Below are positions 1 through 50,833 of a stretch of 50,833 nt of DNA, piece by piece. The position numbers were made by a program, and so were the translations under genes. Each line of letters starts with the position of its first letter. The first letter of the stretch is position 1. Below the pieces are notes generated by a model that saw only the letters and a list, made by a program, of their open reading frames with translations, had not been told where the DNA came from and made no database searches. The DNA is from Clostridia bacterium (GTDB taxonomy: Bacteria; Bacillota; Clostridia; Oscillospirales; CAG-272): positions 1-50,833 of the forward strand of contig JAFQPI010000030.1 in NCBI GenBank assembly GCA_017411805.1. The letters run 5' to 3'.

Positions 1-66
1 GACGAGCGCAAAGAAAAGGCGCGAGCCTGTGCCGAGGCACTTAACCACTCCCGAAAGGAGCTTTGA
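1..66 (+). CDS. C-terminal tail of an unidentified gene (partial)
   Basis: Frame 1 is open from the first base to TGA at 64-66, with a second in-frame TAA directly after. The 21 visible residues are charged and alanine-rich, as in a coiled or helical tail. It lies on the same strand as the two integrases and about 100 bp upstream of them, so it is probably part of the same element. Nothing more can be said about function, and a chance open frame cannot be excluded. Confidence 0.35.
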   Translation, partial: DERKEKARACAEALNHSRKEL

Positions 67-164
67 TAACAATTTGATAACTATTCGAAAAAACGCTGGA
101 TATTGTCTCGAACATGTGATATGTTTGGGGTACGAACGAAAATCCGAAGAAAGGACCAAAAAAT

Positions 165-1328
165 ATGGCAAACAAACGCAGACCGCAAGGTGACGGCACA
201 ATCAGAAAAAGAAACGACGGACGATGGGAAGCCCGAATCATCATCGGACACAAGAACGATGGTTCTCCCATATATAAGTCGGCATTCGCCAAAACGCAGA
301 AAAGCGCGTTGAAGGAACTTCATCAGCTCATAGAGCTGTACCGTGACGTTGACCTCACTGAAGACTGCCGAATGACACTCGGCGAGTGGCTCGACAAGTG
401 GCTGGATGAGTATATGATATTCGCTATCCGAGAAAGCACGCTTGATTCCTATCGGGGTATGGTGAAAAACCAAGTCAAGCCCTTCATCGGAAATAAGCAG
501 CTGGCATCACTAACCACCGCAGACGTGCAAAAATTTTATAATAGAATCAAAAAGGAAGGTCGCGTCCGTAAGCATCCCGTTCACGGCAAAACGCTTGCCG
601 ATAGCATGGTCAGAGGCGTCCACATGATGCTCCACGAAGCCCTTGACATGGCGGTCAAGGAAAGATTGCTGGCGAAAAACCCGACAAACGGCACGACCAT
701 CCCCAAGTGCAACTATCCCGAAAAGCAGATCCTTGGCGACAATCAGCTTGAAACCTTCCTTGAAGCCATCAGGGGTCAAGAGTACTGGTGCGACTTCTTC
801 TACGTGGAGGTCATGACAGGACTCAGGCGAGGTGAGATATGCGGACTGAAGTGGCAGGATATCGACTTTGAGGAAAACAAACTTCGAGTGAAGCGGTCGG
901 TATCGGTCAAAAGAGGCGGTGGCGTGAATATCGGCGAGACCAAGACCGAAACAGGTGTCCGCTGTATTGAGATGCCGCCAAGCGTGGCTGAACTGTTGAA
1001 AAATCGAAAGCAAATGGCAATCACCGAGTGGGTGTTCCCGGCGTTCTTGAATCCCGAACAGCCGATACACCCCCAAGCGGCCTACCGCAAGCTCAAGGTG
1101 ATACTGAAAAACGCCGAGCTTCCGTTGATACGCTTTCACGACCTGCGCCATACCTTTGCGACTCACGCAACGCAGGGCGGTGTCGATCCCAAGACCTTGG
1201 CAGGCATTCTCGGGCATACCAACGCAAGCTTCACGCTGGACACCTACACCCACGTAACGAGCGATATGCAAAAAAGCGCATCCGCCATCGTGGGCAACAT
1301 GATGAAAAATATAATGATAAAGGAGTAA
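165..1328 (+). CDS. Tyrosine recombinase / integrase 1
   Basis: Full-length (387 aa) phage/ICE-type tyrosine recombinase that would cut and rejoin attachment sites during integration and excision. Residues about 1-55 are an AP2-like arm-binding domain (basic start, then GRWEARI and a Lys-rich strand), 68-170 the SAM-like core-binding domain, 190-370 the catalytic domain. The catalytic set is visible: R221 in TGLRRGE, H325 and R328 in HDLRHT, H351 in LGHT, and nucleophile Y361 in DTYTHV. A purine-rich AAGGA lies about 10 bases before the ATG. It is followed after 3 bp by a second integrase, and the attachment-site scars lie 2 kb downstream. The pair therefore marks the right end of an element that extends left of the window. 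Which att unit it acts on cannot be decided from sequence. Confidence 0.93.
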   Translation: MANKRRPQGDGTIRKRNDGRWEARIIIGHKNDGSPIYKSAFAKTQKSALKELHQLIELYRDVDLTEDCRMTLGEWLDKWLDEYMIFAIRESTLDSYRGMVKNQVKPFIGNKQLASLTTADVQKFYNRIKKEGRVRKHPVHGKTLADSMVRGVHMMLHEALDMAVKERLLAKNPTNGTTIPKCNYPEKQILGDNQLETFLEAIRGQEYWCDFFYVEVMTGLRRGEICGLKWQDIDFEENKLRVKRSVSVKRGGGVNIGETKTETGVRCIEMPPSVAELLKNRKQMAITEWVFPAFLNPEQPIHPQAAYRKLKVILKNAELPLIRFHDLRHTFATHATQGGVDPKTLAGILGHTNASFTLDTYTHVTSDMQKSASAIVGNMMKNIMIKE

Positions 1329-1331
1329 TCA

Positions 1332-2771
1332 ATGGCAAAAAGAAAATACGGCGAAGGAAGCGTATTCCTTCGCAAGGACGGACGATGGGAAGGACGTATC
1401 GTGGTAGGTTATCATGACAACGGCAATCCCAAGACCAAAAACGTAACGGCTAAAACACAGGCTGAATGTAAGGAAAAGCTCCAAGCCCTCAAGGAGCAAT
1501 GCGGTCGCACCACAGACCGCCTCAAGCCGGACATGCCGTTTGGCGACTGGATAGATTTCTGGTATCAGAATTTCTCCAAGCCGAAGATCAGACCGACCAC
1601 GCAAGAGTGCTACGAAAACAGGATCTACAATCACATCATCCCCGAGATCGGTAAGATACCGCTGTGTAAGCTGACACAGAACGATCTGCAACAGTTCTAC
1701 GCACGGCTGAAGAAGGGCGGCAGACGCAGGCTCACCGAATTTTACGGCGAGGGCTTGTCCGACAGAATGGTGCGCTCCTGCCACACCAGCTGTCGAACCG
1801 CGCTGGAAAAGGCGGTGGCGGAAGGACTCATCACCGCAAACCCTGCCATCGGTTGCAGACTGCCACCGAAAAAGGCGAAGGAGATGCAGGTGCTGACACA
1901 GGACGAAATACAGAGATTTCTGATCCAAGCGCACGAGGAAGGATATTACGAGTTCTTCCTTCTGGAACTGACCACAGGCATGCGCCGTGGGGAGATACTC
2001 GGACTTCAATGGAAGGATGTGAACTTCAACACAGGGGAACTTCACATCAGGCGGCAGGTCGTAAAGAAAGGAGCTCAAACGCTGATCTCCAAGCCCAAGA
2101 CGAAATCCTCGATACGCACGCTCATCCTGCCGCCCGATATGCTGGATATCCTTGCGGAGCACAAGAAAAACGCTACCTGCGAGTGGGTATTCCCATCGCC
2201 CGTCAAGGAAGGTGAGCCGAGGAATCCTGCATCCCTGTACGGCAAATTCCAAAAGATATTGAAACGAGCGCAGTGCAAGAAGGTTCGCTTCCACGACCTA
2301 CGCCACACATTCGCTACGATGGCACTTGAGAATGGTATGGACATCAAAACCCTGTCCGCTATGATAGGACACATCAGCGCGGAGACCACGCTTAATATCT
2401 ATAGTCATATCACCGATACCATGCAGAAGCAGGCGGCGGTCAAGATCGACCGCGAGATCGGCGGTACAGACGCACAGATGCCCGAACCCGAGCCGCCAAA
2501 GGCAAGTGAACAGGTACAGACCAACGCCACGCCGGAGCCGAAATTTGAGCCGTACAAGGGCAAGATACGCAAGCCTGGCACAGGTTGCGTGTATCAGATC
2601 AACGACAACCTTTGGGAAGGAAGCTTCTATCCGAGGATGCCCGATGGCAAGCGGAAGAAGTTCAACGTCTACGCCAAAACGAGAGAAGAATGCGAAAAGC
2701 TGCTCGAAGAAATGATTTCCGAGAAGAAAGCGAAGATCGCAGCTGAAAAGAAAAAAGCGAAAACCGCCTAA
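1332..2771 (+). CDS. Tyrosine recombinase / integrase 2 with duplicated arm-binding domain
   Basis: Second integrase, 479 aa, translationally linked to integrase 1 (AAAGGAG lies in the end of the first gene). N-terminal AP2-like arm-binding domain (about 1-55), core-binding domain (65-170), catalytic domain (185-370) with R218 (TGMRRGE), H321/R324 (HDLRHT), H347 (IGHI) and Y357 (NIYSHI). Unlike integrase 1 it continues for about 110 residues. A Pro/Glu linker (380-408) leads to a second copy of the AP2-like fold at about 411-462 (GTGCVY, LWEGSFYPRM, KFNVYAKTREECEKLLEE), which matches the N-terminal block KFNV/NVTAKT-EC-EKL in order. A Lys/Ala-rich tail ends the protein. The usual size of the family is about 380-400 aa, so the extension is real extra sequence. 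The two integrases are divergent, so this is not a recent duplication. Confidence 0.92.
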   Translation: MAKRKYGEGSVFLRKDGRWEGRIVVGYHDNGNPKTKNVTAKTQAECKEKLQALKEQCGRTTDRLKPDMPFGDWIDFWYQNFSKPKIRPTTQECYENRIYNHIIPEIGKIPLCKLTQNDLQQFYARLKKGGRRRLTEFYGEGLSDRMVRSCHTSCRTALEKAVAEGLITANPAIGCRLPPKKAKEMQVLTQDEIQRFLIQAHEEGYYEFFLLELTTGMRRGEILGLQWKDVNFNTGELHIRRQVVKKGAQTLISKPKTKSSIRTLILPPDMLDILAEHKKNATCEWVFPSPVKEGEPRNPASLYGKFQKILKRAQCKKVRFHDLRHTFATMALENGMDIKTLSAMIGHISAETTLNIYSHITDTMQKQAAVKIDREIGGTDAQMPEPEPPKASEQVQTNATPEPKFEPYKGKIRKPGTGCVYQINDNLWEGSFYPRMPDGKRKKFNVYAKTREECEKLLEEMISEKKAKIAAEKKKAKTA

Positions 2772-2779
2772 ACGATATA

Positions 2780-2809
2780 GATGGCTGACCGAAGCACGGT
2801 CAGCCATCA
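2780..2809. repeat. Stem-loop, left copy of a repeat flanking the AT-rich gene
   Basis: GATGGCTGACC and its complement form an 11-bp stem around a 7-8 base loop just after the stop of integrase 2. It lacks a T-run on either strand, so it is a weak terminator at best. The stem and about 35 bases after it (AAATTGC..., CAAAGAAAAA) recur at 3336-3395. Confidence 0.6.
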
Positions 2810-2903
2810 GAAATTGCATTACTGTAATCAAAGAAAAATTTTTAGAAATTTATTGTCAAGTAATACCATCGATCACGCTACGATGGTGGATTAAAGGAGA
2901 AAC

Positions 2904-3284
2904 ATGAGCACAAATTATTATTTAGCTACACAAGACAAACAAGTGAAAGAAAAATATTTTAGCACTTATGAACTCACGGATGAACCAATGTGGGGGTATG
3001 AGATTCATATAGCAACCATATCCTTCGGTTGGATGCCATTATTTCATTCTCAAGAAAAAGCATTTAACTCATATAAAGAGCTAAAGGAACTTGTTGCTAC
3101 CGAACTGTTCGTTCTCTATGATGAATATCTTACTATATTATCGTGGGAGCAATTTGATTCGGAAATTCAAAAATTAATGGAAAGGAAAAACGAGTTACAG
3201 TCACATCTTTCTTACGAGTCCATATATGGCAAGAGATGGTATAAAGACTCCGAAGGATACGAATTTTATCGTGGGCATACTTGA
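2904..3284 (+). CDS. Unknown AT-rich 126-aa protein of the integrated element
   Basis: I do not recognise this family. The gene starts with ATG after AAAGGAG at a 4-base spacing, a strong ribosome site. The product is soluble, without signal peptide or membrane segment, rich in Tyr, Glu, Lys and Trp, with a helical middle (KAFNSYKELKELVATELF). Its base composition is clearly more AT-rich than the integrases and the chromosome, which suggests a separate origin. It lies between two copies of one stem-loop (2780-2809 and 3336-3365), as a gene inserted into the integrase 3' region would. Position as the last gene before the attachment site is typical for cargo of mobile elements, but no function is claimed. 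Confidence 0.75.
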   Translation: MSTNYYLATQDKQVKEKYFSTYELTDEPMWGYEIHIATISFGWMPLFHSQEKAFNSYKELKELVATELFVLYDEYLTILSWEQFDSEIQKLMERKNELQSHLSYESIYGKRWYKDSEGYEFYRGHT

Positions 3285-3335
3285 ACGCGAAAATCACGGA
3301 TGTGAAACAGCCAAGCGAAAAGCGCATGACGTTCA

Positions 3336-3365
3336 GATGGCTGGCGATTACTTTCGTCAGCCATC
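3336..3365. repeat. Stem-loop, right copy of the repeat flanking the AT-rich gene
   Basis: GATGGCTGGCGA pairs with TCGTCAGCCATC (one G-T wobble), followed by the same CAAAAATTGC...AAAGAAAAA context as the left copy at 2780. The arms are diverged but both copies keep pairing. Confidence 0.6.
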
Positions 3366-3390
3366 AAAAATTGCGTCGGTGAAAACAAAG

Positions 3391-3420
3391 AAAAAGGCTT
3401 TGAGAATTGCTCTCAAAGCC
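3391..3420 (-). terminator. Intrinsic terminator of the element's tRNA-Pro
   Basis: On the minus strand GGCTTTGAGA, a short loop and TCTCAAAGCC are followed by TTTTTCTTTG. It lies 5 bases past the CCA end of the tRNA-Pro, so it ends that transcript. Confidence 0.8.
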
Positions 3421-3424
3421 CAAA

Positions 3425-3499
3425 TGGTCGGGATGACAGGAGTTGAACCTGCTTGGCCCAGTTCCCAAAACTGGTGGGTGACCGTTACCCTACATCCCG
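3425..3499 (-). tRNA. tRNA-Pro(UGG), carried by the element
   Basis: Minus-strand cloverleaf with a perfect 7-bp acceptor stem (CGGGATG/CATCCCG), A73 and encoded CCA. D-stem GGGT/ACCC with GG in the loop; anticodon stem CCAGT/ACTGG around TTTGGGA, giving anticodon UGG; T-stem GCAGG/CCTGT around TTCAACT. C1-G72 and A73 are the usual proline identity elements. Its sequence differs strongly from the tRNA-Pro halves at 3645-3692 and 3849-3896 outside the anticodon loop, so it is not their parent. I see no convincing promoter directly upstream; the promoter at 3917-3945 reads towards it. It may replace the host tRNA-Pro that the element split. Confidence 0.85.
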
Positions 3500-3522
3500 A
3501 TTATTCAATTTTTGCGATTTTC

Positions 3523-3692
3523 CCGTAAGTGGTCAAATCTGTGGTCAAAACATTTTGTTGGTGTTTTTTTGAAAAGGGTAACACCCGAAAAAGTCAATGT
3601 TTTCAAGGGTTTTCGAGCGTTTGAAAAATCAAGAAGCGAAAGCCGCCTGCATGCTCCCAAACGTCGCGCGCTACCAACTGCGCCACACCCCG
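3523..3692. repeat. Attachment-site unit A (direct repeat, 204-bp period)
   Basis: About 170 bp that recur with strong similarity at 3727-3896. Each unit begins with two GTGGTCAAA boxes 12 bp apart (possible integrase arm sites), continues through CTTTCAAGGGTTTTC about 80 bases later, and ends in the 5' half of a tRNA-Pro gene read on the minus strand. Layout resembles an attachment site with arm and core parts. Confidence 0.75.
3645..3692 (-). pseudogene. tRNA-Pro 5' half, scar 1
   Basis: From 3692 leftwards the minus strand reads a tRNA-Pro acceptor 5' strand (CGGGGTG), D-arm (GCGC...GCGC) and anticodon loop TTTGGGA. The anticodon stem cannot close: the 5' side is CGACG but the 3' side is GCATG. 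No T-arm or acceptor 3' strand follows. The mismatch starts right after the anticodon loop, as expected if strands were exchanged there. Confidence 0.75.
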
Positions 3693-3726
3693 AAGTGTGA
3701 AAAATATTCGATTTTTAGGTCAATTT

Positions 3727-3896
3727 CCGTAAGTGGTCAAATCTGTGGTCAAAACATTTTGTCGGTGTCTTTTTGAAAAGGCAAACAGCCGAAAAAGTGA
3801 GTGCTTTCAAGGGTTTTCAGCGTTTTAGAAAACTCACGGCAGGAAACTGCCTGCATGCTCCCAAACGTCGCGCGCTACCAACTGCGCCACACCCCG
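3727..3896. repeat. Attachment-site unit B (direct repeat, 204-bp period)
   Basis: Second copy of the 170-bp unit with the same pair of GTGGTCAAA boxes and the same tRNA-Pro 5' half. It directly adjoins the host tRNA promoter, so it marks the boundary to the chromosome. Confidence 0.75.
3849..3896 (-). pseudogene. tRNA-Pro 5' half, scar 2 (at host promoter)
   Basis: Identical in plan to scar 1: acceptor 5' strand, D-arm and anticodon loop of tRNA-Pro(UGG), then a non-matching GCATGCAGG and no T-arm. It starts about 14 bases after the expected transcription start of the promoter at 3917-3945, so this is the original 5' end of the chromosomal gene. Confidence 0.75.
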
Positions 3897-3916
3897 ATGA
3901 TTATTCGTACTAATAT

Positions 3917-3945
3917 ATTATACCACGAAATTGTGCGAATGTCTA
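3917..3945 (-). promoter_or_regulatory. Promoter of the split host tRNA-Pro
   Basis: Minus strand TAGACA, 17 bp, TATAAT; predicted start near 3910, just before the tRNA half at 3896. Confidence 0.8.
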
Positions 3946-4005
3946 CATTTTTTTGTAAATAAGATTGTTTTTGTTTATATTTTCATCGAGATTTTTCTTC
4001 TTTGA

Positions 4006-4034
4006 TTGACTTTTTTTCGTTTGCGTGTTATAAT
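4006..4034 (+). promoter_or_regulatory. Promoter of the HAD phosphatase gene
   Basis: TTGACT, 17 bp, TATAAT, about 33 bases before the ATG at 4067. Divergent from the tRNA-Pro promoter. Confidence 0.8.
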
Positions 4035-4066
4035 AATATGCTACTATTCCTTTACGGAGGTTATTT

Positions 4067-4735
4067 ATGAAGATTAAAGGTGCAATTTTTGATATGGACG
4101 GAACGCTCATCAATTCGCTTTGGTGTTGGGATGAGCTTTGGGAATGGGGCGGCAGGACTTATCTTGGTATCGAAGGTTTCAGACCTGCACCCGAATTCGA
4201 CAAGGCTGTGCGCACGATGGTGCTTGCCGATGCGATGGATTATATTCACGAAAAGTGCGGCATCGCGGGCAGCGGCAAGGAGATACTCGATCATTTCAAT
4301 GCCATTCTTCCCGAACTCTATTGGACCAAGATCCCGATGAAGGAGGGCGCGCGAGAGTTCCTCGATTATTGCCTTGAGCAGAATATTCCCATGGTGCTTG
4401 CGTCTGCTACCGAATCGAAGCTTATCGAGATCGCCTTGGAGAAGCACGGTATGCGCAAATATTTCAAGTCGGTGCTTTCATGCGCCGTTATCGGCAAGGG
4501 TAAGGAGCATCCCGACATTTTTGAGGCGGCGCTTAGGGAGCTTGGTACGCCGAGGGAGGAGACTTGGGTCTTCGAGGATTCCTACGTTGCGCTCGAGACC
4601 GCGGCGGCGATCGGTATGCCGACCGTCGGTGTTTTTGATCGCTACGCTTTTGAGCACGAGAGACTCGAGAAGTCTGCGATGCATTATATCGGCGACGGCG
4701 AGACCTTGATGAAGCTCGTTCCTTTTGAAAAATGA
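4067..4735 (+). CDS. HAD-superfamily phosphatase (beta-phosphoglucomutase-like)
   Basis: Cytoplasmic 222-aa hydrolase of the HAD superfamily, subfamily I with a helical cap (residues about 18-85). Motif I is DMDGT with nucleophile D9 and acid/base D11; motif II is LASATES, motif III the Lys in KGKEHPD, motif IV WVFEDS. This set is shared by sugar-phosphatases and beta-phosphoglucomutases that act on small phosphorylated sugars; the exact substrate cannot be read from sequence. The ATG follows ACGGAGG at 7 bases and a good promoter. It is a single-gene unit with its own terminator and is the first chromosomal gene after the integrated element. Confidence 0.88.
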   Translation: MKIKGAIFDMDGTLINSLWCWDELWEWGGRTYLGIEGFRPAPEFDKAVRTMVLADAMDYIHEKCGIAGSGKEILDHFNAILPELYWTKIPMKEGAREFLDYCLEQNIPMVLASATESKLIEIALEKHGMRKYFKSVLSCAVIGKGKEHPDIFEAALRELGTPREETWVFEDSYVALETAAAIGMPTVGVFDRYAFEHERLEKSAMHYIGDGETLMKLVPFEK

Positions 4736-4740
4736 CTATA

Positions 4741-4772
4741 AAAATCACCGTTTCGGCGGTGATTTTGTTTTT
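4741..4772 (+). terminator. Terminator of the HAD gene
   Basis: AAAATCACCG, a TTTCGG loop and CGGTGATTTT, then GTTTTT; begins 5 bases after the stop codon. Confidence 0.85.
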
Positions 4773-5156
4773 GAGGCAAAAATTTCGCGCCCTTCAATAG
4801 GGACCCACCCCCTCGCTCCTGTCTCGCTGCGGCTCGGTCACGCCGCGGGTCTGACAGTCCCCCAGACTGTCATTAAATACCGCGTCGCCGCTTCGCTACC
4901 CGTAAACCGGGAGGGGGATGCCTTGTTTCTGCTCGAATTTTGATTTTGGATAGAGGCTTTGCCGATATCCATGTAATTTTGCATCTGCAAATAGGGACAC
5001 CTCCCCCACCCCCTCCTCGTGAACCGAGGAGGGGAGCTTAAGAGCGCGTGATTCTTTATTCAGCTTTCTTATTGCCGATAATAAAGACTCTGCAAAAGAA
5101 TAAAGTGTATTAGGGTACCGCCAGATTCAAAAACTATCAGCTTTTTTCTTTTTTAT
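4773..5156. other. Gene-free region with GC-rich intergenic repeats
   Basis: No gene is supported. Two segments start with AATAGGGAC plus a C-rich run (near 4796 and 4990) and contain short hairpins such as ACAGTCCCCCAGACTGT (near 4852) and CCTCCTCGTGAACCGAGGAGG (near 5012). This style of C/G-rich block also occurs inside the foldback element at 26400-26760. The remainder is AT-rich and shows no signal. Confidence 0.45.
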
Positions 5157-5191
5157 TAAAAAGAAAATTTCCGCCCTTGGGGGCGGAAATT
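5157..5191 (-). terminator. Terminator of the zinc-ribbon gene
   Basis: ATTTCCGCCC, TTGG loop, GGGCGGAAAT; on the minus strand it is followed by TTTTCTTTTT. Confidence 0.8.
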
Positions 5192-5233
5192 AACCATTCA
5201 CTATCCACTAGTCACTTTTTTTGGCGAAGCTGT

Positions 5234-5971
5234 TCACTCAAGAGTCAAGCTGTCGCAATTGAGAAAATCGTGTGCGGAGATGAGCGAATTTGTGGGGACG
5301 ATCTTCTGCGCGCCGCATTTTTTGCAATACACGCGTAGGCCTTCTTCCGTGAGCTCAGCGGCATAGTCGCCGTCGTAAGCGGAAGTGAGATCGAAGGGAT
5401 CGGATTCTGCAACATTGTCCGAGCCTTCGGGATGACACTTGCAATAGATCTTTCCCTCGGCGTCGAGATCGTGAATAACGAAGGTTACGATCTCCATGAT
5501 CTGCGGATCGGGGAGTGCGGCTTCGTCGGCGTCGAGATCACGGAAGCTTTCGATGCCGTTTTCCTCGAGCATATCGAGCAGCTCGAGCTCGTTTCTTGCA
5601 AGTTCTGCCTTGACGTGGTTCGAGTCCCCCATGAAGCAGATATTGATGCCCGAATAAGGGCAGGGAAGCATGAAGATATCCTTGCCGTAAAAGAGGTTCG
5701 GATTTACGTTGAATATGTGCGGCTTGCCGCAGAAAATGCAGGGAACGCTTATGCGGACCGTGCCGTCCGAAGCGAGCGTAATATCGAGCGCGGTGTTATC
5801 GCGGGCGCTTTTTTCATCGTCCGCTTTTTTTACCGATGCGCAATCGGGATTTGAGCACTTGAGTCTTACTCTGTCCGCCGAGAGCTTGAAAACGTCAACG
5901 GCGCTCATGATACCGCTTCCGCATGACGGACAGCGATACGCTACAGAGGTGGATTTAGGTTCTAAAATCAT
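5234..5971 (-). CDS. Multi zinc-ribbon protein of unknown function
   Basis: A 245-aa soluble protein with repeated cysteine pairs: CPSCG, CSNPDC, CIFCG, CPYSGINIC, CKCH and CKKC. The first, second, third and last pairs look like zinc-ribbon knuckles, so the chain probably folds as two or three zinc-binding modules separated by an acidic middle. There is no signal peptide. The ATG at 5971 is chosen because GGAGG lies 11 bases upstream; an upstream TTG frame lacks a ribosome site. I do not recognise the family; zinc-ribbon proteins of this kind may bind nucleic acid or proteins, but this is not shown. It lies downstream of the foldase gene on the same strand with a terminator between. Confidence 0.75.
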   Translation of the reverse strand: MILEPKSTSVAYRCPSCGSGIMSAVDVFKLSADRVRLKCSNPDCASVKKADDEKSARDNTALDITLASDGTVRISVPCIFCGKPHIFNVNPNLFYGKDIFMLPCPYSGINICFMGDSNHVKAELARNELELLDMLEENGIESFRDLDADEAALPDPQIMEIVTFVIHDLDAEGKIYCKCHPEGSDNVAESDPFDLTSAYDGDYAAELTEEGLRVYCKKCGAQKIVPTNSLISAHDFLNCDSLTLE

Positions 5972-6051
5972 CCTTGAATGATCCTCCAAATTATTGTCTC
6001 TACAGTATATGTTTTCCTGCAGATATAGGTTTATGCCCAAAAGATAAAATT

Positions 6052-6082
6052 AATCCGCACTGCACCGCGTGCAGTGCGGATT
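6052..6082 (-). terminator. Terminator of the foldase gene
   Basis: A perfect 14-bp stem (AATCCGCACTGCAC and complement) with a 3-base loop, followed on the minus strand by ATTAATTTTATCTTTT. Confidence 0.8.
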
Positions 6083-6093
6083 ATGATTGATTA

Positions 6094-7866
6094 TTATCTG
6101 ATGGAATCTACTACGGACTGCTTGTAGCTGTAGTTGCACTTGAGAGCCTCAGCGTCAAGCCACTCTGTGAAGAGATCGGAAAGAACGCCGTCCTCAGCAT
6201 TTGCGCGCCACATGATGTCACCCTCACCGATGAAGAACATGATGTGGAAACCATACTCGGTCTCAACGATACCGGTATCGCCGTTCTTACGAGCCTCGTC
6301 GAAGCACCAGTCTTCGAAAGCTTCAACCATCTGACCCTCGTATACGTTCTCGTAAACAACGTTCGAGTCAGCGGTCTTTTCCTCACCGAGCTTTTCAAAA
6401 GCTTCCTGAGTCTTCTCACCTGCGAGGAACTCGTCAAGGATCTTCTGAGCCTCAGCCTTTGCCTTAGCCTTCTCCTCGTCTGTGATGGTCTTGCCGGTCT
6501 TGTAATCATCAAAGCTTACAAGGATATGTGCAACGTCGCGGGTCTCGGACTCGTCGAGGTGGGACTCCTTCATGAGGATGCTTACGGTATAAGTAGATTT
6601 GCTGTCGCCTTCGCTCTTGAGAAGCTTGGTTGCGCCTGCCTTGGTCTCCTTGTTGAAGAGCCACTTATCAAGCTCGGAGATCTTGGAGTCTTCTGCCTCG
6701 GGATCATAGTGAGCGTGCTCCATCTCGATAACCTTGTCGTAATCCTTTTCAGCTGTCTTGATAAGCTCTTCAAGGATCTTATCGAGGGCCTTCTCGTAAG
6801 CGTCCTTCTTGTTGTCGGGCTTCTCGTCCTCTTCCTCTTCCTCCTCGCTCTCCTCGTCGGTGGTCTCGGCGACGTAGATAGCCTTGAGGTCCTCGGCTAC
6901 CTTCTTGAGGATCTCAGCCTTGTCAGCCTCAAGCTTAGAAGCGTCGGGAAGGAGGCTCTCCTTCTCGAGGTCTTCCTTGTAATCTTCCTCGAAGGTCTCG
7001 TCAAAGAGCTCGGACATAGTGGTGTTTACGATATAGTCGATAACGAGATCGTTGAACTCATCAGCGGTCTTTGCTTCCTCAAGCTTAGCGGCGAGAGCCT
7101 GCATTGCCTTCTTTTCCTCTTCGTAAGCCTTCTTTTCATCCTCGGTAGCTTCAGCACCTGCTGCGCCGAGGGATGCGGTGAAGGTGTAGGTGAGGTAGTC
7201 AACGGTGTAGAAGGAAGCGACGTTCTCCTCAACGTACTTGGTTATAAGCTCATCGGTGATATCACCCTCGAGCTTTTCCTCGATAACCTCATAAGCGGCA
7301 TTCGAGAGATAGCTCATCTCGAGAGCCTTGCGGATATCGTTGAGATTTACGCCGTTACCATACATCATCTTGATGTATGCGCTGGTGGAGTAGAAGTTGT
7401 TTGCAGCAGCTTCCTTGATGGAGGTAAGCGAAGCATCGATGCTTTCCTTGTCCTCGTCTGTGAGCTCGATGCCGTTTGCCTTAGCGTATTCGCAAAGAAC
7501 GAGCATCTGCTTAACCTGAGAAAGAACTGCTGTGGATACACCGAAGTTCTTGATGATATCGGAGATGGTATAGTTGGTGAGACCCATCTGCTGATAGTAG
7601 TATGCGTAGGACTGTGCCTGCGAATAGATGAGGTAAGACATTACAGTTCCGCTTACGTTGAAGTTGTCTGTCTTAGCAGCACTTCTCGAACGAAGGACGA
7701 TACCTGTGTTTGCGATTACCGAAAGAAGAATGCATCCGATAATAAGGAATGCAATTGCCGATGTGGCAATGATGGTTTTGATTTTTGTGCTCTTAGGAGT
7801 AGCTTCCTGAGTGTTCTGAACAGTCTCAAGAGCTCTGTCCTGTCTGCTTCTGTTTCCTTTTCCCAT
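6094..7866 (-). CDS. Membrane-anchored parvulin-type peptidyl-prolyl isomerase (SurA/PrsA-like)
   Basis: A 590-aa protein for folding or quality control of exported proteins outside the membrane. Residues about 30-55 form one N-terminal membrane segment (TIIATSAIAFLIIGCILLSVI); the rest is extracellular, helical and very rich in Glu/Lys, with a low-complexity acidic stretch (DEESEEEEEEDEK). A PpiC/rotamase-like domain is near the C terminus: VAHILVSF starts it, and ETEYGFHIMFFI ends it, which matches the parvulin signature of a final GYHI strand. Start at 7866 follows AAAGG at 8 bases; the longer frame to 7899 has no site. It stands as its own unit between RNase J and the zinc-ribbon gene. 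Confidence 0.85.
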   Translation of the reverse strand: MGKGNRSRQDRALETVQNTQEATPKSTKIKTIIATSAIAFLIIGCILLSVIANTGIVLRSRSAAKTDNFNVSGTVMSYLIYSQAQSYAYYYQQMGLTNYTISDIIKNFGVSTAVLSQVKQMLVLCEYAKANGIELTDEDKESIDASLTSIKEAAANNFYSTSAYIKMMYGNGVNLNDIRKALEMSYLSNAAYEVIEEKLEGDITDELITKYVEENVASFYTVDYLTYTFTASLGAAGAEATEDEKKAYEEEKKAMQALAAKLEEAKTADEFNDLVIDYIVNTTMSELFDETFEEDYKEDLEKESLLPDASKLEADKAEILKKVAEDLKAIYVAETTDEESEEEEEEDEKPDNKKDAYEKALDKILEELIKTAEKDYDKVIEMEHAHYDPEAEDSKISELDKWLFNKETKAGATKLLKSEGDSKSTYTVSILMKESHLDESETRDVAHILVSFDDYKTGKTITDEEKAKAKAEAQKILDEFLAGEKTQEAFEKLGEEKTADSNVVYENVYEGQMVEAFEDWCFDEARKNGDTGIVETEYGFHIMFFIGEGDIMWRANAEDGVLSDLFTEWLDAEALKCNYSYKQSVVDSIR

Positions 7867-8037
7867 GTTATTAACCTTTCCGGCGCGGCTTGCCAACATA
7901 GGGCGGCAGGACGCGCAATTTGATTTTTATGTTCTCCGGGTACTGCCGGAGATAGACCAAGCTATATTATACTATTTTTCTCGAGTCTATATATTAATAA
8001 TCCGTAAATTTGTGAGAAATTTTCACTGAATCTTGAA

Positions 8038-9879
8038 TCAAAGATCGGTGATGAAGGGAACGATCATAGGATTTCTTCCCGTTTCGTTCATCATAAGCTT
8101 TGAAAGCTCGCGGCGGATGCGCTCCTTGATAGCCTCAAGATTGGGCTTCTTCGAGCGGTCAAGCATATCCGAAAGTATCTCAGAGGCGCGTATTCTTGCC
8201 TCGTACAGGAGATCCTCGGCATCCGGAACGTAGACGAAGCCCTTTGTTACGATCTCGGGCGGATTTACGATATATCTGGTGGTAAGATCGACTGATGCGA
8301 ATACGATCAGGATACCGTCCTCCGAGAGATGGAGTCTGTCGCGGAGCACCGCGCCTCCGACGTCTCCGACGCCGTATCCGTCAACGAGCGTTCTGCCCGC
8401 GCTGACTGTATCGGTGAATGCCGCGCGGTGTCGGCTGACAGAGAGGACTTGACCGAGCTCTCCGACGAAGATGTTCTCCGCGGGAGCGCCGAGGAAGGAT
8501 GCAATATTGCGGTTTGCCGCGAGGTGGCGGTATTCGCCGTGGATAGGCATATAGAATTTCGGCTTGACGAGCTGATAAAGGAGCTTGATCTCCTCTGCGC
8601 AAGCGTGACCCGATGCATGCAGACCGAGCTGTACCGAGTCGTGGATGACCTTGATGCCGTTGTGCGAGAGCTCGTTGATGATGCGTCCGATCAGCTTCTC
8701 GTTGCCGGGGATGGTACTCGAGGAGAAAATGACGACGTCGTTTGCCCCGAGAGTAATATCGCGGTGGTCTCCGAAGGCCATGCGGTAGAGCGCGGACATA
8801 GGCTCTCCCTGGCTGCCAGTCGATATGATCGTGATGTCGCCGGGGGCATAATGCTTAGCTTCGGTAACGTCGATGATCGCTCCGGCGGGCGGGGACATAT
8901 ATCCGAGCTCAATGGCAGCGGATACGACGTTCTGCATGCTTCTGCCGCTGAGGGCGATACGTCTGCCGTGGCGCAGAGATACGTCGATTATCTGCTGAAC
9001 GCGATGCACGTTTGAAGAGAAGGTGGATATAATGATCCTTTTTCCCTCGTTTGCCGTGAAGAGTTCCTCGAGCGTTCCGCCGACACTCTTTTCGGATGGC
9101 GTAAAACCGGGACGCTCGGCGTTGGTTGACTCGCAGAGCATCAGGGTAACGCCCTTCTTGCCAAGTTCGCCGAAGCGGGCAAGGTTGATCATTTCGCCTT
9201 CGATCGGGGAGACGTCGATCTTGAAGTCGCCTGTGTGGACGATGATTCCCGAGGGTGTATTGATCGCGAGGGCGCATGCGTCCGCGATCGAGTGATTTAC
9301 GTGGATGAACTCGGCTGCGAAAACACCGAGATGGACGGTATCTCCCGCGCTGACGACGTTGAGCTGCGGGGTGAAGGGCATGCGATGCTCCTTGAGCTTG
9401 CCCTTTATGATACCGATGGTAAGCGCCGTGCCGTAGATCGGGATATTGAAATGGCGGAGAAGGTAGGGGATTCCTCCGATATGGTCCTCGTGACCGTGGG
9501 TCAGAAGGACACCGCGGACCTTGCTTCTGTTTTCCTCGAGATAGGCGAAATTCGGAATGACGAGGTCAACGCCGGGCATATCCTCCTCGGGGAAACCGAT
9601 GCCGCAGTCGATGATTATGATATCGTCCTCGAATTCGAGCAGAGTCATATTCTTGCCGATCTCGCCAAGACCGCCGAGCGAGACGACCTTGACGCTCTTT
9701 TCATTCTTTCTCGGAGCACCGTTCTTGGGGTTTCTGACGTGGGTCTGTCTTTCGCCCTTTTTCTTTTCGGTTTTCTTTGCAGCGGGTGCTTCCTGTTTCT
9801 TTGCGGGTCTGCCGCGTTTCTTTGCGGATTCTGCTGATACGTTTTCCGCAGGGGTCGTGTTATTCTTCTTTTTAGGCAT
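8038..9879 (-). CDS. rnj: Ribonuclease J
   Basis: A 613-aa metallo-beta-lactamase/beta-CASP ribonuclease that trims and degrades RNA in the cytoplasm (5'-3' exonuclease and endonuclease in characterised Bacillota members). The zinc-binding motif HGHEDH is at about 128-133; VNHSIAD, HTGDFKID, the beta-CASP part (SGRSMQNV, STGSQGEP) and HASGH follow in order. A basic, low-complexity N-terminal tail of about 58 residues (Lys/Pro/Ala-rich) precedes the catalytic core and is longer than in Bacillus RnjA. Start at 9879 follows AAGGAG; an upstream in-frame start lacks one. A 125-base leader with a GACCGCC/GGCGGT hairpin separates gene and promoter, which could allow autoregulation. Confidence 0.95.
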   Translation of the reverse strand: MPKKKNNTTPAENVSAESAKKRGRPAKKQEAPAAKKTEKKKGERQTHVRNPKNGAPRKNEKSVKVVSLGGLGEIGKNMTLLEFEDDIIIIDCGIGFPEEDMPGVDLVIPNFAYLEENRSKVRGVLLTHGHEDHIGGIPYLLRHFNIPIYGTALTIGIIKGKLKEHRMPFTPQLNVVSAGDTVHLGVFAAEFIHVNHSIADACALAINTPSGIIVHTGDFKIDVSPIEGEMINLARFGELGKKGVTLMLCESTNAERPGFTPSEKSVGGTLEELFTANEGKRIIISTFSSNVHRVQQIIDVSLRHGRRIALSGRSMQNVVSAAIELGYMSPPAGAIIDVTEAKHYAPGDITIISTGSQGEPMSALYRMAFGDHRDITLGANDVVIFSSSTIPGNEKLIGRIINELSHNGIKVIHDSVQLGLHASGHACAEEIKLLYQLVKPKFYMPIHGEYRHLAANRNIASFLGAPAENIFVGELGQVLSVSRHRAAFTDTVSAGRTLVDGYGVGDVGGAVLRDRLHLSEDGILIVFASVDLTTRYIVNPPEIVTKGFVYVPDAEDLLYEARIRASEILSDMLDRSKKPNLEAIKERIRRELSKLMMNETGRNPMIVPFITDL

Positions 9880-10004
9880 ATATTCTCCTTTTTTGCAAAA
9901 CAAACCAAGACCTCTGGCATTTTGGCATGCCGAGGCGGTGATTTATTGAATTTTTATTTATGTATACCGCCTTATTTCCTTGGGGCGGTCAAAATCCACT
10001 CCAT

Positions 10005-10033
10005 ATTATACTACACTTCGGACGATTTGTCAA
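10005..10033 (-). promoter_or_regulatory. Promoter of RNase J
   Basis: Minus strand TTGACA, 17 bp, TATAAT, about 125 bases upstream of the start codon. Confidence 0.8.
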
Positions 10034-10085
10034 CTCTATTATGATGCACAAGCCTGCAAAAAATACATTTTAAGAGCGTACTGTA

Positions 10086-10106
10086 AAAAAATTACTGTAA
10101 TTTTTT
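10086..10106. promoter_or_regulatory. AT-rich 21-bp palindrome upstream of the AbrB-like gene
   Basis: AAAAAATTAC and GTAATTTTTT around one central T, perfect, 20 bases upstream of the -35 box at 10127. AbrB-family proteins often bind AT-rich sites of their own promoters, so this may be an operator. Confidence 0.45.
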
Positions 10107-10126
10107 AGAAATATCCTCAAAAAATG

Positions 10127-10155
10127 TTGACACGTGGCGAATTTTGTGATATAAT
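10127..10155 (+). promoter_or_regulatory. Promoter of the AbrB-like gene
   Basis: TTGACA, 17 bp, TATAAT, followed by GGAGG before the ATG at 10190. Confidence 0.88.
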
Positions 10156-10189
10156 ACCTATAACACCAAATAATAGGAGGAATTTCCAA

Positions 10190-10435
10190 ATGAAATCTAC
10201 AGGAGTAGTACGCCGCATCGACGAGCTCGGACGCATCGTGCTTCCCATCGAGATCCGCCGTTCTCTTGACATCAACGTAAAGGATCCCGTTGAAATCTTT
10301 ATTGATAACGAAAGAATCATTCTTCAGAAGTATTCTCCCTCTTGCATTTTCTGCGGAGATGCAGATAATATCGTATTCTTTAACGGTAAGAGAATCTGCT
10401 CAAAGTGCCTTGAGGAGATCAAAAACAAACTTTAA
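10190..10435 (+). CDS. AbrB/SpoVT-type transition regulator with zinc finger
   Basis: An 81-aa DNA-binding protein. Residues 1-45 are a swapped-hairpin AbrB domain (TGVVRRIDELGRIVLPIEIRR, DPVEIFIDNERIIL), which forms dimers and binds AT-rich promoter DNA. The second half carries CIFCG and CSKC, a compact zinc-finger, in place of the C-terminal domain of Bacillus AbrB. Start after AGGAGG at the usual distance. It has its own promoter and terminator. In Clostridia, relatives of this type act as global regulators of the growth-to-stationary transition; here that is inference from family. A perfect AT-rich palindrome lies upstream of its promoter. Confidence 0.92.
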   Translation: MKSTGVVRRIDELGRIVLPIEIRRSLDINVKDPVEIFIDNERIILQKYSPSCIFCGDADNIVFFNGKRICSKCLEEIKNKL

Positions 10436-10444
10436 TATAAAATC

Positions 10445-10474
10445 GGCAGACGGGATAGGTCTGCCTTTTTTATT
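10445..10474 (+). terminator. Terminator of the AbrB-like gene
   Basis: GGCAGAC, 7-base loop, GTCTGCC, then TTTTTT. Confidence 0.88.
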
Positions 10475-10497
10475 GATATGACAATAAGGAGATTTTC

Positions 10498-12942
10498 ATG
10501 AAAAGAACATTATGTGCCATTCTTGCTATGATCATGATGGTGGGAATCTGTATTTCCCCTGTCTGTGCTGCCGGTGAAGCCGGCGTAAGATTTGAGGTTG
10601 GAGAGCTTTACCGCTCTACGAACGCACTCTCAAAGCATCCCCATACCTTTGAGGCTTGGGTAACCGTTGACAAGAATGCTCCCGCAAGCGAGCTTGGCGT
10701 TATAGTGGGAAACTATAAGAACAGCACGACCCATAGCTACGGCTTTGAGATCCGAGCTGACGGCAATCCCTTCCTCTGGCTCGGATACGGCGGAGAGGGT
10801 ACCAATCAGCGTGTCTCCTTCGATAAGGTAGATCTCAGAACTGGTGAGCTTACCCACGTAGCTATCACCTTTGACACGAAAAACGCATACTGCTATATCA
10901 ACGGCGAGCTCAAGCAGACTATAGCGGGAAGATACCCCGACGTTAATATGGCGAAGACGGGCGTGCTCTGCATCGGCGGAGACCTCCGCTCCGGCAACAA
11001 GAGATATCTCAAGAACACTTTGCTTTCCTCGGTGGCGGTATTTGCAGATATGCGCACCGCGGACGAGATCAAGTCTGATATGACCAAGGTTGACACGGCT
11101 GATGCCGATCTGCTCGCGTGCTATGATCTGAAGCCTGCCGACGCAAGCCGTCTTACCGATGCTTCCGCCAATAAAAACGATCTTACCTACAACGGAACTC
11201 TTTGGGACAATCCCGGCGCTGAGGAGGACAAGGAGACCGCCGGCATGACCTTCACGAGCGAAACATACGAGCTTGCAAAGATCATCGAGACCCCGATCAA
11301 GACCCTCGAGGCGACAGTGTACTTCCCGAAGTCGATGCCCGCAAGCGAGCGCGGCGGTGTTATCATCGGTAACTATAACAGCTCGCTCCCCTGCGTCAAT
11401 TTCGAGGTCTACTCGGACGGCTCCCCGCGATTTTACGTCAAGGATAAGTCGAACACTACCTATAATATTGTTTTTGATCAGATCAACCTTTACAACGGTG
11501 AGTGGAATCATATCGCGATCGTCAGGGACGGCGCGAAGGTTATGTGCTATATCAACGGTGAGCTCAAGCAGACCGTGGCGAAGAGCGTTCCCGACGTTAT
11601 CACGACAGACGTTCATATCCTCGGCGGCGACCAGAGAAGCGGCAACGAGCAGTTCTTCCGCGGCAGACTCAAGAACGTGGCTCTTTACTCCGACGTTCGT
11701 ACAGCGGACGAGATCAAGGCTGACGTTACCTCCGCGGGCAAGGACGGAATGGTCTGCTCCTTCGAGGTTGACGGACTCAAGGATCCTACCAATATCGAAG
11801 ACAAGAGCGGAAACGGCTACAACGCCAAGCTTTTCCAGCCCTATTTCACCGAAAAGGCTCCTCTTGCGGACTATGCGTATTCCTTTGCCGTTATCGGCGA
11901 CACGCAGATCCTTGCCGTAAAATATCCCGAAAAGTTCACCGCGCTCTACGATTGGGTGCTTGATAACGTCGAAGCCAAGAAGATCAAGTACGTTCTTGGA
12001 CTCGGTGACATCACAGACGACGATACTGCGGCTGAATGGGAGCTTGCGAAGAAGAATATCACAAGAATGAACGGAATCGTTCCTTATTCACTCGTAAGAG
12101 GAAACCACGATTCGATCAATCAGATGAGAAAGTACTTCCCGATGAGCGAATTCGGCTCGACCGTAACCGGTACTTATGAGGCGAACAGCATCATCAACTC
12201 CTACCATAAATTTGCGGTAGGCGACGTTAAATACCTTCTCTTTACGCTCGATTACGGAGCTTTTGACAAGGTCCTTGATTGGGCAAGCGAGATCATCGAG
12301 GCTCATCCCGACCATAACGTCATAATCACGACTCACGCATATCTTTTCCGCGACGGTACCACTCTTGACGCGGGCGACGTCGTGCCTCCCTCGAATAAGG
12401 GCGCGCAGTATAACAACGGCGATGAAATGTGGGATAAGTTGATCAAAAAGCACGAAAATATCGTCCTCGTTCTCTCGGGTCACGACCCCTGCGACAACGT
12501 GGTCTGCACACAGACGAAGGGAGACAACGGCAATATTGTAACGCAGATGCTCATCGACCCTCAGGGCGTTGATAAGGCGCAGGGCGGCTCGGGACTCGTT
12601 GCAATGTTCTATTTCTCGGAGGACGGCAAGACACTTCAGGTTGAGTATTACTCGACCGACCGTAAGGCTTACTACCTCGAGAGTAACCAGTTCACGGTAA
12701 CCCTCGACCTTGCAGAGCCGAAGTCCGAGGAGACGACAGCAGAGGTGACAGAGCCTACCGCTACAGATCCTGTTGTTACCGATCCCGTTGTTACAGACGC
12801 GCCCGAGCAGACCGATGATCACGCAGAGGAAAAGAAGGGCTGCGGAGCGGCGGTTATATCGCCAGTCTTCATTATCGTGATTGCAACAGGCTATGTTTTG
12901 TCAAAAAGACGGGCGAATGATGATCTCGCTTTGCGAGAATGA
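10498..12942 (+). CDS. Cell-surface protein: two LamG-like domains and a metallophosphatase
   Basis: An 814-aa exported protein. A signal peptide (1-25, ending PVCAAG) is followed by two similar concanavalin/LamG-like domains (about 30-215 and 245-430; both contain FEAWVTV/LEATVYF, HVAIT/HIAIV and YINGELKQT). A calcineurin-like metallophosphatase follows from about 460: GDTQ, GLGDITDD, RGNHDS, TTHAYLF and SGHDPC carry the metal ligands. The tail is Thr/Glu/Pro-rich (VTDPVVTDAPEQ), then one C-terminal membrane segment and RR, so the enzyme is tethered outside the cell. LamG domains commonly bind glycans, which suggests hydrolysis of a phosphoester near a polysaccharide; the substrate is unknown. 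The last eight codons come from a hairpin repeat array that continues past the stop. Confidence 0.88.
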   Translation: MKRTLCAILAMIMMVGICISPVCAAGEAGVRFEVGELYRSTNALSKHPHTFEAWVTVDKNAPASELGVIVGNYKNSTTHSYGFEIRADGNPFLWLGYGGEGTNQRVSFDKVDLRTGELTHVAITFDTKNAYCYINGELKQTIAGRYPDVNMAKTGVLCIGGDLRSGNKRYLKNTLLSSVAVFADMRTADEIKSDMTKVDTADADLLACYDLKPADASRLTDASANKNDLTYNGTLWDNPGAEEDKETAGMTFTSETYELAKIIETPIKTLEATVYFPKSMPASERGGVIIGNYNSSLPCVNFEVYSDGSPRFYVKDKSNTTYNIVFDQINLYNGEWNHIAIVRDGAKVMCYINGELKQTVAKSVPDVITTDVHILGGDQRSGNEQFFRGRLKNVALYSDVRTADEIKADVTSAGKDGMVCSFEVDGLKDPTNIEDKSGNGYNAKLFQPYFTEKAPLADYAYSFAVIGDTQILAVKYPEKFTALYDWVLDNVEAKKIKYVLGLGDITDDDTAAEWELAKKNITRMNGIVPYSLVRGNHDSINQMRKYFPMSEFGSTVTGTYEANSIINSYHKFAVGDVKYLLFTLDYGAFDKVLDWASEIIEAHPDHNVIITTHAYLFRDGTTLDAGDVVPPSNKGAQYNNGDEMWDKLIKKHENIVLVLSGHDPCDNVVCTQTKGDNGNIVTQMLIDPQGVDKAQGGSGLVAMFYFSEDGKTLQVEYYSTDRKAYYLESNQFTVTLDLAEPKSEETTAEVTEPTATDPVVTDPVVTDAPEQTDDHAEEKKGCGAAVISPVFIIVIATGYVLSKRRANDDLALRE

Positions 12943-13003
12943 TGATTTGCTTCGCAAAATGATGATCTGCTATGCAGAATGATAGTTTGCCTTCGGCAAA
13001 ATG
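12916..13003 (+). repeat. Four tandem small hairpins with conserved AATGATGAT linkers
   Basis: Four units of 20-23 bases: a near-constant AATGATGAT and then a hairpin whose stem sequence changes but always pairs (CTCGC/GCGAG, TTTGC/GCAAA, TCTGC/GCAGA, TTTGCC/GGCAAA). Unit 1 encodes the C-terminal residues of the preceding protein and its stop codon lies in unit 2. Confidence 0.85.
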
Positions 13004-13015
13004 AATGAACAATAC

Positions 13016-13035
13016 GGCTGACCGATCGGTCAGCC
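13016..13035. terminator. Palindrome between convergent genes, probable bidirectional terminator
   Basis: GGCTGACCGATCGGTCAGCC is a perfect 20-bp palindrome between the ends of the surface-protein gene (+) and the next gene (-). The T-runs are weak on both sides. Confidence 0.6.
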
Positions 13036-13041
13036 GTGTTG

Positions 13042-13917
13042 TTATTGTTCGTCGAGGTATTTCATATATGCGAAATAGTTTTCGCGTATTTCTTCGGGGA
13101 GCTCATCCGGGGTAACAACTATGGCATCGTGTGCATAAGGGTGGTCATGGTCGCGCCATGCTTCTCCGAAATTGTGATGCTTGATATAATCCGAATCAAG
13201 CGGTACGGCGAAAAGACAACTGCTTAACTCCTTGGGCTTATGTTCGAGGATAACTCCGTAGCGCTTTGCCTTGTTGCCGCTTTCGTATAAAACAATGTCG
13301 CGGTTGCGGATTATATCGGGGATAGCGATGTCGTATGCATCGTAGGGAGATATAGCGTCATCTCCGTCCGGAAAAACATAGGGTACGCTGTTGTCATCTG
13401 CTTCAAGCAATACCTTCCCCGCGCCGAGCCAGCATTCGCCGAGATAGTCGGGGAATCCGTCATCGTCGCTTTCGTTGCCTGTGAAAAGATGCGTCTTTAT
13501 GATTTTGTATCTTGCTCTTTCGGTTTCTTCAGCACCTATGTCGGCGTATTCCTTGTAGTATGCGTCGATTCCCTTGAGCGCGGCTTCATAGGAAGCGCAG
13601 ATAAAGTTGAAATCTTCATTAAAACGGCCGGGAACTGTGTCCGTCCAGATCTTTACCTTGTAGACAGCATCATCAGATTTATCTAAAAAAGCTTTAAGGT
13701 TATCCTCATACCACCGTATAAATTGTCGTGCGGCATCGGCAACCTCGGGAGACGCGATTTCGGCGAAACGGAAGAGCATTTCGAGCTTTTTGTCGTATGA
13801 CGGTGCGTACATTGAGATAATATATAGCAACTCCGTCTCCGTAAAGACATGCTCTGCCTCACGAATCTTGTCCTTTAATTTTTGTGACGGTAAGAGGTGG
13901 ATGATTTCGTTGGTCAT
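13042..13917 (-). CDS. Unknown 291-aa cytoplasmic protein
   Basis: I do not recognise this family. The ATG follows GGAGG at 6 bases. The first 150 residues are mainly helical and acidic (KLKDKIREAEHVFTETELL, ADAARQFIRWYEDNLKAF); the second half is richer in aromatic residues and Asp (YVFPDGDDAISPYDAYD, HHNFGEAWRDHDHPYAHD). There is no signal peptide or membrane segment. His and Asp cluster near residues 255-275 and could bind metal, but this is only an observation. It is a single-gene unit, convergent with the surface metallophosphatase gene and separated by about 100 bp plus an inferred promoter region from the isomerase operon. Confidence 0.7.
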   Translation of the reverse strand: MTNEIIHLLPSQKLKDKIREAEHVFTETELLYIISMYAPSYDKKLEMLFRFAEIASPEVADAARQFIRWYEDNLKAFLDKSDDAVYKVKIWTDTVPGRFNEDFNFICASYEAALKGIDAYYKEYADIGAEETERARYKIIKTHLFTGNESDDDGFPDYLGECWLGAGKVLLEADDNSVPYVFPDGDDAISPYDAYDIAIPDIIRNRDIVLYESGNKAKRYGVILEHKPKELSSCLFAVPLDSDYIKHHNFGEAWRDHDHPYAHDAIVVTPDELPEEIRENYFAYMKYLDEQ

Positions 13918-14051
13918 TTTTTCCTCCGTATGTTGGTACGAGTGATATTTATATCAGTAATCTGTCAATTATACGAGGACGTCGGTCCCTACAGGCTCGT
14001 AATATTAATCGGCTAAAATGGTAGATTCTTCACTCGAACAAAATAATTGTT

Positions 14052-14954
14052 TTATATATTTGCCTCGATCATATCCGCGAGCTTTTTGAGTCTTGCGTGG
14101 AGACGGACCATATAATCCTTGTATGAAAGGGCGGTGTATGCGTACATCGTGCTGTCCTCAACGCGGTAGAGCTCGGGCTCTGCGGAGATGGGGAGGGTAG
14201 CGATGCGCGCAAGGATCTCCTCGTCCGTGAGGTCCTTGATCTTTTTCGCGCCGCCGAAGGAGGTCTCTGCGCAGATACGCTTGCGTGCAAATTCTGTCTT
14301 TGCAAGGCGGCGTGCGTCAAGCTCCCAATCCACGTTTCCGTCGAAGGGCATCAGGTGCATGTCGAATTCCGCGTCGTTGTCGTCGATATGAGTGACGGCA
14401 AGGATGTCTCCGAATTTTCCGAGCAGATCGTGCTCGTGGGCGAATTCGTTGCGGTGGCCGCTGTCATAAGTGAAGCGTACCGCGGGATGACCCTTGAGCT
14501 TTTCCATGGTTGCGAAGAGGTGCTCGATATAGACCGAGTTTTCAAGGCAGAGAAGGAAGCCGTGCTCAAGCGCGCAATCCGCCATCTTCGTCAGACGCGA
14601 AATGCCGTATTCGTTGACCTCGCCGGGATCCTTGTGTCCCCAGGTGATGTGTGCGACGCCCTTCTTGATGCCCGCCTTTGCGGCACGCTTGATCTCGCGG
14701 CAGTAGCGCGCGCAGACCTTGTCGCCAAGCTCGCCATCAAACCAGATCTCGGTGGTCTTTGCGCCGGTAAGGTGGATGTTATCTATCTCAAATCCGTATT
14801 TTTCGCAAAGCTCGACAAGCTCCTCGAGGTTGTCATCGGTGAAGCAACTCATACCGAGCGCAACGAAATCAAATCCCGCCTCCTTGATTGCGGATAATTT
14901 TTCTTCGGGCGAAAGATGTTCGCCGCCGTGAACGTACGTACCTATCTGAATCAT
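14052..14954 (-). CDS. Sugar phosphate isomerase/epimerase (TIM barrel)
   Basis: A 300-aa protein of the xylose-isomerase-like TIM-barrel family (AP endonuclease 2 fold). Metal-ligand segments are visible in order: LCLENSV (Glu), FTYDSGH (Asp and His), THIDDNDAEFDMHLMPFDGNVDW (His/Asp), and ICAETSF (Glu). These enzymes isomerise or epimerise free or phosphorylated sugars and inositols in the cytoplasm. ATG after AGGAG. Last gene of a four-gene minus-strand operon: it starts 2 bases after the GH39-like gene, so a role in processing the sugar that the glycosidase releases is a reasonable inference. It is only distantly similar to the second isomerase at 37783. Confidence 0.87.
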   Translation of the reverse strand: MIQIGTYVHGGEHLSPEEKLSAIKEAGFDFVALGMSCFTDDNLEELVELCEKYGFEIDNIHLTGAKTTEIWFDGELGDKVCARYCREIKRAAKAGIKKGVAHITWGHKDPGEVNEYGISRLTKMADCALEHGFLLCLENSVYIEHLFATMEKLKGHPAVRFTYDSGHRNEFAHEHDLLGKFGDILAVTHIDDNDAEFDMHLMPFDGNVDWELDARRLAKTEFARKRICAETSFGGAKKIKDLTDEEILARIATLPISAEPELYRVEDSTMYAYTALSYKDYMVRLHARLKKLADMIEANI

Positions 14955-14956
14955 TT

Positions 14957-16267
14957 TTATTCTCCTATCATTATAAGTGTATTGGGTTTCATTGTGATCT
15001 CGATCGCGGTGCCCGTGAACGCACCGATCTTGTCGGCGTTGCGGGTCTCGTCGATCGCAAAGAGCGTGTAGTCACCCGTGCGGTCGAAGCAGACTCGGAA
15101 GGTCTTGTCGGCGGCATCGGGATCGTTGGTGTAATAGGAAATTGCGACAGCACCCTTCTCGCCGTCGGTCGCGGCAAGGGCATAGATCTCCTTGTCATCG
15201 CATTCAAGCTTGACCTGCGTGCCGAGCTGATAGAGGGCAGAGAAGAAGCTGAAAGCGTAATATCCCTTGAGGGGGAGAATAAAGTGGCTGTCCCAGAGCC
15301 CGTTGTATTCCTTGTCGGGGCGGGCGTCGTAGTACATCATCATATCGATGACGGGGCAGTTCTGACCCGCAGCCATAAATGCGAAATCGTATGCCGCGCC
15401 CTTCAGCCCCTTGATGACGCGAATGCTGTCGATGAACTGCGTTGTCCAATTTTCGATGTAGTTCCATTCGTTGAGATGCTTTTCGATATGACCGTAGCCG
15501 AATTCCTCGAGCAGATCGGCGACCTTATATGCGCGGTCGAGCATCTTTTCGGCGTGGATAGAGTAGATATGCCAGGAGAAGAAGTCGAGCTCGACTCTCT
15601 CGCCCTCGGTCATTTTCTCGAGGAAGCGGCGCATCCAGGGGAGATTGTTTGCAAGCGCGGGACCGCCGAGCTTGATCTCGGGGAATCTCTTACGGAGATA
15701 AAGGAAGGCGGTCTTGAAGAATTCGTAGAATTCTTCGGGCGTTCCGCTCCAGCAACGCTTGTTTTCGGTTTCATTTGCGTCAAGGTCAGCCTCGTTCCAG
15801 ATCTCCCAATAGGTGATGGGATAGTGGAATCCGTTCGCCCATCCCTCGGTATAGTGCATTATGATGTGCTCGCAGATCTTTGCCCATTTGAGGGGATCTG
15901 AGGGCTTGATCGAGCCGTATTTGCCGGGCAGGTGCTCGATCGAGGTGCCGAGGCGGTAGTAGATCTCGCAATCCGCGTCAAAGCAGGTGGTGACGTATTG
16001 GTCGGTGTTGCGGAAATCGTAAGCCGTGGGATCGTCGGGATCGCGCGAGAAATCGGTGAAGATGCAATGGACGTCCATTACGTGCTGTGAGCCGTAGATC
16101 TCGGAGAGGGACGCGTCGTGGGTGCGCGCATATGGTATTTTGAGTGCCTTGAAGCTGTCAAAATTGCTGCGCCACTGGGACTTCATCGCGCGAACGGGCG
16201 CGTTGTTGACGGCGTGCATCGGCTTTATTTTGCCGATCTTTTCGGAAAATTTGACGTTGAGATTCAT
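14957..16267 (-). CDS. GH39-like glycoside hydrolase, intracellular
   Basis: A 436-aa (alpha/beta)8 glycosidase of clan GH-A, nearest to GH39 (beta-xylosidase / alpha-iduronidase). The proton donor is in YWEIWNEADL (about residue 158) and the nucleophile in HLNEWNY (about residue 264), 106 residues apart, as in the clan. A C-terminal beta-sandwich (about 340-436) follows. No signal peptide, so the substrate must be imported oligosaccharide. The preceding gene ends at 16270; ATG at 16267 has AGG at 5 bases, while a GTG at 16273 would overlap by four bases and is the alternative start. Together with the dehydrogenase and isomerase it suggests degradation of an acidic or pentose-containing glycan. 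Confidence 0.83.
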   Translation of the reverse strand: MNLNVKFSEKIGKIKPMHAVNNAPVRAMKSQWRSNFDSFKALKIPYARTHDASLSEIYGSQHVMDVHCIFTDFSRDPDDPTAYDFRNTDQYVTTCFDADCEIYYRLGTSIEHLPGKYGSIKPSDPLKWAKICEHIIMHYTEGWANGFHYPITYWEIWNEADLDANETENKRCWSGTPEEFYEFFKTAFLYLRKRFPEIKLGGPALANNLPWMRRFLEKMTEGERVELDFFSWHIYSIHAEKMLDRAYKVADLLEEFGYGHIEKHLNEWNYIENWTTQFIDSIRVIKGLKGAAYDFAFMAAGQNCPVIDMMMYYDARPDKEYNGLWDSHFILPLKGYYAFSFFSALYQLGTQVKLECDDKEIYALAATDGEKGAVAISYYTNDPDAADKTFRVCFDRTGDYTLFAIDETRNADKIGAFTGTAIEITMKPNTLIMIGE

Positions 16268-16269
16268 TT

Positions 16270-16707
16270 TCACCTGTCCAATCTGTAATTAATATATTCA
16301 AAGTGTTCGAAGCCGTGTCTGCGGTATAGCGCGGCGGCTTTTTCATTTTCGGGCTCGGTCTCGAGGCGGTAACGCTTGGCGGGGATCTCGGTTAAGACGA
16401 AGTCTATGAACTGTGATCCGAATCCGCGCCCACGGTATTCTTCCTTGATATATATTTCCTCAAGCCAGATGACCTTTCCGCCAGCCTCCTGCGAATGGGT
16501 GTAGGCGAGGACGCCGTAGCCGACGGTCTGCCCCTCCGATTCAAAGATAAAAGCATCGCCGTAGGGCGTGCCCGCGAGAAAAAGCTCGAAGGAAGAGGTT
16601 ATATTTTCTTCGGGAATGTTCTCAAGCACCGCGGGCGAGGAATAAAAATCCTTTGCCATTTCGGTGTAGATCTGTTTGTCGTTTTTGGTGATTTTTCTGA
16701 TTGTCAT
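16270..16707 (-). CDS. GNAT-family N-acetyltransferase
   Basis: A 145-aa acetyl-CoA-dependent acetyltransferase. The acetyl-CoA pyrophosphate loop is GYRGRGFGSQFIDF-like (EEYRGRGFGSQF, residues about 96-107), and the last strands YRLETEPENEKAAALYRRHGFEHFEY match motif B. Substrate is unknown. It sits between the 2-hydroxyacid dehydrogenase (1-base gap) and the GH39-like gene, in one operon, and could acetylate an amino sugar, though such genes often have unrelated roles. Confidence 0.87.
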   Translation of the reverse strand: MTIRKITKNDKQIYTEMAKDFYSSPAVLENIPEENITSSFELFLAGTPYGDAFIFESEGQTVGYGVLAYTHSQEAGGKVIWLEEIYIKEEYRGRGFGSQFIDFVLTEIPAKRYRLETEPENEKAAALYRRHGFEHFEYINYRLDR

Positions 16708-16708
16708 T

Positions 16709-17656
16709 TTAGCAAATTCTGTTGTGTTCGTTTCCTGCGTAAAATTCTGTAATGTTTTCCGCCATACGCATCACGCAGCGGTTGCGGGCTTCGTATGATC
16801 CCCAAGCCATGTGGGGTGTAAGGCAGACGTTCGGGCAATTGAGGAGGTCGTACATCGGATGATCCGTGCCGAAGGGTTCCTTTGAGTAAACGTCACAGCC
16901 AAACCCGCCGATCTTGCCCGAAAGGACGGCATCGGCAACGGCGCGCTCGTCGCAAACGGCACCGCGGGCTGTGTTGACGATGATGACTCCGTCCTTCATC
17001 GAGCCGATCCGTTCGCGCGAGATCATTCCGCGTGTCTCGTCGGTGAGAGGAACGTGGATCGAGATGACGTCGCACTCGCGGCAGATACGGTCGATGTCGG
17101 CGGCTTCATAGCGGATCTCGGGCTTGCGGCGGCAGAGAAGAATGCGGCATCCGAGGGCTTGCGCGATCTCGGCAACCTTCGAGCCGATGCCTCCGCCTCC
17201 GACAACGCCCCAAGTGAGCCCTGCGATCTCGTGATAGACGGGCTCGAGGCGGTTTGCGCTTGCGGAAGTCGAATATTCTCCTGAATGGACAAAACTACGG
17301 TATTCGAAAAGATGTGTGACGAGCGAGAGAGCCATCGCGGCAGAGAGCTGTGCTACGTTGTCGGTCGAGTAGCCGGGGACGTTACAGAGAGCGATCCCGC
17401 GCTCGCGGCAGAAGGAGGTATCTACGTTGTCGTAGCCCGTCGCCGCAACGCAGATGAGCTTGAGGTTTTTGGCGTCCGCGAGATTGTCTGCTCCGAGCTT
17501 CATCTTGTTTATGACGACGACCTCGGCGTCAGCGAGTCTTACCGCAACCTCATCGGAAGACGTCTGCATGTATTCTGTGACCTCACCTACCTCGCGGATC
17601 GGCGAGAGATCAATATCGGCACCGAGCGTTCCGGAGTCGAGTATTACAATTTTCAT
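16709..17656 (-). CDS. D-2-hydroxyacid dehydrogenase
   Basis: A 315-aa NAD(P)-dependent oxidoreductase of the D-isomer-specific 2-hydroxyacid dehydrogenase family. The Rossmann loop is GVVGGGGIGSKVAE (about 145-158), followed by the basic LLCRRKPE that may favour NADP. The catalytic set is R in NTARGAVCDE, E in the same helix-strand region and H in LTPHMAWGS. The start at 17656 follows AAGG; a longer in-frame start lacks a ribosome site. First gene of the operon 17656-14052 and preceded by a strong promoter. The likely substrate is a 2-keto acid such as hydroxypyruvate or a sugar-derived acid. Confidence 0.9.
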   Translation of the reverse strand: MKIVILDSGTLGADIDLSPIREVGEVTEYMQTSSDEVAVRLADAEVVVINKMKLGADNLADAKNLKLICVAATGYDNVDTSFCRERGIALCNVPGYSTDNVAQLSAAMALSLVTHLFEYRSFVHSGEYSTSASANRLEPVYHEIAGLTWGVVGGGGIGSKVAEIAQALGCRILLCRRKPEIRYEAADIDRICRECDVISIHVPLTDETRGMISRERIGSMKDGVIIVNTARGAVCDERAVADAVLSGKIGGFGCDVYSKEPFGTDHPMYDLLNCPNVCLTPHMAWGSYEARNRCVMRMAENITEFYAGNEHNRIC

Positions 17657-17733
17657 TCTTAATCTACCTTTATGAACCGTTTTTGCCCTGCATGGATATC
17701 CGGCGGGCACCGAATTATTAATTTACCAATATA

Positions 17734-17762
17734 ATTATATCACATGTGGATAATCAAGTCAA
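17734..17762 (-). promoter_or_regulatory. Promoter of the dehydrogenase-GH39 operon
   Basis: Minus strand TTGACT, 17 bp, TATAAT, about 80 bases before the start codon. Confidence 0.8.
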
Positions 17763-17812
17763 TGAAAATTATTTTTGTTTGTGCTTTATTGCAAAAATAT
17801 TTTAATAATCTC

Positions 17813-17841
17813 TTGCATTTTTATTCATTATGTAGTATAAT
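17813..17841 (+). promoter_or_regulatory. Promoter of the GLUG-like surface protein gene
   Basis: TTGCAT, 17 bp, TATAAT, 46 bases upstream of the ATG. Confidence 0.75.
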
Positions 17842-17886
17842 AGTAATATCAATCGGAAAATCCGAAAAAAATATGTGAGGTAAAAA

Positions 17887-19344
17887 ATGAAAAAGACACT
17901 TGCTATCATTCTTGCTCTTGTCATGTCTCTTTCTCTCCTCGGAGCGTTCTCCGTTTCCGCGGCTGAGGTATATGACGGCACGAGCGTTTCTGCTTCTCTT
18001 TCCGGAGCGGGAACAGAGGCTGATCCCTATCTTATCGCAAACGGCGCGGATCTCGCGTTCTTTGCTGCCAACCCCGTTGACGGCGCTTGCTATAAGCTGA
18101 CCAACGACATTGTATGGTCCTCCTATACCAAGGGCGGCGAGGCTCCTGCGGCTAACAACTGGACCGCTATCAAATCCTTTAACGGAACCTTCGACGGCGA
18201 CGGACATTCAATCTCCGGTCTTTATATTAAAGAAACTGCAAGCTCGACTACTGCAGCTTTCTTCGCTAAAGCAACCGGCACCATCAAGAATCTTACTATT
18301 AAGGATTCCTATTTTGAAGCTGCAAAGTATGTCAGCGCATTCGTAGGACAGCTTTCTCCTTCGGAGACTAAAGAGGCTAAGCCTTCCCTTACTATCGATA
18401 ACTGTGTAAACTATGCTGATATTTGCGTAAATAAGAAGAGCTCTCTCATCGGCGGTATAATTGGCGATGCTCTCGGAAATGCAAGAACTCCCACTTATCT
18501 TGCTCTTACCATTACAAACTGCGTAAACTACGGAACCGTTTCTTCTACTGCTTCCGGTACCGTTTATATTGCAGGTATCGTAGGACGCGCATTCGGCGAA
18601 CCTTTTGTTATCGATAACTGTGCAAACTTTGGCGATATCATCTCCATCGGTGCCGTATCGGGCGGTGTCGTAGGTCAGGCAGGTATCGGCGAATACGGTA
18701 AAGAAGGCGACACTCCCGGCTTTACTGCTACTGTTACCAATTGCTATAATATGGGCAACGTCAGCGCAAAGCGTATCTGCGGCGGTATTATCGGACGTGC
18801 ATATCCCGGTACAACCGTAAGCAACTGCGTAAACCTTGGTAATGCAACCATTACCGCCAACGATGCTTCGAGCGACGGCTACAACGACCAGTTCGGTCCG
18901 ATCACCGGCCACGGCCCCGACACACGTGCAGAGGCAGCTACGTATGTTAACTTCGGTACTATTACCAACTGTTTCACCATCTCCGATGCTGTTATGAGCA
19001 ATACCGGCGATACTGAAGCTAAGCCTTTCTTCGCATATCTTGCAACCGTTAAGACCGCAGCTGAGCTTAACAGCGAAGCTATGGTTACCGCTCTCGGCGA
19101 GGCATGGACGATTGACAACGGCAAACTCACTCTCAAGCTCCTTGTAGTTGAGCCCGAAGCTCCCGAGACCACCGAGCCCGCTCCCGAGACCACCGAGCCT
19201 GCTCCCGAGACCACCGAGCCTGCTCCCGAAACTACCGAGCCCGGCTCCTCCACTCCCACAGGCGACTCTGCTGTTATCTTCGCAGTTATCGCTGTTATCT
19301 CCGTCCTCGGAGTTGCAGTCGTTGCAAAGAAGAGAGAGAACTAA
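17887..19344 (+). CDS. Surface protein with GLUG-like repeats and C-terminal membrane anchor
   Basis: A 485-aa exported protein. Signal peptide 1-26 (ends FSVSAAE). The body has repeats of beta-strand type with motifs NGTFDGDGHSISGLYI, and several ITNCVNYG / IDNCANFGDI / VTNCYNMGNV turns spaced by 30-45 residues, which fit a GLUG-like beta-helix as found in adhesins and protease-associated surface proteins. Four 7-residue APETTEP repeats form a stalk (19159-19242), then PTGDSA, a membrane segment of about 20 residues and a basic end KKREN. PTGDSA resembles a weak sortase-type signal but no clear LPxTG is present. Ribosome site GAGG is 7 bases before the ATG. No catalytic motif is seen. Confidence 0.83.
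   Translation: MKKTLAIILALVMSLSLLGAFSVSAAEVYDGTSVSASLSGAGTEADPYLIANGADLAFFAANPVDGACYKLTNDIVWSSYTKGGEAPAANNWTAIKSFNGTFDGDGHSISGLYIKETASSTTAAFFAKATGTIKNLTIKDSYFEAAKYVSAFVGQLSPSETKEAKPSLTIDNCVNYADICVNKKSSLIGGIIGDALGNARTPTYLALTITNCVNYGTVSSTASGTVYIAGIVGRAFGEPFVIDNCANFGDIISIGAVSGGVVGQAGIGEYGKEGDTPGFTATVTNCYNMGNVSAKRICGGIIGRAYPGTTVSNCVNLGNATITANDASSDGYNDQFGPITGHGPDTRAEAATYVNFGTITNCFTISDAVMSNTGDTEAKPFFAYLATVKTAAELNSEAMVTALGEAWTIDNGKLTLKLLVVEPEAPETTEPAPETTEPAPETTEPAPETTEPGSSTPTGDSAVIFAVIAVISVLGVAVVAKKREN
19159..19242 (+). repeat. Four 21-bp repeats encoding APETTEP
   Basis: GCTCCCGAGACCACCGAGCC-type units in frame, forming the stalk of the surface protein. The lipoprotein at 45567 has a similar APEQTTE array. 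Confidence 0.85.
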
Positions 19345-19398
19345 TAAAAAACCTGCCCTCGGGCAATATCATTAAGTTAAATTAATGATAAAAAGAAT

Positions 19399-19447
19399 AA
19401 AAAGCACTTAACAGAGCCGCAAAAGGCAAAGTTAAGTGCTTTTTGTT
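19399..19447 (+). terminator. Terminator of the GLUG-like surface protein gene
   Basis: AAAAGCACTTAAC and GTTAAGTGCTTTT around an inner GCC/GGC hairpin, then TGTTT. Confidence 0.8.
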
Positions 19448-19504
19448 TAAAAAGGCACGAGAAAGGGACAGACAAAAAAGAAGAAATTATGGTATTCTGT
19501 ATAT

Positions 19505-19601
19505 GAAGCTTGGGGCGGTTTTAGACGATCCTCTTTGAGGGTTGGCAGACCCATTGCGAATAGGCAATAAATGTATAAGCAGCAAAGCTTCAACTTTTTT
19601 C
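19505..19601 (+). ncRNA. Candidate structured small RNA
   Basis: Between two terminators lies a block without open frame, closed by GAAGCTT (19505) and AAGCTTC (19585-19591). Inside are three consecutive short hairpins: CCTC-TTT-GAGG, GGGT-TGGCAG-ACCC and ATTGC-GAATAG-GCAAT. The closing stem is followed by AACTTTTTT, as in an intrinsic terminator. Promoter signals upstream are weak (GGGACA and TATGGT at 17 bp). It matches no RNA family I can recall (not SRP, 6S, tmRNA or a common riboswitch). Confidence 0.4.
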
Positions 19602-19616
19602 ATTCTTTTTCCCAAA

Positions 19617-19651
19617 AAACAACCGAGCTCTTTTTTGAACTCGGGGGTTTT
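19617..19651 (+). terminator. Imperfect hairpin, possible terminator
   Basis: AACCGAGCTC pairs imperfectly with GAACTCGGGGGTT, followed by TTTTC. It may back up the end of the candidate RNA. Confidence 0.4.
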
Positions 19652-19700
19652 CTATAATTAATGATATTGCGCTTCGGCGGTCTTTTGTTTATAGAATAAA

Positions 19701-19731
19701 AGAAAAAGCCGCGCTATGCGCGGCTTTTTCT
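19701..19731. terminator. Bidirectional terminator downstream of secG
   Basis: AGAAAAAGCCGCGC, TAT loop, GCGCGGCTTTTTCT: perfect 14-bp stem, T-rich on both strands. Confidence 0.88.
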
Positions 19732-19746
19732 GCTTTGTTTGCTTGA

Positions 19747-19986
19747 TCAGTCAACGATGAGGTACATTACAATTACGATCACAGCGAACGCGCCTGCAAT
19801 GATGGGAGTGAGCTTGTTGAGGAACTTGTCAAGGCGGGAGCTTCTGTCTTTTCCGAGGAAAGACTCGCCTGCGCCTGCAATTACGCCGATTCCCTTTTCA
19901 CTGGACGACTGAAGAAGAACAGCGATTACAATGAAAAGAGCGAACACCAAAAGAATGATGCCCAAAGTGATTTCAACAGGTGACAT
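19747..19986 (-). CDS. secG: Protein translocase subunit SecG
   Basis: A 79-aa integral membrane protein, auxiliary subunit of the SecYEG channel. Two membrane segments (about 5-25 and 56-77) flank the conserved loop LLQSSSEKGIGVIAGAGESFLGK, which matches the SecG signature. ATG at 19986 follows AAGGAGG at 9 bases. It lies 54 bases downstream of tRNA-Ser on the same strand and has no promoter of its own that I can see, so it may be transcribed from the tRNA-Ser promoter. Confidence 0.93.
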   Translation of the reverse strand: MSPVEITLGIILLVFALFIVIAVLLQSSSEKGIGVIAGAGESFLGKDRSSRLDKFLNKLTPIIAGAFAVIVIVMYLIVD

Positions 19987-20039
19987 TGATGCAAACCTCC
20001 TTACAGAATTATATTTGCGTCTCGGTATTAACCTAAAAA

Positions 20040-20128
20040 TGGCGGAGAGGAAGGGATTCGAACCCTTGTGGGCTTTCGCCCAAACGGTTTTCAAGACCGC
20101 CTCGTTATGACCACTTCGATACCTCTCC
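20040..20128 (-). tRNA. tRNA-Ser(UGA)
   Basis: Acceptor GGAGAGG/CCTCTCC, anticodon loop CTTGAAA (UGA), long variable arm (TTGGGCGAAAGCCCA region), T-loop TTCGAAT, discriminator G and encoded CCA. Confidence 0.95.
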
Positions 20129-20163
20129 ATGCAGGAGAACCGATACGCAAAAGTGCAGATTAT

Positions 20164-20192
20164 ATAATATCATATATTTTGCAATTTGTCAA
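20164..20192 (-). promoter_or_regulatory. Promoter of tRNA-Ser (and perhaps secG)
   Basis: Minus strand TTGACA, 17 bp, TATTAT, divergent from the rnpB promoter. Confidence 0.8.
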
Positions 20193-20245
20193 GACTAATT
20201 TGTTAATTTATTTGATAAGTTTCAAAAAAGTGGGCTTTTTTTAAC

Positions 20246-20274
20246 TTGACAAAGGGTTTATACTATGTTATAAT
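20246..20274 (+). promoter_or_regulatory. Promoter of rnpB
   Basis: TTGACA, 17 bp, TATAAT; predicted start at about 20281, the 5' end of the RNA. Confidence 0.92.
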
Positions 20275-20280
20275 ATGTAA

Positions 20281-20634
20281 GCAACTCTGCCGGACGGCCG
20301 CGCGGTATCATGCCGAAAGGTTTTACCGTGAGGAAAGTCCGGGCTTCGCAGGGCAGGATAGCTGATAACGTCAGCCGCAGGTGACTGCCGGGAAAGTGCA
20401 ACAGAAATAAACCGCCGGGGAAACCCGGTAAGGATGGAAAGGCGAGGTAAGAGCTCACCAGTTCCTATGGTAACATAGGTCCGCTGTAAACCCTATCCGA
20501 AGCAACACCGCATGGGAGTCGTTTGCCCGACACATACTCCCGGGTGGCATGAGGGAAACCTCAGAGCCATATGGCGACATATGGCAAAGACAGATGGTCG
20601 TCCACGACAGAACCCGGCTTACAGGCAGAGTTGC
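20281..20634 (+). ncRNA. rnpB: RNase P RNA
   Basis: Catalytic RNA of RNase P, which matures the 5' ends of tRNAs. The ends GCAACTCTGCC and GGCAGAGTTGC form helix P1. Conserved blocks are present in order: GAGGAAAGTCCGGGC near the 5' end, GCCGCAGGTGACTGCC..AAAGTGCAACAGAAA in the middle, and ACAGAACCCGGCTTACAGG at the 3' end. No terminator follows; the ribosome site of the next gene begins 11 bases after the RNA. Confidence 0.95.
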
Positions 20635-20658
20635 AAAATTCATAAAGGAGAGAATCTC

Positions 20659-22317
20659 ATGAAAAAATTTTTCAGCCTCATTTTGTGTTTAGCTCTTGTT
20701 TGCAGTATAGGGACCTTTTTTGTTTCCTGTGAAAGAGGCGGTGAAGACGCGCCGGAAACGACCGTTCCTTCCGTTACCGCACCCGAGACTGAACCCGAAC
20801 CCGAGGGAATGCAAAGCATTTCTCTTTCCGACCTCAGCAAATTCGTGATCATCAGAAGCGATGAAGACTATTTGTTCGAAGCCTCCGCAAAGATCTTGCA
20901 TGATGCGCTCGAATCATCTTTTTCGATTGATCTTGATTTCAAGACCGATTTTGTCACAGACGCTATTCCCGGATACAGCGAGGCTGAGTTTGAGATCCTT
21001 ATCGGTTCTTGCGACCGTGATGAGAGCAAAAACTTTGTATCAGATCTGAAATACAATGATTACGGATATTCTATCGTAGGCAACAAGCTTGTAATAGCGG
21101 GCGTGACCGCGGCGGAAACGTATAAAGCTGTCAATCATTTTATTGAGCAGGTGGTTAATAATCCCAAGGGTGAGACTTTCTTTGACAATGCCGCTCAGAG
21201 CTACTTGTTCAAAGGGGAATATACGGATCTCAGTATCGACGGAACGCCGATCTCGGAATACTCCATTGTTTACCCGCGCGGAAAGAAATTTTCCGAGGAC
21301 AAGATCGCAAAGTTGCTCGGAACGTATATTTCTGAGATCAGCGGATATACTCTTGAAGTCAAGACCGATGCCGAAGGACCCATCGGTAAAGAGATCAGAG
21401 TCGGCGTGACCTCGCGTGACAGTGCTCCGTCACTTGCCGTGGGCGAGTGCTTCGTAGGTCACAGCGGCGATGGCATTCTTCTGTATGCGGAAAACACCAC
21501 AGGACTTCTGAACGCCTACAACACATTTGTTTCTATGATCGAAAATACTCCTTCGCTTGTTCTTGAAGATACCGTCCTTGCTCCCGATACGGGCGAAGAA
21601 CTTATTGTCCTCGATTACAACGTATGGATGCATACCGCGGGTCAAGAGGGAAGAGTCAAAGCACTTTTGAATTATATAGAAAAGCTCAACCCCGATCTTA
21701 TGGGCTTGCAGGAGTGTACGCACGAGTGGATGGCTTTCATCACCGAAAAGTTCTCTGCGGAATACGGAATTATCGGTGAGGGAAGAGACGGTACACATAC
21801 TTCGGAAGACCAGTTCAATCCGATCCTTTACCGCAAGGATAAGTTTACTCTGATCGACAGCGGTACAAGATGGCTTTCCGAAACTCCCGAGGTCAAGTAC
21901 ACTAAAGTCCCCGATTCAACATATGAACGCATATTTACCTTTGCGGTTCTTGAAGAGAAGGCAACAGGCAAGCAATTTGTGTTCATCAGTACACATTTCG
22001 ATCACGAAGGCGGCCAGGCTGACCAGGCATCTGCTATGATCGCGTATATTTCACAGTTCCGTAATATGCCTATGTTTATGTGCGGCGATTATAACGGCTC
22101 GGGTGTTGAGAAGATCATGGTCGAACACGGATATCTCAGCTCTGAAACGCCCGCGGCGGAGAAGGTGAACCCCGGCAACACATTCTCGGGCGGAAGCAAG
22201 ATCGACTTTATTTTTACTAACGGAAAAGGCATCACGGTTACGTATTACGAGGTCGATAACGACAACGAAAATTCTGACCATTACCCGATAATTGTAAAAT
22301 TCAAGTTTATAAAATGA
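20659..22317 (+). CDS. Lipoprotein with C-terminal endonuclease/exonuclease/phosphatase domain
   Basis: A 552-aa exported lipoprotein: signal peptide with lipobox FFVSC (Cys about 23), then a Pro/Glu/Thr linker. Residues about 50-310 are a helper region with strands and helices that I cannot assign with certainty (it contains EILIGSCDRDES and YAENTTGLLNAYNTFV, reminiscent of carbohydrate-enzyme accessory domains). From about 315 follows an EEP domain: LDYNVW, LQECTHEWM, STHFDHEGG, CGDYNGSG, KIDFIFTNG and NSDHYPI provide the Asn, Glu, His and Asp ligands. It cuts phosphodiester or phosphomonoester bonds outside the membrane. ATG at 20659 follows AAAGGAG at 9 bases. It has no promoter of its own; transcription probably continues from rnpB. 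Confidence 0.85.
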   Translation: MKKFFSLILCLALVCSIGTFFVSCERGGEDAPETTVPSVTAPETEPEPEGMQSISLSDLSKFVIIRSDEDYLFEASAKILHDALESSFSIDLDFKTDFVTDAIPGYSEAEFEILIGSCDRDESKNFVSDLKYNDYGYSIVGNKLVIAGVTAAETYKAVNHFIEQVVNNPKGETFFDNAAQSYLFKGEYTDLSIDGTPISEYSIVYPRGKKFSEDKIAKLLGTYISEISGYTLEVKTDAEGPIGKEIRVGVTSRDSAPSLAVGECFVGHSGDGILLYAENTTGLLNAYNTFVSMIENTPSLVLEDTVLAPDTGEELIVLDYNVWMHTAGQEGRVKALLNYIEKLNPDLMGLQECTHEWMAFITEKFSAEYGIIGEGRDGTHTSEDQFNPILYRKDKFTLIDSGTRWLSETPEVKYTKVPDSTYERIFTFAVLEEKATGKQFVFISTHFDHEGGQADQASAMIAYISQFRNMPMFMCGDYNGSGVEKIMVEHGYLSSETPAAEKVNPGNTFSGGSKIDFIFTNGKGITVTYYEVDNDNENSDHYPIIVKFKFIK

Positions 22318-22321
22318 TACC

Positions 22322-22356
22322 AACAGCGGTTCCTTTTAAGTGAACCGCTGTTTTCT
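22322..22356 (+). terminator. Terminator of the EEP lipoprotein gene
   Basis: AACAGCGGTTC, 9-base loop, GAACCGCTGTT, TTC-rich end. Confidence 0.8.
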
Positions 22357-22397
22357 ATTTAAAAAATACAAAAATTCCTGAAAAATGTAAAATAGAC

Positions 22398-22426
22398 TTG
22401 ACATTTCATCTTCTTTGTAGTATAAT
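22398..22426 (+). promoter_or_regulatory. Promoter of exchanger 1
   Basis: TTGACA, 17 bp, TATAAT. Confidence 0.88.
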
Positions 22427-22439
22427 ATCAACGCTTCAT

Positions 22440-22457
22440 ATTAATATATATATTAAT
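22440..22457. promoter_or_regulatory. 18-bp palindrome in the leader of exchanger 1
   Basis: ATTAATATATATATTAAT is a perfect palindrome starting about 14 bases after the -10 box, a place where a repressor would block transcription. The paralogue's leader lacks it. Confidence 0.4.
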
Positions 22458-22508
22458 AGGAAGAAAACATGCGAATTTTAAAAGGTTTTTCGCGGAAAGA
22501 AGGTAGAA

Positions 22509-23528
22509 ATGGAAATCTTTTTGGCAGTCCTGTATCTTGTTATCGGTTTTGTCTTTCTCATCAAGGGCGCAGACTTATTCGTTGACGGCTCCTCAAGCGT
22601 AGCAAAGCTTCTCAAGGTCCCCTCGATCATTATCGGTCTTACCGTAGTTGCATTCGGCACGAGCATGCCCGAGGCATCGGTCTCGATCAGCTCGGCTATC
22701 AAGGGCGCGAACGAGCTCGCGGTCAGCAACGTAGTCGGTTCTAACATCTTTAATCTTCTTGTCGTTCTCGGTGCGAGCGCGCTGATCAAGCCCGTTTGCT
22801 GTCAGAAGAACTCGGTCAAGAAGGAGATCCCTTTCTCGATTCTTTGCACAGTTGCGCTTCTCGGCGCACTCTTTCTCGGCTATAATAAGGCTGTCCCCGC
22901 AGATGATGTAAGCGCGGCAGTTGTTGAACATACATACACTCTCGGTTGGATCGCGGGTCTCGTTCTCCTCGCTCTTTTCGCTTTCTATATGTACTGGCAG
23001 ATCAGCGATGCTCTCAAGGCACGCAAGAACGGTACCGCAGAAGAGGAGGTCGACGAAGGCAAGAAGATCTCTCCTCTTAAGTCGATCATCTTCATCGTGA
23101 TCGGTATTGCGGGCATCATCTTTGGCGGTAACCTCGTCGTTAACGGCGCGACCACCGTTGCTGAGGTCCTCGGTATGGACGAGACCCTCATCGGTATGAC
23201 CATCGTTGCGGTCGGTACCTCGCTTCCCGAGCTTGTAACCTCTATGGTTGCGGCAAAGAAGGGTGAGAGCGATATCGCGCTCGGCAACGTAATCGGATCG
23301 AATATCTTCAATATTATCTTTATCCTCGGCTTCAGCTGCCTTGTTTTCCCCATCACCGTTGGTATGGAAGCCGTTATCGACACGATTTTTGCGATCCTTG
23401 TAACCGTAGTCGGACTTGTCTTCTCCGCGACCAAGCTCAAGTTTGAGCGTTGGGAAGGCGGCGTATTCATCGTTACATACGTTGTTTACCTCGCATATAT
23501 GATCCTCCGCGCTTACGGAATGATCTGA
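22509..23528 (+). CDS. Ca2+/cation antiporter (CaCA family), copy 1
   Basis: A 339-aa inner-membrane exchanger of the CaCA superfamily (YrbG-like), which moves Ca2+ or similar cations against Na+ or H+. Two inverted alpha-repeats are clear: GLTVVAFGTSMPEASVSI with SNVVGSNIFN (about 38-80), and GMTIVAVGTSLPELVTSM with GNVIGSNIFN (about 233-275); GTS-PE carries the acidic ion ligands. About ten membrane segments, with a cytosolic acidic-lysine loop (AEEEVDEGKK) in the middle. ATG after AGAAGG. About three quarters identical to the copy at 24364, so the two arose by tandem duplication. Confidence 0.92.
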   Translation: MEIFLAVLYLVIGFVFLIKGADLFVDGSSSVAKLLKVPSIIIGLTVVAFGTSMPEASVSISSAIKGANELAVSNVVGSNIFNLLVVLGASALIKPVCCQKNSVKKEIPFSILCTVALLGALFLGYNKAVPADDVSAAVVEHTYTLGWIAGLVLLALFAFYMYWQISDALKARKNGTAEEEVDEGKKISPLKSIIFIVIGIAGIIFGGNLVVNGATTVAEVLGMDETLIGMTIVAVGTSLPELVTSMVAAKKGESDIALGNVIGSNIFNIIFILGFSCLVFPITVGMEAVIDTIFAILVTVVGLVFSATKLKFERWEGGVFIVTYVVYLAYMILRAYGMI

Positions 23529-23529
23529 T

Positions 23530-23558
23530 AAAAAAAGACCGCTTCGGCGGTCTTTTTT
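23530..23558 (+). terminator. Terminator of exchanger 1
   Basis: GACCGC, TTCG loop, GCGGTC, flanked by A-run and T-run; works in both directions. Confidence 0.9.
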
Positions 23559-23622
23559 AAGTGGAAAGTGTAAAGTGGGAAGTGGAAAGTTAAGGTGAAT
23601 TTCCTCGCGTTGCAAGGAAATT

Positions 23623-23823
23623 TTATTTTTTATATTGGATAAGATCGGAGATGTCACAGTCGAGAGCTTCGCATATCTTGTCGAGCAGAAAGCTGTCATA
23701 CCGAACGACCTTATTTTTGTAATAATTGTCGATGATCTGAAATTTGATTCCCGTACGCTTGGCAAGCTCATAGCGTGTGATATTGTGTTTATTCAGATAA
23801 TCTGCTAAAGTAAGCTTGATCAT
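23623..23823 (-). CDS. XRE-family helix-turn-helix regulator
   Basis: A 66-aa Cro/C1-type protein consisting only of the DNA-binding domain. Helix 2-turn-helix 3 is RYELAKRTGIKFQIIDNYYKN (about 17-37); the C-terminal part ALDCDISDLIQY is typical of the family. Start ATG at 23823. It is divergent from the SLOG gene with 109 bp between; a perfect 9+9 inverted repeat and a second smaller one lie there, which fits control of both promoters by this protein. The gene and its partner sit between two paralogous exchangers and are somewhat AT-richer. Confidence 0.88.
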   Translation of the reverse strand: MIKLTLADYLNKHNITRYELAKRTGIKFQIIDNYYKNKVVRYDSFLLDKICEALDCDISDLIQYKK

Positions 23824-23840
23824 TTTATCACCCCTCTTCG

Positions 23841-23864
23841 GTATATATTGTAATAAATATATAC
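23841..23864. promoter_or_regulatory. Inverted repeat, probable operator of the XRE regulator
   Basis: GTATATATT and AATATATAC, perfect 9-bp arms, 6-base spacer, 17-18 bases from the regulator start and 4 bases upstream of the -35 of the SLOG gene. A smaller pair TATAC / GTATA straddles the -10 at 23892-23909. Confidence 0.6.
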
Positions 23865-23868
23865 CTAC

Positions 23869-23897
23869 TTGACAATTCCCATATTTGGGTGTATACT
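23869..23897 (+). promoter_or_regulatory. Promoter of the SLOG gene
   Basis: TTGACA, 17 bp, TATACT. Confidence 0.85.
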
Positions 23898-23932
23898 TAT
23901 AAGAGTATATAGAGTTTAGGGAGGTCGATACA

Positions 23933-24265
23933 ATGAAAATATTGGTTGTTGGCTCGCGAAGTATAAAGGATTTTGATCTATCCGATTATATACCGAGCGA
24001 AACCGAGTTGATAATCAGCGGTGGTGCGTCTGGAATAGATTCGATAGCGGAGGAATATGCCGATAAGCATCGTATCTCAAAATTGATTCTCTATCCGAAA
24101 TATGAGGTTTACGGAAAGGCGGCGCCGCTCAAGCGCAATGAGATCATGGTTGATATCGCCGATGAAGTGCTGATAATTTGGGACGGAAAATCGCGCGGGA
24201 CGAAGTATACTGCGGATTATGCGGCAAAGAAAAACAAAAAAGTCAGGCTGATAATTGCCGAATAG
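23933..24265 (+). CDS. SLOG-family (YspA/DUF2493-like) nucleotide-binding protein
   Basis: A 110-aa Rossmannoid protein of the SMF/DprA-LOG superfamily. The first strand and loop are ILVVGSRSI (2-10), followed by IISGGASGIDSIAEEYA (about 29-45), the glycine-rich ligand loop; APLKRNEIMVD and LIIWDGKSRGTKYTADYA (about 81-98) complete the pocket. Superfamily members bind nucleotides or nucleotide-derived ligands, and some serve in DNA uptake, cytokinin production or conflict systems; the role of this small stand-alone type is not established. GGGAGG lies 8 bases before the ATG. It is divergent to an XRE regulator with a shared operator region, so the pair forms a regulated module. Confidence 0.85.
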   Translation: MKILVVGSRSIKDFDLSDYIPSETELIISGGASGIDSIAEEYADKHRISKLILYPKYEVYGKAAPLKRNEIMVDIADEVLIIWDGKSRGTKYTADYAAKKNKKVRLIIAE

Positions 24266-24287
24266 GATAAAAAACAAGTTTTGCGGA

Positions 24288-24316
24288 TTGACAAACGCAT
24301 CGAAATATAGTATAAT
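24288..24316 (+). promoter_or_regulatory. Promoter of exchanger 2
   Basis: TTGACA, 17 bp, TATAAT, 47 bases before the ATG. Confidence 0.88.
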
Positions 24317-24363
24317 AAATAGGTTGAAAAAATTAAGCTCAAGCTTGGAAAGCAGGAAAACAC

Positions 24364-25359
24364 ATGGACATTTTGTTGGCACTTTTATACCTTGTGGTCG
24401 GCTTCGTGTTCCTTATCAAGGGCGCGGATATGTTCGTTGACGGCTCATCGAATATAGCAAAGCTTCTCAAGGTTCCCTCTATCATCATCGGACTTACCGT
24501 CGTTGCACTCGGAACGAGCCTTCCCGAGGCGTCGGTCTCTGTCAGCTCTGCATTGGCGGGTCAGAACGCTCTCGCTATCAGTAACGTAGTCGGATCCAAT
24601 ATCTTCAATACTCTCGTAGTTCTCGGCGCGAGCGCGCTGATCAAGCCCGTTAAGGTTCAGATCGACTCGGTCAAGAAGGAGATCCCCTTTTCGATCCTTT
24701 GCACGGTTGCGCTTCTTTGTTCTCTCATTCTCGGAGCTGGCACCGCTATTGCGGCTGAAGGCGGCGAGGAGATGACTACATACACCCTCGGACGCATCGG
24801 CGGCGCGGTACTTCTCGCGTTCTTCGCGTTCTACATGTATTGGCAGATCAGCTCGGCTCTCAAGGCACGCAAGGCAGGCGAGATCGAGGAGGAAGAGGAC
24901 GACGGCAAGAAGATCTCTCCCATCAAGTCCATTATCTTCATCATCATCGGTGTAGCTGCAATTATCCTCGGCGGTAATCTCGTTGTAAACGGCGCATCCA
25001 CCGTTGCGGAAAAGCTCGGTATGTCCCAGACCCTTATCGGCATGACCATCGTTGCTGTCGGAACCTCCCTCCCCGAACTCGTGACCTCCATGGTTGCGGC
25101 AAAGAAGGGCGAGAGCGATCTCGCGCTCGGTAACGCTATCGGCTCGAACATCTTCAATATCGTATTCATTCTCGGCTCAAGTGCACTTATCTCGCCTATG
25201 ACCGTAGATATTCTCGCTGTTATCGACACCATCGCGGTTATCGCGATCAGCGCACTCGTGCTTGCATTCTCGGCTACGGGCAAGAAGATCTCCCGCACCG
25301 AGGGCGGAATCATGGTCGCGTCTTATATCGCGTACCTCGTTTATATGTGCGTAAGATAA
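24364..25359 (+). CDS. Ca2+/cation antiporter (CaCA family), copy 2
   Basis: A 331-aa paralogue of the exchanger at 22509 with the same alpha-repeats (GLTVVALGTSLPEASVSV with SNVVGSNIFN; GMTIVAVGTSLPELVTSM with GNAIGSNIFN) and an acidic cytosolic loop (IEEEEDDGKK). The alignment is continuous from end to end; most differences are in the periplasm-facing loop around residues 120-140. It has its own promoter, and unlike copy 1 no terminator follows: the GH16 gene begins one base after the stop codon. Confidence 0.92.
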   Translation: MDILLALLYLVVGFVFLIKGADMFVDGSSNIAKLLKVPSIIIGLTVVALGTSLPEASVSVSSALAGQNALAISNVVGSNIFNTLVVLGASALIKPVKVQIDSVKKEIPFSILCTVALLCSLILGAGTAIAAEGGEEMTTYTLGRIGGAVLLAFFAFYMYWQISSALKARKAGEIEEEEDDGKKISPIKSIIFIIIGVAAIILGGNLVVNGASTVAEKLGMSQTLIGMTIVAVGTSLPELVTSMVAAKKGESDLALGNAIGSNIFNIVFILGSSALISPMTVDILAVIDTIAVIAISALVLAFSATGKKISRTEGGIMVASYIAYLVYMCVR

Positions 25360-25360
25360 A

Positions 25361-26272
25361 ATGGCTTTCAGACAGGTAGATTTGACCGATTGTCAAATGA
25401 CCGCGACCGAAGCGGTCGCAGGACGCGCGCCGAGCCTTCTCCCCTCGGAGAAGAAGTGGAAGCTCGTCTGGAACGATGAATTTGACGGCACGGCTCTTGA
25501 CGAGAGCAAGTGGAATTACCGCCTCAATTTCTGGGGATACCGCTCTCCCGCCTTTACGAAGGAGGGAGTGGAGGTCAGCGACGGAACGCTGAAGATCAAT
25601 CTGATACGCAAGGGTGACGATTTCTGCTCGGCGCATCTGCAGACGGGCGGTCTCACCTTTGATAATCCCCGCGACGAAACCTCGCATAATTTCTGGTCCT
25701 TCGGCAAGAAAGACCCCGCAAAATTTATGCACAAATACGGCTACTATGAGATCAGATGCCGTCTGCCGAAATGCGACGGTTGGCATTCCGCATTCTGGCT
25801 TCAGGCTCCCGGTATCGGATCGCATCCCGACCCCGAGGTTGCGGGCGTTGAGTGCGATATCATGGAAAACTACCGTCAGTATAAGTACGGCACCATGATC
25901 TGCGGCAACGGCTGGGGCGGCTACGGAGCCGAGAGCGAATGGGCGGGTCATTTCGAGTTCCCGCTTGAGGAAACTGAGGACGGCTGGCACCGCTACGCCG
26001 TTGATTGGAGCCCCGAGGGATACACCTTCTACGCCGACGGAAAGCTCGTAGGACGCCAGATGGCGCCCGAGTGCCCTGTTTCAAGAGTTGAGCAGTTTAT
26101 CCTCGTCTCGACCGAATGTCACGGCTACAACCGCGTCTTCAAGAAGAGCGGCGAAGCCGGCGAGGCTACCGATAAGGGCTGTTGCGCGGGCGACCCCGTA
26201 CCCGAGCTCTTCGACGCCATCCTCCCCGATTTCTTCGAGGTCGATTACGTAAGAGTTTTTGATAAAGTATAA
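25361..26272 (+). CDS. GH16-family endo-glycosidase, intracellular
   Basis: A 303-aa beta-jelly-roll enzyme of family GH16. The catalytic motif ExDxxE is visible as VECDIMENY (nucleophile and acid/base Glu, about residues 165-171); WHSAFWLQAPG and WHRYAVDWSPEGYTFYADG are hallmark strands around it. Family members cleave beta-1,3/1,4-glucans, laminarin, agarose, carrageenan or hyaluronan-like chains. There is no signal peptide, which is unusual for GH16, so it probably acts on imported or intracellular oligomers. The ATG has no good ribosome site and lies 1 base after the exchanger's stop, so translation is likely coupled. A pairing with a cation exchanger may suggest a charged (sulfated) substrate, but that is speculation. 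Confidence 0.87.
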   Translation: MAFRQVDLTDCQMTATEAVAGRAPSLLPSEKKWKLVWNDEFDGTALDESKWNYRLNFWGYRSPAFTKEGVEVSDGTLKINLIRKGDDFCSAHLQTGGLTFDNPRDETSHNFWSFGKKDPAKFMHKYGYYEIRCRLPKCDGWHSAFWLQAPGIGSHPDPEVAGVECDIMENYRQYKYGTMICGNGWGGYGAESEWAGHFEFPLEETEDGWHRYAVDWSPEGYTFYADGKLVGRQMAPECPVSRVEQFILVSTECHGYNRVFKKSGEAGEATDKGCCAGDPVPELFDAILPDFFEVDYVRVFDKV

Positions 26273-26275
26273 AAT

Positions 26276-26838
26276 AAAAGAGGCTGATTCATTTGACAAA
26301 TCAATGGATCAGCCCTTTAAGTAGACTAATTGTTGGAATAAATGAAGGATTTTGCTGATAATGACAAATAGAAACACAACTCGTAATTACTTTTGGTACT
26401 AACACAGTATCTCCGTCGCTTCCCCTTGCGTAGCAAGGATCTCATCACACCGCGTCTGCGGTCCCCACATTTGCTTGCAAATACGCCCGCACGGGGAAGG
26501 TAAAGTAGGTAGCAATCTTGTTACGTTTGTGCAGCGATTATCATTCTGGGATATAGTTTTGTATATCAAAGAGGAATAATTTATTGAAAAAGTTTGCAAA
26601 AACATAATTGTAAGTGCAAATTGATTCAAATAAAACATTCCTCTTTGACTTTTTTAGGTGAAAACTTAACAATATTCGCTGAAATGCGATAAGGTTCGGT
26701 CTAACCATTTTACCTTCCCCGGCGGGGAAGGGGGACCACGCGAGTGGTGGATGAGGGGAAGAGACGGATGCACTTTGTTAGTAATAACTTCAGTTCGAGC
26801 GGTATATTACACAAATACTTAATGAATCAGCCTCTTTT
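26276..26838. mobile_element. Long nested foldback repeat (MITE-like) between convergent genes
   Basis: The 560-bp gap starts with AAAAGAGGCTGATTCATT (26276-26293) and ends with its inverse (26821-26838). Inside are further inverted pairs: a CTCCGTC-CTTCCCCT...GGTCCCC...GGGGAAGGTAAA block near 26408-26510 and its inverse near 26705-26775, and TCAAAGAGGAAT near 26567 with ATTCCTCTTTGA near 26637. So the whole region folds back around about 26605. There is no open frame of its own. It can also terminate both flanking genes. No transposase is present. Confidence 0.6.
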
Positions 26839-26839
26839 T

Positions 26840-27604
26840 TTATTTGTAAATCCTTCTTCCGATCTCGTCAAGATAGGCGATAAGATCGTGCGGGTCGTTG
26901 GCGGTGATATTGGTGAAGCCGAACTTTATGCAGCGTTCTGCCGCCTCGCGGTTGTCGGCGTGATAGCCCCAAGCCTCGATACCCTTTTCGTCGAGCATTG
27001 CGACGAGAGCTTCGATGTCCTCGTCGGGCAGGCTCATCGGTACGCCCATACCGTACATCTTATCGAGCACGCGGGGATCGTAACGCTTCATCTTCTGCGG
27101 CGGCTGACCCTGTGTCTTGACGTGCGGATAGTGATCCTGAACGTAGAGAAGAGTCTGTGCGTCGAAGCTTGCGATGACGGAACGCTCGAGCAAGCCGTAC
27201 TTTTCGAGCAGTTCTATGGCAACGTCGACTACGTGCGGGCGTTGTTCCTTGATCTCGACGTTGAGGACCATATGCGCGGGTGCTTCATCACGGATGCATT
27301 CGAGTGCTTCCTCGAAGGTCGGCACGCGCTCTCCGGGATAGCCGAATTTCACGCCCGCGTCGAGAGCCTTCATTTCTTCAAGAGTTTTGAACCATACCGC
27401 GCCCGTACCGTCGGTGGTGCGGTCGACCATTTCGTCGTGCATAACGATCATAACGTCGTCGCGCGTGAGTTGAATGTCAAACTCAAGCACGTCAACGCCG
27501 AGCCTGAACGCCTCACGGAAGGATATGAGGGTGTTCTCGGGCATATAAGCCTTGCAGCCTCTGTGACCCGTTACACCGAGCTTTTCTTTATTCTGATCCC
27601 ACAT
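26840..27604 (-). CDS. Glycerophosphodiester phosphodiesterase
   Basis: A 254-aa GDPD TIM-barrel enzyme that releases glycerol-3-phosphate and an alcohol from glycerophosphodiesters (or lyso-lipid/teichoic-acid fragments). Catalytic residues: TGHRGCKAYMPENT (His, Arg and Glu of motif HRG...PENT), LEFDIQLTRDDVMIVMHDE (Glu, Asp and the second His), and LNVEIK. No signal peptide. ATG after AAGGAGG. Last gene of a minus-strand operon of four phosphate/ester hydrolases, 20 bases after the SGNH gene. Confidence 0.92.
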   Translation of the reverse strand: MWDQNKEKLGVTGHRGCKAYMPENTLISFREAFRLGVDVLEFDIQLTRDDVMIVMHDEMVDRTTDGTGAVWFKTLEEMKALDAGVKFGYPGERVPTFEEALECIRDEAPAHMVLNVEIKEQRPHVVDVAIELLEKYGLLERSVIASFDAQTLLYVQDHYPHVKTQGQPPQKMKRYDPRVLDKMYGMGVPMSLPDEDIEALVAMLDEKGIEAWGYHADNREAAERCIKFGFTNITANDPHDLIAYLDEIGRRIYK

Positions 27605-27624
27605 AGTAAAGTCCTCCTTGGGTG

Positions 27625-28416
27625 TTATATTTTATCGTGTTCGATCCCCGAATTTATGAACCCTACCTGCTTGAAGTCGCGCGGGTTATGGCGGACTATG
27701 TAATCGATGTAGGAGTCGATCAGCTCGGCGGTGAGGATGTATCCGTCGGGGGTCATATGACCGTGGAGATAGAATCTCTCGCGGAACTTTGTGTCGTAAA
27801 TCGGACCGTATTTGCAAAGGTCGATGACGTAGGAATTGTCGAATATTTCGGTGAATTTGTAGAGGAGAGCGATTACCTCGCGCGTTGCCTCCTCGCGGTC
27901 GGCACGGTCGGAGCGCGGGAAGGTCACGAAGAAGAATTTCGCCTCGGGGCTGATCTCCTTGTATCGGCTGATGATCGCGCCGTAGTACCCCGCGAAGGTG
28001 TCGGCATTGTTGCGCCAATCGTTTACGTCGACGTCATCGATCGAGCCGATCGGCATATGCTTGTTGTAGACGTCGTTGACTCCGAGCGCGATTACGTAGC
28101 CTTGCGCCGCGAGATCTTGGCTCCAGAAGCCGCGAGATTCGGCAAAGGTCTCGATATATTGCTTTGCCGTCATTCCGCCCTTGGAGAAATTGTAGGCGGT
28201 AAGACCGTTGCGTCGCGCGATATACTGACCCCAGGAGTATTCGTAGAGGTCGTGGTAGTGCGCCTTACCCGCCGCGTCGCGGGTCTCGAACTCGCCCGAG
28301 GAAAGGCTGTCGCCGACGAAGGCGATCTTTCTGAATACGGATGTCCTGCTGTAGCCACAGGCGAGTCTGTCAAGCGGTTTTTCGTTTTCGGGGTAGAGAT
28401 AATTGTTCCAGTCCAT
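27625..28416 (-). CDS. SGNH/GDSL-family esterase
   Basis: A 263-aa hydrolase of the SGNH fold. Block I is FVGDSLSSGE (nucleophile Ser about 37), block II Gly in FSKGGMTA, block III LGVNDVYN (Asn), block V HGHMTPDGY (the catalytic His and nearby Asp). It would remove acyl or acetyl groups from lipids or glycans in the cytoplasm; there is no signal peptide. ATG at 28416 follows AAGGAG at 8 bases; a longer frame lacks a site. Part of the GDPD operon: 11 bases downstream of the histidine phosphatase gene. Confidence 0.87.
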   Translation of the reverse strand: MDWNNYLYPENEKPLDRLACGYSRTSVFRKIAFVGDSLSSGEFETRDAAGKAHYHDLYEYSWGQYIARRNGLTAYNFSKGGMTAKQYIETFAESRGFWSQDLAAQGYVIALGVNDVYNKHMPIGSIDDVDVNDWRNNADTFAGYYGAIISRYKEISPEAKFFFVTFPRSDRADREEATREVIALLYKFTEIFDNSYVIDLCKYGPIYDTKFRERFYLHGHMTPDGYILTAELIDSYIDYIVRHNPRDFKQVGFINSGIEHDKI

Positions 28417-28427
28417 TTGTGTTCTCC

Positions 28428-28991
28428 TTATGGGTTGATTACTCCGTTCAGCATCCATTTTTTATCCTTGCTCAATTCAAGAATGACGATCGCGCAGTTT
28501 GAGCAGAGGAAATTCATTTTGTTGATATCCGCGGAAAGAATGATCGAGATCGCGTTGCGGAGAAATCCGCCGTGAGTGAAAGCGGCAACGGTATCGCAGT
28601 CAAGCTCCTTGACATAATCAAGGAATTTAGTTATACGGCATCTGAATTCCGCATAGCTTTCACCGCCAACGCAGGCGAAGCCCTCCGCCATAAGCTTCCT
28701 TTCGGGTGCATCGGGCGCAAGGAAAGGCTTGTGTGCAAGACTGCCGACATTTATCTCACGAATAAGTGGAGTCGCTTCGTAAACGCAGCCGGGGATAGCG
28801 GTCTCCGCTGTCTTTATTGCGCGGATGAGATCGCTTGAATAGATCTTGTCGAATTTGATCCCTTCAAGTATCGGGCGGATGCCTTCGGCGTCCTTGACGC
28901 CTTTGGGGGTGAGGGCGACCTGCGCCCAACCCGTGTAATGACCCGCGAGATTCGTCTCGCTCTCGCCGTGTCTGATCAGATAAAGCTTCAT
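28428..28991 (-). CDS. Histidine phosphatase (phosphoglycerate-mutase-like)
   Basis: A 187-aa histidine-phosphatase superfamily enzyme. The phosphohistidine motif is YLIRHGESETN (His about 8), the second Arg in YSSDLIRAIKTAE, Glu in the INVGS region, and the second His in AFTHGGFLRN. It hydrolyses phosphomonoesters; GHYTGW and LTPKGVKDAE are close to the cofactor-dependent mutase group, so a phosphosugar or phosphoglycerate substrate is possible. Its ATG overlaps the stop of the upstream gene by four bases (ATGA), hence coupled translation. Confidence 0.9.
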   Translation of the reverse strand: MKLYLIRHGESETNLAGHYTGWAQVALTPKGVKDAEGIRPILEGIKFDKIYSSDLIRAIKTAETAIPGCVYEATPLIREINVGSLAHKPFLAPDAPERKLMAEGFACVGGESYAEFRCRITKFLDYVKELDCDTVAAFTHGGFLRNAISIILSADINKMNFLCSNCAIVILELSKDKKWMLNGVINP

Positions 28992-29794
28992 TTCTTTTTG
29001 TATCCTTTGTAGAGATGAACGATGTTGAGGTCTTCCTCCATGTCGAGACCGTGCGAGCCGCTCTCGCCGTCGATCTCGTGGCATCCGTGGTCCATAGCAA
29101 AGCCGAGGAGGACGTTGCGGTGGCTCATATGATGCTCGATAAGCTCGCAGAGCTCGCAGTAGGCGTGGTCATTTGCTCGAAGCTCGCAGAGAGCCTCGAG
29201 ACCCTCGGGACCCTTTTTGTGCATTACGGAGTCGTAGTTGCCGTTGTAGATGACGATCAGATCGTGCTCGTCCTTCATAATGAGCTCGGCGGCTTTTGCG
29301 TTGACGGCGTCAACACCGCCCCGAGGGAAGAGGAAATAATCCATGTCGCGCTCGAGGTAGATGTTGCTCAGGCTCGCGTTGCCGTAGGAGATGATCGCGC
29401 ATTTCTTGCCCGCGCGGAGAGCGGCGTCAAAGATCGAGTCGATCCTGATGACGGGCTTTTCGTATCTGCGGATGCCGTGGACAGCGGGCTGTGCGCCCGT
29501 GTACATCGTGCCGAAGCAGACGGGAGTTACCGAGGGCATTACCGAGCAGAGCGGGATCTCGATCTCGGCGCGGCTTTTTACGCCCTTCAGAAGCTGAGGA
29601 TATTTTTCGTAGACCCACTGCGCTATGGCGTCGGGGTTATACATAACTACGCGGTCAGCCTTTTCGCCGCCGAAAACTCTGTCGATATATGCGACGAGGT
29701 CTGCGTTTGCGGGCGCGGCTTCGCTCGGAGCCTCAATGCCGAGAGCGTAGGCAAGAGCGCCGCAGATAGTGTCAAGAGATTTGGGGTTATACAT
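28988..29794 (-). CDS. Alkaline-phosphatase-superfamily phosphodiesterase
   Basis: A 268-aa protein of the alkaline phosphatase / nucleotide pyrophosphatase fold. Visible motifs: PSVTPVCFGTMYTGAQPAVHGI (the catalytic Thr after the PSVTP loop), YNGNYDSVMHKKGPEGLE (Asp and His), and FAMDHGCHEIDGESGSHG (Asp-His-Gly and a final His). All metal ligands of the family appear to be present. No signal peptide. ATG at 29794 follows AGGAG; it is the first gene of the operon with the histidine phosphatase, SGNH esterase and GDPD. Together they point to stepwise breakdown of phosphodiester compounds such as teichoic-acid, phospholipid or glycan-phosphate fragments. Confidence 0.85.
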   Translation of the reverse strand: MYNPKSLDTICGALAYALGIEAPSEAAPANADLVAYIDRVFGGEKADRVVMYNPDAIAQWVYEKYPQLLKGVKSRAEIEIPLCSVMPSVTPVCFGTMYTGAQPAVHGIRRYEKPVIRIDSIFDAALRAGKKCAIISYGNASLSNIYLERDMDYFLFPRGGVDAVNAKAAELIMKDEHDLIVIYNGNYDSVMHKKGPEGLEALCELRANDHAYCELCELIEHHMSHRNVLLGFAMDHGCHEIDGESGSHGLDMEEDLNIVHLYKGYKKK

Positions 29795-29824
29795 AATTGC
29801 TCTCCTAAAATATAATAAGATTCG

Positions 29825-29966
29825 TTTTTTCGGCGGCTTCACCGACCGAAAAACACCTTTTTGACGAGTCTTGCGAGTCCGCACGACGAGGGAAGCCGCT
29901 AAAATCCTTGATTTTGGCGGCGGCGATAAGCGTGCGCGTCACTTGTAAAACGGAGTTTTACAAGTG
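29825..29966. other. Three stem-loops between the phosphatase operon and the EEP gene
   Basis: TTTTTCGG/CCGAAAAA (29825-29853), GCCGC-t-AAAAT/ATTTT-g-GCGGC (29895-29921), and a perfect 12-bp CACTTGTAAAAC stem with GGA loop (29940-29966). The last contains the stop codon of the EEP gene. None has a full T-run, so they are more likely mRNA 3'-end or processing structures than simple terminators. Confidence 0.55.
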
Positions 29967-30812
29967 TATATCAACGTAGGCGGGTGAGTGGTCGGAGATC
30001 GGATAGTAGTATTCGGGTGAATAGCGTTCAAAACGCTTGACCGAGCCTTCCTCCTCGCCGATGACGAGGATATGGTCGATCGCGGTCTTCCAGGGGCGGT
30101 CGGAGTAGAAGGTCTTGAAGCCGTCTGGGAAGCAGTAGTGATAGCCGACAGCCTCCTCGGCGTAGTCGGTTGCTATATCGTGCGCGTGGCGGTAGCCCTT
30201 TGCGATAGCGGACTGCACAGCCTTCGATTCGAATCCCGTGTTTAGGTCGCCGACGAGGAATGCGGGGCAGTTGTATTTCTCGCGGAAACGGTCAAGTGCG
30301 GTAGTCAGAAGCTCGATCTGATATTCGCGCGCCTCGTCCGAGTGGGGCAGGCAGTTTTTGGCGTATGGAGCTTCCTCATCGGCTCTCGGCGAACGCTTCC
30401 ACCAGAGGTGAGTCGTGGCAAAAATGAAGAGCTTGCCGTCCTCCTTTACGCGGAAAACGCCGATGTTGTACGCCTTCGAGCGGACGTCGTTGAACTTGCC
30501 CTCGAAGCCCTCGATGGTTTCGGGATATGTGAGAAATTCCGAATCGACGAGCTCGAGCTTGTCTGTGCGGTAGAGGATGGGCGTGAAGCGGCCCCAGATG
30601 AGGGTGTAGCCCGGCATTCCTTCTTTTACGAGATCAGCCATAAGCGCGCTTGCCTCCTGACAGCCGATGACGTCGGGCTGCGTTTCCTGCCAGACGCGGA
30701 GAAGACCGCCTATCCGCGCCTCGGCGGAGCAATCGAATCCCTTTTCCTCCCACGCGGGCGAATTTTTATCGCGATTCCAGATGTTGTGAGTCATAAGACG
30801 GATGGTCGGCAT
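29958..30812 (-). CDS. Endonuclease/exonuclease/phosphatase-family hydrolase
   Basis: A 284-aa cytoplasmic EEP-fold enzyme. Motifs in order: RLMTHNIWN (Asn), IGCQEASALMA (Glu), ATTHLWWKR (His), FLVGDLNTGFES (Asp, Asn), IDHILVIG and ISDHSPAYVD (final Asp-His). Related proteins hydrolyse phosphodiesters in DNA, inositol phosphates or phospholipid head groups; this member has no further domain to tell. ATG at 30812 follows GGAGG at 8 bases. Single-gene unit upstream of the phosphatase operon on the same strand; its 3' hairpin embeds the stop codon. Confidence 0.88.
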   Translation of the reverse strand: MPTIRLMTHNIWNRDKNSPAWEEKGFDCSAEARIGGLLRVWQETQPDVIGCQEASALMADLVKEGMPGYTLIWGRFTPILYRTDKLELVDSEFLTYPETIEGFEGKFNDVRSKAYNIGVFRVKEDGKLFIFATTHLWWKRSPRADEEAPYAKNCLPHSDEAREYQIELLTTALDRFREKYNCPAFLVGDLNTGFESKAVQSAIAKGYRHAHDIATDYAEEAVGYHYCFPDGFKTFYSDRPWKTAIDHILVIGEEEGSVKRFERYSPEYYYPISDHSPAYVDIHL

Positions 30813-30879
30813 TGTTTGAACCTCCATTGCTTGATGAGATAATTATAGCATAAAACGGGATGGATTTCAAGGAAATATG

Positions 30880-30907
30880 AAAAATAAGGAGCCTTTTCGG
30901 CTCCTTA
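30880..30907 (-). terminator. Terminator of the GH20 operon
   Basis: TAAGGAGCC, GAAAA loop, GGCTCCTTA, then TTTT on the minus strand; lies just past the stop at 30911. Confidence 0.85.
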
Positions 30908-30910
30908 TAA

Positions 30911-32086
30911 TCAATTCAATTTCTTTCCGCACGCTCTGATATACGGCTTAAGGTTTTCAAGCAGCTCGTCCTCACTCTCGCCTGCGGGACAGTCGCTCCA
31001 AAGGCAGTAGCCGCCGCCGAGGATGCGTTCGTCGGGCGCGGGGAGGTCGATCTCGGACGTGCCTCGTTTGAAGTGATAGGCGTTCCACTCGCGCTCGAGT
31101 ATCTCGGGCGTGGTGCCGTATTTGTCGCCGCCGAAGCCGACGACGTAATAAACGTAGGGGCTGATGAAATTGTAGACCTTATGGCCTCGGTCGAGGTAGG
31201 TATGGACGGTGTTTTTGCCGCCGTTCGACTTTATCGACCAATATTGAATGTCGATCGAGCGGTCAAGCTCGGTCACACCAAGCCATCCCGTGTCGTAGTC
31301 GCGGTAGACGTCGTCGTTCCACATAAGGATCTTTTCGTAACCGATCGAGCGCATCAGCGCGGCGATGCCGTTCATATAGAGGATGAAGGCATCGTAAGCC
31401 ACGGCATTTTCGTTGCCCGTGAGTTTTTTGGCGTAGGCATCCCAATGATCGAGATTCTGCCATTTTGAGAGGGTGTCGTCGATGGTTTCGCCGTATCCGA
31501 GGAGCTCGTCGCCGCCGATGTCGAATTTTCTGCAGCCGAGAGAGTAGAAGAAGCGTCCGTACTCGGCGTAAAGATTCATTGCAAATTCGACGGCTTCGGG
31601 GTTCGAAATATCGATCCCGCGCGAGAAATTGTACTGTTCGGGTTCTTTATTGAAGCTCGAGCCGCGTACTATTGACTTTTGACCGTTTTTATGGAAGTAG
31701 TTTGAGATATCCGAGCCCGTCTCGGCGTTATATTTCTTGACGGCGTAGTTCATGTGCCCGGGCGAGTCGAAGGAGGGGATCACCTCGATGCCCTCACTCT
31801 GTGCGAAACGGACGATATCAGCCATTTGCGTCTGCGTGATGAATTTTGAATCCTTTTCAGCCTCACCGTTTGCCGCGCCGAAAACGCAAAGAGTATGGTC
31901 GCCGCCCGCAAGCCAAGGGTAGGTCTTTGATTCAAGACGGTGCCCCATATCCTCACCGAAATGTATGCTGATGGCATTGAAGCCCGCGCTCTTTATTTCA
32001 AGAATGAGCCGCTTGATCCACGCGGGAGTGTAATATTTCCGCGCGCAGTCGAGCAAAAAAATGCGTTCTTTAACCGAATGATTCAT
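30911..32086 (-). CDS. GH20-type beta-N-acetylhexosaminidase-like glycosidase, intracellular
   Basis: A 391-aa TIM-barrel enzyme of family GH20. The barrel begins FLLDCARKYYTPAWIKRLILEIKSAGFNAISIHFGED; IEVIPSFDSPGHMN is a typical strand, and the catalytic pair is in FDIGGDELLG (Asp-Glu, about residues 228-229); ILMWNDD and LGGGYCLWSD follow as in the family. It would remove N-acetylhexosamines (GlcNAc/GalNAc) with substrate assistance. It lacks the N-terminal GH20b domain and a signal peptide, so a cytosolic oligosaccharide is the target. ATG after GGAG. Last gene of a five-gene operon, 13 bases after the esterase. Confidence 0.88.
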   Translation of the reverse strand: MNHSVKERIFLLDCARKYYTPAWIKRLILEIKSAGFNAISIHFGEDMGHRLESKTYPWLAGGDHTLCVFGAANGEAEKDSKFITQTQMADIVRFAQSEGIEVIPSFDSPGHMNYAVKKYNAETGSDISNYFHKNGQKSIVRGSSFNKEPEQYNFSRGIDISNPEAVEFAMNLYAEYGRFFYSLGCRKFDIGGDELLGYGETIDDTLSKWQNLDHWDAYAKKLTGNENAVAYDAFILYMNGIAALMRSIGYEKILMWNDDVYRDYDTGWLGVTELDRSIDIQYWSIKSNGGKNTVHTYLDRGHKVYNFISPYVYYVVGFGGDKYGTTPEILEREWNAYHFKRGTSEIDLPAPDERILGGGYCLWSDCPAGESEDELLENLKPYIRACGKKLN

Positions 32087-32099
32087 CTTTTTCTCCGAT

Positions 32100-33110
32100 T
32101 CAGTCGAAATAGTTGTGAAAAACGGGCCAGGCGAGGGCGGCGTAGAAGCGGTGACCCTCGGGACCCTCGATCCATCTGTAGCCGTCCGGCGCGCCCGATG
32201 CGCGATAATAGAGCGATGCGACCCCGATGCTCTCGGCAACTCCGTCGTGAGGGAAGATCTTGTCCTCCGCGCCGCTGACGGCGATCAGCTTTCGAGGCGC
32301 GATCAGACCACAGAGGTCTCCCATATCAAAGTCAAGGGCGATATTCGGGATATAGTTGCAAACGCAATGCTTCATCGCGCCGATCGAATCCTTGTAGGTG
32401 CAGAGGGCGCAGGAGGGCATCGAGACCTTGATGCGCTCGTCGATCGCGGAGGCATAGATGGTTGCAGTGCCGCCGCCCGAATTACCCATACAAGCGATCC
32501 TGTCGGCGTCAACAAAGTCAAAATTCTCGGTTACGACGTCGATCGCGCGGCTGACGTCAAAGACGCGCTCGCCGATGAGAGTCCTGCCGTAGAGAACAGC
32601 CGACATCGCGGGCACCTGACAGCCGGGACCCTTCTCGTCGCCGCCGCATTCGCCGAATCCTCGTTGCTCGATCGCGAGAGCGCAATAGCCCTCGCGCACG
32701 ATCTGAACGGCAAAGTCTCGGTCACCGCCGCCGATGCTCTTTTCGTCACCGGGGTAGATCGTTCTGCCGAGCGAGATGTGGAAGCCCTTCGAGTGACCCT
32801 GAAGGCAGATGACAACGGGTATCTTCCCATCCTTGCCCTTCGGCACCCAAAGAGTGCAGGGAACGAAGTAGCCCTCCTCACTTTGGAAGGTGAAGCGGAA
32901 TTCGGTGAAGGTGTCGAAATCCTTTTCGTGCTCGATAGCGAAAAGGTCGTCCGCGGCGGGAGTGATCTTGTCAAGTCCCATAAGTGATGCGAGACGTGCG
33001 CGTGCGCTTTTCTGCCATTCGCTGAAATCGGATGCGCCGTCATAGCGCATTGCCGGAGCGAGCTTTTTGAGCTCAGCGTGATGTATTATCTGAGGATCTT
33101 TATTGATCAT
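32100..33110 (-). CDS. Alpha/beta-hydrolase, acetyl-esterase type
   Basis: A 336-aa serine esterase (dienelactone-hydrolase / acetyl xylan esterase-like). Nucleophile elbow GNSGGG (Ser about 222), Asp in SGAEDKIFP, His in GPEGHRFYAA; LQGHSKG is the oxyanion strand. No signal peptide. Members deacetylate sugars or cephalosporin-like compounds; beside a GH20 gene it probably removes acetyl groups from imported glycans. Start ATG with GGAGG-like CGGAGGCAACC upstream. Follows the CocE-like gene by 15 bases. Confidence 0.88.
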   Translation of the reverse strand: MINKDPQIIHHAELKKLAPAMRYDGASDFSEWQKSARARLASLMGLDKITPAADDLFAIEHEKDFDTFTEFRFTFQSEEGYFVPCTLWVPKGKDGKIPVVICLQGHSKGFHISLGRTIYPGDEKSIGGGDRDFAVQIVREGYCALAIEQRGFGECGGDEKGPGCQVPAMSAVLYGRTLIGERVFDVSRAIDVVTENFDFVDADRIACMGNSGGGTATIYASAIDERIKVSMPSCALCTYKDSIGAMKHCVCNYIPNIALDFDMGDLCGLIAPRKLIAVSGAEDKIFPHDGVAESIGVASLYYRASGAPDGYRWIEGPEGHRFYAALAWPVFHNYFD

Positions 33111-33125
33111 TTCGGTTGCCTCCGA

Positions 33126-34685
33126 TCATTCAATGAGCAGAGTAATGCTCGATTTTTCGCAAATGACCGTGTTATGCGCGATCTTTGCGGTGGTCTGGAG
33201 CGCGAAGGGACCGCGGTTGTTGGTGTGGCGGACGTATAGCGGAAATGCCGAGGACGAGACGTCTATGCGGAGCCGCTCGCCCTTTTGGATGACGAAAGCG
33301 TGCTCGTCAAAGCTGAAATCCATCTCGATCTCCTCACCGGGGACGTAATCGGGCGCGAAATTCGAGATCTGATTGATGTCGTCGCGCAAGCCGTAGTATC
33401 CTTCCTTCTTAACGAGGCTGAGTCGGATATAGAAGCAGGTGTCCTCGCAGTCGGAACGGACGCGAAGACGAGCCGTCATCTTGCCCTTGACGTAGGTATC
33501 CTCCTCGAATTCGGGCGTGAAGAAGGATAGGACGTCGTGCTGGATATTAGGCTTATACTGCCAGGCGTTGCCGCCGAAGTTTGCGGAGAGACCGCCCTTG
33601 AATTTCGCGGGGGCGTAAGGGTTGTAGGTGTAGGTTCGCTCGCCCTCGCCGAGAGTGAAGGAGAGCGACTTTTTGGGTGCGGCAAAATCGTCGGTGCACC
33701 ATCCGCCCCCGAAAAGCTTGTAGTAGGTGACCTTTCCGCGCTCAATGGGCGTTTCATCCTTGCCCCTGACAGAGTCGATAAAGCGGAGGTAAAGGTCGTC
33801 GAGAACTTCCGCACCCGAGGGGGCGTCCTCGAAGACTATCGGTTGATCTCCCTTTTTGTTGTTTCCGTGGTCATAGGGATGAACGAGCATAGCGCATTTC
33901 GACTTGGTTTCGGGAGAGATCGCATTCCACATATCGAAGATGCCGCCCGTGTAGATGTCATAAAATCCCGTGACAACGAGGATCGGGATATTTGCGTTCG
34001 TCAGCGCGCCTCGGGAATCGTTTCCACCCGCGCGGGTGTTCCAGAAATCGTCGCTCGGGTCGGGGTGGAGAAGAATATCGTCAAAGCTCGGCACGCTCTC
34101 GCCGAAAACGGTCTTGGAAAAGTCGATCAGCGGGAGCATATTGTAGCTTTCGATCTTGTATGATTTTTCGCGGATGCTCTTGTGCTTGTACATTCCGACG
34201 TACCAGTTGCCGTGGAGTCCCATTTTATAAAATCCGTTGCGGTAGTTGCAGTTATATCGTTCGGTGTCCTGAACGGCAAGGACCGCGCCCTTGATGTCAT
34301 CCGCAAAGGGAGCGGTGACTTGATGGACGGTCGACTTGTAGCTGTTGCCGACGAGATAGAGCTCGCCTCCGTAGAAGGACTGCGAGCGCACCCAATTTTG
34401 CAGGAAAAGACCGTCCTCGCGCTCGTTTATGTAGGGAATACAGTCGCCCGAGCTCTTGCCTCTACCTCGGCAATGCTGATAAACGACGGCGTATCCGTGC
34501 GATGTCCAGTTTTCAACGCTTGCAGAGAAGGATGAAACGATCTCGTCCTCGGCTGAATCTTCAACCGCATCAACGTAAGGATCGCGCCTGATAACAATCG
34601 GAAATTTCCCCGACTCTTCGGGCAGACAGATCACGGTGAAGAGTGACGCACCGTTGAATTCAAGGTATTCGTAGTAGGTTTTCAT
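33126..34685 (-). CDS. CocE/NonD-family serine hydrolase
   Basis: A 519-aa two-domain enzyme. The alpha/beta-hydrolase core has LVGNSYKST (nucleophile Ser about 128), Asp in VVTGFYDIYTGG, and His in LVHPYDHGNN. The C-terminal beta-sandwich starts near 350 and ends FALQTTAKI, as in X-Pro dipeptidyl-peptidases and cocaine esterase. It cleaves esters or acyl-peptides. No signal peptide. It begins 2 bases after the dehydrogenase gene, so it is in the same operon. The substrate cannot be told; an acyl group on the glycan handled by the operon would fit. Confidence 0.87.
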   Translation of the reverse strand: MKTYYEYLEFNGASLFTVICLPEESGKFPIVIRRDPYVDAVEDSAEDEIVSSFSASVENWTSHGYAVVYQHCRGRGKSSGDCIPYINEREDGLFLQNWVRSQSFYGGELYLVGNSYKSTVHQVTAPFADDIKGAVLAVQDTERYNCNYRNGFYKMGLHGNWYVGMYKHKSIREKSYKIESYNMLPLIDFSKTVFGESVPSFDDILLHPDPSDDFWNTRAGGNDSRGALTNANIPILVVTGFYDIYTGGIFDMWNAISPETKSKCAMLVHPYDHGNNKKGDQPIVFEDAPSGAEVLDDLYLRFIDSVRGKDETPIERGKVTYYKLFGGGWCTDDFAAPKKSLSFTLGEGERTYTYNPYAPAKFKGGLSANFGGNAWQYKPNIQHDVLSFFTPEFEEDTYVKGKMTARLRVRSDCEDTCFYIRLSLVKKEGYYGLRDDINQISNFAPDYVPGEEIEMDFSFDEHAFVIQKGERLRIDVSSSAFPLYVRHTNNRGPFALQTTAKIAHNTVICEKSSITLLIE

Positions 34686-34687
34686 GA

Positions 34688-35752
34688 TTATTTATCCAAA
34701 ATCTCAATAATGGCATCTCCGACCTCGCTTGTGGAGGCAGTGCCGCCGAGGTCGCAGGTGAGGGTTTTGCCCTCGACCATAAGTTGTTCGATGGCGTCGA
34801 TGAGCTTTGCGCCCCAATTCTCATAGCCGAAGAAATCGAGCATCTGGCTTGCCGACCAGATCGACGCGAGGGGATTTGCGACGCCCTTGCCCGCGATATC
34901 GGGCGCGGAGCCGTGGATCGGCTCGAACATCGAGGGGAATTTTCTCTCGGGATTGATATTCGCGCCCGCGGCAAGCCCCATACCGCCCGAGATGGCGGCA
35001 CCGAGATCGGTGATGATATCTCCGAAGAGGTTGGAGGTTACGACGACCTCGAATCTACTCGGATCCTTTACGAAGAACATGCTTGCCGCGTCAACGAGGT
35101 AGGATGCCGTCTTTACGTCGGGGTATTCCTTTGCCACCTCGGCAAAAATGCTGTCCCAGAAGACCATCGAATAGTTCAGCGCGTTGCCCTTCGATATGCT
35201 CGTCAGAGTCCTCTTTTCCTTTCTTGCAAGCTCAAAGGCATAGCGGATGATCCTTTCTGTGCCCTTGCGCGAGAACACGCCCGTCTGGAGCACGATCTCG
35301 TTTTCCTGACCGCGGTAGAGCCAATCGCCCGCGCCCGCGTATTCGCCCTCGCTGTTCTCGCGTACGACGATCATATCGATGTCCTCGCAGGTCGCGTCCT
35401 TTAAGGGACAGGGAGCGCCGCGGAGGAGCTTGACGGGGCGAAGGTTGACGTACTGATCGAATTCGTGGCGGATCCTCAGTAAGAGATCCCAAAGCGAAAT
35501 GTGATCGGGCACTCCGGGAGTTCCGACCGCGCCGAGATAGATGGCGTCGAACCCTTTCAGCGTCTCGATACCGTCGTCGGGCATCATTTTGCCCGTCTGC
35601 AGATAATAATCGCATCCCCAGGGGAAGTGCGTGAATTCAAATTCAAAGCCTCCGTCGAGCTTTCCGACGTGCTCGAGGACTCGGACGCCCTCTGCGATGA
35701 CCTCGGGGCCTATTCCGTCGCCCGCGATAACGGCAATTTTGTATTTTTTCAT
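34688..35752 (-). CDS. Isopropylmalate/tartrate/D-malate-type dehydrogenase
   Basis: A 354-aa NAD(P)-dependent decarboxylating dehydrogenase of the isocitrate/isopropylmalate family, closest in pattern to tartrate/D-malate dehydrogenases: IAVIAGDGIGPEV, LRPVKLL, VRENSEGEYAGAGDWLYRG (substrate Tyr/Arg), ISKGNALNYSMVFWD (Lys), NLFGDIITDLGAAISGG (metal Asp), and PIHGSAPDIAGKG (NAD-binding His). The GEYAGAG loop and DW instead of the LeuB signature argue against leucine biosynthesis; no leu genes are near. ATG at 35752 follows AAAGG at 10 bases. Second gene of the operon that starts with a URO-D-like protein and ends with GH20. Confidence 0.88.
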   Translation of the reverse strand: MKKYKIAVIAGDGIGPEVIAEGVRVLEHVGKLDGGFEFEFTHFPWGCDYYLQTGKMMPDDGIETLKGFDAIYLGAVGTPGVPDHISLWDLLLRIRHEFDQYVNLRPVKLLRGAPCPLKDATCEDIDMIVVRENSEGEYAGAGDWLYRGQENEIVLQTGVFSRKGTERIIRYAFELARKEKRTLTSISKGNALNYSMVFWDSIFAEVAKEYPDVKTASYLVDAASMFFVKDPSRFEVVVTSNLFGDIITDLGAAISGGMGLAAGANINPERKFPSMFEPIHGSAPDIAGKGVANPLASIWSASQMLDFFGYENWGAKLIDAIEQLMVEGKTLTCDLGGTASTSEVGDAIIEILDK

Positions 35753-35772
35753 AGTGATACGACCTTTCTTTG

Positions 35773-36846
35773 TTATTTTGACCATTTCAGTATGTTTTCG
35801 TACATTCGCTCTGCTGCCTCGGGGGAGGAAAATCTGTTTCCGCTGAGGTAAACGCCCGTGGGATCGACGGTCTTGATGAACCGCTCGAGCTTATCCTCAA
35901 GCTTTTCGTCAAGAGCCCAGAGGAGGATAAGATTTTTACCCTTATCCTGGATCTTCTTGTAAATATCGAACCATTTTTCGTCGCAGAGCGGCTCCTTGCC
36001 CGCGCCGGGATTCCATTGGATTCCGTTGAGTCCGGGGATATCGAGGATCATATCGAGATGCGGAAGCTCCCCGATTCCGTCGAGGTGGTAGACCGCGCGA
36101 TCAAGGTGAGCCGCTTGATCGACAAGGTCGGGGAGGACGAACTGCTCGAACTGCTTCGGCGATATCATATAGCAGAAGTCGCACTGCATAGGATACCAGG
36201 GCTTTTCCGAGGGAATGTTCATCCAGGTGATGAAGGGGAGATCGTTCCTCCTGATGATCTCGACCTGCTTATCATACGCGCGGTAGAACTCCTCTCGGAT
36301 CTTGCGGGTATATTCGGGGATCATTTCGGGATAGTCGTAAAGGTCGTAGAGCAGCTCCTCGGTTCCGCGGAGGGAGGCGAGGATATCCATAACGCCGCCG
36401 AGGTCTGTTATCGAAAAGCAAACGTCGGGGTCGGCGGCGAAACGCTCCTGCATTCTTGTGATATTCTGCCACATTTCGCTCAGCTCGTCGAAGGCGATTT
36501 CGGGAGCGTCCTCCCAATCGGTTATGTATTGCGGCTTATCGAACCAGACCGTCTGCTTTGCAAGCTTATATCCGCCGCCGATGCAGGCGGCAAGGCAGCC
36601 GGGACCGAAGTTTGTGAAGTATCCTGGGATACCCTCCGCGATAAATTCCTGATTTTCGGTCCTTTTTTTGAAGGCTTGATAGTTATACTCGGGATCGAGC
36701 CACTGCTCCTCGACGTTTGCGGGGGCGCGGTAGGCTGATGCTCCCGGCTTCGTATAGGCAATATTGAGGATCGGGCGGCCCGTCTTTTCTCTATTCCAGA
36801 ACTTTTCGTATTCCGCAAGGACGGAGCTGTATTTCTGTTTGAACAT
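35773..36846 (-). CDS. Uroporphyrinogen-decarboxylase-fold protein (not HemE)
   Basis: A 357-aa TIM-barrel of the URO-D superfamily, which includes HemE and the methyltransferases MtaA/CmuA. Recognisable parts are SITDLGGVMDILASLRGTEELLYDLYDYPEMI (about 145-175) and HLDGIGELPHLDMILDIPGLNGIQWNPG (about 255-283). The catalytic Arg/Asp set of HemE is not evident at the N terminus, nor is the MtaA HxCxnC zinc motif clear, so it is probably a distant member of unknown activity. In gut Clostridia relatives often stand next to sugar genes, as here. First gene of a five-gene operon and preceded by a strong promoter. Confidence 0.78.
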   Translation of the reverse strand: MFKQKYSSVLAEYEKFWNREKTGRPILNIAYTKPGASAYRAPANVEEQWLDPEYNYQAFKKRTENQEFIAEGIPGYFTNFGPGCLAACIGGGYKLAKQTVWFDKPQYITDWEDAPEIAFDELSEMWQNITRMQERFAADPDVCFSITDLGGVMDILASLRGTEELLYDLYDYPEMIPEYTRKIREEFYRAYDKQVEIIRRNDLPFITWMNIPSEKPWYPMQCDFCYMISPKQFEQFVLPDLVDQAAHLDRAVYHLDGIGELPHLDMILDIPGLNGIQWNPGAGKEPLCDEKWFDIYKKIQDKGKNLILLWALDEKLEDKLERFIKTVDPTGVYLSGNRFSSPEAAERMYENILKWSK

Positions 36847-36882
36847 TTTACTTGCCTTTCTTGTTTTGAAGGTGCTTTTTAC

Positions 36883-36911
36883 ATTATATCACAAAATGGG
36901 AAGAGTTTCAA
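36883..36911 (-). promoter_or_regulatory. Promoter of the URO-D/GH20 operon
   Basis: Minus strand TTGAAA, 17 bp, TATAAT, 37 bases before the ATG. Confidence 0.85.
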
Positions 36912-36920
36912 GATAAAATG

Positions 36921-36946
36921 AAAAAATCCACGCGGCGGGCGTGGAT
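36921..36946 (-). terminator. Terminator of a minus-strand transcript from the right
   Basis: ATCCACGC, GGCGG-type loop, GCGTGGAT, then TTTTTT on the minus strand. It lies directly upstream of the operon promoter, so it must end transcripts that come from the repeat/tRNA-Gln region. Confidence 0.75.
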
Positions 36947-36949
36947 GGG

Positions 36950-37140
36950 ATAAATACAATATGATGATCGATTTACGTTAAATCAAGTGAAGTAAACCGC
37001 AAGTTATTCAGCTTTCTTTGAAACGCAAAAAAGCTCCGAATATTGCTTGTGATTGGAATGAGTAAGAGGCGCAAGGGTATTCGCCTGCGGCGAAGATTCC
37101 TCGCCTTGCCGCTGGTGAGCGAGCTCCCCGACGGCTTCGG
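36950..37140. other. Gene-free region left of the repeat array
   Basis: AT-rich start and then GC-rich small hairpins (TTCGCCTGCGGCGAA near 37080). An open frame on the minus strand here has repeat-like composition and no ribosome site, so I do not call a gene. Confidence 0.4.
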
Positions 37141-37290
37141 CGCAAGGATTCTGAACCTATGTTTGCGCGTATAATTGGGTGCGAAAGCGATATGCTGTGG
37201 TAGCGCGCAAACTTTTGATGCCGCAAGCGGCATCAAGAGGTTCATCATCAATGAGACGATGCGAAAAAAGAACAACCATCCGTTGGGTGG
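37141..37290. repeat. Repeat unit 1 derived from the tRNA-Gln 3' end
   Basis: About 150 bp, over 90% identical to 37329-37480. It starts with CGCAAGGATTCTGAACCTA, which equals the T-arm/acceptor end of the neighbouring tRNA-Gln with one inserted T. Then come GTTTGCGCG, a 30-base loop with GCGCGCAAAC, the hairpin GATGCCGC-AA-GCGGCATC, and the left arm of a terminator whose right arm is degraded. Confidence 0.8.
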
Positions 37291-37328
37291 CGAGATTATT
37301 ATCAAAAAGAAACGTGAACTGTTAATAG

Positions 37329-37480
37329 CGCAAGGATTCTGAACCTATGTTTGCGCGCATAATTGGGTACGAAAGTGATATGCTGATGTAGCGCGCAAAC
37401 TTTTGATGCCGCAAGCGGCATCAAGAGGTTCATCATCTATGAGACGATGTGAAAAAAGAACAACCACCCGTTGGGTGGTT
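37329..37480. repeat. Repeat unit 2 derived from the tRNA-Gln 3' end
   Basis: Second copy, 188 bp downstream of unit 1, with a perfect GTTTGCGCGC/GCGCGCAAAC stem, the same GATGCCGC hairpin and an intact terminator that now serves tRNA-Gln. Confidence 0.8.
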
Positions 37481-37490
37481 GTTCTTTTTT
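37452..37490. terminator. Terminator of tRNA-Gln, strong in both directions
   Basis: AAAAAAGAACAACCACCC, GTT, GGGTGGTTGTTCTTTTTT: long perfect stem with A-run and T-run on the two sides. Confidence 0.88.
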
Positions 37491-37565
37491 GGCAGCGGCG
37501 CAAGGATTCGAACCTAGGAAATGACGGAGTCAGAGTCCGTTGCCTTACCGCTTGGCGACGCCGCT
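37490..37565 (-). tRNA. tRNA-Gln(CUG)
   Basis: Acceptor AGCGGCG/CGCCGCT, D-arm GCC-AAGCGGTAA-GGC, anticodon stem ACGGA/TCCGT with loop CTCTGAC (CUG), T-loop TTCGAAT, discriminator G, encoded CCA. The T-stem CTAGG/CCTTG has one T-T mismatch. Confidence 0.93.
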
Positions 37566-37604
37566 ACGCTGCATATTTAGTTCGCACTGTGTCGTGCGGT
37601 GTAT

Positions 37605-37633
37605 ATTATAGCAGAAAATGGCTCGTTTGTCAA
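37605..37633 (-). promoter_or_regulatory. Promoter of tRNA-Gln
   Basis: Minus strand TTGACA, 17 bp, TATAAT. Confidence 0.88.
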
Positions 37634-37782
37634 GCCTTTTTTGAAATTTTCTGCGAAAAAATCACGAAAATCAAAAAATTCTCTTTTTGTATGATAATCT
37701 TATCAAAAAGACTTTATTTTTTGTGCAAAAGGTGCTATAATTAATCTACGATTATTATCTCCCTAAAGCGAGGAAGTATACA

Positions 37783-38610
37783 ATGAAGAGAAAAATTTGC
37801 GTAAACCTCAATCCCGGATTCAAGGACGTTTCCCTTGAGGATTGCCTTGACTCTATGAAAGCGGCCGGTTTTGACGGCGTTTTCACGGGCTGGTACGTTG
37901 GAAAGATGAAGGAAGTGGCAAAAAAGATCAGCGACCGCGGGCTTTACTTTCAGTCGGTTCACGCGCCTTTTACGGATGCGCACCAGCCCTGGAAATGGGG
38001 CCCTGCAGGTGACAAGGTTATAGACAATCTGATCGAGTGCATCCGCGAGTGCTCGGCGGCGGGCGTTCCGATCGTCATAATCCATCCCATCATCGGTATG
38101 GATCGCCACAACCCCACCGACCTTGGTATCAAGCGTTTCGGCAGACTTGTCGAAGAGGCTGAAAAGCTCGGCATTATGCTCGCGTTCGAGAACGTTGAGG
38201 GCATCGAGTATCTTGAAAAGATCATCGCGGAGCTCGGATCGTCGCCCGCTGTCGGTTATTGCTGGGACACGGGTCACGAGATGTGCTACAATAATTCGAT
38301 GGACGTTTCCGCGCTCTTCGGCGACAAACTGATCTGCACTCACCTCAACGACAATCTCGGTCAGACCGACAGAGACGTCGTCACCTGGCTTGACGACTCG
38401 CATTTGATGCCCTTCGACGGCGTTGCAGATTGGAAGGGGATCGCGGATCGCCTCAGTAGGGTGGATTACTCGGGCGAGCTGACCTTCGAGATGAGTCTTG
38501 CCTCCAAGCCCGGCAAGAATACTCACGATATTTACAAGGATCTTGACATCGACGCTTATTTTGCTCTGCTTTATCAAAAAGCTGTGCAGTTTGCACAATT
38601 TCTTGATTGA
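37783..38610 (+). CDS. Sugar phosphate isomerase/epimerase (TIM barrel), second type
   Basis: A 275-aa protein of the xylose-isomerase-like TIM-barrel family. Metal-ligand segments: LAFENVEGIEY (Glu), YCWDTGHEMCY (Asp, His), THLNDNLGQ (His), and LTFEMSLA (Glu). HAPFTDAHQPWKWG and IIHPIIGMDRHN shape the pocket. Start ATG after GAGG; a TATAAT at 37736 precedes it without a clear -35. A single-gene unit that would interconvert a sugar or sugar phosphate in the cytoplasm; similar genes occur next to catabolic operons. It is not closely related to the isomerase at 14052. Confidence 0.87.
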   Translation: MKRKICVNLNPGFKDVSLEDCLDSMKAAGFDGVFTGWYVGKMKEVAKKISDRGLYFQSVHAPFTDAHQPWKWGPAGDKVIDNLIECIRECSAAGVPIVIIHPIIGMDRHNPTDLGIKRFGRLVEEAEKLGIMLAFENVEGIEYLEKIIAELGSSPAVGYCWDTGHEMCYNNSMDVSALFGDKLICTHLNDNLGQTDRDVVTWLDDSHLMPFDGVADWKGIADRLSRVDYSGELTFEMSLASKPGKNTHDIYKDLDIDAYFALLYQKAVQFAQFLD

Positions 38611-38679
38611 AATTTCGGCTAATATGACAAAAGTGCTGATAAATTTACATTTATTTTGCCATTTTTTGTCCATAATTTA

Positions 38680-38708
38680 TTGACAAAAGGTTTAATATGT
38701 GCTATAAT
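38680..38708 (+). promoter_or_regulatory. Promoter of the HU gene
   Basis: TTGACA, 17 bp, TATAAT. Confidence 0.88.
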
Positions 38709-38774
38709 GCATATACTACCGAAGAAAACAAAATATACTTTAGCCTAAATAAATTATTTGGAGGAACACAAACC

Positions 38775-39050
38775 ATGACAAAGAAGGAATTTATCGGCGT
38801 TATTGCTGAGAAGGCAGGCGTCAGCAAAAAGGATACAGAGGCAGTTTACGATGCGCTTTGGGCATCCATCATCGAGAATCTTAAGGCAGGCGAGAAGGTT
38901 CAGGTTACCGGTTTCGGTACTTTTGAGGTTCGTGAGCGTCCCGAGAGAGTTGCAAAGAACCCCCGTACCGGCGAGAGCGTAAAGGTCGCGGCTTCCAAGG
39001 CTCCCGCTTTCAAGGCAGGCAAGGCTCTTAAGGATTCGATCAACGGTTGA
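38775..39050 (+). CDS. hup: HU-type nucleoid protein
   Basis: A 91-aa histone-like protein that bends and compacts DNA as a dimer. MTKKEFIGVIAEKAGVSKKDTEAVYDAL is the helical N terminus; VQVTGFGTFEVRERPERVAKNPRTGESVKVAASKAPAFKAGKALKDS is the beta-arm with the signature GFG-F and NP-TG. Start ATG after TGGAGG at 9 bases. The family is 90-95 aa, so this is complete. Own promoter and terminator. Confidence 0.96.
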   Translation: MTKKEFIGVIAEKAGVSKKDTEAVYDALWASIIENLKAGEKVQVTGFGTFEVRERPERVAKNPRTGESVKVAASKAPAFKAGKALKDSING

Positions 39051-39064
39051 TCAAAATGTATATG

Positions 39065-39100
39065 CGGCTGTTTCACATTCAGTGAAACAGCCGTTTTGTT
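39065..39100 (+). terminator. Terminator of the HU gene
   Basis: CGGCTGTTTCAC, 5-base loop, GTGAAACAGCCG, TTTT. Confidence 0.88.
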
Positions 39101-39102
39101 TA

Positions 39103-39130
39103 CAAGTTGATAATATTGTTTTGGTATAAT
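39103..39130 (+). promoter_or_regulatory. Response-regulator box and extended -10 of the two-component operon
   Basis: CAAGTTGATAA (39103-39113), then 11 bases, then TGGTATAAT (-10 at 39125-39130). No -35 at 17 bp, so an activator is likely. The same 11-mer at the same distance recurs before the lipoprotein gene at 41150-41177. Confidence 0.6.
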
Positions 39131-39156
39131 AATATGAATTTGTTGGAGGTGACTAT

Positions 39157-39804
39157 ATGGCTAAAATTCTGATAGCCGAGGATGAGAGGGCGATAAACGA
39201 TCTTATCAGGCTGAATCTTGAACTTGTGGGACATAAATGCAGTCAAGTATTTGACGGAGAGGCGGCGCTTGAGTGCGCCTCGGAAGAAAAATTCGATCTC
39301 GTGATACTCGACGTAATGCTTCCGGGCATTTCGGGTTTTGAGATCATCGGTAAGATCAACGTGCCGGTGATATTTGTGACGGCGAAAGCTTCTGTTGACG
39401 ACAGACTTCACGGACTCAAGCTCGGAGCGGATGATTATATCGTAAAGCCCTTTGAGATACTTGAGCTTGTCGAGCGCGTTAAAGCAGTTCTGCGGCGTAC
39501 CAAGGGAGAGGTCTCTTTCTTTGAGTTTGACGATATACGAATAGAGTTTGATACGAGGCGGGTCTTTAAGAGCGGCGAGGAGGTAACTCTCAAGCCCAAG
39601 GAATTTGAGCTGCTTGCGGCGCTCGTCACAAATCGCAATCTCGCGCTTTCGCGGGATAAGCTGATCGAGCTTGTTTGGGATTTTGACTACGAGGGCGACA
39701 CGCGGACTGTCGACGTTCACATTCAGAAGCTGCGTCAGAAGCTCGGTATCGCCGAGCACTTGAAGACGGTTTACAAAACGGGATACAGGCTTGAAATAAA
39801 ATGA
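39157..39804 (+). CDS. OmpR-type response regulator
   Basis: A 215-aa DNA-binding response regulator. Receiver domain 1-110 with E8/D9, phospho-acceptor D52 (LVILDVMLPG), T75 and K97 (DDYIVKPF). The effector is a winged helix (about 125-215: TLKPKEFELLAALVTN, GDTRTVDVHIQKLRQKLG, KTVYKTGYRLEI). Such proteins bind tandem half-sites with about 11-bp spacing; exactly such sites are present upstream of this gene and the downstream lipoprotein gene. Its last four bases overlap the kinase gene (ATGA). Confidence 0.95.
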   Translation: MAKILIAEDERAINDLIRLNLELVGHKCSQVFDGEAALECASEEKFDLVILDVMLPGISGFEIIGKINVPVIFVTAKASVDDRLHGLKLGADDYIVKPFEILELVERVKAVLRRTKGEVSFFEFDDIRIEFDTRRVFKSGEEVTLKPKEFELLAALVTNRNLALSRDKLIELVWDFDYEGDTRTVDVHIQKLRQKLGIAEHLKTVYKTGYRLEIK

Positions 39805-41135
39805 GATTTTGGCAGAAAACATATATATTTACCTTGATCCTCTTTCTCGTGTGCCTCAATGCCGGCATCCTTTCGCTGACGTATTACACCTACAGCAAAA
39901 GCGTATCGTCGGCTGAAGTGACTGCGGGCGCGGAGCAATACTATATTTCGCGGGCATTCGAGCGTGACCTTGAGGATCTTGGCGAGATGCAGAGCCCCGA
40001 GCTTCTGATGCAGATCTACGGCTCGTATTATTCGGGCAAGGGAATACGTCTTGCTTTTTCGTCAGACGAGAAAGAGGTATATTCGAATATTTCCGAAAAC
40101 ATCGAAATCGATCAAAACGTGATTGTGCATACCGAGATCGGCGGCGCTTGGCATATCGTGATCTCTTCCGAGGCGGGCGGATACACGATGGTGTTTGCCA
40201 AGAACGTCGAGAGCCTCAATGAGGAATTCAAGTCGCTGACTTTTACCTACGTTTTGACTGCACTTGGGGTATCGCTCCTGCTTTCAGTCGTGCTGTATTT
40301 CATTCTGCGAAGGATCTCTCTTCCGCTCGACCGCCTTCGCGAGACTACTGAGAAGATACAATCAGGAGATCTTTCCGTCAGCGCAGACGAGAGCGGCAAG
40401 GATGAATTCTCCCTGCTCGGCGCGAGCTTCAACTCGATGCTTGCGACTATCAACGGGCAGATGGCGGCTCTTGAAGCCGATGCCGAGAAGAAACAGATGC
40501 TTGTTGACAATATGGCGCATGAGCTTAGAACACCGCTGACGAGCATCCGCGGTTATGCCGAATACCTTGAGCGCGCGGCGGTAAGCGAGGAACAGCGGCT
40601 CTTTGCGGCAAAATATATCGTATCCGAGGCGGAAAGACTCGCTAAGATCTCCGAAATCCTGCTTGATGACGCATATATCCGGGGAAATCCGCCGGAAATG
40701 AAGGAGGTGGAGCTTTCTGCGCTCCTTTTCGATACCGCCGAACGTCTTGAGACAAGGGCGAAGGAGAGAGGAGTGAAGGTGATCCTTGAAACGGAAAAAA
40801 CACTGATCTCGGGTAATTCGACTCTGCTTTCGATGCTCGTTTATAATCTTACCGAAAACGCTATAAAGGCGTGCTCTGAGGGAGGACGGGTAATTTTGAG
40901 ATGCAAGGATAACATTGCATTGGTTGAGGATGATGGCAAGGGAATGACCGAGGAGCAGCTTTCCCACATCACAGAGCCCTTTTACCGCACGGATAAATCG
41001 CGCTCTCGTGCCGAGGGCGGCGCGGGGCTCGGACTTGCTCTTTGCAAGAATATTGCGGAGATTCACGGCGCGCATATGCGCTTTGAGTCAAAGATCGGCG
41101 CGGGGACGAAAGTTTTTTTGGATTTTACAACTTGA
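39801..41135 (+). CDS. Membrane sensor histidine kinase
   Basis: A 444-aa kinase, partner of the response regulator. Membrane segments at about 9-30 and 148-170 enclose a sensor domain of about 115 residues. HAMP linker about 171-223, then HisKA with DNMAHELRTPLTSIRGYAEY (phospho-His H240). ATP-binding: NLTENAIKACSEGG (N box), VEDDGKGMT (G1), EPFYRTDKSR (F box), GGAGLGLALCKNIAEIHG (G2). The signal is unknown; the sensor has no clear metal or ligand motif. The 3' end overlaps the 11-bp repeat array in front of the lipoprotein gene. Confidence 0.95.
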   Translation: MRFWQKTYIFTLILFLVCLNAGILSLTYYTYSKSVSSAEVTAGAEQYYISRAFERDLEDLGEMQSPELLMQIYGSYYSGKGIRLAFSSDEKEVYSNISENIEIDQNVIVHTEIGGAWHIVISSEAGGYTMVFAKNVESLNEEFKSLTFTYVLTALGVSLLLSVVLYFILRRISLPLDRLRETTEKIQSGDLSVSADESGKDEFSLLGASFNSMLATINGQMAALEADAEKKQMLVDNMAHELRTPLTSIRGYAEYLERAAVSEEQRLFAAKYIVSEAERLAKISEILLDDAYIRGNPPEMKEVELSALLFDTAERLETRAKERGVKVILETEKTLISGNSTLLSMLVYNLTENAIKACSEGGRVILRCKDNIALVEDDGKGMTEEQLSHITEPFYRTDKSRSRAEGGAGLGLALCKNIAEIHGAHMRFESKIGAGTKVFLDFTT

Positions 41136-41177
41136 TGACAACTTGAAGATAAGTTGATGATTCCTCCGAGCTATAAT
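41128..41177 (+). promoter_or_regulatory. Triple 11-bp direct repeat and -10 of the lipoprotein gene
   Basis: CAACTTGATGA, CAACTTGAAGA, TAAGTTGATGA in direct contact (41128-41160), then 11 bases and TATAAT (41172-41177). The first repeat overlaps the stop codon of the kinase gene. Pattern and spacing are typical of OmpR/PhoB-type activation. Confidence 0.75.
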
Positions 41178-41236
41178 ACAAATGCTGAAGCGGTCGGTAT
41201 GCGCATGAGCCGGCCGCTTGGAGAAAGGAGATAAAG

Positions 41237-42499
41237 ATGAAAAACAACAAGAAATTCATTGTCGTTACCGTGTTGCTGATCCTCGTGTCGGCACTCCTTC
41301 TTGGCGGCTGTATGCACTTTTTGTCAGAGCCGCCCGAGAGTACAAAGAAATATGATCCCGATGAAATGAGTCTTCCAAGCATTCTTGAAGAGACTCCCAC
41401 GGCGCAATCGGCTCTGCAGAAGAAATTCGGAGCTTACGGCAGGGAAGAGACAGGTGAGAACGGCGAGAAGATATACCGTCTGTTTACCGAGGATCAGATC
41501 CGCGAATCGCTCAGTCTCCGCGAGAAGGGCGAGCGCCGTTCGCTTACCTATGAGGAGATCGCGTTTATAGTCAACGACTCGATCAGGATGTATTTTGAGT
41601 ACGACAAGATAATCGTCACCGATTTTTCCGATCACGATCATCCCGAGTCAACGAGCATTCTTGAGTATGATATCAAGCTCGGTGTGAAGAGATACGAAAG
41701 ATGCGAGGTATCTTCCATCGGATACAGTGAGATAATCCCCTATCACGGCGATTATTCCGATTGCACGAGCTATCTTTCGGCTGTGGAGACCTATAATTCC
41801 CTCATCCGCGGAATCGAGACGATTATTCTCGACAGGCTGCGCATCCACGATACCGGAACAGAAGCTTTTTGCCTTATGAGTCCTCTTTCAGGTTCACGAT
41901 ATTCCCGCTTTTACGGCATCCTTCTTGACGGCGGAAGCCTTACCGATCACGAGGAATACGTCAGCGCTCTTGAAAAGAATCTTGCGGATCGGCTGGGTTA
42001 TAAAGAATGTATGTATCCGATGCTGATTGCAAAGGACGTGTATGATCCCTATTCGGTAAGACCCCATCTGACGATATCCTGCAATGACGGTGATGGCGTA
42101 AAGCAACTGTTTCCGACCGAGGAGCTTGAGGCGCTCAGACCCGACGGAAAGATGGTCCTTACCTGGACGGGAAATACTTATTATCAGAGAACAGTTACCT
42201 TTGAGTTTGACAGATGGACAGAGAACGTGAAATATACCGATACGAGACTTGGCAAGGGCAGCGTTCTGCAAGGACATTACAGTATTCAAGGAGATTTAAT
42301 TTTGTTGAGTTTCGGTTCCTCCGACTTAATAATCTTTCTTGAGTATGATGGGGAGAATATCAAGATTTCCGATGATGAATATCATAAAACCGATAATAAT
42401 TGGTGGTACGGTTTTGAAAGTGAAATAGTGTTCGAATGTGTTGAGGGCTACGAAAAGGATCTGGTCTTCCCCGATTCATTCCTTGAGATTAGAAAATAA
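41237..42499 (+). CDS. Lipoprotein of the two-component operon
   Basis: A 420-aa exported lipoprotein: signal segment with lipobox LLGGC (Cys about 25). The rest is a mixed alpha/beta domain without a motif I recognise; LTWTGNTYYQRTVTF and VLQGHYSIQGDLILLSFG near residues 300-360 suggest a beta-barrel or lipocalin-like C-terminal part. ATG after AAAGGAG. It sits 100 bp downstream of the kinase, under three response-regulator boxes, so it is a probable target and perhaps modulates the kinase or the envelope stress the kinase senses. Confidence 0.8.
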   Translation: MKNNKKFIVVTVLLILVSALLLGGCMHFLSEPPESTKKYDPDEMSLPSILEETPTAQSALQKKFGAYGREETGENGEKIYRLFTEDQIRESLSLREKGERRSLTYEEIAFIVNDSIRMYFEYDKIIVTDFSDHDHPESTSILEYDIKLGVKRYERCEVSSIGYSEIIPYHGDYSDCTSYLSAVETYNSLIRGIETIILDRLRIHDTGTEAFCLMSPLSGSRYSRFYGILLDGGSLTDHEEYVSALEKNLADRLGYKECMYPMLIAKDVYDPYSVRPHLTISCNDGDGVKQLFPTEELEALRPDGKMVLTWTGNTYYQRTVTFEFDRWTENVKYTDTRLGKGSVLQGHYSIQGDLILLSFGSSDLIIFLEYDGENIKISDDEYHKTDNNWWYGFESEIVFECVEGYEKDLVFPDSFLEIRK

Positions 42500-42500
42500 C

Positions 42501-42538
42501 AAAAATAAGCTTTTCGCCTTGGCGAAAAGCTTATTTTT
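42501..42538. terminator. Perfect 18-bp hairpin, left flank of the ATPase gene
   Basis: AAAAATAAGCTTTTCGCC, TT loop, then its exact complement. It is a bidirectional terminator between the lipoprotein gene and the ATPase gene. Both arms are identical to those of the hairpin at 44028-44065. Confidence 0.85.
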
Positions 42539-42544
42539 ATAGTA

Positions 42545-43900
42545 TTAAATGAGAAGGGCGTTTCCGCCGAAAGAATCCGTCGGTTTGAAAAACATTACAA
42601 AGTAGATGGGGTAGTATGTGATTTTACCGACGATCTTGATCTCTCTGTTATTTGACAGTACCGCTCCGCGCGTGACGGGATATTCACTGTTGCCCAGGAA
42701 TTTGTCTATTGCGCTGTGTATCATATAGTCTCTGCCGCTTTTTACCTCTATGGGGAGTACAGCCAACTCTTCGTAGTCATCAATGAGAAAGTCGACCTCG
42801 CCCTTTGTGCGGTTGTCATAATAATACAGATCATGGCCGAGGGATTTGAGTTGTCCCGCGACAGCGGTTTCGTAGAGCGCGCCGAGATTCACCGAGCGAA
42901 CGTCCTCCAGTATTGGCTTTGTGTTGTATCTGAACAACAGATTTGAAAGCAATCCGACGTCGTTCATATACAGCTTCAAAAGATTTTTGCCCTGCGTCTG
43001 ACAAAGAGGATATACCGGGGTGGAAACAGCTTTGACCTCGTTTGCAATTCCGCTGTTGATAAGATAATCGAATTCGTCCTCGTAGTTGCTGTACCGCTTC
43101 CCCTTTATTCCCTCGATATCTTTGACAACGATACGTTTTTTCGTATTTTGCATTACGGAAGGAAGCATCTCGTATATTCTGCGGATCTTCAGCTTTCGTG
43201 CCTCGTCGCGTTTGCTTGCATCGGCTTTGTAGAAATTTGTGATGTCCGATTGGATCTCACGTATCTGCATAACGTTTTTTGTCGCGATAAAGGTATTGAC
43301 GCAATCCGGAAGTCCTCCCACGATAAGATATTTCCTGAAAAGATCAAGCATTCTTTCGTGCATTGCCGTATCAAGCGATATCTTGTCCTTGAATTTCTTT
43401 TCAAGGGATTCGATAGCTTCAAGCGAAAAACCGTTGGCAATAAGAAACTCCTCAAAATCGAGCTGGTACATCTTCTTATGGAGCACAGAGCCGATCGGTA
43501 TTGAAGTGGTCTCCGCGAGAGTAACACCGAGAAGCGAGCCGCTTGCAATATATTCGAATCTGTTATCCTGCTTCAGAAACTTCAGCAAGGTGATGAATTG
43601 CGGGTATTCCTGGATCTCGTCGAAGAAAACGAGAGTGCTTTCCCGCGTCTTCATTTTGTCCCCGAAAAGCGTGCTTAGAGCAAAATAGAAATCATCGATC
43701 GAATTGATATTCTCAAATATCTTCGGACCTTGGCAGTCTTCGACAAAATTGATCTCGATAAAGTTTTCATAAAGCTCACGTCCGACCTTGCGGATGATAT
43801 AGGTCTTTCCGATCTGTCTTGCTCCTTCGATCAAGAGTACTTTATTGCTTCCCGAGACCAGATAATCGCGGATGAATGCTTCAATCTTGCGGTATAACAT
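42545..43900 (-). CDS. DUF4143-type AAA+ ATPase
   Basis: A 451-aa ATP-binding protein of the AAA_14/DUF4143 group. Walker A GARQIGKT (26-33), Walker B LVFFDEIQEYP (about 90), sensor-like YIASGSLLG, and in the C-terminal DUF4143 part DFLIDDYEELAVLPIEVKSG, a nuclease-like (PD-(D/E)xK-type) Asp...Glu-x-Lys pattern typical of these proteins. The function of this wide family is not known. It is one gene with its own promoter, bracketed by two identical hairpins and preceded by three TGAAAAGTGTA repeats. The sequence is AT-richer than its neighbours, as expected for a transferred gene. Confidence 0.87.
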   Translation of the reverse strand: MLYRKIEAFIRDYLVSGSNKVLLIEGARQIGKTYIIRKVGRELYENFIEINFVEDCQGPKIFENINSIDDFYFALSTLFGDKMKTRESTLVFFDEIQEYPQFITLLKFLKQDNRFEYIASGSLLGVTLAETTSIPIGSVLHKKMYQLDFEEFLIANGFSLEAIESLEKKFKDKISLDTAMHERMLDLFRKYLIVGGLPDCVNTFIATKNVMQIREIQSDITNFYKADASKRDEARKLKIRRIYEMLPSVMQNTKKRIVVKDIEGIKGKRYSNYEDEFDYLINSGIANEVKAVSTPVYPLCQTQGKNLLKLYMNDVGLLSNLLFRYNTKPILEDVRSVNLGALYETAVAGQLKSLGHDLYYYDNRTKGEVDFLIDDYEELAVLPIEVKSGRDYMIHSAIDKFLGNSEYPVTRGAVLSNNREIKIVGKITYYPIYFVMFFKPTDSFGGNALLI

Positions 43901-43933
43901 GGATATTCCTCCGTGCTTCTTTGTACTGTATAA

Positions 43934-44026
43934 ATTATATCACAAATCTATACACTTTTCAATAGAAAATTGGAATTAAAAATACACTTTTCATATAAAT
44001 ATATCGACATAAAAATACACTTTTCA
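43934..44026 (-). promoter_or_regulatory. Promoter and three direct repeats upstream of the ATPase gene
   Basis: Minus strand TTGAAA, 17 bp, TATAAT (43934-43962). TGAAAAGTGTA occurs at 43951-43961, 43983-43993 and 44016-44026, at 32-33 bp steps (three helical turns); the first overlaps the -35 box. Confidence 0.65.
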
Positions 44027-44027
44027 T

Positions 44028-44065
44028 AAAAATAAGCTTTTCGCCCGGGCGAAAAGCTTATTTTT
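44028..44065. terminator. Perfect 18-bp hairpin, right flank of the ATPase gene
   Basis: Same arms as the hairpin at 42501, with a CG loop. It terminates serS on the minus strand. Confidence 0.85.
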
Positions 44066-44073
44066 ATATTTGA

Positions 44074-45363
44074 TTATTTCTTGGGAACGATCTTTTCTAC
44101 GCCGCCCATGTAGGGACGGAGTGCCTCGGGGATCTTGACCGAGCCGTCGGCGCAGAGGTTGTTCTCGCAGAAGGCGATGAGCATTCTGGGGGGAGCAACG
44201 ACGGTGTTGTTGAGGGTGTGAGCAAAGTACTTGCCCTTTTCCTTCGAGTTTACGCGGATCTTGAGTCGGCGCGCCTGTGCGTCGCCGAGATTCGAGCAAG
44301 AGCCGACCTCGAAATATTTCTGCTGTCTGGGGGACCAAGCCTCGACGTCGATAGACTTGACCTTGAGGTCAGCGAGGTCGCCCGAGCAGCACTCGAGGGT
44401 ACGTACGGGGATATCGAGTGAGCGGAAGAGGTCAACGGTGTTCTGCCAGAGCTTATCGAACCACATAGGAGATTCCTCGGGACGGCAGACTACGATCATT
44501 TCCTGCTTCTCGAACTGATGGATACGGTAAACGCCTCTCTCCTCGATGCCGTGCGCGCCCTTTTCCTTACGGAAGCAGGGGGAGTAGCTGGTGAGAGTGT
44601 AGGGAAGCGATTCCTCGGGGTTGATGGTATCGATGAACTTACCGATCATGGAGTGCTCGGAGGTTCCGATGAGGTAGAGGTCCTCGCCCTCGATCTTGTA
44701 CATCATTGCGTCCATCTCAGCGAAGGACATAACGCCGGTAACGACGTCGGAACGGATCATGAAAGGAGGAATGCAGTATGTGAAGCCGCGGCCTATCATG
44801 AAATCGCGCGCGTAGGAGATAACTGCGGAATGGAGGCGAGCGATATCGCCCATAAGGTAGTAAAAGCCGTTGCCCGCAACGCGGCGCGCGGCGTCAAGGT
44901 CGATACCGTCGAAGGACTCGAAGATATCGGCGTGGTAGGGAACCTCGAAATCGGGAGTCACGGGCTCGCCGTAACGCTGAACCTCGACGTTTTCGCTGTC
45001 GTCCTTACCGATCGGGACGCTTGGATCAATGATGTTGGGGATCGACATCATGATCTTCTTGATCTTTTCCTCGTATTCGGGCTCGAGAGCCTCAAGCTCA
45101 GCGAGTCTCTGTGCGCTTTCAGCGACCTTGCGCTTGGTTTCGTTGGCTTCTTCGATCTTCTTCTGCGCCATGAGCATACCGATCTGCTTGGAGAGGCGGT
45201 TCTTCTCGGCGCGGAGGTCGTTTGCCTCGCTGATGATGCGGCGGTTTTCCGCGTCAAGCGCGATGACCTCGTCAACAAGACCGAGCTTGTGGTCCTGGAA
45301 TTTATTGCGCATGTTCTGCTTTACGATCTCGGGATTTTCTCTTACAAATCTTAAGTCAAGCAT
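44074..45363 (-). CDS. serS: Seryl-tRNA synthetase
   Basis: A 429-aa class II synthetase, usual length. The N-terminal coiled coil that grips the long arm of tRNA-Ser is residues about 25-105. Motif 2 is PCFRKEKGAHGIEERGVYRIHQFEKQE; motif 3 is NNTVVAPPRMLIAFCENN; TSEH and the C-terminal FEVGSCSNLGDAQARRLKIR complete the active site. The window also holds one tRNA-Ser gene (20040). There is no room for a T-box: the start is about 40 bases from the promoter. Terminated by the hairpin at 44028. Confidence 0.97.
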   Translation of the reverse strand: MLDLRFVRENPEIVKQNMRNKFQDHKLGLVDEVIALDAENRRIISEANDLRAEKNRLSKQIGMLMAQKKIEEANETKRKVAESAQRLAELEALEPEYEEKIKKIMMSIPNIIDPSVPIGKDDSENVEVQRYGEPVTPDFEVPYHADIFESFDGIDLDAARRVAGNGFYYLMGDIARLHSAVISYARDFMIGRGFTYCIPPFMIRSDVVTGVMSFAEMDAMMYKIEGEDLYLIGTSEHSMIGKFIDTINPEESLPYTLTSYSPCFRKEKGAHGIEERGVYRIHQFEKQEMIVVCRPEESPMWFDKLWQNTVDLFRSLDIPVRTLECCSGDLADLKVKSIDVEAWSPRQQKYFEVGSCSNLGDAQARRLKIRVNSKEKGKYFAHTLNNTVVAPPRMLIAFCENNLCADGSVKIPEALRPYMGGVEKIVPKK

Positions 45364-45407
45364 AATTTTTCTTCTCCGTTTGAGTTTTTGATATTCATTA
45401 ATAAATT

Positions 45408-45436
45408 ATTATACCATACATAAATAAAAAAGTCAA
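45408..45436 (-). promoter_or_regulatory. Promoter of serS
   Basis: Minus strand TTGACT, 17 bp, TATAAT. Confidence 0.85.
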
Positions 45437-45453
45437 TCCTATAGAGAAAAAAA

Positions 45454-45491
45454 GTGGATAGCGGTTATCTTAACGACCTTCCGCTATCCGC
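45454..45491 (-). terminator. Second terminator after the lipoprotein gene
   Basis: GCGGATAGCGG and CCGCTATCCAC with a 16-base loop, followed by TTTTTTT on the minus strand. Confidence 0.75.
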
Positions 45492-45523
45492 TTTTTCTTT
45501 GCTTTGGGCTTTGCAAGTAAAAA

Positions 45524-45552
45524 CTCCGCCTCATCACCGGGATGAGGCGGAG
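45524..45552 (-). terminator. Terminator of the Thr-rich lipoprotein gene
   Basis: CTCCGCCTCATC, 5-base loop, GATGAGGCGGAG, TTTTT on the minus strand. Confidence 0.85.
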
Positions 45553-45566
45553 CATATGTGCGTTAA

Positions 45567-46490
45567 TTATTTAACGAATACGATCTCGTCGAAGATAATG
45601 TAGTTATCTGCGGAGTAGGTGTAACCGTCGGTGTAGCAACGCATGTTGGTAACGAAGATATCGCCGAAGGTCTCGCCGACACCGGTCTTGTTTACGCCGT
45701 CATAGTAGGTAGAAGCGGGAATATAAACCCAACCTGCGAAGTTTTCCGGGATTTCCTGACGGCAAGCGTTGATGTTGGTGGTCTGTACCCAAGAACCTGC
45801 AAGGTAGTAGTAAGCGATAGCGGAGCTGTCACCGTTACCGCCGTTGGGACCCTTTGCACGGTAGTCGTTGGTGTTCATGGTTACGGATGCGCACATCTTC
45901 TTGGTTGCATCGGAGTGGGGAAGAACGTTGGAGAAATCAACGTAGAACATAATGCCGCGAGCGCCTTCAGCCTTTACGTCGCCGTAGGGAAGGACCTGGA
46001 TCTCGGCTCTGTTGTCTTTTTCATCAGCTTTTGCAGCCATCTTGATAGCCTTACCGTAGATAGCACCCTCGGTAACGTCAACGAACTTAGCGCTGCCTGC
46101 GGAGTTACCCTCGATGTAGTAGTCTGTTTCACCGTTGTCGAAGCACATAGCACGGCAAGCGAGCTCGTATGCGGAGCCATCGGGAAGAGTAGCGGGCATA
46201 AGAGCGAGAAGAGCTGCCTGCTCAGCTGCGGGAAGATCCTTGAACTCAACGGAAGGAGCTGCGGGAGCTGCAGTAGTCTCGTCCTTGGGAGCCTCGGTGG
46301 TCTGCTCGGGAGCCTCAGTGGTCTGCTCGGGAGCCTCGGTGGTCTGCTCGGGAGCGCCAGTGGTCTGCTCGGGAGCCTTAGACTGAGAAGGTGTGCCGGA
46401 TGTCTGTGCGGGACCTTCGGGAGAGTCTGCACATGCTACCATGGAAAGAACCATGATAAGGCAAAGTGCGAGAGATAAAAACTTTTTCAT
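45567..46490 (-). CDS. Lipoprotein with APEQTTE repeat stalk
   Basis: A 307-aa exported lipoprotein: signal peptide, lipobox LSMVAC (Cys about 21), then a stalk with four APEQTT(E/G) repeats and a Pro/Ala/Thr linker to about residue 75. The remaining 230 residues look like a beta-sandwich of carbohydrate-binding type (GKAIKMAAKADEKDNRAEIQVLP, GIMFYVDFSN, WVYIPASTYYD, NYIIFDEIVFVK), similar in pattern to domains found in secreted glycosidases. No catalytic motif. Own promoter and two terminators. The stalk resembles that of the surface protein at 17887. Confidence 0.8.
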   Translation of the reverse strand: MKKFLSLALCLIMVLSMVACADSPEGPAQTSGTPSQSKAPEQTTGAPEQTTEAPEQTTEAPEQTTEAPKDETTAAPAAPSVEFKDLPAAEQAALLALMPATLPDGSAYELACRAMCFDNGETDYYIEGNSAGSAKFVDVTEGAIYGKAIKMAAKADEKDNRAEIQVLPYGDVKAEGARGIMFYVDFSNVLPHSDATKKMCASVTMNTNDYRAKGPNGGNGDSSAIAYYYLAGSWVQTTNINACRQEIPENFAGWVYIPASTYYDGVNKTGVGETFGDIFVTNMRCYTDGYTYSADNYIIFDEIVFVK

Positions 46491-46526
46491 TGTAAAATTG
46501 CCTCCAATTTTTATGATGATGACACT

Positions 46527-46555
46527 ATTATAGCAAATAAAAATGCTTTTGTCAA
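46527..46555 (-). promoter_or_regulatory. Promoter of the lipoprotein gene
   Basis: Minus strand TTGACA, 17 bp, TATAAT. Confidence 0.88.
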
Positions 46556-46597
46556 GTCATTTGTATTTTTATATTGATAATTCATTTAACAAATTTG

Positions 46598-46626
46598 TTG
46601 ACAAACGGTAAAATGTGTGATATACT
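46598..46626 (+). promoter_or_regulatory. Promoter of the BspA-like gene
   Basis: TTGACA, 17 bp, TATACT, divergent from the lipoprotein promoter. Confidence 0.88.
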
Positions 46627-46660
46627 ACATTATATAATATTATTCAAGGAGCACAGCGCC

Positions 46661-48787
46661 ATGAAAAAACATAACAGAATCACTACCCGCGCATTGGCAT
46701 TATTGATGGCGCTTGCCTTCCTATTGTCGTTCTCTTCCTGCTTTAACGATAATTGGGATATACCCGAGAGGGAGGAGCCCGACGTCAATCTCAGCGAGCT
46801 CATCGGCGCGCTTGCGGGAGTATCGGGAACTCACAAGTACAAAGAGCTTTTGCCGAGTGGGATCGTTCTGACGCTCTCCGAGGATGGCGGGCATTATATC
46901 GTTGCCAACGGCACGGGGTGTACCGAAAAAAAGGTGACTATTCCGGCGGCATATAAGGGCGTTCCCGTAAAAGAGATTGCGGAGGGAGCCTTTTCCGGGC
47001 TTTCTACACTTGAAGAAATATTGCTTCCGAATTCGATCAAGTCGGTCGGAGCGGGTGCGTTCAACAAGTGCTCTGCTTTGAAATTTACCATTGAGGACGG
47101 ATATTATTATCTTGGAAACAGCGAAAACCCGCATCTCGTTCTCATCAGGCTATCAACGTCTAAGCTTGATAACGTCAAGATAAACGAAAAAACGCGCGTC
47201 ATAGCCGCGGAGGCTTTCATCGGCAATAGGCTGATAAAGCAGATCACGATCCCCGACTCGGTCGTGTCTGTCGGAAAAAGAGCCTTCAAAAACTGCTCGA
47301 ACGTCTATGACGTGGAGATAGGCGACGGGGTGGAGACCATCGAGGAAGAGGCCTTCCTTGCAACTATCGGAGTGAAGACTCTCAGCATTGGATCAGCCGT
47401 AACAACGATAGGCAAAAATGCTTTCAAGGATAACAATCTCATTGAATACGTTGATATTCCCGACAGCGTGAGTGAGATCGGAGAGAGCGCATTCGCCTCT
47501 TGCGAGAATCTTGGAAAGGTTACGATCGGAGAGGGCGTGAAGGTTATATGCGACAAAGCTTTCTCCGATTGTCCTATGCTTGAAAGCATCATGTTCGGCG
47601 AAGCGGTAGAATATTTGGGACGTCAGGCATTTGCGGACTGTGTCTCGCTCAGCTCTTTATTCCTCCCCGGCAGCATTGAGATACTGTTTCCCGATACGTT
47701 TGAAAATTGTGCCGGGATTTCATATAGGGTTTACAGGACAGGATTCTATCTCGGAACCGAGTCGAATCCATACGAGTATCTGATGGGATTCTTAACTCAA
47801 AATACGTCTGGGATCCTAATGCATAAGAACACCCGAAGGATCGCGGCAACTCTTTTCTCGACAAATCCGTTGCTTACAATGGTTTCTATCGATTCGGGCT
47901 CAAATAATCTCTATGTGGACGGCAATTGCGTTATAGATACGAAAGCGAAAAAGCTTATTGCGGGATTTTCCGCAAGTGTGATCCCGAATGACGGAAATAT
48001 CACCGAAATCGCAGACTATGCCTTTTACGGTATTAATCGTATAAGGAGTATTGTGATACCTTCGTCAGTCTTAACTATCGGAGATTATGCTTTTTGCGAA
48101 AGCCAGCTGCATGGCGTGACAATTTATGGCGCAACAAGTATCGGTAAGGAAGCTTTCAAAAATTGTAATCTGCTCACTTCCGTCGATATTCAGTCGGATC
48201 TTGAGAGTATCGGTGATTCAGCTTTCGAAAATTGTACGGCGTTAACAAGCATAACGATCCCGGACAGCGTTACCGATATCGGGAAGAGTGCTTTCCTTTA
48301 CTGTACGAAGATGAAATACGCTTATATCGGAGAAGGGATCAGAAATATCCCCGCATCGCTTTTTGAGAGATGTTCGACGCTTGCCAAGATATCCGGAGGC
48401 AAAAATATAGTGTCCATCGGAGATCGTGCTTTTGATAATTGCAGAAATCTTGAAAGCTTTGCGTTCAACGACGGAATTGAGTATATCGGAGAACGGGCGT
48501 TTTATACGTGCTCGCTCATCAAGGCTGTAAGATTGCCAAACAGCGTAACGGAGGTTGGAGACCTTGCCTTTAAACACTGCACCGGAGTGGAGACGATATC
48601 GATCGGCAACGGCATCAAAAAGATAGGCGAGGAAGTTTTTGATTTGACGGGAACGAACAGCTTTTTGTATAACGGCACGCTCGAACAATGGCAAAAGGTC
48701 GAATTCGGATTGCAGAACAAAGATATGACGGTCGTCTTCACCGACGGAACCTCGTACGACATACCCGGTAAATATACTCTTGATTGA
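46661..48787 (+). CDS. BspA-like leucine-rich-repeat lipoprotein
   Basis: A 708-aa surface lipoprotein. Signal peptide with lipobox FSSC (Cys about 28), short acidic linker, then BspA/LRR_5-type repeats of about 23 residues from about 75 to 680. The repeat consensus is IPDSVxxIGxxAFxxCxxLxxVxIGxGVxxIG; about twenty copies are recognisable, with two insertions near 150-185 and 350-430 that carry the sequences YYLGNSENPHLVLIRL and FYLGTESNPYEYLMGF. These proteins often bind host or microbial surface molecules. Start at 46661 follows AAGGAG at 9 bases; an upstream ATG lacks a site. Own promoter and terminator. Confidence 0.93.
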   Translation: MKKHNRITTRALALLMALAFLLSFSSCFNDNWDIPEREEPDVNLSELIGALAGVSGTHKYKELLPSGIVLTLSEDGGHYIVANGTGCTEKKVTIPAAYKGVPVKEIAEGAFSGLSTLEEILLPNSIKSVGAGAFNKCSALKFTIEDGYYYLGNSENPHLVLIRLSTSKLDNVKINEKTRVIAAEAFIGNRLIKQITIPDSVVSVGKRAFKNCSNVYDVEIGDGVETIEEEAFLATIGVKTLSIGSAVTTIGKNAFKDNNLIEYVDIPDSVSEIGESAFASCENLGKVTIGEGVKVICDKAFSDCPMLESIMFGEAVEYLGRQAFADCVSLSSLFLPGSIEILFPDTFENCAGISYRVYRTGFYLGTESNPYEYLMGFLTQNTSGILMHKNTRRIAATLFSTNPLLTMVSIDSGSNNLYVDGNCVIDTKAKKLIAGFSASVIPNDGNITEIADYAFYGINRIRSIVIPSSVLTIGDYAFCESQLHGVTIYGATSIGKEAFKNCNLLTSVDIQSDLESIGDSAFENCTALTSITIPDSVTDIGKSAFLYCTKMKYAYIGEGIRNIPASLFERCSTLAKISGGKNIVSIGDRAFDNCRNLESFAFNDGIEYIGERAFYTCSLIKAVRLPNSVTEVGDLAFKHCTGVETISIGNGIKKIGEEVFDLTGTNSFLYNGTLEQWQKVEFGLQNKDMTVVFTDGTSYDIPGKYTLD

Positions 48788-48797
48788 TAACAAAAGA

Positions 48798-48836
48798 ATA
48801 CCGATGCACGCCATAGGTGCATCGGTATTTCGTTTT
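48798..48836. terminator. Bidirectional terminator between convergent genes
   Basis: GAATACCGATGCAC, 7-base loop, GTGCATCGGTATT, TCGTTTTTT. Confidence 0.88.
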
Positions 48837-50330
48837 TTACTCCAAACCGCCGTTCTTGATATAGTCGGCAAGCAGGTCGCGGGCGAAAAGATTGTCGTCA
48901 AGCGAGGCTACGACTGTCAGGTTGTTCGGGGCGTAGGATGAGGTGTAGGAATCAACTACGACGTAGTAGGTTGCGTTCGGGTCGATATTGTATCTGATTG
49001 AATTGCCGTACTCACCGCAGAAGATGAAGTAATTCGAGTTCGACGTTTCAAGGAATTTGCGCTTGAGATCCGAGCCCTTGATGGTGCAGAGGTCGATGCG
49101 GTTGTCAAAGGGGAACAGCGATTGCAGATCCGAGTACTTGACCTCGCCCGAGGACAGGTTGTAAGGCGCGCGGACCGAAATAAAGCCGCCACCGAGGACG
49201 ATGTCGTGCTCCTTTCCCCATTCGGCTGCTCCGCGTTCATAGTAGAGACGCGCAACGAGAGCGCGGAGCCAGTCACCGTTTCGGAATACCTCGTTTTTGC
49301 CGATCACCTCGTCAGCCTTTGAGACCTCGGATTCGTATTTCTTCATCAGCTCAGAAACGATCGTGTCTGACGGTGAGCTCTTATATATAATATTAGGTAC
49401 GTATTCTGCTGCGCTGACGGTGGATTCGCCGCCCGCAAAGTTGATCACAGCCTCGGCGTGCGTGATACCGTCGTTGTCGCCGCCGCCTTGAAGGTGGTAG
49501 ACGCCGTTTGAATCGGTCTTGACGTAGTTTTTGTGAGTGTGACCCTCAAAGACGAGGTCAACGTGCTCCATTGAGAGCGAAGCATCCGCCGAGCCGTCGT
49601 GGATCGAGAGAATAATAAAATCCGCACCCTCGCCGCGAAGACGCTCGGATTCTTCCTTGATCAGAGAATTCAGCGCCTCACCTGTCTTGAAATAAATATC
49701 GGAAACTTTATCTCCGGAAATTGATGAATAACAGTCTCCGATCGCGCCGATAATACCTATAGTCGCCTCGCCGCAGCTGACGGTGACCGAGGGTGTGCAA
49801 TAATCGACGAGGGTATTGGTTGATCTTTCGTAGATGTTTATGGCGAGGAAGGGAAAGTCGGCAAGCGCGAGATTCGATTCGATGAATTCCTCTCCCCAGT
49901 CAAATTCGTGGTTGCCGAGAGTCATTGAAGCAAATCCGAGCGAATTCATCCAATCCGTCATCATAAGGCCGTGTGTCAGATTCGATTCCGATGCGCCCTG
50001 CCACATGTCGCCCGTGGAGAGAAAGACGGCGTGGTCGTCGCTTGCGCGCGCGGATTTGAGATATGACGTCAGCTCGTCGACACCGGGTTGGCTTTCATTG
50101 TCGAGAAGCTTGCCGTGGAGGTCGTTGATCGCGTAAAAATCGACCGTGACGGTGACGGAAGCCTCACAGGAGTCACAAAATCCGCTCGAGTCCGAGTCAA
50201 CGTGAGAGGGGAGAGGACAGGGAGCGGTTGATTCAACCGGTGTGCTCGTAACGGGATCGGGCACGGTCTCGGTGCAGGATGAGAGGATTATGAGAAATGC
50301 CGCAAGGGCGGCGAATATAGTCTTTTTCAA
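48837..50330 (-). CDS. 5'-nucleotidase / cyclic-phosphodiesterase lipoprotein
   Basis: A 497-aa exported lipoprotein (lipobox LSSC, Cys about 19). A Cys/His-rich segment CPLPSHVDSDSSGFCDSC (38-55) resembles a dockerin-like or zinc-binding linker seen in clostridial surface proteins. The metallophosphatase domain follows: YAINDLHG (D70, H72), STGDMWQG, LGNHEFDWG, IHDGS and FEGHTHKN. The C-terminal 5'-nucleotidase domain (about 330-490) has LGGGFISVRAPYNLSSGEV and LFPFDNRIDLCTIKG, which form the nucleoside pocket. It releases nucleosides and phosphate from nucleotides outside the cell. Own promoter. Confidence 0.92.
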   Translation of the reverse strand: MKKTIFAALAAFLIILSSCTETVPDPVTSTPVESTAPCPLPSHVDSDSSGFCDSCEASVTVTVDFYAINDLHGKLLDNESQPGVDELTSYLKSARASDDHAVFLSTGDMWQGASESNLTHGLMMTDWMNSLGFASMTLGNHEFDWGEEFIESNLALADFPFLAINIYERSTNTLVDYCTPSVTVSCGEATIGIIGAIGDCYSSISGDKVSDIYFKTGEALNSLIKEESERLRGEGADFIILSIHDGSADASLSMEHVDLVFEGHTHKNYVKTDSNGVYHLQGGGDNDGITHAEAVINFAGGESTVSAAEYVPNIIYKSSPSDTIVSELMKKYESEVSKADEVIGKNEVFRNGDWLRALVARLYYERGAAEWGKEHDIVLGGGFISVRAPYNLSSGEVKYSDLQSLFPFDNRIDLCTIKGSDLKRKFLETSNSNYFIFCGEYGNSIRYNIDPNATYYVVVDSYTSSYAPNNLTVVASLDDNLFARDLLADYIKNGGLE

Positions 50331-50359
50331 AGGTTGCCTCCGATATTTTTTGTGAGATA

Positions 50360-50388
50360 ATTATATCATAACGCATGCTTTTTGTCAA
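50360..50388 (-). promoter_or_regulatory. Promoter of the 5'-nucleotidase gene
   Basis: Minus strand TTGACA, 17 bp, TATAAT. Confidence 0.88.
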
Positions 50389-50459
50389 TGTGTGCAGAAA
50401 ATATAGAATAAGAGTCGAAATAATTGTCACGAAAGTTGAAAGAAAATTCATCAAAAGGG

Positions 50460-50488
50460 TTGACACGGACGAAAATGTGTGCTATAAT
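50460..50488 (+). promoter_or_regulatory. Promoter of the tRNA-Leu/tRNA-fMet unit
   Basis: TTGACA, 17 bp, TATAAT, about 30 bases before tRNA-Leu. Confidence 0.88.
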
Positions 50489-50517
50489 ATATTAGCATTC
50501 TAATGTGCGCTGCTTTA

Positions 50518-50606
50518 GCCGGTGTGGCGGAACAGGCAGACGCCGCGGACTTAAAATCCGCTGATACGAGAGTATCGTACCGGTTCAAATCCGGTCACCG
50601 GCACCA
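50518..50606 (+). tRNA. tRNA-Leu(UAA)
   Basis: Acceptor GCCGGTG/CACCGGC, anticodon loop CTTAAAA (UAA), long variable arm (TGATACGAGAGTATCG), T-loop TTCAAAT, A73 and encoded CCA. Confidence 0.95.
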
Positions 50607-50641
50607 AATCGGCGCCGAAGGAAGAACCGGCAAAACAATAT

Positions 50642-50718
50642 CGCGGAGTGGAGCAGTTGGTAGCTCGTCGGGCTCATAACCCGGAGGCCGTGTGGTTCAA
50701 GTCCCACCTCCGCAACCA
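50642..50718 (+). tRNA. Initiator tRNA-fMet(CAU)
   Basis: Anticodon loop CTCATAA. It is the initiator type: C1 opposite A72 (CGCGGAG/CTCCGCA), and GGG/CCC at the base of the anticodon stem. Encoded CCA. The T-stem reads GTGTGG against CCCAC, so one extra T must bulge; this may be a sequence error near the end of the contig. Confidence 0.88.
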
Positions 50719-50755
50719 AAAAGAGAACGGAACGCGTTGCGGTCCGGTCGCGTTT

Positions 50756-50832
50756 TGGTTGCGGAGGTGGGCCTTGGACCACACGGCCTCCGGGTGATGA
50801 GCCCGACGAGCTACCAACGGCTCCACTCCGCG
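50756..50832 (-). pseudogene. Inverted tRNA-fMet copy with base changes, probably artefactual
   Basis: It mirrors tRNA-fMet at 50642-50718, including the T-stem bulge, but with A to C in the D-loop, A to C in the anticodon loop (CTCATCA) and two changes in the T-loop that break TTCAAGT. A working tRNA would not tolerate these. Confidence 0.6.
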
Positions 50833-50833
50833 C

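Follow-up and report, generated by a model that had tools for sequence, protein, structure and literature searches.

The replacement of a tRNA gene by an integrating element is already known in principle from two cases reported in 2024. In the tRNA-dependent lysogeny of actinobacteriophages, the phage carries a tRNA of the same isotype as the one broken by its integration, and the authors speculate in the cited part of that paper that the carried tRNA might serve as attB for a second plasmid (Guerrero-Bustamante & Hatfull 2024, PMC10865867). In Sinorhizobium meliloti, according to the cited text, a tRNA-Leu(UAG) gene inactivated by integration was replaced by a prophage tRNA with the same anticodon, which resembles genes of unrelated species, and the authors propose a diversification of tRNA genes (PMC11476347, 2024). 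For the phiLM21-like prophages of S. meliloti, the cited part of a later article reports that they show no tRNA-dependent lysogeny (PMC12429752). Prophage Lj965 of Lactobacillus johnsonii, as referred to in PMC10865867, was reported not to rebuild the tRNA and to encode a cognate one.

The locus described here lies in a stretch of 50,833 bp (the window), which represents an entire contig (JAFQPI010000030.1) of a Clostridia bacterium, with the contig edge at position 1 cutting through the island. As in the tRNA-dependent lysogeny outlined in PMC10865867, this locus and its relatives combine a tyrosine integrase, an attB in a host tRNA gene and a short core, with the tRNA rebuilt at neither junction. 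The islands likewise carry a tRNA of the same isotype, the carried anticodon being equal to the broken one in 53/53 loci among the matches listed (44 UGG, 9 CGG). However, actinobacteriophages are temperate phages of Actinobacteria, whereas the elements found here are mostly island-like, reside in Clostridia and have twin integrases; in being island-like they also differ from the phage Lj965. The tRNA of phage Fionnbharth, as described in PMC10865867, overlaps phage gene 37 and is equipped with a strong promoter of its own, whereas the tRNA here is situated ~160 bp from the junction, behind a host promoter and with stacked scars. The S. meliloti case involves two prophages in the cited text, which gives neither stacked scars nor a promoter position, and the word 'promoter' is absent from the main text (PMC11476347). 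The tRNA target, the tyrosine integrase and the displaced tRNA fragment at the far end are shared with canonical tRNA-site islands as outlined for Islander (PMC4383910). These restore their target gene, whereas the islands described here substitute another gene, with no restoration by the 3' part of the island. Within the open-licence literature, an island form in Clostridia, a carried tRNA behind a host promoter and stacked scar arrays were not found.

Read on the minus strand from 3945 to 3391, the locus consists of a promoter-like site, scar 1, a spacer, scar 2, a second spacer, a complete tRNA-Pro(UGG) and a hairpin. The host-side promoter-like site (3917..3945, TAGACA-17-TATAAT, 11/12) is the best minus-strand promoter match and lies upstream of scar 1. 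Sequence comparison identified scar 1 (3859..3896, minus strand) as a 38-nt tRNA-Pro 5' half with the core TTTGGGA at 3865-3859, and scar 2 (3655..3692, minus strand) as a second 5' half with the same core at 3661-3655. The scars are identical, lie on the same strand upstream of the complete tRNA and repeat at a spacing of 204 bp, and no 3' half directly follows either of them in the window. The segment from core 1 to core 2 (3662..3858, minus strand) is read as the remnant left end of an earlier island, comprising a spacer with TTGACCACAGATTTGACCAC, a leader and the beginning of the tRNA gene that this island carried. The spacer between scar 1 and scar 2 is ~165 bp, with the second spacer being similar. 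The latter belongs to the left end of the youngest island (3500..3654, minus strand), in which a spacer with repeats, presumably arm-type-like, is followed by a leader. Weak terminator-like matches were present at both scars.

The complete, CCA-encoded replacement tRNA-Pro(UGG) (3425..3499, minus strand) was the single tRNA-Pro(tgg) called by ARAGORN in the window and scored 53.7 bits with Rfam tRNA (cut-off 29). It is followed by a terminator-like hairpin of 12 pairs and a T-run (3395..3421, minus strand). Its own 5' half agrees with the scar half at 24/37 aligned positions. The sequence-only reading had described this gene as complete, of other sequence, CCA-encoded, furnished with a terminator and lying downstream of the split gene on the same strand, all of which is confirmed. 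The pair formed by TTGACCAC and a tRNA-Pro start motif was found at two places in the window and in none of 100 shuffles.

On the plus strand, two tandem tyrosine integrases, int1 (165..1328, 387 aa) and int2 (1332..2771, 479 aa; 39% identity between the two), are oriented towards the tRNA, from which they are separated by a 126-aa ORF (2904..3284, plus strand) that was without family match in Pfam, PHROGs, NCBIfam and PADLOC at the limits used. It was also observed that int2 repeats its N-terminal region at the C-terminus (20/50 identical), as though fit for two arm sites. Flanking the locus is a gene for a HAD-family hydrolase (4067..4735, plus strand), and intergenic C-rich and G-rich runs are present at 4790-5050.

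Homologues of the HAD-hydrolase gene, with 70-73% identity, were found in three same-genus genomes and served to locate the empty site. One of these (G005) has an intact tRNA-Pro(UGG) of 76 nt at the window's locus, preceded by a promoter that matches that of the window in its −10 context, the sequence around TATAAT being common to both; at the orthologous loci of the other two (G001, G010), no tRNA was seen beside the HAD gene. The comparison with an element-free relative that had been proposed earlier thus yielded an intact gene at the same place. The window's genome gave 27 tRNA matches, its tRNA-Pro genes being GGG and the UGG of the island. The search for another tRNA-Pro(UGG), also proposed earlier, found none in this genome, which is weak evidence because the assembly is 84.68% complete. 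The displaced 3' half was likewise not found in the window's genome, where the matches were the complete tRNA and a tRNA-Leu.

A scan of the genome collection with TTGACCAC and the tRNA-Pro start gave at least 120 loci. Among the 120 matches listed, ARAGORN-based classification gave 53 loci with a scar and a complete tRNA-Pro, 17 with a scar only, 38 with a complete tRNA but no scar by the rule applied and 12 with neither; several loci are near copies (e.g. L142/L146, L120/L128), so these counts do not equal independent events. Many of the 38 scar-less loci are by title from Actinomycetes, Chloroflexi or Proteobacteria and were taken as chance matches, with none such among the 53. Three matches in the viral collection (L096, L097, L098), which are without tRNA, also look like chance. 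Of the scar-only loci among the matches listed, 13/17 lie no more than 250 bp from where the available locus sequence ends. The scar rule requires the letters of the loop and sees only UGG, CGG and GGG scars, being blind to breaks elsewhere. Over the 53 loci among the matches listed, the distance from core to complete tRNA was 134-221 bp (median 161), and 44 loci had a single scar, 8 had two and one had three (L121, counted by hand; the automatic rule counts one of its cores twice and gives four).

Within the order, the motif was present in 20 of 394 genomes (the window's included), which is a lower bound because the motif was exact, and 18 of the 20 had at least one scar; those of L333 and L348 were read as scars from their letters, against the 'full' label of the loose T-arm test. 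Two relatives (G033, G008) have a broken 5' part of the window's tRNA type and a complete tRNA of the other type. An unverified human faecal scaffold outside the 53 (MT835887.1, L324, ~2270-2542) breaks a CGG gene and carries AGG, with the isotype kept and with twin integrases.

Nine irregular loci outside the 53 were also observed. Partly decayed scars were seen in L107, L115, L116 and L180, where the letters by the core are kept and the first part of the tRNA is lost or changed, suggesting decay or selection against the 5' fragment. The core is in place with no tRNA letters before it in L130, L138, L145 and L218, and L209 has a scar with the loop CTTGGGA that was missed by the scar rule. In Lachnoclostridium sp. 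MSJ-17 (L130 / L327), a strong promoter and, after it, non-tRNA sequence precede the core and island end; this may be a scar that has decayed, a secondary site or a joined island end. It should also be noted that one IMG/VR record (L251, IMGVR_UViG_2924261002_000004, 31.5-48.8 kb) contains an intact tRNA-Pro(UGG) that has a promoter of its own and is followed by genes, one of them holin-like by eye. Beyond these genes, a core is joined to an island left end without preceding tRNA letters, with one scar and a second complete tRNA-Pro, possibly a tandem insertion at a non-tRNA core.

The sequence-only reading had seen no promoter belonging to the replacement tRNA itself and had suggested that the host promoter could be read through both scars. 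The strong 11/12 match lies upstream of scar 1, and a single weak match (TTGACC-17-AAAAAT, 9/12, 3536-3508) lies between scar 2 and the complete tRNA. Another 9/12 match lies upstream of scar 2 (3740-3711). Promoters were compared within 80 bp upstream for 53 items, namely 52 of the loci (L188 was dropped, having too little upstream sequence) and the window. Among the matches listed, a promoter match of at least 10/12 was present upstream of the first visible scar in 28/53 items and upstream of the complete tRNA in 4/53, with shuffles reaching 10/12 in ~2.5%. An exact TATAAT was found on the host side in 30/53 items versus 2/53 before the complete tRNA, again among the matches listed. The mean promoter score of the leaders was 8.6 versus 7.9 for leader shuffles (53 items among the matches listed), and a weak promoter may therefore exist in the leader.

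It could be argued on this basis that the replacement tRNA has a leader promoter of its own (TTGACC-17-TAAAAA/AAAAAT, with the −35 overlapping TTGACCAC) and that the host promoter is irrelevant. A 9/12 match recurs in the window and in many leaders, and the Fionnbharth tRNA, with the promoter described for it in PMC10865867, would be a precedent. Set against this are the low counts of strong matches in the leaders relative to the host side, as well as the common strand of carried and broken tRNA in 53/53 loci among the matches listed, an arrangement which the search pattern and the scar rule favour. We regard an exclusive leader promoter as possible and, on balance, unlikely. The greater frequency of strong matches upstream of the outermost visible scar speaks indirectly for the proposed read-through, with the weak leader match and the weak terminator-like matches at the scars speaking against it, and capture of the host promoter by the island tRNA would be the most economical reading.

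The importance of the carried gene was assessed from tRNA complements. In G198, a single contig of 2,694,742 bases with 51 tRNA matches, the tRNA-Pro genes called by ARAGORN are CGG, GGG and the UGG of the island, and the same three are found in the draft genome of Acetivibrio sp. MSJd-27 (G111; record NZ_JAHLPV010000019.1), with 48 tRNA matches. Under standard wobble rules, where CGG, GGG and UGG tRNAs are present, CCA is read by the UGG tRNA only. By these rules, CCA is read in G198 and G111 only by the tRNA of the island. Within the 33 genomes behind UGG loci, a strict pattern detected a single complete UGG gene in 28, a pair in 3 and none in 2. Because this pattern failed to detect the tRNA of the window itself, the genes of G111 and G198 were counted one tRNA at a time; six of the 33 (G116-G119, G121, G122) have a decayed or unrecognisable scar.

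If the host read CCA codons otherwise and the islands carried a tRNA for some other reason, the replacement would be dispensable. A second complete UGG gene is indeed present in 3/33 genomes (G099, G119, G131), but 28/33 have one such gene by the strict pattern (the 2/33 with none reflecting genes which that pattern misses), and G198 and G111 have one when counted tRNA by tRNA, making a dispensable replacement improbable. The sole UGG copy in these two genomes is consistent with a carried tRNA that is needed for survival. The cell presumably depends on the replacement tRNA, and where this gene is the sole copy, deleting it would be harmful.

Displaced 3' halves were sought in the genomes and records behind 35 loci and were seen in 11 genomes. 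Five islands have both ends, measuring from core to core 9.2 kb (G113), 13.9 kb (G198), 17.8 kb (G105), 22.4 kb (G111) and 36.0 kb (G099). When their flanks were joined at the core in silico, ARAGORN called a tRNA-Pro(tgg) in 5/5. With a split tRNA in 5/5 and integrase homologues in 4/5, attB would lie inside the host tRNA gene, and these relatives bear out the earlier suggestion that the element brings a full tRNA-Pro whose anticodon is that of the gene it broke. Target and island are identical around the core over 8, 9, 10, 10 and 10 bp, and the tRNA is therefore rebuilt at neither junction. Tyrosine integrases and tRNA targets are standard for islands (Islander, as outlined in PMC4383910), but ordinary tRNA-site integration with restoration of the target by the island's own 3' fragment is highly improbable given the identity of only 8-10 bp in the five islands, the non-tRNA sequence after the scar's core and the position of the complete tRNA 134-221 bp away (among the matches listed). 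Equally little credence is given to a local tandem duplication of tRNA-Pro with decay of the upstream copies to 5' fragments and no mobile element, which would fit the tandem units of ~180-205 bp but is contradicted for the five relatives, in which the 3' half is found at a distance of 9 to 36 kb and gives a complete tRNA on joining, and against which also stand the adjoining integrases in many loci and the often different sequence of carried and broken tRNA. At most, such a duplication might account for single loci without paired ends.

The anticodon stem of the displaced 3' half fits the visible 5' half in 7 of the 11 genomes (G099, G105, G108, G111, G113, G123 and G126, with one G-U). It does not fit in three (G120, G121, G125), which may be stacked insertions with later loss of a unit, and the 5' half of G116 was unrecognisable. 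In G198, two scars and one displaced 3' half were found in the 60 kb inspected, the half fitting the outer scar. As a separate observation, contig G108:C5 (L252, L253) holds two displaced tRNA-Pro 3' halves that share their downstream letters and are separated by 20 kb, as if from tandem islands.

The sequence-only reading had further proposed that the element would be hard to lose. This does not hold for excision, as recombination between the ends should restore the host gene, and the term 'addiction' would for that reason apply to deletion only. Dependence would bite only if the tRNA were deleted without excision or if the displaced 3' half had decayed. In G105, the displaced acceptor end now pairs poorly, and the host gene may therefore no longer be restorable in that genome.

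Where at least 3 kb of sequence was available beyond the tRNA, 12 of 18 loci had homologues of the window's integrases 3' of it; the figures were 3/16 with 1-3 kb and 1/19 with less (among the matches listed), and all such matches are oriented towards the tRNA. A 13th of the 18 (L156/G111) has its integrase homologues ~8-10 kb inside the island, and none were seen in the other 5/18 (among the matches listed). The G113 island gave no integrase homologue at E 1e-3, and the plasmid collection gave no int2 match of >60% identity among the 5000 records listed. It is likely that integrases of the window's type perform the recombination.

The cargo of the two-ended islands is varied. That of G198 includes HpaII-type and Mrr-type restriction genes with cytosine methylases, and that of G111 includes pPIWI-RE genes, a reverse transcriptase, an AAA ATPase and LlaJI restriction. 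Sugar-related genes were found in G105, a MobL relaxase and metabolic genes in G099, and an AbiJ-domain protein (without PADLOC match) and polyamine-type genes in G113. No phage structural families (Pfam) were detected among 42 proteins scanned from or beside the five islands, yet twin integrases also occur in four virus-labelled records (MT835887.1, MT839022.1 and MT839295.1, all Bacteriophage sp., and one IMG/VR record); for these reasons the elements are called island-like, with phage use being possible.

At least two insertions are stacked in the window. Its 38-nt scars match, letter for letter, the 5'-terminal 38 nt of the carried tRNA in 11/53 loci (among the matches listed), and the 60 nt upstream of scar 2 are identical at 59/60 positions to leaders in L106 and L133; for these reasons scar 2 most likely represents the left end of a sister island that arrived earlier. 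The tRNA of that sister island was most likely the target of the present island, which carries another tRNA type. The gene of scar 1 was probably a replacement too, because the same island-type letters stand behind the host promoter.

The split gene, the short core, the anticodon-matched replacement, the sole UGG copy in two relatives and the stacked scars can be read directly from the DNA letters. The mechanism that we propose would begin with insertion of an island by a tyrosine recombinase at the anticodon loop of tRNA-Pro. The agreement between island and target would extend over TTTGGGA and a few neighbouring bases, leaving the tRNA rebuilt at neither junction. The island would compensate by supplying a full tRNA-Pro with the same anticodon, located ~160 bp inward from the end joined to the host 5' half, and with the replacement on the same strand, the host tRNA promoter could read through the scar into it. 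The carried tRNA, having the same loop, would become the next target, and later insertions would leave stacked 5' half scars. We hold with good confidence that insertion, same-anticodon replacement, host-promoter read-through and serial stacking together form the best explanation of the locus.

Islands in many Clostridia thus appear to break a tRNA-Pro gene and to bring a replacement just behind the host's tRNA promoter, with successive islands leaving half-genes as a fossil record. We lean slightly towards a broader proposal in which a family of islands, several with anti-phage genes, drives a tRNA replacement ratchet in Clostridia: the resident tRNA-Pro would be silenced, its promoter taken over by a tRNA expressed mainly after integration, and this tRNA would be the next landing site. 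The essential CCA-reading tRNA of many species would then be of mobile-element origin, with the scars recording the order of arrival. Some islands carry defence genes, and the site is accordingly a place to look for defence systems. The findings extend tRNA-dependent integration from phage groups to island-like elements of a major group of gut bacteria, repeated at one site, and the stacked scars give the order of successive insertions. They also offer a specific way in which an essential tRNA gene may be exchanged and make integration-coupled expression testable.
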